Shown here: in pieces, positions 1 through 53,361 of the stretch
How the letters are laid out: each line of letters opens with the position of its first letter
Position numbering within the stretch: position 1 is the stretch's first letter
Source: Acidobacteriota bacterium
Lineage (GTDB): Bacteria; Acidobacteriota; Terriglobia; Versatilivoradales; Versatilivoraceae
DNA length: 53,361 bases
Direction of reading: 5' to 3'
Assembly: GCA_022821775.1 (NCBI GenBank)
Contig: JAJECY010000245.1
Coordinates: 1 to 53,361 of the forward strand
Notes under the pieces: model-generated
The model's input: the letters and a program-made list of their open reading frames with translations, nothing else
Told to the model about the DNA's origin: nothing
Databases searched by the model: none
Program-made: the position numbers and the translations under genes

Positions 1-51
1 CACCGGCAGAACAGAGGCAATGCGCTGGTACTGCGCTTCGGTGAGTTCCAT
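1..51 (-). CDS. IS5-family transposase, N-terminal 17 residues only
   Basis: The ATG is at 49-51 on the minus strand and the frame stays open to the window edge. The 17 visible residues (MELTEAQYQRIASVLPV) match the usual start of IS5/IS427-type transposases. This enzyme would catalyse cut-and-paste movement of the element. The DDE catalytic core is outside the window, so intactness cannot be judged. Confidence 0.65.
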   Translation of the reverse strand, partial: MELTEAQYQRIASVLPV

Positions 52-95
52 CCGTAAAGGATAACATGGTTTTGCTATTTAGTGTTAACAGGCCC
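1..95 (-). mobile_element. Terminus of an IS5-family insertion sequence (IS427-like group), cut by the window edge
   Basis: Read on the minus strand, the element begins with GGCCTGTTAACAC near position 94, a terminus type known from the IS427 group of IS5. It abuts a CTAG (95-98), the kind of target this group duplicates. A transposase start lies about 45 bp inside the end. The other end lies outside the window, so the target duplication cannot be confirmed. The element sits inside the DUF2779 gene and supplies that gene's last codons. Confidence 0.7.
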
Positions 96-1358
96 TAGTG
101 CCGGCAGGACGTATTTGACAGAAAAACTCCCCCTGAATTCGGGATGGTACAGGTTGGCCCTGATAATGCCCAGAAGATTGACAAGCCGATTTCGAATCGC
201 TTCGAGCGATGGCTTGAGGTCAGGAAACCGATCCCGAAGACTCTTTATTCGCGTAGATTCAAAGTTTCCATAAACCAAAATGGAACCTTTTCCCCCAACC
301 GCATCAATCAGTGACTCCGCGAGCTCTCGTTCGCATTCCCTGTCAGCATCTGCCAGAAACTCCTGATGGTGTATCTCACCGTCAATCGTGTCCCGATGAT
401 GGAGACTAAATTGTGTCAGGATCTGCTGGTGGCACCCCTGACCTTCGTAAAGTGGCAGTACTGTCATGACAGTTTCAAAATCCAGGTAGTAGCACGGCCA
501 ATCAATAGATTCGAGGGATTTTGGCAAATTGTCGCTAAAGAACGGTTTGCCGGACAACGCTGAATCTCTCACCACCCTCTGCCGCTCGGTTAGAACTAGG
601 TCAGGCGGAAGTTCTCGAAGGTCAACGATATTGTCGTCGGACAAGCGGTTTAACTTTGTTTTATGAAGACTAGGCAACTCCAGAACCGTGTGATTAACGC
701 CTTTGCCCAGACAAGTTTTATCAAAATAGAGACACTGGCGGCACGCCGGTATTAGCTTAGCCTCTGGCGTGGTTTCGCCCAGCATGCCGGATACATGCAC
801 ATCGCAGAATGAATCAAATTTTGCGGATAGTTGGTTAACTCCAGCAGTGTGATCCATTACCTCAAAGAGCCGTTTTGGATTGTCACCGTAAAGAAAATCT
901 CGTGACAGGAGTACCAAGGACGCCTTTGTAACTAACAGCCCTGCCCGCCTGAGAACCATAACCGAGTAGGCTAGGTCCGCAACGTAGTTCTGAATATCTC
1001 GGGTGTCCGAAAAGCTAGACTTCACTTCCTGGACATGCCAACCATCGTCGGTCCGCGTCAGAAGGTCTACTTTGGCAATGAGCGGACCCGATTGGAAAGT
1101 GGCTTCAAACAGAGTTTCGGTTGCAGGGTTCTTGATAAGCTTCTGGGTGACTTCAGCCGTCGTCATGCCGTCAGACTTCCTGACTAAAATACCGGTTGGA
1201 CACAGTTTGCGTGCGAGTTCAGTCACTTCTCGACCCTGCTCCATCCGAAAGCGGTTCGCATCAGTCGGAGGCGGCATTTCGGCTCGAAACCGATACCATG
1301 CCCTCGTGAGGCATTGAACCGCATTCAACCAGTCGTCTTTGGCAATCGTGTGTTTCAT
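75..1358 (-). CDS. DUF2779 family predicted nuclease, C-terminus truncated by an IS insertion
   Basis: The 427-residue product matches the DUF2779 family. Its N-terminal half has a Cas4/RecB-like PD-(D/E)XK pattern: an Asp in IAKVDLL, then EVKSS, then YVADLAYS. A cysteine cluster follows (ACRQCLYFDKTC). The C-terminal half opens with YYLDFETV, the D-x-E of an RNase H-like exonuclease fold. Family members usually run well past this length. Here the last residues (GPVNTK) and the stop codon are encoded by the inserted IS5-family end, just after the conserved SVKYVLPAL. The DEDD-type domain is therefore incomplete and the protein probably inactive. The gene lies in a decayed integrative element next to an integrase tail. 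Domain assignment rests on motif recognition, not on a search. Confidence 0.7.
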   Translation of the reverse strand: MKHTIAKDDWLNAVQCLTRAWYRFRAEMPPPTDANRFRMEQGREVTELARKLCPTGILVRKSDGMTTAEVTQKLIKNPATETLFEATFQSGPLIAKVDLLTRTDDGWHVQEVKSSFSDTRDIQNYVADLAYSVMVLRRAGLLVTKASLVLLSRDFLYGDNPKRLFEVMDHTAGVNQLSAKFDSFCDVHVSGMLGETTPEAKLIPACRQCLYFDKTCLGKGVNHTVLELPSLHKTKLNRLSDDNIVDLRELPPDLVLTERQRVVRDSALSGKPFFSDNLPKSLESIDWPCYYLDFETVMTVLPLYEGQGCHQQILTQFSLHHRDTIDGEIHHQEFLADADRECERELAESLIDAVGGKGSILVYGNFESTRIKSLRDRFPDLKPSLEAIRNRLVNLLGIIRANLYHPEFRGSFSVKYVLPALGPVNTK

Positions 1359-1377
1359 TAGTTATATTCGTGACCTT

Positions 1378-1493
1378 CCCCCCTAATTAGGTCCACCCCC
1401 CGAGTGAGGAACTGAACCAGTTGCAGATCATATTCCTGGGGCAAGTGTTGGGGCAACTTTGGAATTTGTTTGATTATAACCGATTCTATTTAA
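1378..1493 (+). pseudogene. Tyrosine-recombinase (integrase) C-terminal remnant, copy A
   Basis: From about 1416 to the TAA at 1491-1493 the plus strand encodes a short tail containing SWGKCWGN. A W-G-x-x-W-G-N motif is common at the extreme C-terminus of phage-type tyrosine recombinases. DNA similarity to copy B (33683-33802, opposite strand) extends back to about 1378, with a frame-breaking insertion near 1425. The rest of the integrase is missing. The stop lies 26 bp from a tmRNA-like att core, as expected for an integrase at the edge of its element. Confidence 0.5.
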
Positions 1494-1519
1494 ACACATT
1501 ACGATGAGTATTTGGTTGA

Positions 1520-1532
1520 CGCCGCCTCCACC
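1520..1532 (+). other. Candidate att core, tmRNA 3'-end-like
   Basis: These 13 bases (CGCCGCCTCCACC) equal the 3' end of the ssrA gene found at 41024-41037, in inverted orientation relative to it. Next to an integrase tail, this fits an attachment-site remnant of an element that targets tmRNA. The base after it is G rather than the A of a CCA end. Confidence 0.5.
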
Positions 1533-1921
1533 GCCTCGGCACAGTAACCGTCTGATTTGCCGTAGGACTTCAAGGTCAACAACCTCCTGTATTCTGACCT
1601 CGCAATAGTGATCGAATACTTCTATTGCCTCGAACTCCGGAAACGGGTCGTGAGATCCTTCGGAGACCGTAGCACTTGGATACTCAGCGCGTGCCAGGCT
1701 CGACCGGACGTCGCGGACCAGTTGCTGAATGCGGAGCGGGATCGGCTCGAAAGAACAGTCCAGTTCCGACCGGCCGACTGACGACCCGACCGGTAGTGAG
1801 GACCGACCTCATCCGCCTCACGGTTTCATTGCCGAGTCGAACGGCGAAGGCTGATGCGGCGGAGGTGGAGCCCGGGCCGCGGATGGCAGACGGAGAGCCG
1901 GCCAAGGCAGGGTGAGAACTT
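1533..1921. other. 389-bp stretch without a recognisable gene
   Basis: This lies between the att remnant and the GHL10-like fragment. Overlapping open frames exist on both strands around 1676-1915. Neither has a ribosome-binding site or a product that resembles a protein family. I see no tRNA, strong terminator or repeat here. Confidence 0.4.
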
Positions 1922-2341
1922 TCATCCCGGGGTCACGTAGGAGAGATCCCAGTCTCCGAGCCTGGTGAGAGTGCTGCCGGGGCGCTCCAGACTGGGAGAG
2001 CCCTGGCCAACCCAGGACTGAAGCTCCTCGCGCCGGCCCAGCGACCGCAGAGCATTCCAGGAGGTGCTGAAGTCGTTGCGGGAGTTGGTGTCCCAGAAGA
2101 ACAGGTGCTCGATGCCCGCCTCATAGAGGGCGTGAGCCCGTTTCCGGTAGTCCTCCGCATCCACCTGGCGCGGCATGAGGTTGAGCGCCAACCGGCAGGA
2201 CGTGCCTCGGGTGATCCGCTGAAAGAACCGAGCGTCTCCGGGGTCCGTCCAGGAATCGGCGCCGCTGTTCAGCCGCGGCACTGACGTGTAGGGGATGATG
2301 GCGTCGACCAGTCCCTCCCGCACCCAACTCTCCAAGTCCAT
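1922..2341 (-). pseudogene. Truncated paralogue of the neighbouring GHL10-like protein (C-terminal barrel part)
   Basis: The 139 residues align with the middle of the upstream neighbour. MDLESWVREGLVDAIIP matches its DVRAWIEEGLVDSVVP, and the TRGTSCRLALNLMPR..., Y.AGIEHLFFWD stretch matches its TSGTSIAVSPCLEQR..., Y.AGVDSLYLYN stretch. The signal peptide and the first two thirds of the barrel are absent. The frame begins only four bases after the intact gene's stop codon. This looks like what remains after deletion between two tandem paralogues. It could be translated by coupling but should not fold into an active barrel. Confidence 0.6.
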
Positions 2342-2345
2342 GCGG

Positions 2346-3932
2346 TCAATGGTAGCGGACCCAGAGCTCGACTTCGGTGAGTTCCAGCGTGGCCGTGACC
2401 ATGGGATTGCGTTTCTTGAGGAAGAAACGGACTTCGTTGCTGCCGGGCCTGGGGTAGGGACCCGATGTCAGGTCGATCTCGATCCAGCGCTCGCCGAAGG
2501 CGACCGAATCGGCCTGGCAGCGATGTTGGCCGCGGGGAATGGGCGCTCCGTTCAGATGGACCTCCCACTCGTCGCTTTCGGGAGTGATGCCGGGAACCCC
2601 CAAATTCAGGTTGACCTCCTTGACCAGCTTTGAGGCCGCTGCCGCCGGGAGATCATCGCCCACAATCAGGGATATGGAGTGGCCGCCGGCCCGGGTGTCT
2701 AGCTTCCTGGGAATCTGCCTGGGGATGTCAGCCAGGTCGTGCCTTGCGTTGGGCAGCAGGAAGTAGTGCTTGTCCCGCAGCCGGATGCCCTCGGGGTCGC
2801 CGATCTCCCGCAGGATTCTGCGGTCCTCCTGGCAGAGAGGGTGGGGTCGATGGTTGAAGAAGTTGTAGAGATAGAGGCTGTCCACCCCTGCCTGCCAGTA
2901 CCTGGAGGCCGCCGCCCGGAACTGCTCGTCGCTGACATCCATTCTCTGCTCCAGGCAGGGCGAAACCGCGATGGAGGTCCCGGAGGTCAGCTTCAGGAAC
3001 TCCTCCACCGGGACCTCCATGTTGAACCGGATGTAGTGCTTGGGCACGACCGAATCCACCAGGCCCTCCTCGATCCAGGCCCGAACGTCCAGCCCGATCC
3101 CGAGCGCCCCCTCCAGAGTTCTCGGCACCAGCACCTGGAGCTGCAGTTCCCGGCCCTTCTCGCGCGCGATTTCCTGCATGCGGCGGCGCACCTTCCGGAT
3201 GAAACCCGTCATGACGGGAGCCTTGCCACGGGCCTCCTCCGGCTTGAAGTAGAAGGGGTGCCTCAGGAAATCGAGCTCGAAGCCCTCGATGTCATAGCGC
3301 CGGCAGGTCTCCTCGATGATGGCCAGGTGAAAGTCGTGGACCTGCGGATGGGAGAAGTCGAAGAGATGCCGGGAATAGTGCTTTGAATTGCCGCCGATCC
3401 GCAGTTCCGGATGCTGATGCCAGAAGGTCCCGGTCCAGAAATTCTTCTCCGGCCCCTCCCTGGAGTAGGCGAAATGGGCGTCGTTCATGCGCTGGCTGAC
3501 AAAGTACTGAAGCCCTTGCTGGTGGGCCCGCTCGCCCAGCACCCGCACCGGGTCGTTCCCCTGCTCCACCAGGTGGCGGGCGTTCTCTCCTCTTCGAAAA
3601 TCGAAGGCGCTGGAGTACTTCCCCTTGGCCAGGTCCCAGGCCCTTTCGCCCACCTTGGTGTCGTGCAGGAAGACCCGCGGGAGCACCAGGCAGTAGACGT
3701 AGCGGTCTACCGGGGTACCCGAGAACTGATCCACCAGGTCGGTGAGCTCCTCCACCTTCATGGGGTAGCGGTGGGGGATGAACACCACGCTGTTGCCGTC
3801 GTCGTTGTAGATCAGCCGGGGCTTGCCGGTCGTGCGCCGAGTCTCGCGTCCCGATGCCGCGCCCGGCTTGGCCGCTGCCAGCATCCCGGCGGCTCCGGCG
3901 CCGACCTTGAGAAACTGTCGTCTGGTGGCCAT
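2346..3932 (-). CDS. Exported GHL10-like TIM-barrel protein (twin-arginine signal)
   Basis: The 528-residue protein starts with a twin-arginine signal (RRQFLKVGAGAAG), so it is probably exported folded. The body resembles glycosyl-hydrolase-like family 10 barrels. The most telling piece is the strand RYDIEGFELDFLRHPFYF, which parallels the family's D-G-x-x-x-D-x-x-R-x-P pattern. A later strand, EEGLVDSVVPKHY, is also typical. A C-terminal beta-rich extension (about residues 400-528) may be a carbohydrate-contacting module. The likely role is processing of a polysaccharide or glycoconjugate outside the cytoplasm, but the substrate is unknown. A truncated paralogue follows directly downstream. 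The upstream gene is on the same strand, 146 bp away. Confidence 0.6.
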   Translation of the reverse strand: MATRRQFLKVGAGAAGMLAAAKPGAASGRETRRTTGKPRLIYNDDGNSVVFIPHRYPMKVEELTDLVDQFSGTPVDRYVYCLVLPRVFLHDTKVGERAWDLAKGKYSSAFDFRRGENARHLVEQGNDPVRVLGERAHQQGLQYFVSQRMNDAHFAYSREGPEKNFWTGTFWHQHPELRIGGNSKHYSRHLFDFSHPQVHDFHLAIIEETCRRYDIEGFELDFLRHPFYFKPEEARGKAPVMTGFIRKVRRRMQEIAREKGRELQLQVLVPRTLEGALGIGLDVRAWIEEGLVDSVVPKHYIRFNMEVPVEEFLKLTSGTSIAVSPCLEQRMDVSDEQFRAAASRYWQAGVDSLYLYNFFNHRPHPLCQEDRRILREIGDPEGIRLRDKHYFLLPNARHDLADIPRQIPRKLDTRAGGHSISLIVGDDLPAAAASKLVKEVNLNLGVPGITPESDEWEVHLNGAPIPRGQHRCQADSVAFGERWIEIDLTSGPYPRPGSNEVRFFLKKRNPMVTATLELTEVELWVRYH

Positions 3933-4078
3933 GAGAGAGACACCTTTCCCTGTGCGGTCGCTTGGGCGCCGGCCGGGGCCGGCGCTCTACCCGTGTCGAT
4001 TGAATCCAAGACAGGCTAACAAAATTGCGGCCGTCTGCAAAGGCGCGCAAACCCGGGGCCGTGTTGGGGAGAAGCGTC

Positions 4079-5872
4079 TCAACGCCCGGCCGGTTCCCGA
4101 ACCTGAGGCAGGCTCAAGGGGCTGGCCAGCAGCGGCGGGCGGGGAATGTCTCCGGGAGGCCGTCTCAGCGCCAGGTCTTCGAACAGGAACGAGGGCACCA
4201 CCAGCGAGATGATCGGAGGCGGCCCCATGAAACCAATGGAAGAAAAGGGATTCATCATCGGGAGACGCATGGTCGTATGGTGGGGAGTCAGAACCTCGGA
4301 GGCCGCCGCGACCTCGCGGAAGCTGGATGCGCTCAGCCCCAGGATGACCGCCTTGCGGATCAACTCCTCGCGCCCGTCGGGAAACACCTTGTAGGCCTCG
4401 GTCAAGGGCTTGAGTTTCGGTCTCTCCTCCTCGCCCGGCATGCTGAAAAAGAATCCGCGTTCCCGGGACAGCCTCATGTCGGGACTGCCGATGCGGCGCA
4501 CCACGATTCCGAAATCCAGGCCCCGCTCCTCCACCAGGTCGAGCAACTCCCGGCTGATTTCCTCCTGTTTCAACCCGTTCCGCGGAATCAGGAAGAGGTT
4601 GGAGGGATTCGGTCTGGCATTTCTTCGATTCCCCGTACTGTTGGACACGCCCGAAACCGGGGTGCGGGTAGCGAGCAGGGTCTTGAGAATACCCCTTTGG
4701 ACGACCGTTGTGCGGCGGGAGCGCACCCCCTCCTCGTCGACTTCATACCCCCCCAGCAGCGGCGCTTCGCCGTGGCTGCCGGCCGTGGGGTCGTCGATGA
4801 CGTTGAGAAACCGGGGCAAGACCCTTGCTCCCAGCTTTTCCAGGAACGGATTTTGCGGACTGGACCCGAATCGGCTGAACATGGGATTGTCGGCAACGGG
4901 GGTTCGCAAAGCCAGCAGCCTGGGCGCCAGGATCTGGCTCACCAACTCTGCCGCGGCCTGTCCTTCAAACAACACCGGACCGTTGTAACGCTCCACAAAC
5001 CCGGCTTCCCGGAGCCGGCCCAATCGTTCCGCCATGGCCCGGATCCTTGCCGCCAGTTCGGCCTGGCCGGGCAGATCTTTCCAATGACGGCCGCGTGCGA
5101 CCACGAAGTCCTCCAGGTGTGTCCCGTCGGCGGCCTGGGTGGCCGCCAGGGCCTGGATGGAGGCGGAGGAGAAATTCCTGATGTAGGAGGAGCCTTCGCT
5201 GTTGATGAAGTAGGTCCTGACGCGACTCTGGCCGGCGCTGACCCTGGAGTCGAAGACCTGCGGCATGCCCTTGAAGAGAGCGGACAGTTGCTGCACCGTC
5301 TCCTCCACCTGAGCCTCGGCCGGCAGCGGCGCCAGGTCGCCCTCGTCTCTGTGCTCGACCGGCCCTTCCCGGCTGAAGTCGGGAATTTCCTCGACCCGCG
5401 TCTTGTTCTGAAGACTGGCGCGCTTCTTGGCGAGGCTGTGGACGGCCTGCTTGTAGGCGCCGTCGGTGGCCAGCCAGATCTGCCGCCTCAACTCCTTGTA
5501 GTCGTCCCTCAGCGGGAGAGACACGGGGAACCCCTCTCGGACCACCCTGGAACGCAACCTCCCGAAATCCGTAAAATTGGTGTTGTCGAGGTCGTGGTCT
5601 CCAACCCTCAGCTCCACCGACAGGCTTCGGTTGCCGCTCCCTCGGCCGCGGCCGAGCAGTCCACCCAGAATGGCCGTGCGACTGCGGCCTTCGGATTCGC
5701 GAACCCAGTAGGCCACGTAGTAGGGCCTGTCCATCTCCTCCAGTTGCAGCCTTTCCATGGTCCGACCCATCTCGTCCCGCAGGGCCTTCATCAGCAGGTT
5801 TTCCTGGGCCTGCAGCGGGAGGCCGGCCAGCAGAACAGTCATCCCGAGGGTGCAAATGGCGCCGCGTTTCAT
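4079..5872 (-). CDS. Exported TldE/PmbA-like protein lacking the metal motif
   Basis: This 597-residue protein has a clear signal peptide when started at the ATG at 5872 (MKRGAICTLGMTVLLAGLPLQAQ). A longer upstream frame adds non-homologous sequence. The fold matches the TldD/PmbA (TldE) metallopeptidase superfamily. At the place where its upstream neighbour has HEILGH, this protein reads ELVSQILAP, so the zinc-binding histidines are missing. In the classical system the TldE subunit likewise lacks the metal site and pairs with catalytic TldD. The TldD-like gene is 31 bp upstream on the same strand, which suggests an exported heterodimer. Classical TldD/E is cytoplasmic and acts on peptides such as microcin precursors. 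The substrate here is unknown. Confidence 0.7.
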   Translation of the reverse strand: MKRGAICTLGMTVLLAGLPLQAQENLLMKALRDEMGRTMERLQLEEMDRPYYVAYWVRESEGRSRTAILGGLLGRGRGSGNRSLSVELRVGDHDLDNTNFTDFGRLRSRVVREGFPVSLPLRDDYKELRRQIWLATDGAYKQAVHSLAKKRASLQNKTRVEEIPDFSREGPVEHRDEGDLAPLPAEAQVEETVQQLSALFKGMPQVFDSRVSAGQSRVRTYFINSEGSSYIRNFSSASIQALAATQAADGTHLEDFVVARGRHWKDLPGQAELAARIRAMAERLGRLREAGFVERYNGPVLFEGQAAAELVSQILAPRLLALRTPVADNPMFSRFGSSPQNPFLEKLGARVLPRFLNVIDDPTAGSHGEAPLLGGYEVDEEGVRSRRTTVVQRGILKTLLATRTPVSGVSNSTGNRRNARPNPSNLFLIPRNGLKQEEISRELLDLVEERGLDFGIVVRRIGSPDMRLSRERGFFFSMPGEEERPKLKPLTEAYKVFPDGREELIRKAVILGLSASSFREVAAASEVLTPHHTTMRLPMMNPFSSIGFMGPPPIISLVVPSFLFEDLALRRPPGDIPRPPLLASPLSLPQVREPAGR

Positions 5873-5903
5873 GGGAATGGTCCTCCAGAGAGGTCGGACA
5901 AGG

Positions 5904-7592
5904 TTACGGTGACTCCCAGGGCGGGGAAAGGATCGGAAGTCGTTCCACGGATTTCTCTTTCTTCTGGACCTCGATCTGCGAAACCAGCACCGCGGGAGAG
6001 ACGGCTGACACAGGCACCCCCCCGGACTCGGCTCCGCAGATGCCGTTAAAGGACTCGAATTGATCATCCGCGGCCATGATCTTGCTGAAGGCGGTCAGCG
6101 GCGTGCCGATGAGGTCCACTCCTCGCACCAGCTCCTCGCGCCCGTCGGGGTAGATCCGGTACACCATGACCGGCAGGACATTGAACATGTTCGGAGTGGA
6201 TCGTCCCGTGAAGGTGAATCCCCCCTGGACGTCCTTGAAGTAGAGTCCGAAGGGCTTGTCCTCCTGCTCGAGCCTCTCGATCAACATGGCTTTGAGCTCT
6301 TCGCGCGAGTGGGATCGGGTGACCTCCACAAACAGGTTCGATTGGCGCGCCACTGCCGCCAGACCCGCCTGCTTTCGACCGTGCCCATTGGAGCGGGAGA
6401 ATCCCTCGATGGGCGTCCGGGACATGAGAAAGTTCTTCAACACGCCGTTCTCGATGACCGGCACCCGGCGTGCCTTCACTCCCTGGTTGTCGTAGCGGTA
6501 GGCCCCCACCAGGTCCATGGATTCCCTTCGCCGAACGGTGGGATCGAATATGACCGAAAAGGTCTCGGGCAGCACCTTCTGATTCACCATCTTCTTGAAC
6601 GTCTGGCCTTCCTCCTCCCGTTTCTGGCGGTGACCTTCGACGCGATGGCCCAGAATCTCATGGAAGAACACCCCGCTGGCCCGGCCGGAGAGGATGGCGG
6701 GTCCGGTAAAGGGGTCCACCAAGGGAGCCTCCCGCAAGGCCTGGAGATCGGCAATCATTTCCTGGACGGTCTGGAGGATTTGGCTGTCGTCGGGGAGCCC
6801 CTCGGGAGTGAAGGAGAAGAACGACTCGTAGCGCGGCAGCTCCATCCCGTCCTCGGCCTTGGTGTAGGCCATGATCATGAGGCGGTAGTAGGACTGGGAG
6901 GTCCGAATTTCGCTGCCTTCGCTGTTGACGTACCAGCGAGTCTCCACGTTGACCGACAGGGTGGCATTGGCCGAGTAGATGTGGCCGTAAGCGGAAAAAG
7001 GAGCCGTGTACCTGCGCAGCTTCTCCTCCCAGGGAGTGCGGTCGAATTCCGGAGAAAGCGGTTCCTCCAGCCACTTTTGCGCCGGTTCGGCCGAGAAGTC
7101 CCCGGCTTGATCCTCCTCTTCCACCTTGACCCGGACGTTGGCCTTGACCTTGGCCAACTGTTCCACGGCTGCCTTGTACTGCTGGTCGGTCCGGCGCCAG
7201 AGGATGCTTCGAAGCGCCTCCGGATCCTCCAAGGGAGTCTGCTGGTAGGCATAACGAGGGAAATTGGACAACCTGTCTCCCCGGATGGAATGGGTGTTGT
7301 CCAGCTCGGGACTGCCCACCCGGAGGTCGACGTCGACCACGGCATTGTCACCCTCCGAGCTTCCGGTGATGTTCCCGAAGGAGGCTCTCACCGAATATCT
7401 CCGGTTTCCGGTGACCTCGTAGCTGAGAAAGTAGAGCGGCGTCGGCTGTTTCGAGAGCGTCTCGACCGAGCGTTGCAGCTCTTCCTTCATGGCATCCAGC
7501 ACCGGAGTGGCGCCGCGGACCGGATGGCCGGCCAGGAGAGAAGCCGCCGCCAGAAGGGTTGGAAAGAGGACGCCTCGGTGGGGTGATTTCAT
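5904..7592 (-). CDS. Exported TldD-like zinc metallopeptidase
   Basis: Started at the ATG at 7592, the 562-residue product carries a signal peptide (residues about 1-27). The zinc motif HEILGH is at about residues 311-316. Near the C-terminus it has GICGAESGGVPVS, matching the conserved Cys-Gly region of TldD that supplies another metal ligand. The protein should therefore be a catalytically competent TldD-family peptidase, but located outside the cytoplasm. The inactive-type partner lies immediately downstream (31-bp gap), so the two are probably co-transcribed and form a TldD/TldE-type complex. An alternative start 29 codons upstream would bury the signal peptide and is unlikely. Confidence 0.75.
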   Translation of the reverse strand: MKSPHRGVLFPTLLAAASLLAGHPVRGATPVLDAMKEELQRSVETLSKQPTPLYFLSYEVTGNRRYSVRASFGNITGSSEGDNAVVDVDLRVGSPELDNTHSIRGDRLSNFPRYAYQQTPLEDPEALRSILWRRTDQQYKAAVEQLAKVKANVRVKVEEEDQAGDFSAEPAQKWLEEPLSPEFDRTPWEEKLRRYTAPFSAYGHIYSANATLSVNVETRWYVNSEGSEIRTSQSYYRLMIMAYTKAEDGMELPRYESFFSFTPEGLPDDSQILQTVQEMIADLQALREAPLVDPFTGPAILSGRASGVFFHEILGHRVEGHRQKREEEGQTFKKMVNQKVLPETFSVIFDPTVRRRESMDLVGAYRYDNQGVKARRVPVIENGVLKNFLMSRTPIEGFSRSNGHGRKQAGLAAVARQSNLFVEVTRSHSREELKAMLIERLEQEDKPFGLYFKDVQGGFTFTGRSTPNMFNVLPVMVYRIYPDGREELVRGVDLIGTPLTAFSKIMAADDQFESFNGICGAESGGVPVSAVSPAVLVSQIEVQKKEKSVERLPILSPPWESP

Positions 7593-7801
7593 TCCGCACC
7601 TCTCGTCACGAACCAGACAGAACGACCAGCAATGACCGGGAAGGTTGTTCAAACCATTGTAGCCGCAAAAACCGGCCACCGATCATTATTTTCCGCGGGA
7701 CATTCTCGAAATCCGGCCAGCCGGGACCTGCCCCATTTGGCGGACCGACCACGGTCCGAACCCATTCACCGGCCGATGGAGCGATTGGGAGCGAGGCGCC
7801 T

Positions 7802-10156
7802 TCAGCGCGGCTGTTTCCAGTTGAGGTGCTTGCGCAGAAAGCGGAAGGTCCCTTCCCCGTGGATCTCGTGTTCGCCCTCGAACCATTCGATCTCGGTGCG
7901 GCTGCCCAGGCCCAGTTCCCGGTAGAGACGCCTGACCTTGGCGTATTCGTGGGCCACCCACTCGTCCAGTCCCACGGCGTCCCGATGGCCGCGCTCCACC
8001 ATGAAGGGACGGGGGAAGATCAGGTAGGCCATCTCAGCGTAGTTGAACCTGCTGCCCAGGTCGAACTCCGGCATTTCGTACTCTCCGGTGAACATGTAGC
8101 TGTTGGGCCACTCCACGGTCACGTTCTTCCAGACCCACTGGTTGAAATCTCCGGAACAGATGGAGAGGGCGTAGTCCTCCAGAACCGCCGGAACTCGCAT
8201 GGCAGTCTTGCCGCCGTAGCTGAGGCCATAGAAGCCGATCCGCTCGCCGTCCACCCAGGGCAGGGTCTTCAGCCAGTCCAGGATGCGGCGGTGCTGGCCG
8301 ACGATGAAGGAAAACAGGGAGAGCTTGAGCGGGTTGGCCTTGCGCTGCAGCACGCGGAAACGGTCTCCTCCCCGATAGGGATTGTGGGGAGCGAAGACGA
8401 TGAAACCCTCATCGGCCAGGCGGGACGCAAAGGCCCGGTAGTAGCGAAAGTCAGGCAAGTCGGTCCGGACGACATGCTCGGGAAGCCCCTCCAGGCCGTG
8501 CTGAGCCACCACCACCGGACGGCGTTCCCCGGGCCGGAGATCCTTGGGGACCAGGAGAAGGCCCCAGGCAAAGACATCGGGCCAGACGTCCAGCACCACC
8601 TCGTACCCCGTCCACTTCCCCGTCTCCCGCCAACGGCGTGAACGCGGGTTGGCTGCCTCCATGGGTTCGTCGATCCGGCCCAGGACCTCCGTCCAGAAGG
8701 TAGAGCGCCAGCGGGCCGCCTGGCGGGTGAAGGCCTCCACCGAACCGTGGCCCTCCCGCTTCCGATAGCGTTGATCCCGGAGGCGGTCCGAGACTCGCAG
8801 CAGGTCCTGCAGCGTCCCCTGGATGCCGCGGACCAGGCGCCGCTGCTGCTCGATCCCATCGGGTCCCCTCCCCCTGTGCTTCGGCGCCGCGCCCGGAACC
8901 GCCGCAACCGCCGCGTTCCCCGCCAGGGGCTGCAACAACCCCTGCAGCGCCGCCTCCGACCCGGCGGGGACCGTTCCAGCCCGCGGGTCCGGGGGAACCA
9001 GCCTGACTCGGTCCCCGGCGCCGGCGGGAAGCGCCGCCGCCCACTGCTCGAGCCGGTTGAACTCGGAGATCACCGCTTCGGCTGGAGGAGTCTCGATCCT
9101 GCCGGGCGCCGCCACCGACCCGCGGCCCTCCGCGGGGGGAGGCGGACCCTCCACCCGAGGGGACCGCGAGTGCTCCGCCACCAGGGTGCGCGGCAGCACC
9201 AGGCTCCCGATCTCGGCGTCCCCGAACTCGGTCAGCAATGCCCAGACATTGCGGTAGATCGGTTCCCGCCAGATCCGCTCCCGCGCGGAGAAATAGCCGC
9301 TCACCAGGCAGGAATCGATTCTGGCATCCGCGGCAGCGGCGTAGAGAGCGATCAGGCCTCCCTCGCCGTGGCCGGCCACGCCAATCCCGCCCCCCTGCGA
9401 GGGTCTCGACTCCAGCCAGTCCACCAGGGCCAGGACCTTCTGAACTTCGTACCCGATGGGGTGGCGCCCCATCGGGTAAGCCATGCGGTAGAGCCACTCC
9501 CGGTGAGGCATGTTGGTCATGGCGCGCCCGGCGGGCTGGAGAGCCGGGTTGCCCGAGAACCGGCTGCCGCGGTCGACCAGGGCCGGCACGATCACCTGGC
9601 AGCCGGATTCCGCCAGGCGGAGAGCGAATTGGTCCTCGGGGCGAACTCCCGGCTGCACGCCCACCAACTGTTGCGGAGTTATGTCGGCATCCGGCAGGGC
9701 AATCATCTGGCAAACGGGGGCTCGGTTCCGGGGCCGCACCAGCAGACCCTCGGCTGACAGGCCCGGCACCACGTCCCAACGAACGCGCCAGACCGTCACC
9801 GAATGGCTTTGGGCCAGGGGCTGCCCTCCCTCGGCCGAGAGGAACTCCAGCCGGGCCGGGGACCTGCGGTCGACCACTCCGATGATCTTGCGGAAGCGCT
9901 CCCGGTTGACCTCGACCGACCGGGCGTAGCCGGCCTCGGAAGAGAAGTCTCTGTTCCAGGATGCCGCTCGCACTTCAGGAGACGCCTCCAGTCGACGCAT
10001 CAGGAAACGGTCGATGCCGTCCACCATGCGGGCCGACAGGTCGCCCTCCCAGGTCAGCTCGGCGGTTCCCGGAAGAGGCCCGGATTGCCGAGACGGCGCT
10101 GCCGAACCTATCTGAACCAGCAAAACCAGTCCGAATAGTAAAATTCTTGTTCTCAT
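7802..10156 (-). CDS. Exported two-domain alpha/beta-hydrolase (dienelactone hydrolase / acetyl-xylan-esterase type)
   Basis: The 784-residue protein starts at the ATG at 10156, with AAGG just upstream and a signal peptide (RILLFGLVLLVQIGSA). It contains two alpha/beta-hydrolase domains. The C-terminal one has an intact nucleophile elbow, GLSYGG, and a plausible catalytic histidine in EGEHEIHGEG. The N-terminal one reads GHGEGG, where the nucleophile serine of G-x-S-x-G is a glycine, so this copy is probably inactive. The family includes acetyl esterases and dienelactone hydrolases. Among secreted carbohydrate enzymes a deacylating role is reasonable but unproven. It is divergently transcribed from the sialidase gene, with about 97 bp between the starts. 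Confidence 0.65.
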   Translation of the reverse strand: MRTRILLFGLVLLVQIGSAAPSRQSGPLPGTAELTWEGDLSARMVDGIDRFLMRRLEASPEVRAASWNRDFSSEAGYARSVEVNRERFRKIIGVVDRRSPARLEFLSAEGGQPLAQSHSVTVWRVRWDVVPGLSAEGLLVRPRNRAPVCQMIALPDADITPQQLVGVQPGVRPEDQFALRLAESGCQVIVPALVDRGSRFSGNPALQPAGRAMTNMPHREWLYRMAYPMGRHPIGYEVQKVLALVDWLESRPSQGGGIGVAGHGEGGLIALYAAAADARIDSCLVSGYFSARERIWREPIYRNVWALLTEFGDAEIGSLVLPRTLVAEHSRSPRVEGPPPPAEGRGSVAAPGRIETPPAEAVISEFNRLEQWAAALPAGAGDRVRLVPPDPRAGTVPAGSEAALQGLLQPLAGNAAVAAVPGAAPKHRGRGPDGIEQQRRLVRGIQGTLQDLLRVSDRLRDQRYRKREGHGSVEAFTRQAARWRSTFWTEVLGRIDEPMEAANPRSRRWRETGKWTGYEVVLDVWPDVFAWGLLLVPKDLRPGERRPVVVAQHGLEGLPEHVVRTDLPDFRYYRAFASRLADEGFIVFAPHNPYRGGDRFRVLQRKANPLKLSLFSFIVGQHRRILDWLKTLPWVDGERIGFYGLSYGGKTAMRVPAVLEDYALSICSGDFNQWVWKNVTVEWPNSYMFTGEYEMPEFDLGSRFNYAEMAYLIFPRPFMVERGHRDAVGLDEWVAHEYAKVRRLYRELGLGSRTEIEWFEGEHEIHGEGTFRFLRKHLNWKQPR

Positions 10157-10253
10157 GGGCCTTACCATTGTGTCCCGAAACGCAAACGCCTGCAATGGGA
10201 GTAGAATTCGTCCAAGAGTTACCCAATCTTGAATGGGGTTAAGGAGGGGAAGC

Positions 10254-11867
10254 ATGATTAATGGACGACGAACCGTAGAACCGGCCAATCCGGTCCGGAT
10301 GAAACTTGCGGCCTTACTGGCCCTGCTGCTGGCCGCCGCCGGGTGTGGAGGTGCCACGCCTGCCGGACTTGAGGTCACCGCCTCCCAGCGCGTGCATCCG
10401 GTGTTGATCCGGAACGAGCACAATTCCCTGATGCGGCTGACGGTTGAAGCCAAAGACCCCGGCCTCAGCATTCGATCCTTCACTTTCAGGCTGAAGGGGA
10501 CCGACGATCCCAACGACATCGAATCGCTCGAGTTGTTCTATTCGGGCGACGGGGAGGATCTTCAGACCGGGAACCCCTTCGGCGACCCCGCCGGCCCCGC
10601 TCCCGAACTGGTCTTCCGCGGAGACCGGGAACTCCCTCCGGGGAAACATCTTTTCTGGCTCTCGGTTCGGCTGCAGCCCGACGCCGACCTGGGACACCGG
10701 GTGGATGCGGACTGCACCGCGGTCGAAACCTCGGCGGGGACCGCCAAGCCCGGGGACGCGACTCCCGGGGTCAGCAAACGCATCGGGGTGGCTATGCGCA
10801 AGCACATGGAAGAGGGGGTGCACACCTACCGCATCCCCGCGCTGGCCACCACTCCCAAGGGCACGCTGCTGTGCGTCTACGACCTGCGCAGACGAAAGTC
10901 GCGCGACCTGCAGGAGGACATCGATGTCGGGCTGAGCCGCAGCACCGACGGCGGCCGGACCTGGGGAACCCAGCGGGTGATCATGGACATGGGCGAATGG
11001 GGCGGCCGGCCCCAGGAGGAAAACGGCATCGGCGACCCGGGCATCCTGGTCGATCCCAAGACCGGAGAGATCTTCGTCTGGGCCGTGTGGATGTGGGGCA
11101 AGCCCGGCAAGCACCAGTGGGTGGAGGACGGCTCCGAGCCGGGATACGACATCGCCAAGAGCGCTCAGGTCATGAGGGTCCGCTCCCGCGACGACGGCCT
11201 TTCCTGGACCGAGCCCCGCAACCTCACCCGCAAGTTGAAACAGCGGGAATGGTGGCTTTTCGCCCCGGCTCCCAATCAGGGGATCGCTCTTTCCGACGGC
11301 ACCCTGGTCATGCCCACCCAAGGGCGGGACCGGACGGGGCACCCGTTCGCCAACATCACCTACAGCCGCGACCACGGCGCCACCTGGACGGTGAGCAACC
11401 ACGCCTTCAGCGGCGGCAACGAAAGCCAGGCGGTCCAGCTCGGCGACGGGTCCATCATGCTGAACATGCGCAACGACAAGAAAGACCCCTACCGGGCCGT
11501 CTACGTGACCCGGGACCTGGGGAAGACCTGGGAGCCGCACCCCACCGACCGCAAGGCCCTGGTGGAACCCAACTGCAACGGAAGCCTGTACCGGTTCGAC
11601 TACCGGGAAGGGGGAGAGTCGAAGATACTCCTGCTTTTTGCCAATCCCAACTCGAAAGAAGGGCGGCATCACCACACCCTGAAGCTCAGCTTCGACCAGG
11701 GCATGACCTGGCCGGAGGAGTACCAGGTCCTGCTGGACGAAGGCCGGGGGCGGGGCTACCCCAGCATCAGCCGGGTGGACGACCGGCACATCGGAATCGT
11801 GTACGAGGGAAGCCAGGCAGACCTGACTTTCGAGAAGCTGTCGCTGGAGGAGTTGCTGAAGCGATGA
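10254..11867 (+). CDS. Sialidase-like (GH33 type) lipoprotein
   Basis: The start at 10254 is set by a strong ribosome-binding site (AAGGAGGGG, 10241-10249). The 537-residue product has a lipoprotein signal (LLALLLAAAGCGG). A beta-sandwich region of roughly 150 residues follows, then a six-bladed sialidase propeller. The propeller carries the family's RIP motif (TYRIPAL) and several Asp boxes (STDGGRTW, RDDGLSW, RDHGATW, RDLGKTW, FDQGMTW). GH33 enzymes cleave terminal sialic acids, but many sialidase-fold proteins act on other sugars or only bind them. I therefore assign the fold confidently and the activity less so. It converges on the FAH-family gene. Confidence 0.75.
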   Translation: MINGRRTVEPANPVRMKLAALLALLLAAAGCGGATPAGLEVTASQRVHPVLIRNEHNSLMRLTVEAKDPGLSIRSFTFRLKGTDDPNDIESLELFYSGDGEDLQTGNPFGDPAGPAPELVFRGDRELPPGKHLFWLSVRLQPDADLGHRVDADCTAVETSAGTAKPGDATPGVSKRIGVAMRKHMEEGVHTYRIPALATTPKGTLLCVYDLRRRKSRDLQEDIDVGLSRSTDGGRTWGTQRVIMDMGEWGGRPQEENGIGDPGILVDPKTGEIFVWAVWMWGKPGKHQWVEDGSEPGYDIAKSAQVMRVRSRDDGLSWTEPRNLTRKLKQREWWLFAPAPNQGIALSDGTLVMPTQGRDRTGHPFANITYSRDHGATWTVSNHAFSGGNESQAVQLGDGSIMLNMRNDKKDPYRAVYVTRDLGKTWEPHPTDRKALVEPNCNGSLYRFDYREGGESKILLLFANPNSKEGRHHHTLKLSFDQGMTWPEEYQVLLDEGRGRGYPSISRVDDRHIGIVYEGSQADLTFEKLSLEELLKR

Positions 11868-11901
11868 GGGCGAGGGAAGCGCACCACCCGGTTTGACAAC
11901 G

Positions 11902-11924
11902 GGCAAGCCGTCTCAGGGCTTGCC
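11902..11924. terminator. Hairpin between convergent genes, possible bidirectional terminator
   Basis: Two 8-bp arms, GGCAAGCC (11902-11909) and GGCTTGCC (11917-11924), form a stem with a 7-nt loop. It lies between the stop codons of two convergent genes and overlaps the last codons of the FAH gene. No U tract follows on either strand, so termination is a guess. Confidence 0.35.
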
Positions 11925-12767
11925 GGCGACCACCCGGTTCTTCAGGACCCCGACTCCGTCGATCTCCACCGTAACCACGTCCCCGGGCTGCATTCCCTTG
12001 GTGGTTCCGGGAGTGCCGGTGAAGATGAGGTCGCCGGGCTCCAGGGTCACATACCTGCTGATAAAACTGACGGTTTCGGAAATACCGTGAATCATGTCGG
12101 AGATGTGGGCCTGCTGGCGCACTTCCCCGTTCAGCTTGAGCACCATCTTCAGTTTGCCGTAGTCCACGCCCGACAGAATGTAGGGACCCGTCGGGCTGAA
12201 GGTGTCGGCGCCCTTGGCCCGCCACCACTGCACGTCTCCCTTCTGCCAGGTCCGGGCGCTGATGTCGTTGCCGCAGGTGATTCCCAGCACATGGTCGAGA
12301 GCGGCCTCCTTGGAGACGTTTCGGGCCCGCTTGCCGATGACGACCACCACCTCGGCTTCGTAGTGCACCGGATCGGTGTCGGCGGGCTGGACGATCTCAC
12401 CGCCGTGGGCCAGCAGGGACGAGGGCAACTTGATGAAAGGCTGCGGATGGGGGCTGGGCTCGGCGTCCTCGTCGAGGTGGGACTTGTAGTTGCCGGCCAG
12501 GGCCAGCACCTTGGAAGGATGCCTGCTGGGCACCAGAAGAGTGACGTCAGCCAGAGCATGGGTGGTCTCGGTCTTTTCCCAGGATCCGAACAGGTCGCCC
12601 TTGAGCTCTCGGACCCGGTCCCCCTCCAGGATGCCGTAGGCTTCATGGTCGCCCAGGCTGAAGCGAAGATATCGAGTCCCTCCATCCTGTCGCGCCCCGG
12701 CCTGGCAGGACTGCGCCAGTCCCATACCGGCCAGCAACAGTAATACCGCCATCCGCTGTAAAGTCAT
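11913..12767 (-). CDS. Fumarylacetoacetate hydrolase (FAH) family protein with an N-terminal signal
   Basis: The 284-residue product contains the FAH catalytic fold: KVLALAGNYKSH, the metal-binding stretch HYEAEVVVVIG, GITCGNDISAR, and the C-terminal GDLIFTGTPGTT. Family members hydrolyse or hydrate C-C bonds of diketo acids, or isomerise 2-hydroxyhepta-type substrates, using a divalent metal. Unusually, the chain starts with what looks like a signal peptide (MAVLLLLAGMGLAQSC). Most family members are cytoplasmic. An SDR gene and a cupin gene lie upstream on the same strand (gaps of 91 and 58 bp), so the three may be co-transcribed for breakdown of a small organic acid or sugar acid. Confidence 0.75.
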   Translation of the reverse strand: MTLQRMAVLLLLAGMGLAQSCQAGARQDGGTRYLRFSLGDHEAYGILEGDRVRELKGDLFGSWEKTETTHALADVTLLVPSRHPSKVLALAGNYKSHLDEDAEPSPHPQPFIKLPSSLLAHGGEIVQPADTDPVHYEAEVVVVIGKRARNVSKEAALDHVLGITCGNDISARTWQKGDVQWWRAKGADTFSPTGPYILSGVDYGKLKMVLKLNGEVRQQAHISDMIHGISETVSFISRYVTLEPGDLIFTGTPGTTKGMQPGDVVTVEIDGVGVLKNRVVAGKP

Positions 12768-12858
12768 CCCGACCCCCGTTAATTCAAAGTGTTCATGAAA
12801 GGGGCGCCAGCATATCCCGACCCTTCCGGCACTGTCAACGTGGTCGGGCGGCGGCAGA

Positions 12859-13656
12859 CTAGTCGGAGGGTTTCAAGGCGCGGTTGCTGCCCGTGGAACT
12901 CTCCCCGCCGTCGGCCACGAGGCAGGGGCCGGTGACGAAGGAGGCTTCGTCGGTAGCCAGAAAAAGGGCGCAGGCGGCGATCTCCGCCGGCTCGGCGGGT
13001 CGCTTGAGCATGGTGGGCCGCCCGAATTCTTCCCTGAACTCTTCCAGGGTCTTGCCGGCCTCGGCGGCGCGCCGGCGGTGAAAAGGGGTCATGGTGGGGC
13101 CCGGGCACAGGGCATTGACCCGAATGCCGTCCTCGGCATGGTCCCGGGCCATGGCGCGCGTCAGGCCGGTGACCGCCGCCTTGGTGGTGTCGTACTGAAC
13201 CGAGTGGTAGCTGGCGATGAAGGCGCTGTTGGAGGCGATGTTGACGATGCTGCCCTTGCCGGAACGACGCAGCTCCGGGACGGCGGCCCGGGCGCAGAAG
13301 GCGTACCCCTTGACGTTGACGCCCCAGATGGTGTCCCAGCTTTCCTCGCTGGCGTCTTCCACGGTGTGGTAGAGACGGATGGCGGCGTTGTTCACCAGAA
13401 TGTCCAGCCGTCCGAAGCGCTCTACCGTGTGCCGGACGAAGGCCTCGGCCTCGTCCTGGCGCTCCATCCGGGCCTCCACGAAGAAAACTTGGCCTCCATC
13501 CGCCCGGATCAGCCGGGCAAGATCGTTTCCGCGGGCGCCGTCCCGGTCGGCAAAGGCCACTCGCGCCCCCTCCTCCACAAACAGCCGCACCGTGGCTTCA
13601 CCGATTCCGGAGGCGCCGCCGGTGACCGCAGCTACCTTGCCGTCCAGTCTTCCCAT
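12859..13656 (-). CDS. Short-chain dehydrogenase/reductase (SDR)
   Basis: This is a classical SDR of 265 residues starting at MGRLDGK (13656), preceded by AAGGA. It has the nucleotide-binding TGGASGIG near the N-terminus, the structural NNAA motif, the active-site Ser in NIASNSAF, and Tyr-x-x-x-Lys in QYDTTKAA. A CPGPTMTP loop follows. It should be an NAD(P)-dependent oxidoreductase acting on an alcohol or sugar; the substrate cannot be told. An ATG seven codons upstream (13677) is possible but has a poorer ribosome site. It lies between the cupin gene and the FAH-family gene on the same strand. Confidence 0.85.
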   Translation of the reverse strand: MGRLDGKVAAVTGGASGIGEATVRLFVEEGARVAFADRDGARGNDLARLIRADGGQVFFVEARMERQDEAEAFVRHTVERFGRLDILVNNAAIRLYHTVEDASEESWDTIWGVNVKGYAFCARAAVPELRRSGKGSIVNIASNSAFIASYHSVQYDTTKAAVTGLTRAMARDHAEDGIRVNALCPGPTMTPFHRRRAAEAGKTLEEFREEFGRPTMLKRPAEPAEIAACALFLATDEASFVTGPCLVADGGESSTGSNRALKPSD

Positions 13657-13714
13657 GGATTCTGTCCTTGAAAACATCCGAGGCGCGGGCGGACAAGCCC
13701 GGACACACGGCCGA

Positions 13715-14083
13715 TCAGCGCGGCGCTTCCGCGGTGGGAAAATCCGCCGGCATGGTTATCTCGATTACTTCAAAATCGTCGGAGAACTCCAGCACCTCGT
13801 GCTTGATTTTGGGTGGCTGGTACCAACTGTCGCCAGCCTCGAAGCGAACCTCGCCGATATCCTCGAACTCGACCCGGGTCCAGCCGCGCAGCACGTAGTT
13901 CATCTGGAAATCCAGGTCGTGGGTGTGACGGCCGCCGGGGCCGCTGCAGGATTCCGTGGCCCGGATGCAGTGGGCCAGAACCTTTCCCTTGGTGGCCGCA
14001 ACGATGCCGAGATCCCGATACTCGAAGTAGGAGCGTAGGCCGGGCTTCCACTCCGCCGACTTGTGAAACGCCATAGTGGTCAT
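13715..14083 (-). CDS. Small cupin-domain protein
   Basis: The 122-residue protein starts at MTTMAFHK (14083), with GGGAGGG about nine bases upstream. It has the two cupin motifs. The first is G-x-x-x-H-x-H (GGRHTHDLDFQMNYVLRG). The second is a strand with GDSWYQPPKIKHEVLE, which supplies the final metal histidine. Such single-domain cupins are metal-dependent enzymes or small-ligand binders. Its place ahead of the SDR and FAH-family genes suggests a shared small catabolic operon. Confidence 0.75.
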   Translation of the reverse strand: MTTMAFHKSAEWKPGLRSYFEYRDLGIVAATKGKVLAHCIRATESCSGPGGRHTHDLDFQMNYVLRGWTRVEFEDIGEVRFEAGDSWYQPPKIKHEVLEFSDDFEVIEITMPADFPTAEAPR

Positions 14084-14590
14084 GGTGACTGACCCTCCCT
14101 GGGTTGGACGAGATTGATTGAGGACAGGCAGGCATTCTAATCCGAACCGCACTCCCCCGCCCCATCAAAATTCCGGAGAGGGCAGACAGGCAAAAGAACA
14201 TGGCCAGGTTGCGCCGGTGGCCCCACCCGGGATTGCGGGCGTCCCGCCCGCATCCTTATTCCTGCACACAGGATGCGAGCCACTGCCACTGCCGCCCACG
14301 GCGCGCCGGACTTCCCGTTGCAGGGGGCTCTTCCACCAGGCGGAAGGGGAGAATCGGCGCCCTTCGTGGATATCCTTTTTTGAGCGGTTGTGTCCATGGC
14401 GGATAACCCCTCAACCGGTTGTCCTTCCCCCGACCCCAGGGGTTGTTTCAGGCAACGCGACAACCCGGTCCAGGCGGGCCTTGACTCCCTGCCGGGGACG
14501 TGAAACCCTTGCAAGTTCCAAGGGAATCCTTCCAAGTGCGGACCGCCCGGCGCATGCAATCGACCCGGCCGCCATCAGGAGGCGCATCCC
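14084..14590. other. 507-bp intergenic region with a nested hairpin
   Basis: No convincing gene is present. At 14235-14251 a perfect 7-bp inverted repeat (GCGGGCG / CGCCCGC, 3-nt loop) is followed by a second pair (GCATCC at 14250-14255 and GGATGC downstream). This resembles dispersed palindromic repeats of GC-rich genomes. A ribosome-binding site AGGAGG (14577-14582) at the right edge serves the next gene. The promoter of the leftward cupin-SDR-FAH group should also lie here. Confidence 0.4.
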
Positions 14591-15391
14591 ATGATGGAAC
14601 GCAGGCAGTTCCTGGCGCTGCTGGGCGCGGCCCCCGTGCTCGGCAAAATCCCCATGCGGGAGGCCAGCGGCGTGGAGACCGTCTTCAAGAGCCCGGGCCC
14701 CTACCCCAACGGGCTGCAGGCGACCGACGAGGGCCTGTGGATCATCGATGGGGAAGACGCCCGCGCCCACCTGGTCAGCTACAGGGACGGAACGGTGCTG
14801 CGGGGTTTCGATACCGAGGCCGTCCATCCCAGTGGGATCACCTACGACGGAACGGCCATCTGGGTGGCGTCGACCTACAGTCGGGAGATCATCCGCGCCG
14901 ACGCCTCCAGCGGGAAAACGCTTGCCAAGCACTTCACGCCGGGCGCCGGGGTGATCTACAAAATGCCCTCCGATCCCCCCGGCCGCCGAAGCCCGTTGGC
15001 GCCTCCCCCGGAGCCTGCCAGCGCAACGCCCGCCCCCGCCCAGCCCCGACCGGCAACCGGCGCTCACGGTTTGGAGTGGCGAGAGGGCAAACTGTGGGTG
15101 GCGGTTCCACCGTCTCGAATGATCTACCGCATCGATCCCCAAAGCTGGATGGTCGAACAGCGCTTCCCCTCCGTGGGCAACCGCCCCCACGGCATCGGCT
15201 GGGAAGGCGACACCCTGTGGTGCACCGACACCAACCTCAACGCCTTCTTCAAGCACGATCCCCATTCCGGTGAGGTCCTCGAGAAAATCCAGCTTGCCGA
15301 CGACGACCCCCTGCCCCACGGAATGACCATCCGCGACGGCGTCCTCTGGTACTGCGACGACGTCGGCATCGTATGCCGGCTCAAGCTCTGA
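14591..15391 (+). CDS. Exported beta-propeller protein (SMP-30 / Vgb-like), possible twin-arginine signal
   Basis: The 266-residue product starts 8 bp after a perfect AGGAGG. An RRQFLALLGAAP stretch at the N-terminus looks like a short twin-arginine signal. The body has repeated short blades of the type GLxxxDEGLWIID, GITYDGTAIWVAS, GLEWREGKLWVAV, GIGWEGDTLWCTD and GMTIRDGVLWYCD. This matches six-bladed propellers of the SMP-30/gluconolactonase and virginiamycin-B-lyase type. A proline/alanine-rich insertion (about residues 135-155) splits the propeller. No catalytic residues can be named, so an enzymatic role is open. Confidence 0.6.
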   Translation: MMERRQFLALLGAAPVLGKIPMREASGVETVFKSPGPYPNGLQATDEGLWIIDGEDARAHLVSYRDGTVLRGFDTEAVHPSGITYDGTAIWVASTYSREIIRADASSGKTLAKHFTPGAGVIYKMPSDPPGRRSPLAPPPEPASATPAPAQPRPATGAHGLEWREGKLWVAVPPSRMIYRIDPQSWMVEQRFPSVGNRPHGIGWEGDTLWCTDTNLNAFFKHDPHSGEVLEKIQLADDDPLPHGMTIRDGVLWYCDDVGIVCRLKL

Positions 15392-15404
15392 CCCATACCA
15401 ATCC

Positions 15405-15704
15405 TTCAAGAAACTCAGGTATCACTCCCCCCTTGAGGGGGAGTCGCAGAAGCCCGAGCCGAATGGCGAAGGCTTCTGCGGAGGGGGGTTCGCACAAGGC
15501 GAGCCAAGGGCGAGATCTTGTGCGCCGTCGCGGGTTCGCACCGGCCAACCTACAGGCGAAGGCCGATCCGGTGGGGCGAGCCACGCCGGCGCCTTCTTCC
15601 CACCGCTGACCACACTTACGCCACGCCGCGTTGGCCCCCCTCCGGCTCGACGGCGGGCTCCGCCCTCTCGCCGACTCCCCCTCAAGGGGGGAGTGATTCT
15701 TGAA
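15405..15704. repeat. 300-bp MITE-like element with 34-bp terminal inverted repeats
   Basis: The left arm (15405-15446) and right arm (15671-15704) are inverted copies of about 34 bp, centred on CACTCCCCCCTTGAGGGGGAGTCG-type sequence. The left arm carries a 9-bp insertion. Inside are further hairpins, for example around 15463-15481 and 15493-15524. No open frame looks like a protein. This is a non-autonomous, highly structured repeat between two unrelated genes. Confidence 0.6.
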
Positions 15705-15749
15705 GCCTGCACGCGGCTCATTGCCCGATTCCGTGGCATCCAGGACCGT

Positions 15750-16580
15750 CTACGGCTTCTGCCCGACCGCTTCTCCCCAGGCGATGGCGGAGACGGCGCC
15801 CGGGGAATCCCTCCATTGATCCAGCAGGCTGCGCCAGTTGTCGAACTTCTCCCGAGTTGCCAGCCCGTGTTTGATGGCGGCATCGACGACATTCGGAGCG
15901 AAGAACCAACTGACGGAAAAGTTGTGGTAGAAGGCCACGTCCTCGGGCGTGCCGAAGTACTCGAATGATGCGCTTCGGTGGATGACCGAGAACCCGGCCT
16001 CGAGAAATCGTCTCGGCAGCTCCTTGCCCATCTCCGGATGGGAGCCGTTGGCCTCGAGCAGCTTCGAGAAGGTCACCCAGGCATCGGCCAGGGCCTCGAA
16101 TGCGGGTTCGGAAAAGGAGGAGGACCCGATCATTTCGCGTGCCGAGATGAAGCCTCCCGGCTTCAATACCCGTTTCACCTCGGCCAGCACGGCATCGGTG
16201 TCGGGAACGTGCATGAGGAGTGCGTGACAGTGGGCGGCATCGAACGAACTGTCTTCATAGGGAAGCCGGGTCACATCGCCTGTCCGGAAGAACGCGTTGC
16301 GGTGTCCGCCCGCGGTAGCGGCTGCCCGGGCTATCTCGATCTGTGACTCTTCCATGTCGATGCCCTGCATCTCTCCGGGATCTACCGCCTTCGCCAACCC
16401 CATCGAGATGGTTCCCGGACCGCAACCCAGGTCGAGAACGCGCATTCCGGGCTTGAGATGGGCCAGCAGATGGGTGGCGTTGGTCTCCGCATTCCGACGG
16501 TCCAGAAATTGCAGGAACTCGTCGCTGTAACCCATGGTGTAGGAAGAAGTGGCGGAATCCGGGTTCTGGCTACTGTTCAT
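15750..16580 (-). CDS. Class I SAM-dependent methyltransferase
   Basis: Started at the ATG at 16580 (GGAGGG 10 nt upstream), the product is 276 residues. It shows the Rossmann-type motifs of UbiE/Methyltransf_11 enzymes: VLDLGCGPGTIS (motif I), a following acidic residue in GIDMEESQI, DVTRLPYEDSSFDAAHCHALLMHV (motifs II-III) and VLKPGGFISARE. It methylates a small molecule I cannot identify. The C-terminal half has a long helical cap. It sits 93 bp downstream of the Nramp-like transporter gene on the same strand. Confidence 0.8.
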   Translation of the reverse strand: MNSSQNPDSATSSYTMGYSDEFLQFLDRRNAETNATHLLAHLKPGMRVLDLGCGPGTISMGLAKAVDPGEMQGIDMEESQIEIARAAATAGGHRNAFFRTGDVTRLPYEDSSFDAAHCHALLMHVPDTDAVLAEVKRVLKPGGFISAREMIGSSSFSEPAFEALADAWVTFSKLLEANGSHPEMGKELPRRFLEAGFSVIHRSASFEYFGTPEDVAFYHNFSVSWFFAPNVVDAAIKHGLATREKFDNWRSLLDQWRDSPGAVSAIAWGEAVGQKP

Positions 16581-16673
16581 TGATATTTCCCTCCTGGTCC
16601 TTTGCAATGACCGCTGCCGTTGCTGGAGCCGGCTGATGACGGAGAAAGGATTCGCACGCTGCAAGGCCGCTTC

Positions 16674-17888
16674 CTACTCCACGATTCCCGAAATGCGGGC
16701 CAGTTGCATGACCGAGAGCGCGGCGATCACCAGCACCACCAGCACCCCGAGCACGTTGGCCAGGCGGGTGTTGCGGAAGCGCCCCATGATCTCGGTCCGG
16801 TTGGCAATGACCAGCAGCAGCACCAGCACCACCGGCAGGAAAAGGGCGTTGGCCGCCTGGGCCAGGACGATCACCCGATAGGGCGAACCGCCGGCGAACA
16901 CGCCGAACAAAACGCCGGTAACCAGCACGAACCCGCCCAGCAGCCGCAGCCGGCCGCTCCGCAGGTCGGGAGGCCAGCCGAAGGCCCCGGAGACGGCGTA
17001 GGCGGCGGCCAGGGGGGCGGTGATCGACGAGGTCAGCCCGGCGGCGAACAGCCCGGCAGCGAACAGCACCGGCGCCGCCGGTCCCAGGACCGGCTCCAGC
17101 CGCTGGCCGACGCTGGCCGCGCTCACCTCCACCCCCAGGCCCTGCAGCGGTATGGCGGTGACCAGCACCGAGGCGGTGACCAGACCGCCAAGCGCTACCG
17201 AGAGGACGGTGTCGAGCCGCGCTTCCTTCACGTTGGCGTCCTTGCGCCCCGCGTCCGGCCACTGCTCCAGGGCTGTACTGGCGTGCAGAAACAGGTTGTA
17301 GGAGACGACCGTGGTGCCGATCAACGCCAGGACGATCAGAAGCGACCCCGGCGGCACGCTCGGCACCAGCGCTCCCGCCGCCAGCTCCCCCAGGCTCGGA
17401 GCCGTCATGGCGGCGACGACGCAAAAGGTGACGCCCATCACCACCACCAGCCCCACCAGGACATTCTGAATGGTGCGGTACCTGCCTGTCAGCAGCAGAC
17501 CGCCGGCGACGACCCCCAGCAAGAGAATCGCAACTGCCGGGTCCAGCCCGGTCAGCGCGTTGAAACCGAGCGAGGCGCCCAGCAGGTTGCCGGCCTGGAA
17601 GGCGGCGTTGCCCAGCAGGATGGTCACCGCGATCAGCAGGATGACCGCTCCTCTGAGCAGCGGCGAGGCGATGCCGGCCCGGATCGACTCGGCCAGCCCC
17701 TGTCCCCCGGCGATGCCCACCCGGGCCGCCATGTCCTGCAGCACGATGGTGGCCGCCACCGAAAAGAGGATGGCCCATAGCAGGCCGGCGCCGTAGCCCG
17801 CCCCGGCCGTGCTTGCCGTCACGATGGTGCCCGGGCCAATGAATGCGGCCGATACCAGCAGCCCCGGTCCGAGTCGGAATCTGGTCAT
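16674..17888 (-). CDS. Nramp-family (SLC11-like) transporter with altered metal-site motifs
   Basis: The 404-residue protein (start at MTRFRLG) has about 11 hydrophobic segments and the Nramp fold signatures. TM1 reads FIGPGTIVTASTAGAGYG, where classical MntH/Nramp has DPGN. TM6 reads GTTVVSYNLFLHAS, where MntH has the M-P-H of ATVMPHVIYLHS. All the side chains that bind Mn2+/Fe2+ in characterised Nramps are therefore replaced. A subgroup with GPGT-type TM1 is widespread in bacteria, but its substrate is not settled to my knowledge. The gene is divergent from an XRE regulator (170 bp between starts), which may control it. Confidence 0.75.
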   Translation of the reverse strand: MTRFRLGPGLLVSAAFIGPGTIVTASTAGAGYGAGLLWAILFSVAATIVLQDMAARVGIAGGQGLAESIRAGIASPLLRGAVILLIAVTILLGNAAFQAGNLLGASLGFNALTGLDPAVAILLLGVVAGGLLLTGRYRTIQNVLVGLVVVMGVTFCVVAAMTAPSLGELAAGALVPSVPPGSLLIVLALIGTTVVSYNLFLHASTALEQWPDAGRKDANVKEARLDTVLSVALGGLVTASVLVTAIPLQGLGVEVSAASVGQRLEPVLGPAAPVLFAAGLFAAGLTSSITAPLAAAYAVSGAFGWPPDLRSGRLRLLGGFVLVTGVLFGVFAGGSPYRVIVLAQAANALFLPVVLVLLLVIANRTEIMGRFRNTRLANVLGVLVVLVIAALSVMQLARISGIVE

Positions 17889-18023
17889 GGAAGAATCTCG
17901 AGGGACCGACCGCAATCCGGCGAGCGGTGGCCGCCGATGGTTACTTTCCGATTTCCTGCAGGCGGTAGGGTACCACGATTGCCGGTTGGAGGCGGCACCG
18001 CGACGTTCGGCAAAATTTTTCAT

Positions 18024-18059
18024 TTGACAAATTTCAAAGTGTGTACTATTTAATACACA
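18024..18059 (+). promoter_or_regulatory. Sigma70-type promoter with overlapping palindromic operator, probably leaderless
   Basis: TTGACA (18024-18029) and TATTTA (18047-18052) are separated by exactly 17 bp. An imperfect palindrome, TGTGTA-n8-TACACA (18040-18059), covers the -10 box. The predicted transcription start, 7 nt past the -10, falls on or next to the ATG at 18059. The mRNA would then have no leader. An autoregulatory site for the downstream XRE protein is the obvious reading. Confidence 0.6.
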
Positions 18060-18412
18060 TGACACATTTTGGAAAGAGCATTCGAAGCCGCCGAGAGCAC
18101 CTCCACCTGGATGACAAGCGCTTTTCCCTGCGCCAGGTGGCCCTGCGCATTGGGATCGAGCCGGCCTACCTGAGCAAGATCGAGCGGGGCGAGGTCTCCC
18201 CGCCATCGGAGGCCACCACGGTCAGGCTCGCCCACGAGCTGGGCGAGGACCCCGACGTGCTCCTGGCCCTGGCCGGGAAGGTCTCGGGCGACCTTCAGAA
18301 CATCATCCGCAAGCGGCCCAAGCTGTTCGCGGAATTGATCCGCCAACTGAAGGAAGCACCCGACCACGCGCTCCTCCACGTGGTGCGCGAGGTGCGGGAC
18401 GGCGAATGGTGA
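18059..18412 (+). CDS. XRE-family helix-turn-helix transcriptional regulator
   Basis: The 117-residue protein has an N-terminal Cro/CI-type helix-turn-helix: SLRQVALRIGIEPAYLSKIERGE, then AHELGEDPDVLLALAGK. A helical tail (residues 80-117) follows, perhaps for dimerisation. I chose the ATG at 18059 because the in-frame GTG at 18041 lies in the promoter spacer and could not be transcribed. The palindrome over the -10 suggests autorepression. Downstream lies a conserved unknown gene (27-bp gap); upstream and divergent is the Nramp-like transporter. It may control either or both. Confidence 0.8.
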   Translation: MTHFGKSIRSRREHLHLDDKRFSLRQVALRIGIEPAYLSKIERGEVSPPSEATTVRLAHELGEDPDVLLALAGKVSGDLQNIIRKRPKLFAELIRQLKEAPDHALLHVVREVRDGEW

Positions 18413-18439
18413 AGACAAACAGACAAGGAGACGTCGACG

Positions 18440-19462
18440 ATGATCACCCTCAAGAACGACAACCTGGAATTCCGCTTCCCCGAAGTGCACCGCGACGCCC
18501 GCTGCACGATCGAGTTTCAGCGCACCTTGCGAATTCCCGATGACGACAGAGACTATCCTCTACCGCCGGGCCTGGGCCGCTTTCCCTTGCGGCATATCGA
18601 CGACTTCGCACGGCGCTTGCCCGAGCGGTGGCGCCGCAGGGGCGGCGTGATCATGCCCATGCACCAGGCCGAAGCCATGTGGATCTCGTTCGGGGGCTAT
18701 TCCGGTTACCCCTTTGCGGTGAAGATCGCGACCGGAAAGATCTGTGCGATCAGCGGCAACCCCTGGATGAATCACCTGAACAAGGACCCGAAGGACTACG
18801 TGGTGCTACCGGAACAGCCGTGGCTGGACGGCTACTGCGTCGAGAAGGGAGTGATCCGTCAGTTCGTGGCCATGCCCCTGGGCAAGGGCTACACGGCCGA
18901 GGAACAGTTGACTGGAGCGGCCCAACACGGCGGCCTTCAGATCGTGGTCTATCCGATGAAGCGCAAGCGTTACAAGCAGTTGATGGCTCGGGCTACCGTC
19001 GGGATGGGCAGATCCGACGAACTGGCAAACGTTCTCTATTGCTCGGCTCCGGAGCCCATGGGCCTGTCCCCCGGCGGTAGGATGAGACAGGAAATCTATG
19101 ACGACCCCTACGGTCTGGACGCCTGGGACCAGAAGCATTCCAGGCGCTGTTTCGTCACCATCGCCAATTCCACCCAATGGATGGCCATCACCGGTGAGAG
19201 GCCTCCGACAGTCCCGCCGTCGGCGTTGGAGTACACCGAGGCGGGTCTTCCCTGGTTCGAATGGTATGGGGGGGACGTTGCAGCCATCGATGGCGCCAGG
19301 AAGCTCGAGAAGCTGGCGAGCGTGGCCCAACTGGGCAAGAAAAAGGGCGAGCGACCGTTGCCGGAAAACGAATCGGTCGACGTAACCCAGGTCGTCGGGC
19401 TTTCGGCCGGAGGCGCCACCCTTGACCGGGAGTTTACCTCCGACGAGATCCTGCGTTCATGA
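18440..19462 (+). CDS. Conserved protein of unknown function, partner of the XRE regulator
   Basis: I do not recognise a characterised family for this 340-residue soluble protein. It has no signal peptide or membrane segment. Notable pieces are MWISFGGYSGYPFAVKIATGKICAISG, a run predicted as beta strands, then PWLDGYCVEKGVIRQFVAMPLGKGYTAEEQLTG and a Trp-rich PWFEWYGGD near the end. AAGGAG lies about 10 bp before the ATG. The 27-bp gap behind the XRE gene suggests co-transcription from the same promoter, so it may be the regulator's main target or effector. A sensor or structural role is as likely as an enzymatic one. Confidence 0.6.
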   Translation: MITLKNDNLEFRFPEVHRDARCTIEFQRTLRIPDDDRDYPLPPGLGRFPLRHIDDFARRLPERWRRRGGVIMPMHQAEAMWISFGGYSGYPFAVKIATGKICAISGNPWMNHLNKDPKDYVVLPEQPWLDGYCVEKGVIRQFVAMPLGKGYTAEEQLTGAAQHGGLQIVVYPMKRKRYKQLMARATVGMGRSDELANVLYCSAPEPMGLSPGGRMRQEIYDDPYGLDAWDQKHSRRCFVTIANSTQWMAITGERPPTVPPSALEYTEAGLPWFEWYGGDVAAIDGARKLEKLASVAQLGKKKGERPLPENESVDVTQVVGLSAGGATLDREFTSDEILRS

Positions 19463-19635
19463 GGTAACCCCGACGTCCCGGAATAGGCCGGAGGGCTGCA
19501 GGCGCCGCGGGAGCGCCTGCGAAGGATGATTCGTATTCGTTCCAGGGAGAGTGGAGAGGCGGGGCGCCGCATCTCGGCCGGCCCGAAAACTGGCGTACCT
19601 TCGGTTCGCGGACCCGGCCGGCTGCGCTATGCGGT

Positions 19636-20634
19636 TCAGTTCCCCGATTGCGCCCCGTTCATGCTAGGTGCGGGAGACTCCAGGTAATAGCCGGCGCCGA
19701 TCAGCACCGGCACCCCGAAGGAGGTGACTCTCTTGACGAAGGTCACCTTGCGCTCCCACTGGTTGGTGCCAGGATTTCGGTTCCAGTAGTAGAGGAAGCT
19801 CTCACCGAAGGCATCGGCAACCCCCAGGATATTCCGGCCGGCGAAATTGCCGAGGTAGTCGGAGGACAACTCGGAGCCGATCAAGGGGTTGGCGGGCGAG
19901 CCCGTAAACAGGGTATAGCCGTAGGTATCCAGTCCGAACAGGTAGATGGAGCCGCTCTTCCAACGCGGATCGTTGGCCAGGCTGACCGAGGCGAAATACC
20001 CCCTGGAATCCAGCTCCATGGCGGCGCAGCGGACAAACTCCTGCAGCCGCCCCTCGGAGGGATGGGAGTCGAGCATGGCGGCATTGACCTCGTCGCTCCG
20101 GCAACTGCCGGGCAGGTCACGCCGGTAGATCCCCGCCCCAATGGCAGCGGACACCCCGTTCCAATCGATGGCCTTGAAATAGGAAGCCTTGGGCTCGGCT
20201 CTGCCGGTGGCGGGATTGGTGAAGGAATAGTAGACCCAACCCTCCCCGAAGTTGGTCGCCACGCGATAGAACTCCAGGATCAGGTCGGAGCCGAAGTCGT
20301 CCGTCAGGACCCCCCAGGGCAACCCTTCCAGCGAGGGATCAGGCGGGAAGACGATGGCGCGGGAGGCCCCGGGCACATCCGTCATCTCGTCGACGAAGAC
20401 ATAGGTGGGCCCGCTCTTCCAGCGCTCGTCCTCGTTGAAGGCCCTGCGGGCCTCCGCGAAGCCTACTTCCCGGACGAACTCGTAGGCGCATTGGACGAAG
20501 GCCTGGACGTCCTCGGTGGTGCGCACGGCGCTGGCCACGATGTAGCGGTCCTCGCACGAATCGTGGGAGGCCAAAGCCGGCGAAACGAGTATAGCCCCCA
20601 GACAAATCAGAGTGGAAAGAGTCTTGATTTTCAT
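19636..20634 (-). CDS. Secreted protein with two tandem Cache-like domains
   Basis: The 332-residue product starts with a signal peptide (TLICLGAILVSPALA). It contains two homologous halves of about 150 residues. The first has QAFVQCAYEFVREVGFAEARRAF, DERWKSGPTYVFV and a terminal SAAIGAGIY. The second has QEFVRCAAMELDSRGYF, DPRWKSGSIYLFG and VPVLIGAGYY. This is the pattern of Cache sensor domains, normally found on chemoreceptors and kinases. There is no membrane anchor and no signalling domain here, so it is probably a free periplasmic ligand binder. It stands alone. Confidence 0.65.
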   Translation of the reverse strand: MKIKTLSTLICLGAILVSPALASHDSCEDRYIVASAVRTTEDVQAFVQCAYEFVREVGFAEARRAFNEDERWKSGPTYVFVDEMTDVPGASRAIVFPPDPSLEGLPWGVLTDDFGSDLILEFYRVATNFGEGWVYYSFTNPATGRAEPKASYFKAIDWNGVSAAIGAGIYRRDLPGSCRSDEVNAAMLDSHPSEGRLQEFVRCAAMELDSRGYFASVSLANDPRWKSGSIYLFGLDTYGYTLFTGSPANPLIGSELSSDYLGNFAGRNILGVADAFGESFLYYWNRNPGTNQWERKVTFVKRVTSFGVPVLIGAGYYLESPAPSMNGAQSGN

Positions 20635-20973
20635 AGTGCGGTTAGTCTACCGGCACAAAGGACCCCCCGCAACTGTAATTTCACTGATTTCACTGGTTTT
20701 TCACTAATTTTCGTGAGTTGGGCAGGGGTGCCAGGTAGCGCTGATCGCTGGGCATTCTCCTGTTTCGGGATGGTAACCACTACCTTGCCATTCCCGTAGG
20801 TCCTGAAACGGATTTGTCCATCGGAAATCGCCTTTGTCCGGTGGCCGGATAGTCCCTCCCCACGCTCTTGGCTCGCAGTCGGGGGTGTGAGAGAATGGAT
20901 CCGAAGTTGTTGGAGGATGCCAAGCACATACAGTTGTATGTCCGGATCCGATAGGAGAATCAGAGAGGAAATC
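20635..20973. other. 339-bp divergent intergenic region
   Basis: This separates the Cache protein gene (leftward) from the next rightward gene. Open frames exist on both strands but none resembles a protein family. A TTCACT-rich run at 20682-20715 is a short imperfect tandem repeat. Near the right edge AGAGAGGA (about 20962-20969) is the ribosome site for the GTG start at 20974. Confidence 0.35.
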
Positions 20974-22011
20974 GTGTTGCCAGTGGTCCTCAAGCGGTGG
21001 GGAACGATTGCAGTCCTGCTGCTGATGAATTCAGGGATCGATGCACGAGCTCAGTCGGAAGATCAGCCGGCAAAGCAGACCCCAGTGCGGTCCCAGGGGC
21101 CGTCGCCGGCCTCGCCGGAAGAGGAGTCCGCAACTCAGTCCCAAGGAGCGTCTTCAGAGCAGTCCTCAGCCCAGTCGACAACTGAGGAAGAGAAACAGCC
21201 GCGGGGGCCTTCGACAGATCAGTCCGGAGCCGAGCCGGAGAAGCAGCCGACCGTTCAGTCCGCGGAGCAGCCGCAGGACCGATCGCCAGACCGCTCGGGA
21301 GAGCAATCGCCGACTCAGTCCGAAGAGCGGCCGGCAGCCCAATCGAAACCCCCGCCTGCAAAGCTGCCGCCGGCCGATGCCTACCGATTGACCGTGACCA
21401 TTCACGGCGCATTCGGGCTTTGCAACAACGATGAGTTCGGGTCAGAGGAATTGTACGTCGTGGTCAAGCGCCTGGACCTGGAACTACAGGACCGGATCGA
21501 TGATATTGAACGCGAAGCTCAACAAATTACAGGTAGAACTTCCTGGCGGTATGCCGAACAGCGAGTGGATTCGTTGCGGAAGCAGGACTTCAACAGCAAG
21601 AGCGCTCCTCTTTCGGAGGCTGAATTGGAATCATTGGAGAGGTTGCGAAGCACAAAGCCAACGGAGCGCACCCGCGACGAAGATCGAGAGCTCAGGTCAC
21701 TCCGGGACAGAGAGCCTGTTTCAACGGCCGATGCTTCGGTGATGGCTCGAATGAAGGAACTGCAGACCCAGCGGCGGCGGCTGCTTCGCCGGATTGAACT
21801 GCGGTCCAGCGCGGACAGGCCCGGCTCACTACGCGTCTACCCGGACGACGAACTCCAGGTGGTCCTGATGGAAGACGATCCCTTTTTCGACGATACCTGT
21901 TTCGGCTCGACAGTCCTGCTGGATCCATCCTCCCTGGCCACGCCGTCCCTGGAAATCAAAAAGGACGACAACACCTTGTTGACGCTGAACTTCAGGCCGC
22001 TCAGCAGGTGA
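20974..22011 (+). CDS. Exported protein with a low-complexity linker and a C2-like C-terminal region; function unknown
   Basis: I place the start at the GTG at 20974 because AGAGGA lies 5 bp upstream and a signal peptide follows (TIAVLLLMNSGIDARAQ). An in-frame ATG at 20938 has no ribosome site. Residues about 28-130 are a Ser/Gln/Glu/Pro-rich linker built of short degenerate repeats. Then comes YRLTVTIHGAFGLCNNDEFGSEELYVVV, which resembles the first strands of a C2 domain. A charged helical insertion of about 100 residues follows, and a second strand set with acidic DDPFFDDTCFGS. A calcium-binding C2-type fold interrupted by a coiled insertion is a guess. Confidence 0.5.
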   Translation: MLPVVLKRWGTIAVLLLMNSGIDARAQSEDQPAKQTPVRSQGPSPASPEEESATQSQGASSEQSSAQSTTEEEKQPRGPSTDQSGAEPEKQPTVQSAEQPQDRSPDRSGEQSPTQSEERPAAQSKPPPAKLPPADAYRLTVTIHGAFGLCNNDEFGSEELYVVVKRLDLELQDRIDDIEREAQQITGRTSWRYAEQRVDSLRKQDFNSKSAPLSEAELESLERLRSTKPTERTRDEDRELRSLRDREPVSTADASVMARMKELQTQRRRLLRRIELRSSADRPGSLRVYPDDELQVVLMEDDPFFDDTCFGSTVLLDPSSLATPSLEIKKDDNTLLTLNFRPLSR

Positions 22012-22043
22012 GATTCGTATGGATTCCGACGCCCGGGGATGCT

Positions 22044-22057
22044 CCAGGCATGCCTGG
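22044..22057. repeat. Perfect 14-bp palindrome downstream of the C2-like gene
   Basis: CCAGGCATGCCTGG is its own reverse complement and lies 33 bp after the stop codon of the preceding gene. It may be part of a terminator or a protein-binding site. No T tract follows. Confidence 0.3.
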
Positions 22058-22081
22058 CTTGGAATAAGTTCCTGGAGGCTG

Positions 22082-22324
22082 TCAGGAAGTTCGCCTCATC
22101 CCCCTCCCTTTACCCCGCTCACGCCTGACGAGTTCGACAACCTCCTGCGTAGAGATGTTCGCTTTCACAAAGGGAACGTCCAGGGGCGAGTTGGGCATTC
22201 TCTCCGGCACCAGCGAATAAGTCCTGCCATCTCTTCGACGTATAAGTACTTTCCCCGTTGACTCGGCCTCGTCGAGCACGCTGGCAAGTTTCTGTCTGGC
22301 TTCCGAGTATGAATAGATTTCCAC
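22082..22324 (-). CDS. Phd/YefM-family antitoxin
   Basis: The 80-residue protein has the N-terminal Phd/YefM pattern: IYSYSEARQKLASVLDEAESTGKVLIRRRDGRTYSLVPE, then an acidic-basic toxin-wrapping tail. Antitoxins of this type bind their operon DNA through the N-terminus and neutralise a Doc, RelE or PIN toxin through the C-terminus. The start is a GTG at 22324, one base after the stop of an upstream PIN-toxin remnant. No intact toxin is adjacent, so this looks like an orphaned antitoxin. Confidence 0.7.
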   Translation of the reverse strand: MEIYSYSEARQKLASVLDEAESTGKVLIRRRDGRTYSLVPERMPNSPLDVPFVKANISTQEVVELVRRERGKGRGMRRTS

Positions 22325-22325
22325 C

Positions 22326-22457
22326 TTACGCCTCCAGTTCTACGAGCTTGACTTCAAGTCGTTCTGCGGCACGCCTCAGTGGTCGGTCCAACGTCAGCAG
22401 GGGTGCGCGGTAGCGCACGGCGCAATCCAGAAAGTATGCGTCTTCACATTGGCGCCG
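22326..22457 (-). pseudogene. PIN-domain (VapC-like) toxin, C-terminal fragment
   Basis: The last 43 or so codons read EDAYFLDCAVRYRAPLLTLDRPLRRAAERL, which is the C-terminal part of PIN-domain RNase toxins. It includes the acidic residue in LLTLDRPL that helps bind the metal. The first two thirds, with the other catalytic acids, are missing. The homology ends just where the adjacent sialidase-like gene stops (22459). A deletion apparently fused the two genes' ends. The remnant precedes its presumed antitoxin, the reverse of the usual gene order. Confidence 0.6.
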
Positions 22458-22458
22458 G

Positions 22459-23631
22459 CTACAGCGCTGGCGGACTCCAGATGGTGGCTCCGATGTAGCG
22501 TTCGGGGCCAGTCGCCTCGTCGGTGAAGTAGTGCACGGCAACCACTTTACCGTCCGGCCTCTGGATGGCCCTCACGTAACCGATGTCGCGGCCAGCGCCG
22601 TCGTCCCGGAGCGTGATGGGGTCGCTCCAGGTCCTCCCCTTGTCGCCGCTGAGCACGGCGCGAATGCTGTAGGGCTCGGCCCGGTAGCCGTAGAGCAGGC
22701 AGATGCGTCCGTCCTGCAGCTCGATCATGGCGGGCGGATTCCCTACCCCGGCATCCGGCACCGCCTCGTTCAGGTACTCCCAACCGGCGCCGTTGTCGGT
22801 CGACAGATAAGTCCCGATCCACCTGCGCGCCGCCTCACGCACGCGAACGGTCACGAGAATGTCCGTATCGGAAAGCCGAAGCGAGGCCGGCATGATGGAG
22901 AATCCTTCGGGCTCGGGACCGATCCAGGAAACGAATTCCCACGTCTTGCCGGAGTCGGTGGTACGGACGCAAAGCGGCCTTCCCTCCCTTCCGTTGGCCT
23001 TGGCGGCCGTGATGAAAAGGGTGCAGGTTTGCTTGTCGTCAAGGATATAGTCCGTGCGGGGGGCAATGCCGGGTGTATCGAAGCTGGGCAGGCGAAACGG
23101 GCCCTCCCAGGTGCGGCCTCTGTCGTAGGAATAGAAGATCCGGCCGATTCCGGCGTGAATGCTGTTGGTGCGAACGGTCAGGGCGAAGTCCGGGTGGGTG
23201 AAGTCGATGCCGCCCTCGCTTTCTCTCAGCGGCGGGATGGTGACACCCGGACGGGTGACGCCGTGCAGGTATCCGCCCTCGGTCAGCAGGTACCCCTTGG
23301 CTCCCGGGTCCTCTATCGACCAGGTCTCGCCCCCATCGAGGCTGCGGGCCAACATCGGAATCTCCGGCTTCTCGCGATCGATGTGGTGGTTCAGACCCTG
23401 GTCCTTGTAGTACCCCATCCCGAAACCGACCAGGATCTCCTGCCCCCAGCTCCAGATGCCGTGATTGGCCGGCCACCCGCCGAACATGCCCTTCTCGAAG
23501 TAGACCTTGACGTGGCGGGGTTCTTCGGCCGTCAACTGCTTTTTGCCGGCAGAACCCGTTTCCTCCGATGTGGAACAAGCGACCATTCCGACGACCAGCA
23601 ACCATATGACAAGTAAGACTTTCAATTTCAT
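22459..23631 (-). CDS. Sialidase-fold lipoprotein
   Basis: Started at MKLKVLL (23631), the 390-residue product has a lipoprotein signal (VIWLLVVGMVACSTS). It shows five Asp boxes typical of the sialidase propeller: LDGGETW, YDRGRTW, TDSGKTW, TDNGAGW and GDKGRTW. I see no clear RIP arginine motif, so it may be a catalytically different or binding member of the superfamily. Its 3' end directly abuts a broken PIN-toxin gene, which suggests a deletion here. It is the second sialidase-fold gene of the window but differs strongly from the one at 10254. Confidence 0.7.
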   Translation of the reverse strand: MKLKVLLVIWLLVVGMVACSTSEETGSAGKKQLTAEEPRHVKVYFEKGMFGGWPANHGIWSWGQEILVGFGMGYYKDQGLNHHIDREKPEIPMLARSLDGGETWSIEDPGAKGYLLTEGGYLHGVTRPGVTIPPLRESEGGIDFTHPDFALTVRTNSIHAGIGRIFYSYDRGRTWEGPFRLPSFDTPGIAPRTDYILDDKQTCTLFITAAKANGREGRPLCVRTTDSGKTWEFVSWIGPEPEGFSIMPASLRLSDTDILVTVRVREAARRWIGTYLSTDNGAGWEYLNEAVPDAGVGNPPAMIELQDGRICLLYGYRAEPYSIRAVLSGDKGRTWSDPITLRDDGAGRDIGYVRAIQRPDGKVVAVHYFTDEATGPERYIGATIWSPPAL

Positions 23632-23827
23632 TCGACTCTCCGTCTCTCCGCACACGGCAACCCGCATTGGAACCCTGAAAGACTCCCGATGGCGACGACA
23701 AACTTCATGAGATGAACGCAACCATCATATCGCAGCGGAGTGAAACCCCAAGCGGTTCGGCAGGCGCGCTCGGTGCAATTCACAAGTTGAGCAGTCGTAA
23801 TCCGAGCCCCTCTCAACGACCCTGCCC

Positions 23828-24586
23828 TCAAGGCATGTTGAACCTCACGGTAATGCGAGTAACCACTCGAACCGGCACGCCATTGAGCACGGTGGGCCTG
23901 TAGCGCCACTGTCTGACAGCTTCCAGAGCGCGCCCAATCAACAAGGGATGACCCGTGATTACCCGCAGATCTTCCACCGAACCCAGCTCGCTGATGGTCG
24001 CTTCCAGAATCACCGTCCCCTGGATGCGGGCCTGTACGGCCAAAACCGGGTAACGGGGACGCACCTGTCGAATGAGCTTGGCGCGCTGCACGCTTCCACC
24101 CACGCGCACGCGTTGCGGGGGCTCGACCTGCGCAGGCGCCGGCGGCAGTGGAAGTGGATCCATTGACGCTGGAGCTCCCCATAAAACTCCGTCAATGATG
24201 CCACCGGGTACGCCACCAGGAATGCCTCCTGGAATACCCCCGGGAATGCCGGCGATGAGCGAGTCGAGCGGAGGAGCTTCATCCATGCCTATCAGGATCT
24301 CCCGGGGGATTTCCACCGGAGCCTGAAAGGCATCGTCAACAACCGTCCTCGGGATGCTGCCGGCTGTAGACTCCGGCGGGGGCGCGGGAGGAGGCGCAGG
24401 GGGACGGGGAGGCGTCACCAGAAAGCTCAACCGCTGAATCGACCCCGCCACGGTGTCGGGAAAGAGCAGCGGCAGGATGACGGCCGACACAATCAGAACG
24501 ACATGAATGGTGACCGAAGCAATCAGCGTGATTGATTTCTTCGCCGTTGCCCCGGTCTCCCTGGAGTCAATGAATCGGTCAAACAT
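23828..24586 (-). CDS. TonB-family energy-transducer-like protein
   Basis: The start at MFDRFIDSRET (24586) has GGAGG 7 bp upstream. The 252-residue protein has one N-terminal membrane anchor (LIASVTIHVVLIVSAVILPLLF). A proline-rich periplasmic stretch and a glycine-rich run of GIPGG-type pentads (about residues 130-145) follow. The C-terminal TonB domain has RPRYPVLAVQARIQGTVILEATISELGSVEDLRVITGHPLL, then AVRQWRYRPTVLNG. It would pass proton-motive energy from an ExbBD-type motor to outer-membrane receptors. No exbB/exbD is adjacent. The thioredoxin-membrane fusion lies upstream on the same strand. Confidence 0.8.
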   Translation of the reverse strand: MFDRFIDSRETGATAKKSITLIASVTIHVVLIVSAVILPLLFPDTVAGSIQRLSFLVTPPRPPAPPPAPPPESTAGSIPRTVVDDAFQAPVEIPREILIGMDEAPPLDSLIAGIPGGIPGGIPGGVPGGIIDGVLWGAPASMDPLPLPPAPAQVEPPQRVRVGGSVQRAKLIRQVRPRYPVLAVQARIQGTVILEATISELGSVEDLRVITGHPLLIGRALEAVRQWRYRPTVLNGVPVRVVTRITVRFNMP

Positions 24587-24811
24587 GGTCAGCCTCCTGT
24601 TCAGGTCCTTGCCGGCAGAGCCATCCGACCTCTTCCAGCGAAAGTCGAGAAGCGCTGCCCTTCCCAGTTTGGACACCAGAGTCTCCACCAAAGTTCCCGA
24701 ATAGAACCGGGAGCACAGTGCAAACCAGGTAGCCGGCTGGGACAGTCCAGGAGCTCAAATTGAGGAAATCGAGAAAAGAGACTACTTGGCGGATCCACTT
24801 CGCTGAGCCGT

Positions 24812-26602
24812 TCAAGGCAGGCCCCAACGGAACAACATGTCCACTGTCATGAGAAGCACGAAGATCCCGATGATCAAGTAGAGGACGCAGGAGATCATGT
24901 TGGTTTCCACGGCGGAGGTGCGGAAGTACTTGTGCATTGCCTGAACGATCTCCTTGAGCAAGGGACCGTGGCGTCCCTTCCTGACCTTGATCTGTCCACT
25001 TCCCATCCAAGACTGGATGGCTACCTGGAGGTCGACACCAAGCGAAGTCAGCCGTATCGAGGAGAGGCTCTCTTCGTAGGGCAACTGCAGTTTCTCGAGC
25101 GCCGCCAGCAGACCCTCCCGAAAGGATCTCTCGGTTACGCCCAACGCCAGGTAGCCTTTGAGTTGAATCCACATGAACACCGCCAGGATCGGGAACATCA
25201 GAAAAGGTATCCAATCCATAGTCTGCGAGGGCCGCGAAAATGAGCTGAGACTAGCCATCGGGCCGAGAAACACCGTCATGACAAAGACAAACAGCCACCT
25301 GGCTGGGAAAAGGAAGGGTCGTTTGGTCACAAGCCCGCGTAAACCGATGGTCGACAATAGAACCCCCATCACGCCGAATACAATCGGGTAGAAAGGAGAA
25401 CTCATGGCTCCTGCCCTCCCGCCCAGGCTATCGGGGTCGTGCAGACCGGTGGGCAGGCCCATGGACTCGACATCAAGCCCGCGGGTGTTTCCGAATTCCC
25501 CCAGATGGTCCACCGCCTCTTCGATCAGGGAGACGAAGGGGGGAATCAGACCCCCTGTGCGGGTCAATATCTTGCCGTTCTCGTCGGCCAGCACATAGGT
25601 AGGAAGGCTTCTGATCCGGAGAAGACGCGCGAGTTCGCTCCCCTCACCTGCATGCCAGTTTGTCCACGGCATCGGTTCATCTTCAATAAACCGGGTCACG
25701 GTTCCCAGTTCCTCGTCCACGCTGATCGCGACCAGGGCGAACCGGTCGGCGGGCAGCCTGGCAACCAGTTCCCGAATCTCTGGCAAAGCCGCGACACACG
25801 GCCCGCACCATGTGGCCCAGAAATCGAGCAGCAAGATGCGTCCCCGATAGTCGGACAGACGTTCCTCGAGGCCGTCGAGCCGCGTGAGCGCCATGTCCGG
25901 CAGCGAGCCGCGCATTTTGCCCGTATACTCCTCCCCTTCCGCTCCTGCCGGCGTGTGAGGCATCGGAGTGCCGGCGGCGTAAATCTCCAGTACCGTCTCC
26001 TCCATCCATGTAGAATCATCGATCTTGTAATTTTCCGGAAGTACAAACACCGATGAATCGGGCTCGGTGAACTGAATGTCGTAGAGTTCGAGAACAGTCC
26101 TTTCCCTGTGCCAGGTGCTCTCACTCTTGACCATCAGTACAGCGTTTCTTGCCCACCAGACTTTGCCGATGGACCCCTCTGGATTACTGGGAGACACAAC
26201 ACGCATTGCCAGGCAATCCAGCCCTCCAATCACTCCTTCGTCAATTGCAAGCTCAGGCCTTAGCACAATTGGGCGGAAGGGTTCCGGCCTGACTTGTTTC
26301 AGAATTGCTTCTTTGAGATTGTGGTCCACGTTATAGATTTTGCGAGTCGAGGAATCCATGAGAGTCGATCGGTGCTTTCCTTGATCCGGTCCTGTGACTT
26401 GCGTCAGGGTGTCCATCACAGAGCCAGAGGAGGAACGGAAGTAAGTGCCCTCGTCTCGTACAATCTCCGTTTCGCTTCCATCAGACTCAATGAGGTAGTG
26501 AACGTTTCTCTGCTTGGCAATTACGGGCACGAATTGCGCCAGCAGCTCGGACGCCCCACCGAACACGAAAGCCAGACAAGTCAGTAAAGTGGTAAATTTC
26601 AT
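24812..26602 (-). CDS. Exported thioredoxin-like (TlpA type) protein fused to a C-terminal membrane domain
   Basis: The 596-residue chain has a signal peptide (residues 1-22). A beta-rich domain of about 190 residues resembles lipoprotein-carrier (LolA-like) folds. A TlpA/ResA-type thioredoxin domain follows, with WATWCGPC (cysteines at about 266 and 269) and the cis-proline in RSLPTYVL. The C-terminal 200 residues carry four likely membrane helices (near 401-421, 431-449, 463-485 and 570-590), with a charged soluble stretch before the last. TlpA enzymes reduce disulfides outside the cytoplasm. A membrane tail like this is not usual for them. A role in maturing outer-membrane or TonB-dependent proteins is possible, since a TonB-family gene follows, but this is inference. 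Confidence 0.65.
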   Translation of the reverse strand: MKFTTLLTCLAFVFGGASELLAQFVPVIAKQRNVHYLIESDGSETEIVRDEGTYFRSSSGSVMDTLTQVTGPDQGKHRSTLMDSSTRKIYNVDHNLKEAILKQVRPEPFRPIVLRPELAIDEGVIGGLDCLAMRVVSPSNPEGSIGKVWWARNAVLMVKSESTWHRERTVLELYDIQFTEPDSSVFVLPENYKIDDSTWMEETVLEIYAAGTPMPHTPAGAEGEEYTGKMRGSLPDMALTRLDGLEERLSDYRGRILLLDFWATWCGPCVAALPEIRELVARLPADRFALVAISVDEELGTVTRFIEDEPMPWTNWHAGEGSELARLLRIRSLPTYVLADENGKILTRTGGLIPPFVSLIEEAVDHLGEFGNTRGLDVESMGLPTGLHDPDSLGGRAGAMSSPFYPIVFGVMGVLLSTIGLRGLVTKRPFLFPARWLFVFVMTVFLGPMASLSSFSRPSQTMDWIPFLMFPILAVFMWIQLKGYLALGVTERSFREGLLAALEKLQLPYEESLSSIRLTSLGVDLQVAIQSWMGSGQIKVRKGRHGPLLKEIVQAMHKYFRTSAVETNMISCVLYLIIGIFVLLMTVDMLFRWGLP

Positions 26603-26937
26603 GCGGCGGCTCTCTTTCCGGCACTAACGCCCTAAGGCTGAGTGATTCTCTGACGCTTGTTTTTTTTGGTATTCCCAAAGATACACAACGATGTCCCATT
26701 TTGGGTAGTCGGGCGACTGTCAATCGGGGCTTGCTCCAGCCAATTCAGCAACCGGCATGGCTTGATGGAGCACTCGTTTGGCCATCAAGACTCGACTTCG
26801 GAGGCAGGTTCTTGCATTCTTATGAAGGCTCAAGCGGGCTTCCTCCTTGAATTGATTGGTTTCGCCCCCATCGGTTTGTCGGACTTAGCCCGTATGAAGA
26901 GCCTTCACAGAATTCACAACCAGTCGCGTTTCACACT
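26603..26937. other. 335-bp divergent intergenic region
   Basis: This separates the thioredoxin fusion (leftward) from the GCS2-type ligase (rightward). It is less GC-rich than its surroundings and contains a T8 run at 26661-26668. I see no RNA gene or repeat, and no clear ribosome-binding site before the ATG at 26938. Confidence 0.35.
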
Positions 26938-28113
26938 ATGACCGCAAGTGAATCCGATCTCAACATCACGCTCGGCGTCGAGGAGGAGTTCTTCCTGGTC
27001 GCCCCGGGCACCCGCGACCTGGAGTCCAATCCAAACCCGGGTATCTTCGAGGCGTGCGAACGGAACCGCGGGCCCCACACGGTCGCGCACGAGGTGTTGC
27101 GGACGCAGATCGAGACCAGCACCAGGGTGTGCGGGTCGGTGACGGAGGCGTGCGAGGCGGTGCGGGAAACCCGCCGCCTGGTGATCGAGGCTGCCGCCGA
27201 GCACGGGGTGGGGGTGATGGCGGCGTCGACCCACCCGTTCGCCGAATGGAAGTCCCAACTGATCACGCCGCGGGAACGCTACCAGCGATTCGTCGTCACC
27301 TTTCAGGAGAGCGTGCGGCAGCTACTCATCGGCGGCATGCACATCCACGCCGGTTTCGGCAACCCCGACTCGCGGATCCGGGTCATGACGGCGATGCGGC
27401 CCTACCTGCCGCTGCTCCACGCGCTGTCAACATCCTCGCCGTTCCACGGCGGGCGCGAGACCGGCTTCAAGTCCAACCGCCTGAACATCCTGGGAGTGCT
27501 GCCCCGCACCAGCCTGCCGCGGCCGCTGTCGTCGCGGGCGGAGTATGAACGTCTCGTGGCGACCTACCAGCGCATGCGTTTCATCCAGAGCGGTAGCGAG
27601 CTGTGGTGGGACATCCGACCCTCCCAAAACTTTCCGACGGTGGAGATACGGATCTGCGACGTTTGCCCCCGTCTCGACGACGTGGCGAGTATCGTGGCCC
27701 TCTACGCTTCGCTGGTCCGGCGCCTGTCGCGCCTCGACAGCGCAGGTCTGCTGCCCCCCGACCCGCCCACCGAAATAATCGCGGAGAACCGCTGGCTTGC
27801 CCAGCGCTACGGGGTGCTGGCGTTCTTCGGCGACATGAACAGCGCCGAAGGGCGGGTGGACATCGAAGATTACGCCGCGCGGCTGGTGGAGGAACTGGCG
27901 GAGGATGCCCGCGAACTCGGCTGTGAGCGGGAGCTTCGTCACGTCCTCACCATCGTTCGAGAAGGCAGCGGCGCCGACCGACAGCTCGACCATTATCGGC
28001 TCCGCCGGCTGGAGGGCGACACCCAGCAAGAAGCGTTGCAGGCCGTGGTCGACCTGGTGATTGCCGAGACCCGCGAGGGAGTCGGCGCCGATGACTGGAG
28101 GCCCCCTAACTAG
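26938..28113 (+). CDS. Glutamate-cysteine ligase family 2 (YbdK-type) carboxylate-amine ligase
   Basis: The 391-residue product matches the GCS2 family. It opens with LNITLGVEEEFFLV, the family's ATP/metal-binding start. It continues with THPFAEW, GGMHIHAGF (histidines near the substrate site), SSPFHGGRETGFKSNR and VEIRICDVCPRLDD. Such enzymes join the gamma-carboxyl of glutamate to an amine using ATP. E. coli YbdK has weak glutamate-cysteine ligase activity, and the true substrate in most bacteria is unknown. The gene stands alone. No obvious ribosome-binding site precedes the ATG, which fits a short or absent leader. Confidence 0.85.
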   Translation: MTASESDLNITLGVEEEFFLVAPGTRDLESNPNPGIFEACERNRGPHTVAHEVLRTQIETSTRVCGSVTEACEAVRETRRLVIEAAAEHGVGVMAASTHPFAEWKSQLITPRERYQRFVVTFQESVRQLLIGGMHIHAGFGNPDSRIRVMTAMRPYLPLLHALSTSSPFHGGRETGFKSNRLNILGVLPRTSLPRPLSSRAEYERLVATYQRMRFIQSGSELWWDIRPSQNFPTVEIRICDVCPRLDDVASIVALYASLVRRLSRLDSAGLLPPDPPTEIIAENRWLAQRYGVLAFFGDMNSAEGRVDIEDYAARLVEELAEDARELGCERELRHVLTIVREGSGADRQLDHYRLRRLEGDTQQEALQAVVDLVIAETREGVGADDWRPPN

Positions 28114-28358
28114 CGCCAATTCCTCACCCTTGGGGTGGACCTGAATTCGGGGGGAGGTAAGTACGACGGGGCATCGGAAGTCGAGAAACGCGATCCCAGG
28201 GAGCATTCCGTGAGTCTCTTTCGCGCAGATTCGGTCGAATTGTCCCAGGAGGTCATTCAAGAGTTCAGGATATGCAGGAGATCCCGAACGTCCCGCCTGC
28301 CCCGCTCGGTTCGTGGAATTGCAGGTGATCCGAGAGCTGCAGAGCCGTTCCAAGCGTC

Positions 28359-28574
28359 ATGACCTATGTCTTTCTCATTGTGGTCTTTATAGCGTCTCTG
28401 CCCTTCATGATCTGGCTGGTCTACACCCTCATGCACAACAAGCACCTGCCGTGGGAGACTCGAATCTTGGATGACCCCTATTATTCCAGGCCACCGACCC
28501 ACTCAATCACCCGGCTGAACCTGAACAACCAGAAAGATCCGGAGGAACGGAAACGGACGACAATAGGACAGTGA
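28359..28574 (+). CDS. Small single-span membrane protein, unknown function
   Basis: The 71-residue frame starts with a strong membrane helix (VFLIVVFIASLPFMIWLVYTL). A polar tail rich in Pro, Arg and Asn follows. I do not recognise it. The hydrophobic segment followed by positive and polar residues looks like a real protein, but the ribosome-binding site is weak and the gene is isolated. It could be a spurious frame. Confidence 0.4.
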   Translation: MTYVFLIVVFIASLPFMIWLVYTLMHNKHLPWETRILDDPYYSRPPTHSITRLNLNNQKDPEERKRTTIGQ

Positions 28575-28739
28575 TTTTTTGCGGATCTGGCCGAAAACGT
28601 CGGTTTGCCCACACACCGAGAAACCTGCCGTCTCTGAGAGGAAAATCGCGCTGACGGCGCTCCCGACCAGTTGCGGTCGGCCAGGAATCGGGAACCTGCA
28701 ACCTATCCGGCCGGACTCACGGATTCAGGGGGTATCAGA

Positions 28740-29804
28740 ATGACCAGGAAAGTAATCGGAAGAACTGTGTTGGGAATCTGGCTGGGATTTATAACGGTGG
28801 CCGCACAGCTTCCACCCGACGTGCTTGTGGACAAGTACCTGTTGCAGGCCCAAATGCTGAGCGAGGAGCAGGACTACAAGCGAGCTCTTGAGGCAATGGA
28901 CCGGGTCGTGGAATTGCAAAAAGAGCACGACCTGACGTTGCCGGAGGAATTTTCGTTCCACTACGCGCGCACGGCCTTGGCCGCTGGTGCAGTGCAGGCC
29001 GCTGTTGAGTCGGCGAAGCGGTATTTGTCAGCAGCCGGCAGGAAGGACGAGTACTATCGGGAGGCCCTGGAACTGTTGGTAAGAGCCGAGCGGAAGCTGG
29101 AGGAGCCGTCTGTGGACCGGGACGGGGCGGTTGCCACAGCGTCGGAGATCGAACCACAACCCCGGGCGTTGCCACCCACGTCACCACAAACGCAAGAGGC
29201 AACCGCAGTGCAACCGGGGCCGGGTTGCAGAAACTGGGCCACGAAAAGGTTCTTTCGGAAAGCAACAGTTGAAAACGTGACCGCGTGCATTAGCGCTGGA
29301 GCCGACTTGGATGCTCGGAGTACCGCTTTCTCGCGTTGCAAACAATGTACGCCCCTGATTCTGGCGCTCCACTACAACAAGAATCCTGCAGTCATCGAGA
29401 CTCTGCTCAAGGCTGGCGCCGACCCGAATGCACCGCATATGTGGGGAAACACGCCCCTACATTTCGCGGCATGGAAAAACTGGGATTCGGAGGTGATCGA
29501 GGCCCTGCTGAAGGCCGGCGCCGACCCGAACGTGCGGAACGAGACAAAAAATACGCCCTTGCATTTTGCGGCTAAGTTCAACAATCCGGCGGTAGTCGAG
29601 ACGCTGCTGGCGGCGGGGGCGGACCAGATAGCGTGGAACCACAAGGGGAAAACACCCCTCCAGGTGGCGCGCAGGCGAAACAGGAAGGTTCTACGCAATG
29701 CCTTGGCCAGACTGACCGAACGTCAGAAGGCAACTCACCGAGCCCGAGCGCGCGGGAAAAAGCCAGTTCCGGGCCGAGCTGCCTCGCCGCTGCCGTCGAG
29801 GTAG
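28740..29804 (+). CDS. Secreted ankyrin-repeat protein
   Basis: Started at MTRKVIG (28740), the 354-residue product has a signal peptide. An N-terminal TPR-like helical region (about residues 25-120) includes SEEQDYKRALEAMDRVVELQKEH. After a Pro/Gln/Thr linker come ankyrin repeats. Three clear units each end in LLKAGADPN or LLAAGADQI and contain TPLHFAAK or TPLQVAR. The cysteine-containing stretch GCRNWATKRFFRKATVENVTACISAGADLDAR leads into the array. Ankyrin arrays bind other proteins, so it is probably a periplasmic scaffold. The C-terminal 35 residues are basic. No neighbour explains its partner. Confidence 0.7.
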   Translation: MTRKVIGRTVLGIWLGFITVAAQLPPDVLVDKYLLQAQMLSEEQDYKRALEAMDRVVELQKEHDLTLPEEFSFHYARTALAAGAVQAAVESAKRYLSAAGRKDEYYREALELLVRAERKLEEPSVDRDGAVATASEIEPQPRALPPTSPQTQEATAVQPGPGCRNWATKRFFRKATVENVTACISAGADLDARSTAFSRCKQCTPLILALHYNKNPAVIETLLKAGADPNAPHMWGNTPLHFAAWKNWDSEVIEALLKAGADPNVRNETKNTPLHFAAKFNNPAVVETLLAAGADQIAWNHKGKTPLQVARRRNRKVLRNALARLTERQKATHRARARGKKPVPGRAASPLPSR

Positions 29805-29853
29805 CGGCCAGAGCGATAATGGGAAAGTTAGGGGACCTCCCTACTTTTCACTG

Positions 29854-31314
29854 TCAGGCAATGATGTCGTGCACGACGTTGCCGTAGACATCGGTCAGGC
29901 GGAAGTCGCGGCTATTGTGGCGGTAGGTGAGCCGCTTGTGATCCAGGCCCAACAGGTGGAGGATGGTGGCGTGAAGATCGTGATGGGAGACGCGATCCTT
30001 GACAGCGTGCATGCCGAGCTCGTCGGTCGCGCCGTGCGTGATCCCCGGCTTGACGCCGCCGCCCGCCATCCACATGGAGAAACCGTAGTGGTGATGGCCG
30101 CGGCCGAGGGATTCCTCCTTATTAGCCTCCTCCATCGGCGTGCGACCGAACTCGGTGGCCCAGACGACCAGAGTCTCGTCCAGCAGACCGCGCGACTTAA
30201 GATCCATGATGAGGGCGGTGATCCCGCGATCGGTGCGCGCCGCGTTGGTGCGGTGGTTGTTGACGAGCCCGCCGCGGTTGCCGTGCGCGTCCCATCGCCG
30301 CCCCTGGGCGCCGTCGAGAATCTCCACGAAACGGACGCCTCTCTCCACCATCCGTCTCGCCGTCAGGCACTTCCTCCCGAAGTCGGTGTCGCCATATAGC
30401 GCCTTCACCGAGTCCGGCTCGCTCCGGATATCGAAGATCCCCGGCGCTTCCATCTGCATGCGAAAGGCCGTCTCGAATGCGGCGATGCGCGCGTCGAGCT
30501 CCGGCTGGGTGCGATAAGTACCGCGATGGAGGCGATTCAACTTCCGCACCAGGTCCAACTGCTCGCGCTGCCGGGCTCGGCTGAGGAATGCCGGTGCCGT
30601 AAGGTGCGGCACCGGTGGATGTCCGGGCTTGAAGTCAGCCAGCGTGGCCTGGTGGATACCAGGGAGGTATCCGGCGTCGTGAAGCGCGCGCCCGCCGGAC
30701 GGCCGGCCGTCTGCCATCACCACGAACCCCGGCATGTTCCGGTTCTCCGTCCCCAGACCGTAGGTCACCCACGAACCAAGACTGGGGTGGCCCTGTCTGG
30801 CATAACCCGTGTGCATGAGGATCTGGCCGGAGAAGTGAAGTGCTGAATCGGTGTGCATCGAATTGATGAATGCGATGTCGTCGGCCACCTTGGTCAGGTT
30901 CGGGAAGATCTCGCTGACCCATGCGCCGCTCTGCCCATAGCGCTTGAAGGAGAACACCGGCGGAACGATGCGCGTGTGGGTGTAGTCCTTCTCCGGGCTA
31001 AGGCCCTCCAAGTCTTTTTTGGAGAATATGTCTCGCGCCAGTCTTCCGGCGTACTTTTTCAGAAGCGGCTTGTGATCGAACGTCTCCAGTTGACTTGCGC
31101 CGCCGACCATGAACAGGAAGATGACGCTCCTGGCCCTGGGAGCGAAGTGTGGCTGCCTGGGCGCAAGTGGCTCGCTGAGGTCAGCCGCCGCACCGCTCGC
31201 CGTCTGGTCCGCGAGCAGGCTGGCCAGAGCGATGCCACCCAGGCCCAGTTCCTTGAGGAATCCACGGCGGTCCCTGCCAACCGGTCGAGTTTCAGAAGCT
31301 GCGTCAGTGAACAT
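29854..31314 (-). CDS. DUF1501 family protein (twin-arginine exported)
   Basis: The 486-residue product has a twin-arginine signal (DRRGFLKELGLGGIALASLL) and the full DUF1501 pattern. This includes SVIFLFMVGGASQLETFDHKP, SMHTDSALHFSGQILMHTG, WDAHGNRGG, VVWATEFGRTP and GRGHHHYGFSMWMAGGG. The fold is related to alkaline phosphatase/sulfatase enzymes, with conserved Asp and His residues that could bind metal. The gene overlaps the PSCyt1/DUF1553 gene by 11 bp, an arrangement found in many Planctomycetota, Verrucomicrobiota and Acidobacteriota. The pair is thought to work on polysaccharides or other periplasmic substrates, but no reaction is established to my knowledge. Confidence 0.85.
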   Translation of the reverse strand: MFTDAASETRPVGRDRRGFLKELGLGGIALASLLADQTASGAAADLSEPLAPRQPHFAPRARSVIFLFMVGGASQLETFDHKPLLKKYAGRLARDIFSKKDLEGLSPEKDYTHTRIVPPVFSFKRYGQSGAWVSEIFPNLTKVADDIAFINSMHTDSALHFSGQILMHTGYARQGHPSLGSWVTYGLGTENRNMPGFVVMADGRPSGGRALHDAGYLPGIHQATLADFKPGHPPVPHLTAPAFLSRARQREQLDLVRKLNRLHRGTYRTQPELDARIAAFETAFRMQMEAPGIFDIRSEPDSVKALYGDTDFGRKCLTARRMVERGVRFVEILDGAQGRRWDAHGNRGGLVNNHRTNAARTDRGITALIMDLKSRGLLDETLVVWATEFGRTPMEEANKEESLGRGHHHYGFSMWMAGGGVKPGITHGATDELGMHAVKDRVSHHDLHATILHLLGLDHKRLTYRHNSRDFRLTDVYGNVVHDIIA

Positions 31315-33505
31315 AGATGAACTCGTTCAGGCTCATGACGGCATGGCAATATCGGACCAGCGGACTTTGCGCATCCAAAGACCCCGGCTCCTTGCTTGCC
31401 TCCAAGGAGCCGGCGCGCCGTTGACCGAGAAACGACAGGCCGATCTCGCGTTCTTCCACAGTCGGCGGCCGAGAAAGAGCAATCCGGTATGCCGACTCGA
31501 TCTGTCGGCCGGGGTCGCCTCCGACTCTGTCCCGCACCCGTTGTGCGAAGCGCTTCGCTTGCTCCCACACGAAGGGCGCATTCAGCATGAAAGCCGTGCT
31601 GATCGGTGTCGTGCCGACATCACGAAGGCCGACGCTTTGCGTGTTGTCCGGAAGGTCGAAGATCTTGAGGACCGGATGGAGGATGAAGCGCGGCGACATG
31701 AGGTAGACCGACCGGCGCCAGGTGTCCGGCGTGTCCTTGAAGGGTTCCTCGCGGCTGCCAATGGAAGTGCTGGGCCCGTACATTTTCGTGTGCAGGGCGC
31801 CGGAGACGCTCAACAGGTGATCGCGGATGACTTCAGCCTCCATGCGCAAGGGCCTGCGGTGCCACAGGTACTCGTTGTAAGCATCTTGCCGGGCCTGGGC
31901 CAACTCGGTGCCGGCCGCCTGTCTGTATACGGCGCTGTTCATCATCAGCCGGTGGATCGGTTTGAATCGCCAGCCCTCCTGGATCAGCTTGGAAGCAAGC
32001 CAATCCAGCAGAGCGGGGTGGGTGGGTTCGGCACCGAGTTTGCCGAAATCATTGGTCGTGCTGACGATGCCGCGCCCGAAATGATGTTGCCAGAGACGAT
32101 TGACGATCACCCGAGCCAGCAACGCACCGGCGCCCTGCTCGACGTCGGTCAGCCAACTCGCAAGCATCCGACGCTTCCACGCCTCAAGCTGCGGCTCGGG
32201 GCCATCGGTGGCCTCGGGAAGGGGCCGCCAATCCTTCGCAATACGACCGTCCCGCATCAAGACGCGCAGGAACCCTGGCTTGACCGGCTTGATGGGGCGC
32301 GCCCAACTACCGCCGGCCAGTAGATGGGGTGTGGGTACCTCCAGGGCAACATACTTGCCGCCTGCATCCGGCTTGACCTCGACTTCGTCGAAGAATACAG
32401 CCGTCAACTGATAATACTCTTCGGCAGTGATCGGGTCGACCTTGTGGTCGTGGCAACGCGCACACCCGACCGTCAGGGCAAGGAACGCTTGACCGGTCGT
32501 CGACACCATGTCGTCGAGGCGGTGAAACTTCCGATCGTTCGGGTTGTCGTTCTTGCTCAGATTCGTTCCAATCTGAATGAACCTGCCCAAGTCCCGCCGG
32601 CCGACGGGGAGACCTCTTGGAGCGCCAGCAACCTGGTAGCGGACGAAGTCGTTGTAAGGCAGGTCGTCATTGAATGCGCGAATCACGGCGTCGCGGTATC
32701 GATAGGCGTCCTCTCGAATTGCGTTGTCCCCCTCGTGTGCTCCAAGGCTTTCGCCAAACCGAGCCACATCCAACCAGTGCCGTCCCCACCGTTCGCCATA
32801 GTGCGGGCTGGCGAGCAGCCGGTCAACGAGCTGGCGAAAGGGTTCCGCAGAGGAATCCCGAACGAACGCCTCGACTTCGTCGGGCGCAGGCGGCAAACCG
32901 ATCAGGTCGAAGTAGGCGCGGCGAATCAGCCTCGACCGATCGGCCTCCCGTGCAGGGCGAAACTGCTTCTCGTGCAGCTTGGCGAGGACGAAACGATCGA
33001 TCGGCGAGTCCGTCCAGGCGGACTCCTCCGGGCTTGCCGCCGACACCTGAGGCGGATCGACAGGACGCAGGGGGCGGAAGGCCCAGTGGAGACGTCCTGA
33101 TTCGAGATCCATCTTCGCCGTATCAACCGGCTGCGCATCTCTCGGATCGGGCGCACCGAGGGCCACCCATTGGACGAAATCAGCGATGACCTCGTCGGGC
33201 AACTTGCCGCCGGGCGGCATCTGCAGGTTTGGGTTGGTGTACTCGAGGGCCTCGATCAGCATCGACTGATCGGGTCGCCCCGCCACGACGATCGGGCCCC
33301 GCGACCCGCCCCGCTGGACACCCTCCCGGGTGTCGAGCTGCAGCTTCCCCATCAGCATTCCCGCGCGGGCGGCCTCCGCCGAGTGACACTGATAGCAGCG
33401 CTCCGCCAGCACGGGACGAATCTTCTCCTCGAAGAAGTTGATATGGCCTTGACCGGCTTTCTCGGGGGCTCCGAGCAGGCCGAGGGCGATTACGAATATG
33501 ATCAC
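31304..33505 (-). CDS. PSCyt1-DUF1549-DUF1553 cytochrome-type exported protein
   Basis: The 733-residue product begins at a GTG (33505) with a short hydrophobic signal and AAGG upstream. The N-terminal PSCyt1 domain has one haem-binding C-x-x-C-H (RCYQCHS, about residue 38). DUF1549 follows (SPIDRFVLAKLHEKQFRPAREADRSRLIRRAYFDLIGLPPAPDEVEAF, then YGERWGRHWLDVARF), with a CARCHDHKVDPI motif. DUF1553 comes last (RVIVNRLWQHHFGRGIVSTTNDFG and RPLRMEAEVIRDHLL). It is the usual upstream partner of DUF1501 proteins and overlaps it by 11 bp. Its start lies only 149 bp from the att core of the island, so this is the chromosomal gene flanking the insertion. Confidence 0.85.
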   Translation of the reverse strand: MIIFVIALGLLGAPEKAGQGHINFFEEKIRPVLAERCYQCHSAEAARAGMLMGKLQLDTREGVQRGGSRGPIVVAGRPDQSMLIEALEYTNPNLQMPPGGKLPDEVIADFVQWVALGAPDPRDAQPVDTAKMDLESGRLHWAFRPLRPVDPPQVSAASPEESAWTDSPIDRFVLAKLHEKQFRPAREADRSRLIRRAYFDLIGLPPAPDEVEAFVRDSSAEPFRQLVDRLLASPHYGERWGRHWLDVARFGESLGAHEGDNAIREDAYRYRDAVIRAFNDDLPYNDFVRYQVAGAPRGLPVGRRDLGRFIQIGTNLSKNDNPNDRKFHRLDDMVSTTGQAFLALTVGCARCHDHKVDPITAEEYYQLTAVFFDEVEVKPDAGGKYVALEVPTPHLLAGGSWARPIKPVKPGFLRVLMRDGRIAKDWRPLPEATDGPEPQLEAWKRRMLASWLTDVEQGAGALLARVIVNRLWQHHFGRGIVSTTNDFGKLGAEPTHPALLDWLASKLIQEGWRFKPIHRLMMNSAVYRQAAGTELAQARQDAYNEYLWHRRPLRMEAEVIRDHLLSVSGALHTKMYGPSTSIGSREEPFKDTPDTWRRSVYLMSPRFILHPVLKIFDLPDNTQSVGLRDVGTTPISTAFMLNAPFVWEQAKRFAQRVRDRVGGDPGRQIESAYRIALSRPPTVEEREIGLSFLGQRRAGSLEASKEPGSLDAQSPLVRYCHAVMSLNEFIYVH

Positions 33506-33653
33506 GCGACTACCTTGCTTTTGTACTTGAGATCCTATTCGGATTGTGGAAAGAAATCCAGCAGGCGAGTTGCCTCAAAAAAAATGCCCGAAAGAAAATT
33601 GCAGCGTCACGAAAAAAGGTACCCGAAAGAAAAGAGCGTTGTGTCGGGAAGAA

Positions 33654-33667
33654 TGGTGGAGGCGGCG
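33654..33667. other. Island attachment site (distal copy of the tmRNA 3' end)
   Basis: TGGTGGAGGCGGCG is a 14-bp direct repeat of the 3' end of ssrA (41024-41037). The sequence beyond differs at once (ACTACC here, GGAATC in ssrA). An integrase tail reads toward it with its stop 16 bp away. This is the expected structure of the far att site of an element integrated in tmRNA. Confidence 0.65.
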
Positions 33668-33682
33668 ACTACCGAATAAGTC

Positions 33683-33802
33683 TCATATATTATTGCAATA
33701 AAACAACTTGTACCCAATTGTGAGAACACAGTTGCCCCAATACTTGCCCCAAGAACCGTAGTTCAGTTCCTCACTATTGAACTGGACTAATTCTGGGGGA
33801 GG
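33683..33802 (-). pseudogene. Tyrosine-recombinase (integrase) C-terminal remnant, copy B
   Basis: The minus strand reads ...EELNYGSWGKYWGNC... to a TGA at 33683-33685. The W-G-x-x-W-G-N motif is typical of tyrosine-recombinase C-termini. Only about 40 codons of open frame remain before the TPR-ATPase gene's stop codon. It is homologous, in inverted orientation, to the remnant at 1378-1493. Loss of the integrase would leave the island unable to excise on its own. Confidence 0.5.
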
Positions 33803-33803
33803 G

Positions 33804-36074
33804 TCAGCGCTCGCCGAAGGAGTCCTTGCTGATCTCCAGCGCTCGCCGCATCAGCGGCTCCGCCTCACCCATCCGGTTGGTGACCTTCAGCAACTGCGCC
33901 AGGTTGTTCAAACGAATCGCCACGGTCGGGTGGTGACCACCCAAGGAAGCCTCGTCGATCTCCAGCGCTCGCCGCATCAGCGGCTCCGCCTCACCCATCC
34001 GGTTGGTGTCCTGCAGCAACTGCGCCAGGTTGTTCAAACCTGTCGCCACGGTCGGGTGGTGCTCGCCGAAGGAAGCCTTGCTGACCTCCAGCGCTCGCCG
34101 CATCAGCGGTTCTGCTTCTCCCATCCGGTTGGTGGCCTGCAGTAACAGCGCCAGGTTGTTCAAGCCTATCGCCACGGTCGGGTGGTGCTCGCCGAAGGAA
34201 GCCTTGCTGATCTCCAGCGCTTGCCGCATCAGCGGTTCCGCCTCACCCATCCGGTTGGTGTCCTGCAGCAACTGCGCCAGGTCGTTCGAAGCCTTTGCGA
34301 CAAGCTTCCCATTGGCGTGTCCCTTTGCCTCGGCGAGCGCTTTGCGTTGCTGTGTTTCACAATCATCCCATCGCGCGAGAGCCATCAGTTGTGTCGCGAT
34401 TTTCAGGCGCTGCAAGATCCGTTTTTCTGAATCGTCTATGCTCTCCAGCGTATCGCTCAGAAAGTCTAGCTTGGTCTCGGAAAACATGCGCACCGTCAAT
34501 CCCTCTCCCATCTCCATGAGCCGATTGGCGAAATTCTCAAATTCACCGCTTCGGTGCATTTCCCAACAGGCGATCATTTCCTCGACTTCGGCCAGATAGT
34601 CGGGGGCGGATCGATTACTCGTAATAATGCGGGCAATCGATTGGCTCACCCCATCGCCGGCCAGCGGCGCAGCTTCGCGCACGTAGCTCGCCATTTGCTC
34701 GGCCTCTCCACGGCGGGCATAGATCCTCGCCATGTCGAACTTCGCGGTCGCTCTCTCGCTTTCGTCACCGACTTCACTAAGGTAATCAAGGGTCGTTTCC
34801 GCATCGACACTGCCTTCTTCGATAAGTTTCTGGCGCAATAGGCGGCGCTTTTCATCGCGGGCATCGATGCTTGGGTAAAAGAGGTTGAAGAATTCAAGCA
34901 AGAACGGCAGGCGTTTGCGAGCGCCGCGGGATAGATTCATCGCGAGCCAGATATCAAAGAATCCTTCACGAATGGTGTAAAGGCGCGAGCGTTTGTCTTG
35001 TGGGTGCTGGCTGGCGCTCAGGTAGTGGGTAGCGGAGAGACGCTTGAGCAGCGACGAAGTCTCCTGCTGGCTCATGCGCATTCGCGCGGCAATGGCGGCC
35101 GGAGTCTTTTCCTGGTCGCGCATGCTCGCCAGACACTCCAGCAGCGCGCGTTGGCCGGGAGGCAGATCGTTGAGCCGATCCTGATAGAACGGCGATATCC
35201 GGTCGAGCAGCAGGTGGAACTGATCCTGAACCTTGGTGACCGATTCGTGGACGATCAACTCGTAGAGCATCATTATCAATCGAGGGTTCCCGCCCGTCAT
35301 CCGGTAAAGCGCCTGCAAGCGAGAACGCATGTCCGCAAAGGTTGCGAGGAGATCGTCGCGGCTTTCCCATTCGAGGTTGCGGCGGATTACTTCAACGGTT
35401 TCCTCAAAACTCAGGTTCTCGAGAATCTGAATGTCGAAGAAATCGTAAAACGGCTGTCCGACATCGGTGATGGCGTCGAAGTGTAGCGGCGAGGTGGCCA
35501 ACAGCAGGCAGCCGTTGTCGGCCATGAAGAACTTACGCAAGGAGGCGAGTTCGTTTTTGTCGCGAATTTGCCGCGTAAATATCTCGCCCAGGTTCTCGAG
35601 CATGATGAGCAGTGTGCGATTGTGCCGGCGGTTCTGTTGGCGGATTGCGGGGGCCAGGGTGTCGACTACGAGAGCGTTGTCTTCCTCGGTCTGTACCTTG
35701 GAGAACAACTCCGCCCATAGCGGCTCGTCATCGACGGCATCTTTCAGGATCTCGCATAGACCGATAAGAAAATCGGCGAAGGACAGTGTCCGGTTCGATT
35801 CCTCCGGAAACCGGACAACGACGCAGCTTGCACTGAGCGTTTCATCCGATTGCACTGTGTCTTCAATGCAGTCGAGCAGATGGGTCTTTCCGATTCCACG
35901 CGGCCCGATGAACAGGAGATGGTGTTTCGATTTCCTTCCAACGGAACCACGCAAGGATTCAACGGAATTGTCGAGGACATGTTCCCGCGCAACGCTGGTG
36001 TGGCGCAGGCGCTCAGGACTGGTTACTCCTGAGCGATACAGTCCGATCTTTGCATCGAGGGTCGGCTCAGGCAT
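33804..36074 (-). CDS. AAA+/STAND-like ATPase with winged helix and C-terminal TPR repeats
   Basis: The 756-residue protein has Walker A GPRGIGKT (57-64), a Walker B-like LLIMLENL in which Glu replaces the usual Asp (154-161), sensor-1-like LLATSP (191-196) and GGNPRL (261-266). A MarR-like winged helix lies at about 305-375. The rest is helical and ends in four TPR units of exactly 42 residues (HHPTVAIGLNNLALLLQATNRMGEAEPLMRRALEIS type). The layout is that of a STAND sensor: a switch ATPase plus a repeat array that recognises a trigger. It overlaps by 8 bp the gene of a second ATPase, so the two are translationally coupled. The C-terminus ends abruptly inside a fifth repeat (SFGER, then stop), next to the integrase tail. 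No nuclease, TIR or protease effector is fused to it. Confidence 0.7.
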   Translation of the reverse strand: MPEPTLDAKIGLYRSGVTSPERLRHTSVAREHVLDNSVESLRGSVGRKSKHHLLFIGPRGIGKTHLLDCIEDTVQSDETLSASCVVVRFPEESNRTLSFADFLIGLCEILKDAVDDEPLWAELFSKVQTEEDNALVVDTLAPAIRQQNRRHNRTLLIMLENLGEIFTRQIRDKNELASLRKFFMADNGCLLLATSPLHFDAITDVGQPFYDFFDIQILENLSFEETVEVIRRNLEWESRDDLLATFADMRSRLQALYRMTGGNPRLIMMLYELIVHESVTKVQDQFHLLLDRISPFYQDRLNDLPPGQRALLECLASMRDQEKTPAAIAARMRMSQQETSSLLKRLSATHYLSASQHPQDKRSRLYTIREGFFDIWLAMNLSRGARKRLPFLLEFFNLFYPSIDARDEKRRLLRQKLIEEGSVDAETTLDYLSEVGDESERATAKFDMARIYARRGEAEQMASYVREAAPLAGDGVSQSIARIITSNRSAPDYLAEVEEMIACWEMHRSGEFENFANRLMEMGEGLTVRMFSETKLDFLSDTLESIDDSEKRILQRLKIATQLMALARWDDCETQQRKALAEAKGHANGKLVAKASNDLAQLLQDTNRMGEAEPLMRQALEISKASFGEHHPTVAIGLNNLALLLQATNRMGEAEPLMRRALEVSKASFGEHHPTVATGLNNLAQLLQDTNRMGEAEPLMRRALEIDEASLGGHHPTVAIRLNNLAQLLKVTNRMGEAEPLMRRALEISKDSFGER
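33838..34341 (-). repeat. Tandem 126-bp repeats encoding TPR units
   Basis: The motif GCTCGCCGCATCAGCGG (or a one-base variant) occurs at 33841, 33967, 34093 and 34219, an exact 126-bp period. Whole units differ at only a few positions. Each codes for one 42-residue TPR unit. Such near-identity in DNA implies recent duplication or conversion, and copy number may vary between strains. Confidence 0.8.
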
Positions 36075-37296
36075 AGTATTTCCGCCACCACGATTTCAGC
36101 ACACCGCTGGCAAAGTCATAGATTCCCTCTTTGACCTCGATGACGTAGAAATCGTTCTCCAGGTCGAGCAATACTTGGTTGAACAGTTGTCTGCGCTCAT
36201 GCGACGGGAGCTCGATGCCGCTGTCCACTAGCACCCGGTCCGTTACTTGCAACAGAGCTGCACGGCCCAGCCCGGATTGGCACACGCTGATTTGCCCCAA
36301 CAAGGCATAGGAAATCGAGCGTTTGCGGTCCGCATAGTATTGCCTGATTCGAGAATAGTAGTGTTGCAACCGGGTGCGCGCACCGGGACTGACTATCAAC
36401 GATTCAAAGATGGCATCGACATCCGACGCGACGATTTCACGTTGCTCCTTTTTCCATAATCGGTAGAGATCCTGGGTCGCCATTTGCATGAAAAGCGGAA
36501 TGGGACGTCCCAGGCGGGAGACGATCCGCGGTGGAACATCCTCTTGGTATGGGACGCCTCGCCCACCCAACATTTCCGTCACAAAAGCCCTGATGTCACC
36601 GTCAGTGAGTGGAGGCAGGGGGATGTCTTCAAGGTCGTTGATGAGATCCACCTGTCCGAGCCCGTCAAGTGTGCCTGCAAGATTGACCGAGCCGCCAACC
36701 AACCAACGGATCGAGTCTTTTGCGGGTGCTGGATTCAATCGCTGGGTGCGAAACCAGGCGAGAAACTCGCGCAGCAACGCTGCATCCTCCCGGGACAAGT
36801 TGAGCAGCATGTCAGGCAGCTCGTCGACGATGAATAGAATCCGTACGCGGGTTTTGCGAGCCTGTTTGAGAAACCTGTCACCGTGCTGCCGCCAGTTCTC
36901 GCGCCAATCGGGATCACTTTGGCGCAGTGCGAGCTTGAAGCCACCGATACCGATCTCCCCGACCTTTCCCAATGCGCCACCCACGAGTTTCCAGCCTGCG
37001 GCAAGCTGGTCCCGTACGAAATCCGGATGCGCATCATGGAATGCGTCGAGTAGTCCCTGGAAGAAATCGGCTGGATGGGTCAAGTCCTGGACGTTGATCA
37101 AAACCGTCGAGAAACCGTTCCTGGGATGGTCACGCAAGTGATCCATGACGCTGGTTTTCCCCGTTCGTCGGGCCGCCGTGAGCACCAGGTGCCTGGTGCG
37201 CAGTGTTTCCCAAAGCTCCGCGACAAACTCCTCGCGGAATCGCAAGTCCACCGGGTCGACGGGAGCCCCGGTGTAGAATTCAGGAAGACTGCTCAT
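36067..37296 (-). CDS. AAA ATPase (archaeal-type/ORC-like), first gene of the two-ATPase operon
   Basis: The 409-residue protein has Walker A AARRTGKT (41-48), a classic Walker B ILFIVDE (153-159), sensor-1-like WLVGGSVNL (198-206) and GRPIPLFMQ (263-271). A C-terminal winged-helix-like region ends in YVIEVKEGIYDFASGVLKSWWRKYYA. That last pattern is typical of the ATPases grouped with archaeal-type DEXX/ORC-like proteins. It has no effector domain. Its gene overlaps the TPR-ATPase by 8 bp and has its own promoter upstream (37341-37368). The pair may form a hetero-complex in which this subunit is the active ATPase, since its Walker B is canonical and its partner's is not. Function is unknown; defence is a candidate from context. 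Confidence 0.7.
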   Translation of the reverse strand: MSSLPEFYTGAPVDPVDLRFREEFVAELWETLRTRHLVLTAARRTGKTSVMDHLRDHPRNGFSTVLINVQDLTHPADFFQGLLDAFHDAHPDFVRDQLAAGWKLVGGALGKVGEIGIGGFKLALRQSDPDWRENWRQHGDRFLKQARKTRVRILFIVDELPDMLLNLSREDAALLREFLAWFRTQRLNPAPAKDSIRWLVGGSVNLAGTLDGLGQVDLINDLEDIPLPPLTDGDIRAFVTEMLGGRGVPYQEDVPPRIVSRLGRPIPLFMQMATQDLYRLWKKEQREIVASDVDAIFESLIVSPGARTRLQHYYSRIRQYYADRKRSISYALLGQISVCQSGLGRAALLQVTDRVLVDSGIELPSHERRQLFNQVLLDLENDFYVIEVKEGIYDFASGVLKSWWRKYYA

Positions 37297-37340
37297 TTAT
37301 ACATCCATTTTGTTGCACAACATAAATGTCGTCCAAGTTA

Positions 37341-37368
37341 AGTATACAACAATATTGATTTAATTCAA
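37341..37368 (-). promoter_or_regulatory. Promoter of the two-ATPase operon
   Basis: On the minus strand TTGAAT (37368-37363) and TATACT (37346-37341) are 16 bp apart, in a distinctly AT-rich block. The start codon is about 45 nt downstream of the -10. A short palindrome GTTGCACAAC lies between -10 and ATG (about 37313-37322) and might bind a regulator. Confidence 0.5.
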
Positions 37369-37392
37369 TGTAGTTGAAGTAATAGAGCAGGT

Positions 37393-37584
37393 TTGTCGGT
37401 GGGCTGGTGCAAGCGCAGGGGAACTTCGGACGGGCGGCGGCGGAGGCAGGTGTCAAAGATTCGAGCGTTGCTGGCACGACGGTTACTGGAAGAATTCGGG
37501 CTTTCCTTGGCGGAAATTGCTCGCGAGCTAGGAGTCTCGCTCTCCGCAACTGCCAAGAGCTTACGGAATCGCCGGACAGAATAA
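37393..37584 (+). pseudogene. REP-associated (Y1/IS200-like) transposase, C-terminal remnant
   Basis: The open frame encodes KIRALLARRLLEEFGLSLAEIARELGVSLSATAKSLRN, a DnaA-like helix-turn-helix seen at the C-terminus of REP-associated Y1 transposases. The catalytic HUH and Tyr part is missing. It is followed directly by a sequence matching the right end of the 267-bp repeats in this island, which suggests that this transposase type is linked to those repeats. Confidence 0.5.
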
Positions 37585-37615
37585 TCCCACTAATTCAACA
37601 ACGTCCCCTTTTGAC
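37565..37615 (+). repeat. Right-end fragment of the 267-bp island repeat
   Basis: The stretch with GAATCGCCGGACAGA, then CTAATTCAACAACGTCCCC, matches the right terminus of the full copies at 38225-38491 and 39643-39909, with a few changes. The left part is missing and is replaced by the transposase remnant. Confidence 0.6.
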
Positions 37616-37638
37616 ATCCCCGGACAGATAACATGCAC

Positions 37639-38049
37639 CTATTGCTCCCTGGAAAGACGTTCTACGTAGCTGAGCGCGGCGCGAGCGAGCAGGCCTGACC
37701 GTGTTTCCCCTTCTCGAGCCGCCGCCTTGTCCACGATCGCCAGAACGCGGGCGGGCACCGTTATGTTGATTCGCTTCGTCTTGCTCAACAGCTTGGAGAG
37801 ATCAACGTCGACGAGTGCCCAAATCCCAGACTTGTAATCATCACTCGCCTGGTGTGTTTCCAGCGATCCCTTGGGAGGAATGGGTTCTCCATCCATGAGG
37901 AGTCCCTCCAGGTGGCAAGCAATAGCCTCCTGGGCCGCCTCGACGGCTTCCTCAAGCGTATCTCCCGCTGAAAAGCAGCCAGGCAGATCGGGTACGCTGA
38001 CCCCGTAAACACTCTCGACATCCTTGTGGATCACAACCGGGTATCGCAT
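37639..38049 (-). CDS. hicB: HicB-family antitoxin
   Basis: Started at MRYPVVIHKD (38049), the 136-residue protein has the HicB core: YGVSVPDLPGCFSAGDTLEEAVEAAQEAIACHLEGLLMDGEPIP. A C-terminal ribbon-helix-helix follows (INITVPARVLAIVDKAAAREGETRSGLLARAALSYV). HicB binds and blocks the HicA mRNA interferase and represses the operon. Upstream in the same frame, without a stop codon, is the body of hicA, so a fused product is possible. Because hicA has lost its start, this antitoxin may now serve no toxin of its own. Confidence 0.8.
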   Translation of the reverse strand: MRYPVVIHKDVESVYGVSVPDLPGCFSAGDTLEEAVEAAQEAIACHLEGLLMDGEPIPPKGSLETHQASDDYKSGIWALVDVDLSKLLSKTKRINITVPARVLAIVDKAAAREGETRSGLLARAALSYVERLSREQ

Positions 38050-38223
38050 CTCAGCGGTCCTCCAATTGGCTTGTCGGTAGATGTTGCGCAAAGTGCCGAT
38101 GGGGATCTCCTTACTGGGGTGCTTCACGGTGACCCGTCCGGACTTTTCAGGGTGGACGAATTGGTGATGGCTTCCGCGCACGTTCCGGGACACCCAACCT
38201 TCCCGCTTCAGTCTCCGAAGGGA
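38050..38223 (-). pseudogene. hicA: HicA toxin gene, 5' end removed by a 267-bp repeat
   Basis: The frame reads LRRLKREGWVSRNVRGSHHQFVHPEKSG, then VTVKHPSKEIPIGTLRNIYRQANW. This is almost all of HicA, including the catalytic histidine in GSHHQF. Homology ends at about 38220, and the repeat begins at 38225. The start codon and only about five residues are lost. The frame runs on without a stop into hicB (RTAEMRYPVV). Weak translation from an internal GTG (about 38193) would make a HicA lacking its first helix. Confidence 0.7.
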
Positions 38224-38224
38224 A

Positions 38225-38491
38225 AATAGGGGACGTTGTTGAATTACCGGAATAACTTTCCCGGTTTCTTATTCTTGACTGACCAAAACGGTGAAGCAGA
38301 TGCCTTCCCACGCGCTTCGGCACACTCGCAGGCACTGACACCGCGATTCGTCCTCAAAACGCGTCCGAATCGTTGCACCGAGCAGTTCCCCCACGGTACT
38401 CTGGATTTTTCCTTCCTTTTTTCCTCCCTCTCTAGGCGTCGACAGAATCGCCGGACAGAGTAATTCCACTAATTCAACAACGTCCCCTATT
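38225..38491. repeat. 267-bp repeat with terminal inverted repeats, copy 1
   Basis: It begins AATAGGGGACGTTGTTGAAT and ends with the inverse (CAACAACGTCCCCTATT). It is nearly identical to the copy at 39643-39909, and both are exactly 267 bp. A frame of 75 codons is open on the plus strand but differs little in DNA between copies and has no known family. It is a MITE-like element. It sits at the junction of the broken hicA and a transposase fragment. Confidence 0.8.
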
Positions 38492-38494
38492 GAC

Positions 38495-38648
38495 CCCCGT
38501 GCACAGCTTCCGCAGCCTGCTCGACGAGTTGGGCATCGTGGTCAGCAATACCATGCAAGTCGAAGACAGCGGCGAACGCTTCCAACTCAAGACCCGGTTG
38601 ACACCCTTGCAGCAACCGTTGTTCGAGTTGTTGGAGATCACCCTCTGA
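38495..38648 (+). pseudogene. IS4/IS1634-type transposase, C-terminal fragment
   Basis: The frame gives HSFRSLLDELGIVVSNTM, then FQLKTRLTPLQQPLFELLEITL and a stop at 38646-38648. This resembles the last 50 residues of IS1634-like (IS4 superfamily) transposases. The rest is absent. From 38649 to 38897 I see only a short open stretch (about 38772-38891, EKRDGVLRDHVVALLTNLDK) that may be another fragment; I cannot assign it. Confidence 0.45.
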
Positions 38649-38897
38649 TGTAGCCAGAAACCTACACCCCCAGAATCGTCGATGGCTCTGTCTACAATAG
38701 AGTTATTAGTTTTTTCCGCTGGAACTTCAGACTAAACGCCAGGGTGGATTGACCGAGCTGTGATCCCCTCACCCCAAGAGAAGCGCGACGGCGTCCTGCG
38801 CGATCATGTCGTTGCGCTGCTCACCAACCTGGATAAGCGCCTGGGACGGACCGAGGCCCGGCGTATCCACCGGGAGCAGCTGGAATTCCCAGCAACG

Positions 38898-39587
38898 TCA
38901 GAAACGGTATCCGATGCCAACACTGACGCCGCTTGAGGCCCGCTCGTCAATGTATTTACGAAGGAGTGAGTACTCAACGCGAATCACGGCTCGGCGTGTC
39001 AAGCTGACAATGGTTCCTCCGCGCAACAGCAATGTCGAGTGCGTGCGGTTGGAGCTTGTGTTCTGAAACTCGTCAGCCAGGATCGGCAGCCCATTCTCGT
39101 CATGTCCGATGGTGGGACGAAAGCGCATTTGTCTCCGTATATGTTCAAAACCCCCTCCGCCACCGCCATACAGGGAGAATCGACCCCTTCGCCACATCCA
39201 AACCAGCGACGGGGTCAGCACAACCAGACGCTCATCCGCGAAGTTGTCGTTCGGGCCGGCCAGCCCCGGCGGGCTGCCCTGTTTCCAGAAGGTCTCGGCT
39301 GCGCTTGTCGTTACGTCGAAAATCGTCGCCCAACGTCTTCCCAGCGGGACGATAACTCCGGTGCCAAACTGCGGACGCCATCGCAACGCGGTCGCCTGAT
39401 TGCCGTGAAAGTAGCTACCTGTCAAAGCGAAAACCTCGACGGCAGGTTCGCTTTGCTGGGCTGAAAGGGGAGCCGCAAGAAGTGCCAGGAGCCCGAGGGC
39501 CGACCAAGTGAATCGTCGGTGGCGAAAGAAGGCACGCGCCCAGATTGTTCCTTTACCCACGGCGGGCTTTCGTCCGAGTATCCTCAT
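38898..39587 (-). CDS. Small outer-membrane beta-barrel protein
   Basis: The 229-residue product has a basic N-terminus and a signal peptide (SALGLLALLAAPLSAQQ). Alternating hydrophobic and polar strands follow, ending in SSGVSVGIGYRF, and the terminal Phe is the usual signal for the barrel-assembly machinery. Glycine-rich GGGGGGFEH sits in one turn. It probably folds as an 8-stranded OmpA/OmpW-like barrel. The actual start may be a later codon nearer the signal peptide. It lies between the two repeat copies on the island and may alter the cell surface, for example as a phage or conjugation barrier, though nothing shows this directly. Confidence 0.6.
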   Translation of the reverse strand: MRILGRKPAVGKGTIWARAFFRHRRFTWSALGLLALLAAPLSAQQSEPAVEVFALTGSYFHGNQATALRWRPQFGTGVIVPLGRRWATIFDVTTSAAETFWKQGSPPGLAGPNDNFADERLVVLTPSLVWMWRRGRFSLYGGGGGGFEHIRRQMRFRPTIGHDENGLPILADEFQNTSSNRTHSTLLLRGGTIVSLTRRAVIRVEYSLLRKYIDERASSGVSVGIGYRF

Positions 39588-39642
39588 CCGATGAAAACTC
39601 CTGTCATTTGAGCCTTTTGCAAAATTCCGCAGGTAGGACGTG

Positions 39643-39909
39643 AATAGGGGACGTTGTTGAATTACTGGAATAACTTTCCCGGTTTCTTATTCCTGACTGA
39701 CCAAAACGGTGAAGCAGATGCCTTCCCGAGCGCTTCGGCACACTCGCAGGCACTGAGACCGCGATTCGTCCTCAAAACTCGTCCGAATCGTTGCACCGAG
39801 CAGTTCCCCCACGTTACTCTGGATTTTTCCTTCGTTTTTTCCTCCCTCTCTAGGCGTCGACAGAATCGCCGGACAGACTAATTCCACTAATTCAACAACG
39901 TCCCCTATT
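39643..39909. repeat. 267-bp repeat with terminal inverted repeats, copy 2
   Basis: Same length, orientation and termini as the copy at 38225-38491, with only scattered substitutions. It lies between the outer-membrane barrel gene's upstream region and the end of the GNAT toxin gene. The two copies flank a 1.15-kb segment as direct repeats, so recombination could delete that segment. Confidence 0.8.
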
Positions 39910-39980
39910 GACTTTCCTCCAGCAGCGCCTTCAGCCCCGGACATCCGCCGTGGCGTGGGAAATCATCACGTGACCCTCGA

Positions 39981-40496
39981 TCATTCGCTCAACATTGCCC
40001 GCAGGTCCTTCATGAGCAAGAACAGGTGATAGGGATCCGTGGGGCTCGGCTCGAACTCCAAGGCTTCGTACCAGCCGCGCGCCTCGTCGTCCTTGGCATG
40101 GACGAGAAGTTCCCGAATACCGGCGATGTCGGCGGCGGCGGCGGTTCTGAGCAGTGCGTCCTTGAGGAGCGCCTTCCCCAGGCCTCGTCCTTGCCAGGTC
40201 AGGTCGACCGCGAGACGGGCAAGAAGCATCACCGGGATCGGGTGCCGGGCCAGCCCCTTGCCGACTCGGAGAGGTGCGTCGGCATGTTCGACTGCTCCCG
40301 CCGCAAGGCTGTAGTAGGCGAGCACCGTCAATCCCCGGCAGGCGACATAGGTCCGGGCGCTGTCGGCCTTCTGGTTCGCCAGCGCGAAACGCTTCAGAAA
40401 GCGATCGAGTGGCTCTTTCCCGCACGCGAAGGAATCGACATCGTGCGTTGCGTCGAGCTTCTCGACTGGAGACAACCCCTCCTGTCCCGGCGTCAC
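39981..40496 (-). CDS. GNAT acetyltransferase toxin (TacT/AtaT type)
   Basis: The start is a GTG at 40496 that overlaps the antitoxin's TGA by 4 bp (GTGA). The longer open frame from 40583 would overlap the antitoxin by 91 bp. The 171-residue product has FACGKEPLDRFLK, then ARTYVACRGLTVLAYYSLAAG, the acetyl-CoA loop in VDLTWQGRGLGKALL, and the C-terminal GWYEALEFEPSPTDPYHLFLLMKDL. This is the pattern of toxins that acetylate the amino group of charged tRNA and stop translation. With the DUF1778 antitoxin directly upstream it forms a complete type II module. Confidence 0.85.
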   Translation of the reverse strand: MTPGQEGLSPVEKLDATHDVDSFACGKEPLDRFLKRFALANQKADSARTYVACRGLTVLAYYSLAAGAVEHADAPLRVGKGLARHPIPVMLLARLAVDLTWQGRGLGKALLKDALLRTAAAADIAGIRELLVHAKDDEARGWYEALEFEPSPTDPYHLFLLMKDLRAMLSE

Positions 40497-40768
40497 TCCA
40501 GCACGCTCTTCTCTGCAAGCAGTCGAGTCAAGCGGGGCTTGCCGGCGACCGGACGGTCGAGGATTGCCTGGAAGGCCTGCCACTGGCGATCGTCGAGCCG
40601 GAAAATCCGCCGGTCGACCAGGGCGTCCTCAGCGGCGTTGATCCCTGCCTCGAGCAGAAACTCCGTGACGTTCTTGTGTGACGAGGCCGCAGCCCGCTGA
40701 AGCAACGCCTTCATGTTCGAGGTCGTCCTAACCTCGATGCGTTCCGACTTGTTTTCGGCGATGGCCAT
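40493..40768 (-). CDS. DUF1778 (TacA-type) ribbon-helix-helix antitoxin
   Basis: The 91-residue protein starts at MAIAENKSERIEV (40768), with GGAGG 7 bp upstream. It has the N-terminal ribbon-helix-helix (SERIEVRTTSNMKALLQRAAASSHKNVTEFLLEAG). A C-terminal toxin-binding tail (FRLDDRQWQAFQAILDRPV) follows. It binds and neutralises the downstream GNAT toxin and represses their operon. The stop codon overlaps the toxin's GTG start. Confidence 0.85.
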   Translation of the reverse strand: MAIAENKSERIEVRTTSNMKALLQRAAASSHKNVTEFLLEAGINAAEDALVDRRIFRLDDRQWQAFQAILDRPVAGKPRLTRLLAEKSVLE

Positions 40769-41023
40769 GAATGTTCCTCCGATTGGATCCACAGACATTC
40801 TGCCATACGGATAGTGTACGGACAAGAACGCATCGACAGACACCCCATAGTGCCTCACATCCTCCTGACGGTCCACGGCACGGTGCCCGACGATGTGGGC
40901 CCTCATCGGAAAGGCAGGCATAGGGCTCGAAGGCCAGGTTGGCGGCAAGCTCAAAGACCAGATCGAGCAGGGCGCGGCGCCGTGGCAAAGGCGGTTGAAG
41001 CCCGGCGAGCGCGCCGGCGAAAG

Positions 41024-41037
41024 TGGTGGAGGCGGCG
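41024..41037. other. Island attachment site (proximal copy, inside the ssrA 3' end)
   Basis: TGGTGGAGGCGGCG is the complement of the last 14 nt of ssrA. It recurs at 33654-33667 in the same orientation. Integration here leaves tmRNA intact, as with known ssrA-targeting islands. The 7.4 kb between the repeats is the inserted segment. Confidence 0.65.
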
Positions 41038-41382
41038 GGAATCGAACCCGCGTCCGAAATTACTTGGCGAAAAGAATCTACGTGCGTATCCGGTTCCTGT
41101 TTGGTTTCGCCGCCCGACATCGAGAACCGGCAAGAGTGCCTGGCGACTAGACCGGTGAGTTTCGCCGGCGGCTCCCGGACGGCTGCCATCGGCTAGCCTG
41201 TTAGTCGACGCCCCACATCCGCCGCACAGGCATCAGCGGAGGGAACGGCTGCTCAAGTTTGTTTAAGCAGCAAGTGCCAATGGTTCATCAGCAGTTACGT
41301 TTAGGTCCATCTTTTTAACGAGGGGATGGTCCTCGGCACGCATCTTCAGCCTCGATAATCCCGTCGAAACCTTTTCGCCCCC
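41024..41382 (-). ncRNA. ssrA: Transfer-messenger RNA (one-piece, about 359 nt)
   Basis: The 5' end GGGGGCGAAAAGGTTTCGAC and the 3' end with T-loop GGTTCGATTCCCG and encoded CCA pair into a seven-base acceptor stem (G1-C, G2-C, G3-U, G4-C, G5-C, C6-G, G7-C). The tag reading frame (41292-41263) follows GUAACU and reads ADEPLALAA then UAA; the L-A-A end is the usual proteolysis signal. tmRNA with SmpB frees stalled ribosomes and tags the nascent chain. The 3' end is the insertion point of the neighbouring island. A consensus promoter lies about 48 bp upstream. Confidence 0.95.
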
Positions 41383-41429
41383 AGGGTATTGTGTTCCGCT
41401 TAAGAATCGACAGCGGAGGAGGTGGATTC

Positions 41430-41459
41430 ATTATAGGCAGGCTTCCAAGAGGCTGTCAA
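41430..41459 (-). promoter_or_regulatory. Consensus sigma70 promoter of ssrA
   Basis: On the minus strand TTGACA (41459-41454) and TATAAT (41435-41430) are both perfect and 18 bp apart. Transcription should begin near 41423, so about 40 nt of leader would be removed to make the mature 5' end at 41382. This fits RNase P processing. Confidence 0.8.
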
Positions 41460-41533
41460 GCCGTGCGGAGCAAGCACAGTCCTTTTAGAATGAGTGGGAT
41501 AGACGGTCCGGGCGTACAGCGCGGCGGTCGGTG

Positions 41534-42316
41534 TTACCCGCGATCCTCTGGTGCAATTCCCTTCCCGGCTTCCATCCCCGCGAACAGGTCGATTTCGGGC
41601 CTCGACACGAGTGGCGGCCCCCAGGCTTGGCGGAAGGGTTCGCTCGAGAGCGCCAGTTCCGGATCTGGACGATCGAACCAGATTCGATTGATGGAGAGGT
41701 GCTGGGTGCGGTGGGCTCTCAAGGCCTCGGCCTTGCGGGCCGACCAGGCCTGGATATCGACCAGGAAATCGACGCCCGGGCGGTTGCCCAGGGGTGGACC
41801 GGCGCCGATCTCCTCGGGCCGCAGCGGCGGCGTCCACAGCAGCCGGGTCACTCGATGGGGCTCGCCGGCTTCCGGCAGCCAGCGGGGGTCGGCCGCCGCC
41901 GCGAGGGCGTCGGAGGTGAACCGGCTGATGGCGATGTGGTCGGGGTGTTGGTTGAACCCGTTGGGGTCGAAGGTGATGACCAGGGCCGGCCGGTAGCGGC
42001 GGACCAGCCGGACGAGCTGGCCGCGGATCTGCGCGGGGTCGGCGTTGCACAAGTCCTTGTCCCGGTATCCCAGCAGGTGAAGCGCATCAATGCCCAGAAG
42101 ATCCACCGCCCGGCGCAGCTCGCTTTCTCTCACCCGGGGCAGTTCTTCTCTTGAACAGACAGGAGGGTCTCCCACCTTTCCGGCATCGCCCAGGGTGGCG
42201 GTGGCCAGCACCAGCCGGACCCCCCGGGCGCGGTACTTGCAGGACACGCCCGCCACCATGAAGCTCTCGTCGTCGGGATGGGCCAGACTGAAGAGGATGG
42301 TGGGGCGATGTCCCAT
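41534..42316 (-). CDS. PIG-L family N-acetylglucosaminyl-type deacetylase
   Basis: The 260-residue product has the family's zinc site: LAHPDDES near the N-terminus and FNQHPDHIAISR in the middle. These enzymes remove an acetyl group from N-acetylglucosamine-like sugars attached to lipids, inositol or thiol carriers. In bacteria they include BshB and MshB, but many members have unknown substrates. No thiol-biosynthesis partner is next to it. The gene lies directly upstream of ssrA on the same strand, and its 3' end is beyond the ssrA promoter. Confidence 0.8.
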   Translation of the reverse strand: MGHRPTILFSLAHPDDESFMVAGVSCKYRARGVRLVLATATLGDAGKVGDPPVCSREELPRVRESELRRAVDLLGIDALHLLGYRDKDLCNADPAQIRGQLVRLVRRYRPALVITFDPNGFNQHPDHIAISRFTSDALAAAADPRWLPEAGEPHRVTRLLWTPPLRPEEIGAGPPLGNRPGVDFLVDIQAWSARKAEALRAHRTQHLSINRIWFDRPDPELALSSEPFRQAWGPPLVSRPEIDLFAGMEAGKGIAPEDRG

Positions 42317-42547
42317 AGAGCGCCTCGTAGTCTATCAGAGGCTGTGCACAACCCGGCATGCGGTGCCCTCCCCTTGAGACTTCACTATTGCTGGAGCCGG
42401 CACCCTCGGATAGAGTAGCGATTCTTGACTGCGCGGTTGCGACCAGGCCATCAGGACATTGCCGCTAGCCGCGGCGCTCCCGGCCTGATATCGCGCTTGC
42501 GCTGGGTCCCTCTCGTTTCGTTGCCAGGCATAGGAGGCAAAATTCTC

Positions 42548-43351
42548 ATGCGTAGACCGGTTTCTCTCATTTCGATCACCCTGATGCTGGCGCTCTGGGT
42601 CGCCAGCCTGTTGGGCTTAGCCACACGGGCCGAAGCCGCCCCATCGAACGATGCCAAGGCTCAAGAGGTCGCCGCCAAACTGATGGAAGCCCTGGGGGGA
42701 CAGGACAACTGGGACCGGGCCCGCTATCTGCGTTTCGACTTTGTGGTGAAGCGCGAGGGAAAGATCGTCTCAACGGTCAAACACCTCTGGGATCGCTACA
42801 CCGGGCGATATCGCGTGGAAGGCACGACCGGAGACAAGGGGGATTACGTGGTCCTGTTCGAGGACATCAATGCCAAGAAGGGCCGGGCCTTTCGCAACGG
42901 CAAGGCCGTTCAGGGGGAGGACCACGAGAAGCTGATCGATATGGGCTATGGCCGCTTCATCAACGACACCTACTGGCTGCTGATGCCCTTCAAGTGGAAC
43001 GATCCTGGAGTTCACCTGAAGTACGAAGGAACTGCCGGCGGGGACGGAGGCGCTGTGTGGGACAAGGTCCTTCTGACCTTTGACGACAACGTGGGTCTCA
43101 CGCCCAAGGACCGCTACTGGGCTTACATCAACCAGGAGACGGGGCTGATGGATCGCTGGGAATACATTCTGAAGGGCGGAAAGGGTCCGGCGACCGGGTC
43201 CGACTGGGTCCGGTGGGAGAAGTTCGGGGGCATCATGCTGTCGCAGGAAAAGATCGTCCGGGGACGTCCCGTGCGCATTCTCTTTCACAACCTGCAGGTA
43301 TCGTCGACCACCGACGAAAGCCCCTTCACTTCACCGGAGCCGAATTTGTAA
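42548..43351 (+). CDS. Exported LolA-fold-like protein, unknown function
   Basis: Started at MRRPVSL (42548), with AGGAGG 10 bp upstream, the 267-residue product has a signal peptide ending in ATRAEAAP. The mature part (QEVAAKLMEALGGQDNWDRARYLRFDF, a beta-rich run, then KWNDPGVHLKYEG) resembles proteins of the lipoprotein-carrier fold that bind acyl chains in a half-barrel. No lipid-binding residue can be named. It precedes the PLP enzyme by 20 bp, so they are probably co-transcribed, although their roles seem unrelated. Confidence 0.55.
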   Translation: MRRPVSLISITLMLALWVASLLGLATRAEAAPSNDAKAQEVAAKLMEALGGQDNWDRARYLRFDFVVKREGKIVSTVKHLWDRYTGRYRVEGTTGDKGDYVVLFEDINAKKGRAFRNGKAVQGEDHEKLIDMGYGRFINDTYWLLMPFKWNDPGVHLKYEGTAGGDGGAVWDKVLLTFDDNVGLTPKDRYWAYINQETGLMDRWEYILKGGKGPATGSDWVRWEKFGGIMLSQEKIVRGRPVRILFHNLQVSSTTDESPFTSPEPNL

Positions 43352-43371
43352 TTGCCACCGGGAGAACCACC

Positions 43372-44532
43372 ATGCCCGACAAACCCCACCGGATGGAAAC
43401 CGACCTGATCCATGCCGGGGAACCTAGGCCCCGCATCGAGGGGGCGGTCACCCTGCCGATCTTCCAGTCGTCCACCTTCGAGTTCGGGGGCGAATCCGAA
43501 TACGACCATATCCGCTACCTCCGGCTCAGCAACACTCCCAACCACCAGGCCCTTCACCAGAAGCTGGCGGCGCTGGAGGGGGGCCAGGCGGCGCTGGTGA
43601 GCGCCAGTGGCATGGCGGCCATCGCCACCACGCTGCTGGCCTGCCTGGATGCGGGCGATCACCTGCTGGCCCAGGACTGCCTCTACGGAGGCACCCACGG
43701 GTTGATCACGGGGGAAATGGTGCGGCTGGGGATGAGCTACGACTTCATCCGGGGCGACGACCCCGACTCCTGGCAGCGGTGCCTGAAGCCCAACACCCGG
43801 GTCCTCTACGTGGAGTCCATCACCAATCCCCTGATGCAGGTGGCCGACCTGGAAGCGTTGGCCCGCTTCGCCCGCGAGCACGGCCTGATCTCGGTCATCG
43901 ACAACACCTTCCCCACCCCGGTCAACTTCCGCCCCCTGGAATGGGGGTTCGACCTGTCCGTTCACAGCGGCACCAAGTATCTGAACGGCCACTCCGACAT
44001 CGTGGCCGGCGCCGTGATCGGCTCTCACGGGCACATCCGGAAGATCCACCACACCGCCAACCACCTGGGCGGCTCGCTGGATTCGCACGCGGCCTTTCTG
44101 CTCCATCGAGGCATCAAGACCCTGGCGCTGAGGGTCGAGGCCCAGAACCGCGGCGCCCTCCAGTTGGCCCGGTTCCTGCAGGCCCACCCCGGGGTGGCCC
44201 GCGTCAACTATCCGGGCTTGAAGGACCACCCCGACCACCAGCGGGCCTGCCGCCTCTTCAGCGGCTTCGGGGGCATGCTGAGCTTCGAGCTGCACGGCGG
44301 AACCGAGGCGGCCGAGCGGTTCCTCAAGGCGCTGCGCCTGCCCGTCAACGCTCCCAGCCTGGGGGGCGTGGAGTCGCTGGTCACCCGGCCGGCCGCCACC
44401 TCTCACGTCGGGCTTTCCCGGGAAGACCGGCGGCGTGCCGGGATCTCCGAGAGCCTGATCCGCCTTTCGGTGGGCCTGGAGGCTCCCGAGGACCTGATCC
44501 GGGACCTGGAATCGGCTCTCGAAGCCGCTTGA
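43372..44532 (+). CDS. Trans-sulfuration-type PLP enzyme (cystathionine gamma-synthase/lyase family)
   Basis: The 386-residue product follows the Cys/Met-metabolism PLP family. It has ETDLIHAGEPRP, PIFQSSTFEF, a phosphate-binding SASGMAAIATTLLA, VIDNTFPTP with the cofactor Asp, and the PLP-lysine in SVHSGTKYLNGHSD. The C-terminal part has LGGVESLVTRPAATSH and IRLSVGLEAPEDLIRDL. It could be cystathionine gamma-synthase, beta/gamma-lyase or methionine gamma-lyase; the sequence alone does not decide. It is followed by the B12-dependent dehydratase genes on the same strand. Confidence 0.85.
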   Translation: MPDKPHRMETDLIHAGEPRPRIEGAVTLPIFQSSTFEFGGESEYDHIRYLRLSNTPNHQALHQKLAALEGGQAALVSASGMAAIATTLLACLDAGDHLLAQDCLYGGTHGLITGEMVRLGMSYDFIRGDDPDSWQRCLKPNTRVLYVESITNPLMQVADLEALARFAREHGLISVIDNTFPTPVNFRPLEWGFDLSVHSGTKYLNGHSDIVAGAVIGSHGHIRKIHHTANHLGGSLDSHAAFLLHRGIKTLALRVEAQNRGALQLARFLQAHPGVARVNYPGLKDHPDHQRACRLFSGFGGMLSFELHGGTEAAERFLKALRLPVNAPSLGGVESLVTRPAATSHVGLSREDRRRAGISESLIRLSVGLEAPEDLIRDLESALEAA

Positions 44533-44689
44533 GGCAACCCTGCCTGTGGTAAGATCGGCGGGTCGCCCGGTCGCCGGCAGACCGGCAGACCGCGATCGTT
44601 CCCGGTGTCGGCCGGGGAGCGGATTGCACACCCGGCGGCGGATTGTCCGGCCACCTTCGATCAACAACTCCCATGGGAACATGGCAGCC

Positions 44690-46963
44690 ATGAAGTCCGA
44701 GCGCCTGGATCTCTCCAGCCGGCGCGCGATCAACCAGGACAGCTTCATCCAGGAATGGCCCGAGACCGGGCTGATCCTGTTCGACAGTCCCTTCGATCCC
44801 AAACCCGGGATTCGGATTTCCCGCGGGCGTCTCTGCGAGCTGGACGGCAAGCCCGAAGCCGAGTTCGATCTCATCGACCGGTTCATCGCCCGCTACGCCA
44901 TCGACCTGACCCGGGCCGAAGAGGCCATGGCGCTGGACTCCACCGAGGTGGCCCGGCGGCTGATCGACATCGGCGTGCCCCGCCAGGAGCTGGTGGACCT
45001 ATTCGGCGCCCTGACCCCCGCCAAGATCGTGGAGGTGGTCAACCGGCTCAACACCGTGGAAATGATGATGGCCCTGCAGAAGATGCGGGCCCGCCGAACC
45101 CCCTCCAACCAGGCCCACGTGACCAACCGCAAGGAGAACCCGGCCTTGCTGGCTGCCGACGCGGCCGAGGCGGTGGAACGGGGTTTCTCCGAGCTGGAGA
45201 CCACGGTCGGCGTCTCCCGCTACGCCCCCTTCAATGCCCTGGCCCTGCTCATCGGTTCCCAGACCGGCCGGGGCACGGCCCTGACCCAGTGCGCCGTGGA
45301 AGAGGCGCTCAGCCTGAAGCTGGCCCTGGCGGGCCTGACCACCTACGCCGAGACCCTCTCCGTCTACGGCACCCAGAAGGCTTTCCACGACGGCGACGAC
45401 ACCCCCTGGTCGAAGGCCTTCCTGGCCTCAGCCTACGCCTCCCGCGGCATCAAGGTGCGGTTTACCTCCGGGACCGGCTCGGAGGCGCTCATGGGCCACG
45501 CCGAGTCCAAGTCCATGCTCTACCTGGAAGCCCGCTGCCTGATGGCCATCAAGGGGGCCGGCTCCCAGGGCGTGCAAAACGGCTCCATCAGTTGCATCGC
45601 CCTGCCCGAGTCCCTGCCGGGCGGGGTCAGGGGAGTGCTGGCCGAAAACCTGATCGCGACATTGATGGACCTGGAGCTGGCCTCGGGCAACGACGCCCTG
45701 GCCTCCCATTCCTCCATCCGAAAGTCGGCCAAGCTGATGCTGCAGTTCCTGCCCGGAACCGACTACATCTTCTCCGGCTACAGCTCCATGCCCAAGGAGG
45801 ACAACCTCTTCGGCGGCGGCAACTTCGACGCCCACGACCTGGACGACTACAACGTCCTGCAGCGCGACATGCAGGTCGACGGCGGGCTGCGGCCCGTCAG
45901 CGACGAAGCCGTGCTGAAGGTGCGCCGCAGAGCCGCCCAAGCCGTGCAGGCCGTCTTCCGGCAACTGGAACTTCCGCCGGTGAGCGATGCCGAGGTGGAG
46001 GCCGCCACGCGGGTCGAAAGCAGCGCCGACATGCCGGAGCGGGACGTGGTGGGCGACCTGGAGGCCGCCGGTCGCTTTCTGGAGGAAGGCAGGAGCGGGC
46101 TGGACGTGATTCGCGCCCTGGCCCGGGAGGGATTCGACGACATCGCCCGCAAGGTTCTGGCTCTCCAGAAGCTGAGGCTCTCCGGAGACCACCTGCAGAC
46201 CTCGGCCATGGTGCTCCCCGGACCCAGGGTGGTCAGCGCGGTCAACGACCCCAACGACTATCGCGGTCCCGGGTCCGGCTACAGCCTCAGCCCCGAACGC
46301 CGGCAGGAGATCGCCTCGCTCAACCAGGCCCTGGACCCCCGGGAGATCGGCCGGGAACCCGCCGCCCGATCCGGCGGCTTTCTCAGGGAGACCGGAGAGG
46401 CCTGCGCCGGAACGGACCCACGGGAGATCGTGATTGCGCTGGGCCCCGCCTTCGGCACCGCGCTGCGAGCCACCCTGCTGGGAATCCCCCACCAGGAGGT
46501 GCTGCAGGCAATGATCGACGGTATCCGCGCCGAGGGCCTGCGGCCCAGGGTGGTGAAGGTTTACGCCACCTCCGACTGCGGCTTCATCGGCCACCGGGGA
46601 GCTCAACTGAGCGGCTCGGGGATCGCCATCGGCATCCAGTCCAAGGGGACCACCATCATCCACCAGCGCGACCTGGAGCCCCTGAACAACCTGGAGCTGT
46701 TTCCCCAGGCCCCCAACCTCGATTTGAGCTCCTACCGGACCATTGGACAAAACGCCGCCAAGTACGCCAAGGGAGAGCCGGTGACGCCCGTCCCGACCCG
46801 GATCGACAACACGGCCCGGCTCAAGTACATCGTCAGGACCACGGTCCTCCATCTTCACGAAACCCGGCAAGTGGTGAAGGACCGTAATCCCCGGGAACTG
46901 GACTGGAGCCCGATGCAGGCCGCGGCCGGATCGGGCGCGGTCGAGAAGGCGCTGCCGGCCTGA
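44690..46963 (+). CDS. pduCD: B12-dependent diol/glycerol dehydratase, large and medium subunits fused
   Basis: The N-terminal 550 or so residues follow PduC/DhaB1 closely. They have FDLIDRFIARYAIDL, TPAKIVEVVNRLN, MRARRTPSNQAHVTN, ETTVGVSRYAPFN, YAETLSVYGT, MRFTSG-like VRFTSGTGSE, SQGVQNGSISC and DDYNVLQRDMQVDGGLRP. These include the usual substrate and K+ ligands. The remaining 200 residues match the medium subunit PduD (IVIALGPAFGTALRATLLGIPHQEVLQ, SDCGFIGHRGAQLSGSGIAIGIQSKGTTIIHQRDL). The enzyme turns 1,2-diols or glycerol into aldehydes using adenosylcobalamin. I start it at MKSERLDL; an ATG nine bases earlier is possible. The small subunit follows 56 bp on. No reactivase or shell genes are in view. 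Confidence 0.9.
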   Translation: MKSERLDLSSRRAINQDSFIQEWPETGLILFDSPFDPKPGIRISRGRLCELDGKPEAEFDLIDRFIARYAIDLTRAEEAMALDSTEVARRLIDIGVPRQELVDLFGALTPAKIVEVVNRLNTVEMMMALQKMRARRTPSNQAHVTNRKENPALLAADAAEAVERGFSELETTVGVSRYAPFNALALLIGSQTGRGTALTQCAVEEALSLKLALAGLTTYAETLSVYGTQKAFHDGDDTPWSKAFLASAYASRGIKVRFTSGTGSEALMGHAESKSMLYLEARCLMAIKGAGSQGVQNGSISCIALPESLPGGVRGVLAENLIATLMDLELASGNDALASHSSIRKSAKLMLQFLPGTDYIFSGYSSMPKEDNLFGGGNFDAHDLDDYNVLQRDMQVDGGLRPVSDEAVLKVRRRAAQAVQAVFRQLELPPVSDAEVEAATRVESSADMPERDVVGDLEAAGRFLEEGRSGLDVIRALAREGFDDIARKVLALQKLRLSGDHLQTSAMVLPGPRVVSAVNDPNDYRGPGSGYSLSPERRQEIASLNQALDPREIGREPAARSGGFLRETGEACAGTDPREIVIALGPAFGTALRATLLGIPHQEVLQAMIDGIRAEGLRPRVVKVYATSDCGFIGHRGAQLSGSGIAIGIQSKGTTIIHQRDLEPLNNLELFPQAPNLDLSSYRTIGQNAAKYAKGEPVTPVPTRIDNTARLKYIVRTTVLHLHETRQVVKDRNPRELDWSPMQAAAGSGAVEKALPA

Positions 46964-47019
46964 GCGGCCCGTCGAGGCGTCCGACCGGGTGTGCCCGGAC
47001 TCCACGCGGCAAGGCAACC

Positions 47020-47412
47020 ATGAGCAACGTCACCGACAACTACCCGCTGTCCGAAAAGCGGCCCGACCGGCTGACCACTCCCACGGGTGCTTCCTGGAAG
47101 GACATCGACCTGCAGTCGGTCTTGGACGGCACCCTCGGCATGAGCGATCTGCGAATCGCCCCCGAGACCCTGGAGCTTCAGGCCCAGATCGCCGAGAGCG
47201 CCGGCCGGAGCCAACTGGCCGAGAACCTGAGAAGGGCTGCCGAACTGGTGAAGGTTCCGGAAGAAAAGATCCTGGAGGTCTACCAGGCCCTGAGGCCCGG
47301 CCGCAGCACCTCCGGCGAGTTGGAGAGCCTGGCTGATGAACTGGAATCGCAGTACCGGGCCGGCCGTTGCGCCCGCTTCCTGCGGGAGGCGGCCCGGGCC
47401 TACCAAGCCTGA
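47020..47412 (+). CDS. pduE: Diol/glycerol dehydratase small subunit
   Basis: The 130-residue protein matches PduE/DhaB3: YPLSEKRPDRLTTPTGASWKDIDLQSVLDGTLGMSDLRIAPETLELQAQIAESAGRSQLAENLRRAAEL, then the helical YQALRPGRSTSGELESLADEL and an arginine-rich end. It completes the alpha-beta-gamma dehydratase with the fused gene upstream. Length and motifs are usual for the family, so the complex could be active provided adenosylcobalamin and reactivation are supplied elsewhere. Confidence 0.9.
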   Translation: MSNVTDNYPLSEKRPDRLTTPTGASWKDIDLQSVLDGTLGMSDLRIAPETLELQAQIAESAGRSQLAENLRRAAELVKVPEEKILEVYQALRPGRSTSGELESLADELESQYRAGRCARFLREAARAYQA

Positions 47413-47527
47413 AATGACCGGATGCGAACTCATTGATGCCGGAGTGACGCATGATGCGGCTTTCCGCGGCGACTCCAAGCAGGCGTCGGCAATCGTGGAA
47501 GCTCACGGGGGCAGGTACTTGGCATGC

Positions 47528-48901
47528 GTGTCTTCCTGCGCCGCGGCCGTCTTCGTGTTCCTTGCCCTGCTGACCTGGCCGGAATCCGCTGCCCCCCAGG
47601 ATCAATGGCCGAAATTCCGGGGGACCGCCGCGGGCGCAGTGGCGGACGATCCCCGCCTCCCTGAGCAATGGAGCGACACTGAGAACGTCGTCTGGAAGAC
47701 CCGCATTTCTGGCCTCGGCTGGAGCTCTCCGGTGGTGTGGGACGACCACGTCTTCCTGACCTCGGCCGTGAGCACGGGGCAGGAAGAGATGCCCGTGTCG
47801 GGCCTGTACGAACAAGACAGCATCAGCGCCAACGCGGAGCACCGCTGGATGGTCTACGACATCGACTTCGAGACCGGCGCCGTCCGCTGGGAGCGCAATC
47901 TGCACCGGGAGCTGCCGCGGCTCCGACGGCACCTCAAGAACAGCTACGCCTCGGAGACACCGGTCACCGACGGCGAGTTACTCTACGTCTACTTCGGAAG
48001 CCTGGGCCTCGTGGCCGCCTTGGATTTCGACGGGCTGGAAGTGTGGCGCAAGGAGATCGGCGTCTTCAATACGGTGACAGAGATCGGGACAGCCGCCTCG
48101 CCGGTGTTGCACGACGACAGCCTGTACATCGTGAACGACAACACCACGGCTTCCTTCATGATCGCGCTCGACAAGCGGACCGGCGAGGAACGGTGGCGCG
48201 TCTCCCGCGACGAGCGCGGCAAAAGCTGGTCCACGCCAATAGTGTGGGAAAATCGCATCCGCACGGAGATTGTGACGGCCGGCAGCAACGGCGTCCGCTC
48301 GTACGACCTGGACGGCGCTCTGCTGTGGGAGCTGAAGGGAATGTCCAACCTGACGACGCCCTCGCCTTTCGTAGCAGACGGCTTCGTCTACATCAGCTCG
48401 GGCCAGCCCGGCGGGGCGCTGCGGCCAGTCTACGCCATCAGCCCCGGCGCGAGCGGCGACATCTCGCTGTGGGCGGAGGATACCGACAGTTGGTCGACCC
48501 GCTTTCCGGGCGACCGCGCCTCCTCCGAGTACATCGCCTGGGCTTACCCACTGCTTGGCACCTACACCACCTCCGCGCTGGTCTACCGCGGCATTTACTA
48601 TACGCTGCTCGACCGCGGACTGCTGCTGGCCCACGACGCCCGCACCGGCGAGGAGGTGTACGGACGGCAGCGCATCCGGGTCGGCAGCGGGTTCACCGCC
48701 TCCCCATGGGGCTACAACGCGAAGGTGTTCCTGCTCAGCGAATCGGGCGATACCTATGTGATCAAGGCCGGGCCGGAGTTCGAGGTGCTCGGCACCAACC
48801 CGCTCAACGAGATGACGCTGGCCACGCCTGCGGTGGTCAGGGGCAGCCTGTTGATCCGCACTCAGTCTGGGCTGCACCGCGTAGCAAGGACGGCGGAGTG
48901 A
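47528..48901 (+). CDS. Exported PQQ-type beta-propeller protein
   Basis: The mature protein begins near QDQWPKFRG and carries repeated PQQ-like blades: GLGWSSPVVWDDHVFLTSA, YDIDFETGAVRWERNL, LVAALDFDGLEVWRKEIG, MIALDKRTGEERWRVSRDE, SYDLDGALLWELKG and LLAHDARTGEEVYG. The start is uncertain. I chose the GTG at 47528, which gives a signal peptide (AAAVFVFLALLTWPESAAPQ). An ATG at 47414 in the same frame lacks a ribosome site. It may be a scaffold or substrate-binding propeller; dehydrogenase residues are not evident. Its stop overlaps the next gene's ATG by one base. Confidence 0.7.
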   Translation: MSSCAAAVFVFLALLTWPESAAPQDQWPKFRGTAAGAVADDPRLPEQWSDTENVVWKTRISGLGWSSPVVWDDHVFLTSAVSTGQEEMPVSGLYEQDSISANAEHRWMVYDIDFETGAVRWERNLHRELPRLRRHLKNSYASETPVTDGELLYVYFGSLGLVAALDFDGLEVWRKEIGVFNTVTEIGTAASPVLHDDSLYIVNDNTTASFMIALDKRTGEERWRVSRDERGKSWSTPIVWENRIRTEIVTAGSNGVRSYDLDGALLWELKGMSNLTTPSPFVADGFVYISSGQPGGALRPVYAISPGASGDISLWAEDTDSWSTRFPGDRASSEYIAWAYPLLGTYTTSALVYRGIYYTLLDRGLLLAHDARTGEEVYGRQRIRVGSGFTASPWGYNAKVFLLSESGDTYVIKAGPEFEVLGTNPLNEMTLATPAVVRGSLLIRTQSGLHRVARTAE

Positions 48902-49914
48902 TGAGCACAAGCACCCTGCCGGGCCGCGCGCTGGCCACGCTCATTGCGGCCGTGTGGCTTGCAGCCGCCGGTCCTGCCGCGGGCCAGACCCTGGAGTTCG
49001 ACGAGATCGCGATGCTGCCGGGGCCTGTGGACCTGGTGGAACTCAGCGGCGGGCGCGCCTATGTCGCCGCCGAACGGAAACTGACGATCTTCGACCTGTC
49101 CGACCCGACGGCGCCGCGCCGCCGAGGCTCCTATACCTTCCCAGAGAATATCTGGAGCCTCGCGGTCGCTGACACGCTCGTGTATATCGCCGCCGATCTC
49201 TTCGGCCTCGGCATCCTGGGCGTTTCCGATCCGGACGCCCCGCAACTGCTGGGCTCGGCAAGGATGCCCGGCCAAGTCAAGGACGTGGACGTGTCGGGCA
49301 CGACGGCGGTCCTGGCCGACCACATGTCAGGGATCGACCTTGTCGATGTTTCCGACGTGCGGGCACCGGCCGTCCTCGGCTCGGTCTACCTCGACGGCTA
49401 TTGCCGCGACGTCGCGGTGCTGGGTTCGATAGCCTACGCCGTGGACGATCCTACCGGCTTCTACGTGCTGGATCTGCAGGAGACCGGTTCTTGGGAACCC
49501 ACCTCGGCCATTCAGTCGGCCGACGGTCCCCGCATGGTGGAGGTGTCGGAGACCGCTTCGACGCCTCTCGCGGTGCTACTGGGACACGGGAGGTTGCAGG
49601 TGTACGACCTCTCGAACCCCATAGAGCCTGCGTACCGTTCGACGTACGCTACGCCCGGCAACGCGCTACGCGTGGAGCTCGACGGCGACCTGGCCTACGT
49701 CGCCGACGGCACCCTCGGCATGCTGGTGGTCGGGCTGGAGGATCCCTCGTCGCCGCGCGTCGTGGGCAGCCACATGCCGGAGCAGCCGGTGAGGGACGTG
49801 GCCGTAGACGGCGACTTGGCGCTGCTCGCGGTAGGGCCGCTGCCGAATACCGTCGGACGCTCACGGGCCGGCGGAAGTGGCGACGGCGACGTGATAGTGC
49901 TGCGCCGGCGGTAG
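48901..49914 (+). CDS. Exported LVIVD-repeat beta-propeller protein
   Basis: The ATG at 48901 overlaps the previous stop (TGATG), so translation is coupled. The 337-residue product has a signal peptide (TLIAAVWLAAAGPAAGQ). It is built of LVIVD-type blades: AYVAAERKLTIFDLSDPTAPRRRGSY, VYIAADLFGLGILGVSDPDAPQLLGS, IDLVDVSDVRAPAVLGS, LQVYDLSNPIEPAYRS and MLVVGLEDPSSPRVVGS. Such propellers are surface or periplasmic and mostly uncharacterised. With the PQQ-type propeller upstream it probably forms a two-gene unit. Confidence 0.75.
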   Translation: MSTSTLPGRALATLIAAVWLAAAGPAAGQTLEFDEIAMLPGPVDLVELSGGRAYVAAERKLTIFDLSDPTAPRRRGSYTFPENIWSLAVADTLVYIAADLFGLGILGVSDPDAPQLLGSARMPGQVKDVDVSGTTAVLADHMSGIDLVDVSDVRAPAVLGSVYLDGYCRDVAVLGSIAYAVDDPTGFYVLDLQETGSWEPTSAIQSADGPRMVEVSETASTPLAVLLGHGRLQVYDLSNPIEPAYRSTYATPGNALRVELDGDLAYVADGTLGMLVVGLEDPSSPRVVGSHMPEQPVRDVAVDGDLALLAVGPLPNTVGRSRAGGSGDGDVIVLRRR

Positions 49915-49946
49915 TGGAGACGGCGACGTAATAGTGCGGGTCCCAA
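49862..49946 (+). repeat. Imperfect tandem duplication of the LVIVD gene's 3' end
   Basis: GGCGACGGCGACGTGATAGTGC inside the last codons recurs just after the stop as GGAGACGGCGACGTAATAGTGC (about 49916-49937). The second copy lies outside the reading frame. It may be a slippage or duplication scar. Confidence 0.4.
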
Positions 49947-50014
49947 GCGACCGCAAAGACTTGCCTGAAACAACCCGACTTCGCGCTGCATGCGACGGGG
50001 TAAAAAGAGTTATC

Positions 50015-50051
50015 CACGAAGACACACGAAGGACGACCAAGACACACGAAG
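50015..50051. repeat. Short direct repeats of an AAGACACACGAAG unit
   Basis: Two copies of the 13-base unit lie 20 bp apart in the gap 49915-50202, which otherwise holds no gene. Similar CACGAAGACACACGAAG runs are common extragenic repeats in environmental genomes. The gap separates two convergent genes. Confidence 0.4.
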
Positions 50052-50202
50052 TGAGACGCCGAGGGGAGCCGGAACCTTTCCGTGTTCCCGATAGGCCATC
50101 CGGATCTCCTGTTTCTCTCTCGAATGATCCGCCCGTCGTGGGGGACGGGGGCGGAACTTGCCTTACAACCGGCCACTTGTGTGGGGTGTGCCTCATTTCG
50201 GG

Positions 50203-51372
50203 TTATTCAAGAAACTCAAGTTCTCCGTCCTTGACCACTACCAGAATCTGGTCATAGAGAGCATCCCCGTCAGAATTAAAGGAGAAATAGCCTAACCTGC
50301 CCAAAATGGTTGAAAAATTCGCCGTCCGTGCGAGTGCGTCACGGATGGCGGTCGGATCCGCCGATTGTGCTGTCTTGATCGCATTGGCGAGAACACGGAG
50401 AGTTGCATACGACTGTGCCGCCCAGGGTTCAGGATCAATGCCGTATCGCGCACGGTAATTCCGGACAAAGGCCTGGTTTCCGGGGGCGTCAGACTTACTG
50501 GACCATCCGATAAAACCTATTGCTCCATCGGCGCCGTCACCTGCCTCTTGGACTTCGGCCATGGTCAAGTCCGGCGCTATGATTTGAATAGTCTCGGGAA
50601 ACCGAAGCTCGGCTGTCTGGGAGAGAATCCCAGCTATTTCCTGTGAGAGTGCAGAGACAAACAGCGCGTCCGGGTCCATCGCCACTATTCGCGTCAACTG
50701 CTGAGAAAAGTCCGCATCACCGGTTTTGAAAGCTTCTTCAGTCAGAATCTCGACCCGGTTTTCCCGAAGCACTGTCCCTAGTACTCCGTTGTTGCTTCTG
50801 GCGAAAAGATCCATCTCATCGTATATGGTTGCCACTTTCTCATAGCCGAGCTTCTCTCGAGTCGCCGTCACACCGCTGGGAATGCTGATATTCGTGGCTA
50901 GACTGCTGCGGAAGACAAAATCCCCGATTGCCCCCAATCCTGCAGCGGAGGAGACGGAACTGAAAGCGATGACCTTGTTCTCCTGCGCAATTGGAGCAGC
51001 CTCCTTTAGGTGTGTCGAGATGGCAAGCCCAACAATAGCAGGTACTTTCTGATTCACCAGGCGCCGAACGGCTGCCTTCGCCCCTTCTGGGCTGCTCATG
51101 TCGTCTGCAGTCATAAACGCAAGTCTAATATCACCGAGGTTGTTGATCTCTTCTCGCGCCAATTCAAAACCGCGTTGCATTGGGAGCCCGTACGGTTCGG
51201 CGTGATGTCCTGTCAGTGCTACGACTACACCGATGGGAATCTCTTCCCTCACAATCCGAGGCGCTTCTTCATCGGACATTACCGTGATGGCCTTTTCACA
51301 ACTGGAAAGCCCAATAGTCAAAGTAACAATTGCCAGCAGAAACGCAGGTGTTGCCAGTCTGCTTGTATTCAT
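50203..51372 (-). CDS. ABC-type branched-chain amino-acid-like substrate-binding lipoprotein
   Basis: Started at MNTSRLA (51372), with AGGAGA upstream, the 389-residue product has a lipoprotein signal (FLLAIVTLTIGLSSC). A type I periplasmic-binding fold of the Peripla_BP_6 group follows: IPIGVVVALTGHHAEPYGLPMQRGFELAREEIN, MTADDMSSPEGAKAAVRRLVNQKVPAIVG, and the second-lobe EKVATIYDEMDLFARSN. Such proteins deliver amino acids or related ligands to a LIV-type importer, or serve as sensors. No permease or ATPase genes are adjacent. It is downstream of the DUF5916 gene by 46 bp on the same strand. Confidence 0.8.
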   Translation of the reverse strand: MNTSRLATPAFLLAIVTLTIGLSSCEKAITVMSDEEAPRIVREEIPIGVVVALTGHHAEPYGLPMQRGFELAREEINNLGDIRLAFMTADDMSSPEGAKAAVRRLVNQKVPAIVGLAISTHLKEAAPIAQENKVIAFSSVSSAAGLGAIGDFVFRSSLATNISIPSGVTATREKLGYEKVATIYDEMDLFARSNNGVLGTVLRENRVEILTEEAFKTGDADFSQQLTRIVAMDPDALFVSALSQEIAGILSQTAELRFPETIQIIAPDLTMAEVQEAGDGADGAIGFIGWSSKSDAPGNQAFVRNYRARYGIDPEPWAAQSYATLRVLANAIKTAQSADPTAIRDALARTANFSTILGRLGYFSFNSDGDALYDQILVVVKDGELEFLE

Positions 51373-51418
51373 GAAAAAGTCTCCTGGTTGTTGAGAGCGC
51401 GAAATTTTTCCAATCTCA

Positions 51419-53361
51419 TCAGAATCGGAACAGCTTGTTGAACTTGACCACCAAGCCGCGGTTCCGCAGGTCCCAGCCCCGGTCGGGCCGCAAGCCGACG
51501 GCGACGTCGTGGTCGTCGGTGTAGACCACGAACAGCTCGCTGCCCGGGCTGTACTCCCACCGCAGCCGCAGGTTGCTGCCAAACGTGTTGCTGGCCGAGT
51601 TGTACTGCACGAGCCCGCTGAAGAACATGCGCGGGCTGAAGGCGTAGTTCACCCGCATCGCCGCCAGGTTCGTCCGGAACGCCCCGTAGGGCGTGTCGAT
51701 CCAGTTGAAGGAGACGTTGGGCTCCACTGACATCTGGGGCAGCACGGCGATGCGACCCTGGGTCAGCTCCACCGTGGTCAGGTCGCCCTCGAAGTAGGCC
51801 CCCCGCCTCACTGCCGCCGTCCCGTTCACGCGTCGCTGCTGGCCAATGGAGTAGGCCACCTGAACGTCAGCGAAGCGGTAGCCTCCCGGTGGGATCGAGA
51901 AACCGGCGCCGGGCGGGACGAACGGCTCGGCAAGAAGCTCATAGCTGTCGGTTGCCGTGAAGGTCAGCCGGTCGCTGGACTCGAACTCGGTCTGGAAGGC
52001 CGCGATGGCCTGGCGCGTCTCCAGGTGGTGCTCGTCGGCCGTCAGGATGGTGTCGAAACTGCCCTCCAGGCTGAACTGCCGGACGCTGCGGATCGATTGC
52101 GGCCGGGGGCTGAAGCGAGCCGAGGTGAAGGTGCGCCGGAAGTTGTCGCGCCGCAGGAAGCCCACCTCGGGCAGGAAGTTGTCCTCCACCACCAGGTAAT
52201 CCACCTGGAAGCCGTAGCGGTCCGCCGCGTAATCGAACTTGCCCTGGTAACTCAGGTCCTTGCCGCGGTTATCGGGACCGGGAAGCCGGGTCCGGGCAAG
52301 GTAGGTCGTCAGGTTGACGTTCTCGAAAAAGGAGAAGTTGCCGTCGACGCCGTAGGCCTGGCTGGAGCCGGGCGCCACGCGGGAGACCGAGCGGTTGGTG
52401 AAGATGGCGCCGACCGAGCTGCGCCGCAGGATGTCGCGCCGGAGACGGAAGACAGTGAAATTGGTCGGGTCCGACCCCGAGACCGTCTCGTCCCCCGTCT
52501 GGATGTTCAGGGCGCCGACATCGAACTGCCCGACCTTGCCCGTCAGGCGCGCACCGCCGAGGATGGGCACCACCCGGCCCTCCTCCAGCCCGATTTTCCG
52601 GCTGTAGAAGAGTTGCGGCACGTTGACGTCGCCCAAGAACCCGCCGACCGGGCCGGCGGCCGGACCGGCGACGCGCGTGATGGCGCCGCTGGCGAAGCTG
52701 AAGATGCCCCGTCCCTCCAGAAAAAACTCCCGCTTCTCCGGAAAGAACAGGGGGAAGCGGGTCAGGTTGACCTGGCGTTCGTCCACCTCCACCTGGGCGA
52801 AGTCCGTGTTGTAGGTGAAGTCGGCGGTCAGGTTCCTCGTGATGCCGTACTTCAGGTCGACGCCGCCGTCGACCCTCGGCTCGTCGATCTTCACCGGAGT
52901 TGCGGCCATGTCGGTGGTCAAGCCGCCGATGACATAGGGCTTGATCTCGAGGTTGCGGCCTGCTGCCGGGGGCTCCAGGCCGACCAGCGAGGCGGCCGCG
53001 GAGATGCGGGCCATCCCGCGTGCGCCGCTGCCGGATCCGGCCGCGACAGGCAGCGGCGTCAGATAGGCCCACTCGTTCTTGCGCCGGATGGCGCGCCTGA
53101 GTTGGACGCCCCAGATGTGGGGCGGCTCCGACCGGTAACGCAGCGTCTTGAACGGGATCTCCATCTCGACCGTCCAGCCGCCGTCGAAGCGGCCGGTGCG
53201 CACGTCCCACACCGGGTTCCAGTCCGAGTTGGGGTTGCCCTCGTTGGTGAACTGGACGTCGGCGCGGGCGCCGAGCGGATTGGTGTAGAAGAGGACTCCG
53301 TTGCGCCGGTCGTAGAAGGTATCGAACAGCACGGCGAAGGTGTCGTTCTGACGGAGCTGAT
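51419..53361 (-). CDS. DUF5916 outer-membrane protein, C-terminal part (N-terminus beyond the window)
   Basis: The frame is open to the window's right edge, reading QLRQNDTFAVLFDTFYDRRNG, so the GTG at 53332 is not the true start. The first part is the end of a CBM9-like carbohydrate-binding domain (GRFDGGWTVEMEIPFKTLRYRSEPPHIWGVQLRR). The rest is DUF5916 (DLKYGITRNLTADFTYNTDFAQVEVDERQVNLTRFPLFFPEKREFFLEG), which is predicted to be a large beta-barrel and ends in NKLFRF with a terminal Phe. It is probably an outer-membrane protein that binds or admits a carbohydrate. The substrate is unknown. Confidence 0.85.
   Translation of the reverse strand, partial: QLRQNDTFAVLFDTFYDRRNGVLFYTNPLGARADVQFTNEGNPNSDWNPVWDVRTGRFDGGWTVEMEIPFKTLRYRSEPPHIWGVQLRRAIRRKNEWAYLTPLPVAAGSGSGARGMARISAAASLVGLEPPAAGRNLEIKPYVIGGLTTDMAATPVKIDEPRVDGGVDLKYGITRNLTADFTYNTDFAQVEVDERQVNLTRFPLFFPEKREFFLEGRGIFSFASGAITRVAGPAAGPVGGFLGDVNVPQLFYSRKIGLEEGRVVPILGGARLTGKVGQFDVGALNIQTGDETVSGSDPTNFTVFRLRRDILRRSSVGAIFTNRSVSRVAPGSSQAYGVDGNFSFFENVNLTTYLARTRLPGPDNRGKDLSYQGKFDYAADRYGFQVDYLVVEDNFLPEVGFLRRDNFRRTFTSARFSPRPQSIRSVRQFSLEGSFDTILTADEHHLETRQAIAAFQTEFESSDRLTFTATDSYELLAEPFVPPGAGFSIPPGGYRFADVQVAYSIGQQRRVNGTAAVRRGAYFEGDLTTVELTQGRIAVLPQMSVEPNVSFNWIDTPYGAFRTNLAAMRVNYAFSPRMFFSGLVQYNSASNTFGSNLRLRWEYSPGSELFVVYTDDHDVAVGLRPDRGWDLRNRGLVVKFNKLFRF

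Follow-up and report, generated by a model that had tools for sequence, protein, structure and literature searches.

The closest described relatives of the gene pair analysed here are TldD and TldE (PmbA) of Escherichia coli (MEROPS M103, PDB 5NJ5-5NJF), together with a set of solved PmbA/TldE proteins (3TV9, 1VL4, 1VPB, 6J6A and 3QTD) that are of the TldE/PmbA type. To our knowledge, no export signal is known for any of the latter. According to Ghilarov et al. (2017; PMC5810440), the solved PmbA/TldE proteins described there are homodimers, and E. coli TldD/E is a hollow heterodimer in which the histidines of an HExxxH motif and Cys454 are the metal ligands, unfolded N-termini are fed through a pore and microcin B17 is matured. 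Our literature searches, whose scope excluded most subscription journals and a 2022 review on TldD/TldE, listed nothing on an exported TldD/E pair.

The window (the whole stretch of 53,361 nt of Acidobacteriota DNA that was analysed) contains a pair of minus-strand genes reminiscent of this system. The pair has in common with E. coli TldD/TldE the predicted fold of the catalytic subunit (Z 39.6), the HExxxH motif with a late Cys, an inactive partner and, by homology, a hollow dimer. It differs in having signal peptides on both subunits, no match to PF01523, a longer N-domain in the alignment, a conserved Pro-rich C-terminal tail, CGA in place of the CGK of E. coli TldD and a partner that is sister to its own catalytic subunit and not to TldE. 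We consider it probable that the two genes encode a TldD/E-type zinc metallopeptidase, heterodimeric and exported, which would act as a periplasmic 'pencil-sharpener' on unfolded peptides and whose two subunits stem from a duplication of their own; the exported heterodimer is well supported by the sequence comparisons below. The features of the locus are as follows:

5904..7592, minus strand: catalytic subunit gene P0001, putative TldD-like zinc metallopeptidase with signal peptide (562 aa)
7512..7592, minus strand: predicted Sec-type signal peptide of P0001 (residues 1-27, up to the inferred cleavage site; from sequence and family-wide test)
6645..6662, minus strand: HEILGH zinc-binding/catalytic motif (residues 311-316)
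6033..6038, minus strand: C519-G520, counterpart of the third metal ligand of E. coli TldD, Cys454 (aligned with the TldD Cys)
5873..5903, no strand: intergenic gap of 31 nt, containing GGAGG at 5882-5886 (minus strand) ahead of the P0002 start
4079..5872, minus strand: non-catalytic partner gene P0002 with signal peptide (597 aa)
5807..5872, minus strand: predicted Sec-type signal peptide of P0002 (residues 1-22, up to the inferred cleavage site; from sequence and family-wide test)

The coordinates were confirmed for both frames, with P0001 running from an ATG at 7592 to a stop at 5904-5906 and P0002 from an ATG at 5872 to a stop at 4079-4081. Shine-Dalgarno-like sequences are positioned 6 nt upstream of the P0001 ATG (GAGAGG) and 9 nt upstream of the P0002 ATG (GGAGG). 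The two proteins align at 27% identity across 589 columns.

The preliminary description assigned HEILGH and a late Cys-Gly motif to the upstream protein and a loss of the histidines to its partner, and both assignments hold. P0001 carries HEILGHRVEGH (H311, E312, H316), and these residues and C519-G520 are invariant in all 62 aligned exported catalytic proteins. P0002 lacks both HEILGH and Cys-Gly; among the 35 partner rows aligned, a His never occurs in either His column nor a Cys in the Cys column. Pfam returned PF19289 for both proteins (P0001: E 4.9e-24, 85.2 bits; P0002: E 8e-14, 51.8 bits; cut-off 22) and the central domain PF19290 for P0001 (E 1.7e-4), with no match to the N-terminal domain PF01523 in either. 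Scores against the NCBIfam equivalogs for TldD and PmbA fell far below the cut-offs for P0001 (83.8 bits vs 635, 39.3 vs 513) and for P0002 (25.5 vs 635, 17.5 vs 438). A sequence search of the PDB with P0001 found E. coli TldD (E 3.5e-11); the same search with P0002 found no chain at E up to 1. The AlphaFold2 model of P0001 (mean pLDDT 91.3, pTM 0.89, 62 aligned sequences) has TldD 5nj5_C as its best structural match (Z 39.6, rmsd 2.9, 438 aligned residues; TM by target 0.78-0.79). The TldD chains are followed in the ranking by PmbA/TldE chains, including the solved proteins named above, at Z 27-29, after which scores fall to Z 6. P0001 is thus predicted to have the TldD fold over its whole length, and it shares its overall fold with the solved PmbA/TldE proteins, which are of the TldE/PmbA type. 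Both proteins belong to the TldD/PmbA (M103) superfamily, on the basis of PF19289 in both, the predicted TldD fold in P0001 and HExxxH with Cys in P0001 only. They are not orthologues of classical TldD/TldE, as the equivalog cut-offs, the missing PF01523, the tree grouping and the signals all speak against this.

The active site differs from that of TldD in one respect, which counts against our preferred reading. Lys456 of TldD, which forms salt bridges to Glu270 and Asp272 (PMC5810440), is replaced by Ala in 36/36 exported catalytic rows; therefore, the surround of the active site differs. It is conceivable, if unlikely, that an exported shell of this kind is no general peptidase and hydrolyses another amide, e.g. 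by removing an N-acyl group or cutting a cell-wall peptide, and, besides the Ala, the title of a 2022 review, as given in the reference list of PMC10885120, couples TldD/TldE peptidases with N-deacetylases. Against this alternative, H311, E312, H316 and the Cys show no variation in 36/36 exported catalytic and 17/17 TldD rows of the tree alignment, nor does R416, which lines up with an invariant Arg of TldD, and a whole TldD fold is predicted for P0001.

A heterodimer is suggested by the constancy with which the two genes occur together. The exported catalytic gene was detected in at least 45 of the 297 genomes sampled from the phylum, with one copy partial at a contig end; this is a lower bound. 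Four genomes (G126, G135, G168 and G270) from a genus with seven positives gave weak matches to a TldD query and were not among the matches listed for the exported gene. The partner adjoins the catalytic gene in 44/45 positive genomes and is on a separate contig in the remaining one (G051). The same sample contains a more distant singleton (G033). Among GTDB genomes, we considered the best 80 of 569 confirmed loci, in which the partner lies downstream in 68, shares one open frame with the catalytic part in 7 and is missing within ~5 kb in 3; the other 2 end at a contig edge, so that it is adjacent or fused in 75/78 assessable loci. The catalytic gene is intact in two of the partnerless loci (L134 and L144) and cut short in the third (L124). 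These two intact loci and G051 count against the preferred reading, as does L054, a singleton that lacks a signal.

The seven fusions, whose record titles refer to Gammaproteobacteria, Bacteroidetes, Acidobacteria, Gemmatimonadetes and one unassigned bacterium, have no hydrophobic segment or second signal at the junction. A front signal is present in the five with a complete front, while L100 and L141 begin at a contig edge. A model of the L101 fusion (1134 aa) returned a pLDDT of 86.0 and a pTM of 0.86, with its catalytic half resting on 7 alignment rows only. The first half matches TldD at Z 29, in a search that shows the best alignment per entry only. The pTM over two halves may be taken as a sign of a well-defined mutual arrangement, and the evidence for the fold of the partner comes from the P0002 homologue inside this model, not from P0002 itself. 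The distance matrices of catalytic subunits and partners are correlated (Mantel r 0.888, permutation p 1e-4, 18 pairs) and the trees mirror each other; the correlation between TldD and TldE distances is 0.876 (13 pairs).

The origin of the inactive half was addressed with an alignment of 102 rows labelled as exported catalytic subunits (C), exported partners (n), TldD (D) and TldE (E), in which L056, L057, L036 and L038 were left out and L076-L155 are represented by 15 loci. The full tree comprises 70 rows, with motif columns excluded and, to limit its size, without 16 of the C entries and the rows of their partners; the core tree comprises 65 rows over the C-terminal core, with the long rows L071_D, L066_D, L053_C, L053_n and L054_C dropped. 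A family tree had been proposed in the preliminary description as a way of seeing whether exported pairs form a clade, and they do: the split between {C,n} and {D,E} received 100/100 in the 70-row tree, and C+n again 100/100 on the core. Within the 70-row tree, one branch separates C from all other rows (95/46) and another separates n (97/89); TldD is set apart in this way in neither tree. R322 is found in 36/36 C and 28/35 n rows vs 0/17 TldD and 2/14 TldE rows and, like the conserved Pro-rich C-terminal tail of both exported subunits, ties C to n. A tree pairing C with E and n with D was rejected by 125.2 log-likelihood units (p 4e-8).

We judge it distinctly unlikely that a single ancient duplication underlies both pairs, with the partner an exported TldE whose fast evolution mimics kinship with its catalytic mate. 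Such an effect might be sought in the long stem of the exported clade (1.48), which leaves some room for an artefact of long-branch attraction, and in the deviating composition of several rows of the 70-row tree. The corresponding tree (C+D|n+E) was, however, rejected with motif columns excluded, both over all columns (lnL 124.9 lower, p-AU 2e-44) and on the C-terminal core (lnL 50.3 lower, p 0.0038), and the distribution of R322, the alignment of P0001 with P0002 and the lack of a PDB match for P0002 also stand against it. The {C,n} clade and the rejection of the one-duplication tree indicate that the inactive subunit most likely arose a second time, separately from TldE and within the exported lineage. 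The idea of an exported version of the TldD/TldE heterodimer, put forward in the preliminary description, is therefore borne out in part: signals, pairing, fusions and tree point to an exported heterodimer in one clade, but its subunits are each other's sisters rather than TldD and TldE in exported form.

The different substrate that the preliminary description also suggested would follow from the compartment only, and the surroundings of the pair give little indication of it. Clustering of neighbourhoods (966 crude gene calls of at least 80 aa, 105 loci) revealed no other family that travels with the pair, and the commonest neighbour, an ABC-transporter-ATPase-like family, occurs in 11/105 loci only, so that the context yields no function. 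An Rfam search of L107:6400-10200 returned no match. Microcin B17 maturation by E. coli TldD/E offers a precedent for removing the leader of one particular secreted RiPP (a modified peptide), but such a specialised role is very unlikely here, since no non-pair neighbour family exceeds 11/105 loci and no recurrent precursor-like partner appears among the gene calls of at least 80 aa. The source genome (4.40 Mb, rated 100% complete) has no PF01523 and has PF19289 in P0001 and P0002 only; thus, no classical TldD/TldE was seen in it. Classical genes accompany the exported pair in 31 of the 45 positive genomes and are absent from 14 (the 45 and G033 were examined), suggesting that the exported pair normally coexists with a cytoplasmic pair and sometimes occurs alone. 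Titles of the best 80 of 569 loci refer to Acidobacteria, Gemmatimonadetes, Gammaproteobacteria, Bacteroidetes/Ignavibacteria/Kapabacteria, Planctomycetes, KSB1 and Aminicenantes; these are titles of metagenome bins, and single assignments may be wrong. Of 72,556 plasmid records, 20 match P0001, all at <60% identity and none covering 80%, and the matches listed resemble classical TldD.

Export is predicted from the N-termini of P0001 and P0002, in which K/R precedes a hydrophobic stretch (MKSPHRGVLFPTLLAAASLLAGHPVRG and MKRGAICTLGMTVLLAGLPLQA, respectively); residues 1-26 of the P0001 model have a pLDDT <50. Instead of SignalP, we applied a home-made hydrophobicity rule with alignment-based domain starts, which calls for a start codon at most 65 residues from the domain and a 9-mer without D/E/K/R and with a mean hydropathy of at least 1.6. 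A signal-type N-terminus was found in 191/194 related genes, with K/R ahead of the hydrophobic stretch in 187. The three that did not qualify are L054 (the frame opens too late), L091 (no fitting start codon) and L110 (domain start unaligned). Under the same rule, 26/31 classical TldD/TldE genes fail, with passes in 0/14 TldE and 5/17 TldD, the latter all having twin-arginine (Tat) signals. The predicted signal peptides are, by this comparison, a trait of the whole exported family and not a start-codon artefact. This agrees with the signal peptides that the preliminary description ascribed to both proteins, and its proviso that the true starts might lie downstream of the hydrophobic segments finds no support. 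That the pair is an ordinary cytoplasmic TldD/TldE with wrongly chosen starts is barely credible: in-frame downstream Met residues (M35 in P0001; M28 and M35 in P0002) are all that speaks for it, against the family-wide signals and their absence from 26/31 classical controls, the Shine-Dalgarno-like sites at the upstream ATGs and the natural fusions with one front signal and none at the junction.

The Tat signals point to a second exported-looking group. They occur in 5/17 classical-type TldD proteins (from the same phylum and E. coli), each with a signal-less neighbouring TldE. A search with one such TldD, for which 30 loci were read, returned a twin-arginine N-terminus in all of the best 19 and in none of the next 11. 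Like the pair in the window, this is an exported-looking pair of the TldD type from the same phylum; it differs in that TldD alone carries a signal, of the Tat type, and in that this TldD is placed with the classical TldD rows, outside the clade of the Sec family. On balance, we lean slightly towards the view that the hollow TldD/E protease left the cytoplasm at least twice: once as a Sec pair with its own dead subunit, parallel to TldE, which is found in several phyla, has been fused several times and occurs in tandem arrays, and once as a TldD exported by Tat, with which a folded TldE that lacks a signal may hitch-hike.

Returning to the exported heterodimer of the window, each subunit would cross the inner membrane by Sec using its own signal peptide, and the two would pair in the periplasm to form a closed hollow shell, a picture drawn from the predicted fold, the linkage of the two genes and their fusions in nature. 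By homology to TldD, the metal would be held by H311, H316 and C519, with E312 acting as the general base, and the partner half, having lost these residues, would complete the chamber. By analogy with the mechanism proposed for E. coli TldD/E, a pore may admit the N-termini of unfolded peptides, which would then be shortened a few residues at a time, and the likely role would be the clearing or trimming of unstructured periplasmic peptides. The pair would derive from a duplication of its own, separate from that which gave rise to TldD and TldE.

TldD/E has been described as a promiscuous protease whose hollow shell hides the active site and so keeps the enzyme safe. If a counterpart with an inactive half of its own is indeed exported, the combination of an active with a dead subunit would have evolved on two occasions, and the periplasmic peptidases of uncultured bacteria would gain a large family. 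Single-chain fusions that occur naturally offer an experimental handle, with one gene, one protein and a fixed 1:1 stoichiometry, and the Tat group may allow one to test whether a protease pair can be exported by hitch-hiking.

Both exported subunits end in a conserved proline-rich tail of the RPPILPxP type, a feature that E. coli TldD and TldE lack. In the window, the tails are positioned as follows:

about 5907-5960, minus strand: Pro-rich C-terminal tail of the catalytic subunit (P0001)
about 4082-4140, minus strand: Pro-rich C-terminal tail of the non-catalytic partner (P0002)

Upstream of the pair lies a large hydrolase-like gene (7802-10519, minus strand). In gene-call clustering of 105 loci, L076 and L077, both near relatives, were the sole loci apart from the window where this gene adjoins the exported pair.

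The exported pair is repeated in tandem, in two to four copies, at L109, L112, L113, L114 and L117 (titles Gammaproteobacteria, OMG group), with the outermost pairs truncated by the locus edge at some of these loci. Inside the L117 array, a catalytic-type copy (1168-3009, plus strand) adjoining an intact pair has lost both the second zinc histidine (HEVLGN) and the late cysteine. At another locus, L107 (7411-9152), the partner gene is divided in two by an insert containing a transposase-like frame (7436-8842) on the strand opposite to the partner gene; the two halves correspond to partner-profile positions 15-266 and 272-581.

The early-branching catalytic homologue from genome G033 (L054, 6268-7917, plus strand) has neither a signal peptide nor a partner gene alongside, and is perhaps close to the ancestral state.

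Finally, twin-arginine signals (e.g. IPRRKFLELSFKGGLALAATPAL) were detected on classical-type TldD proteins in genomes of the window's phylum (L063, L064, L065, L068, L069 and L160-L178). The adjoining TldE lacked any signal in all five pairs checked; it is possible that the two subunits form a Tat hitch-hiker complex, the signal-less TldE accompanying the Tat-signal TldD.
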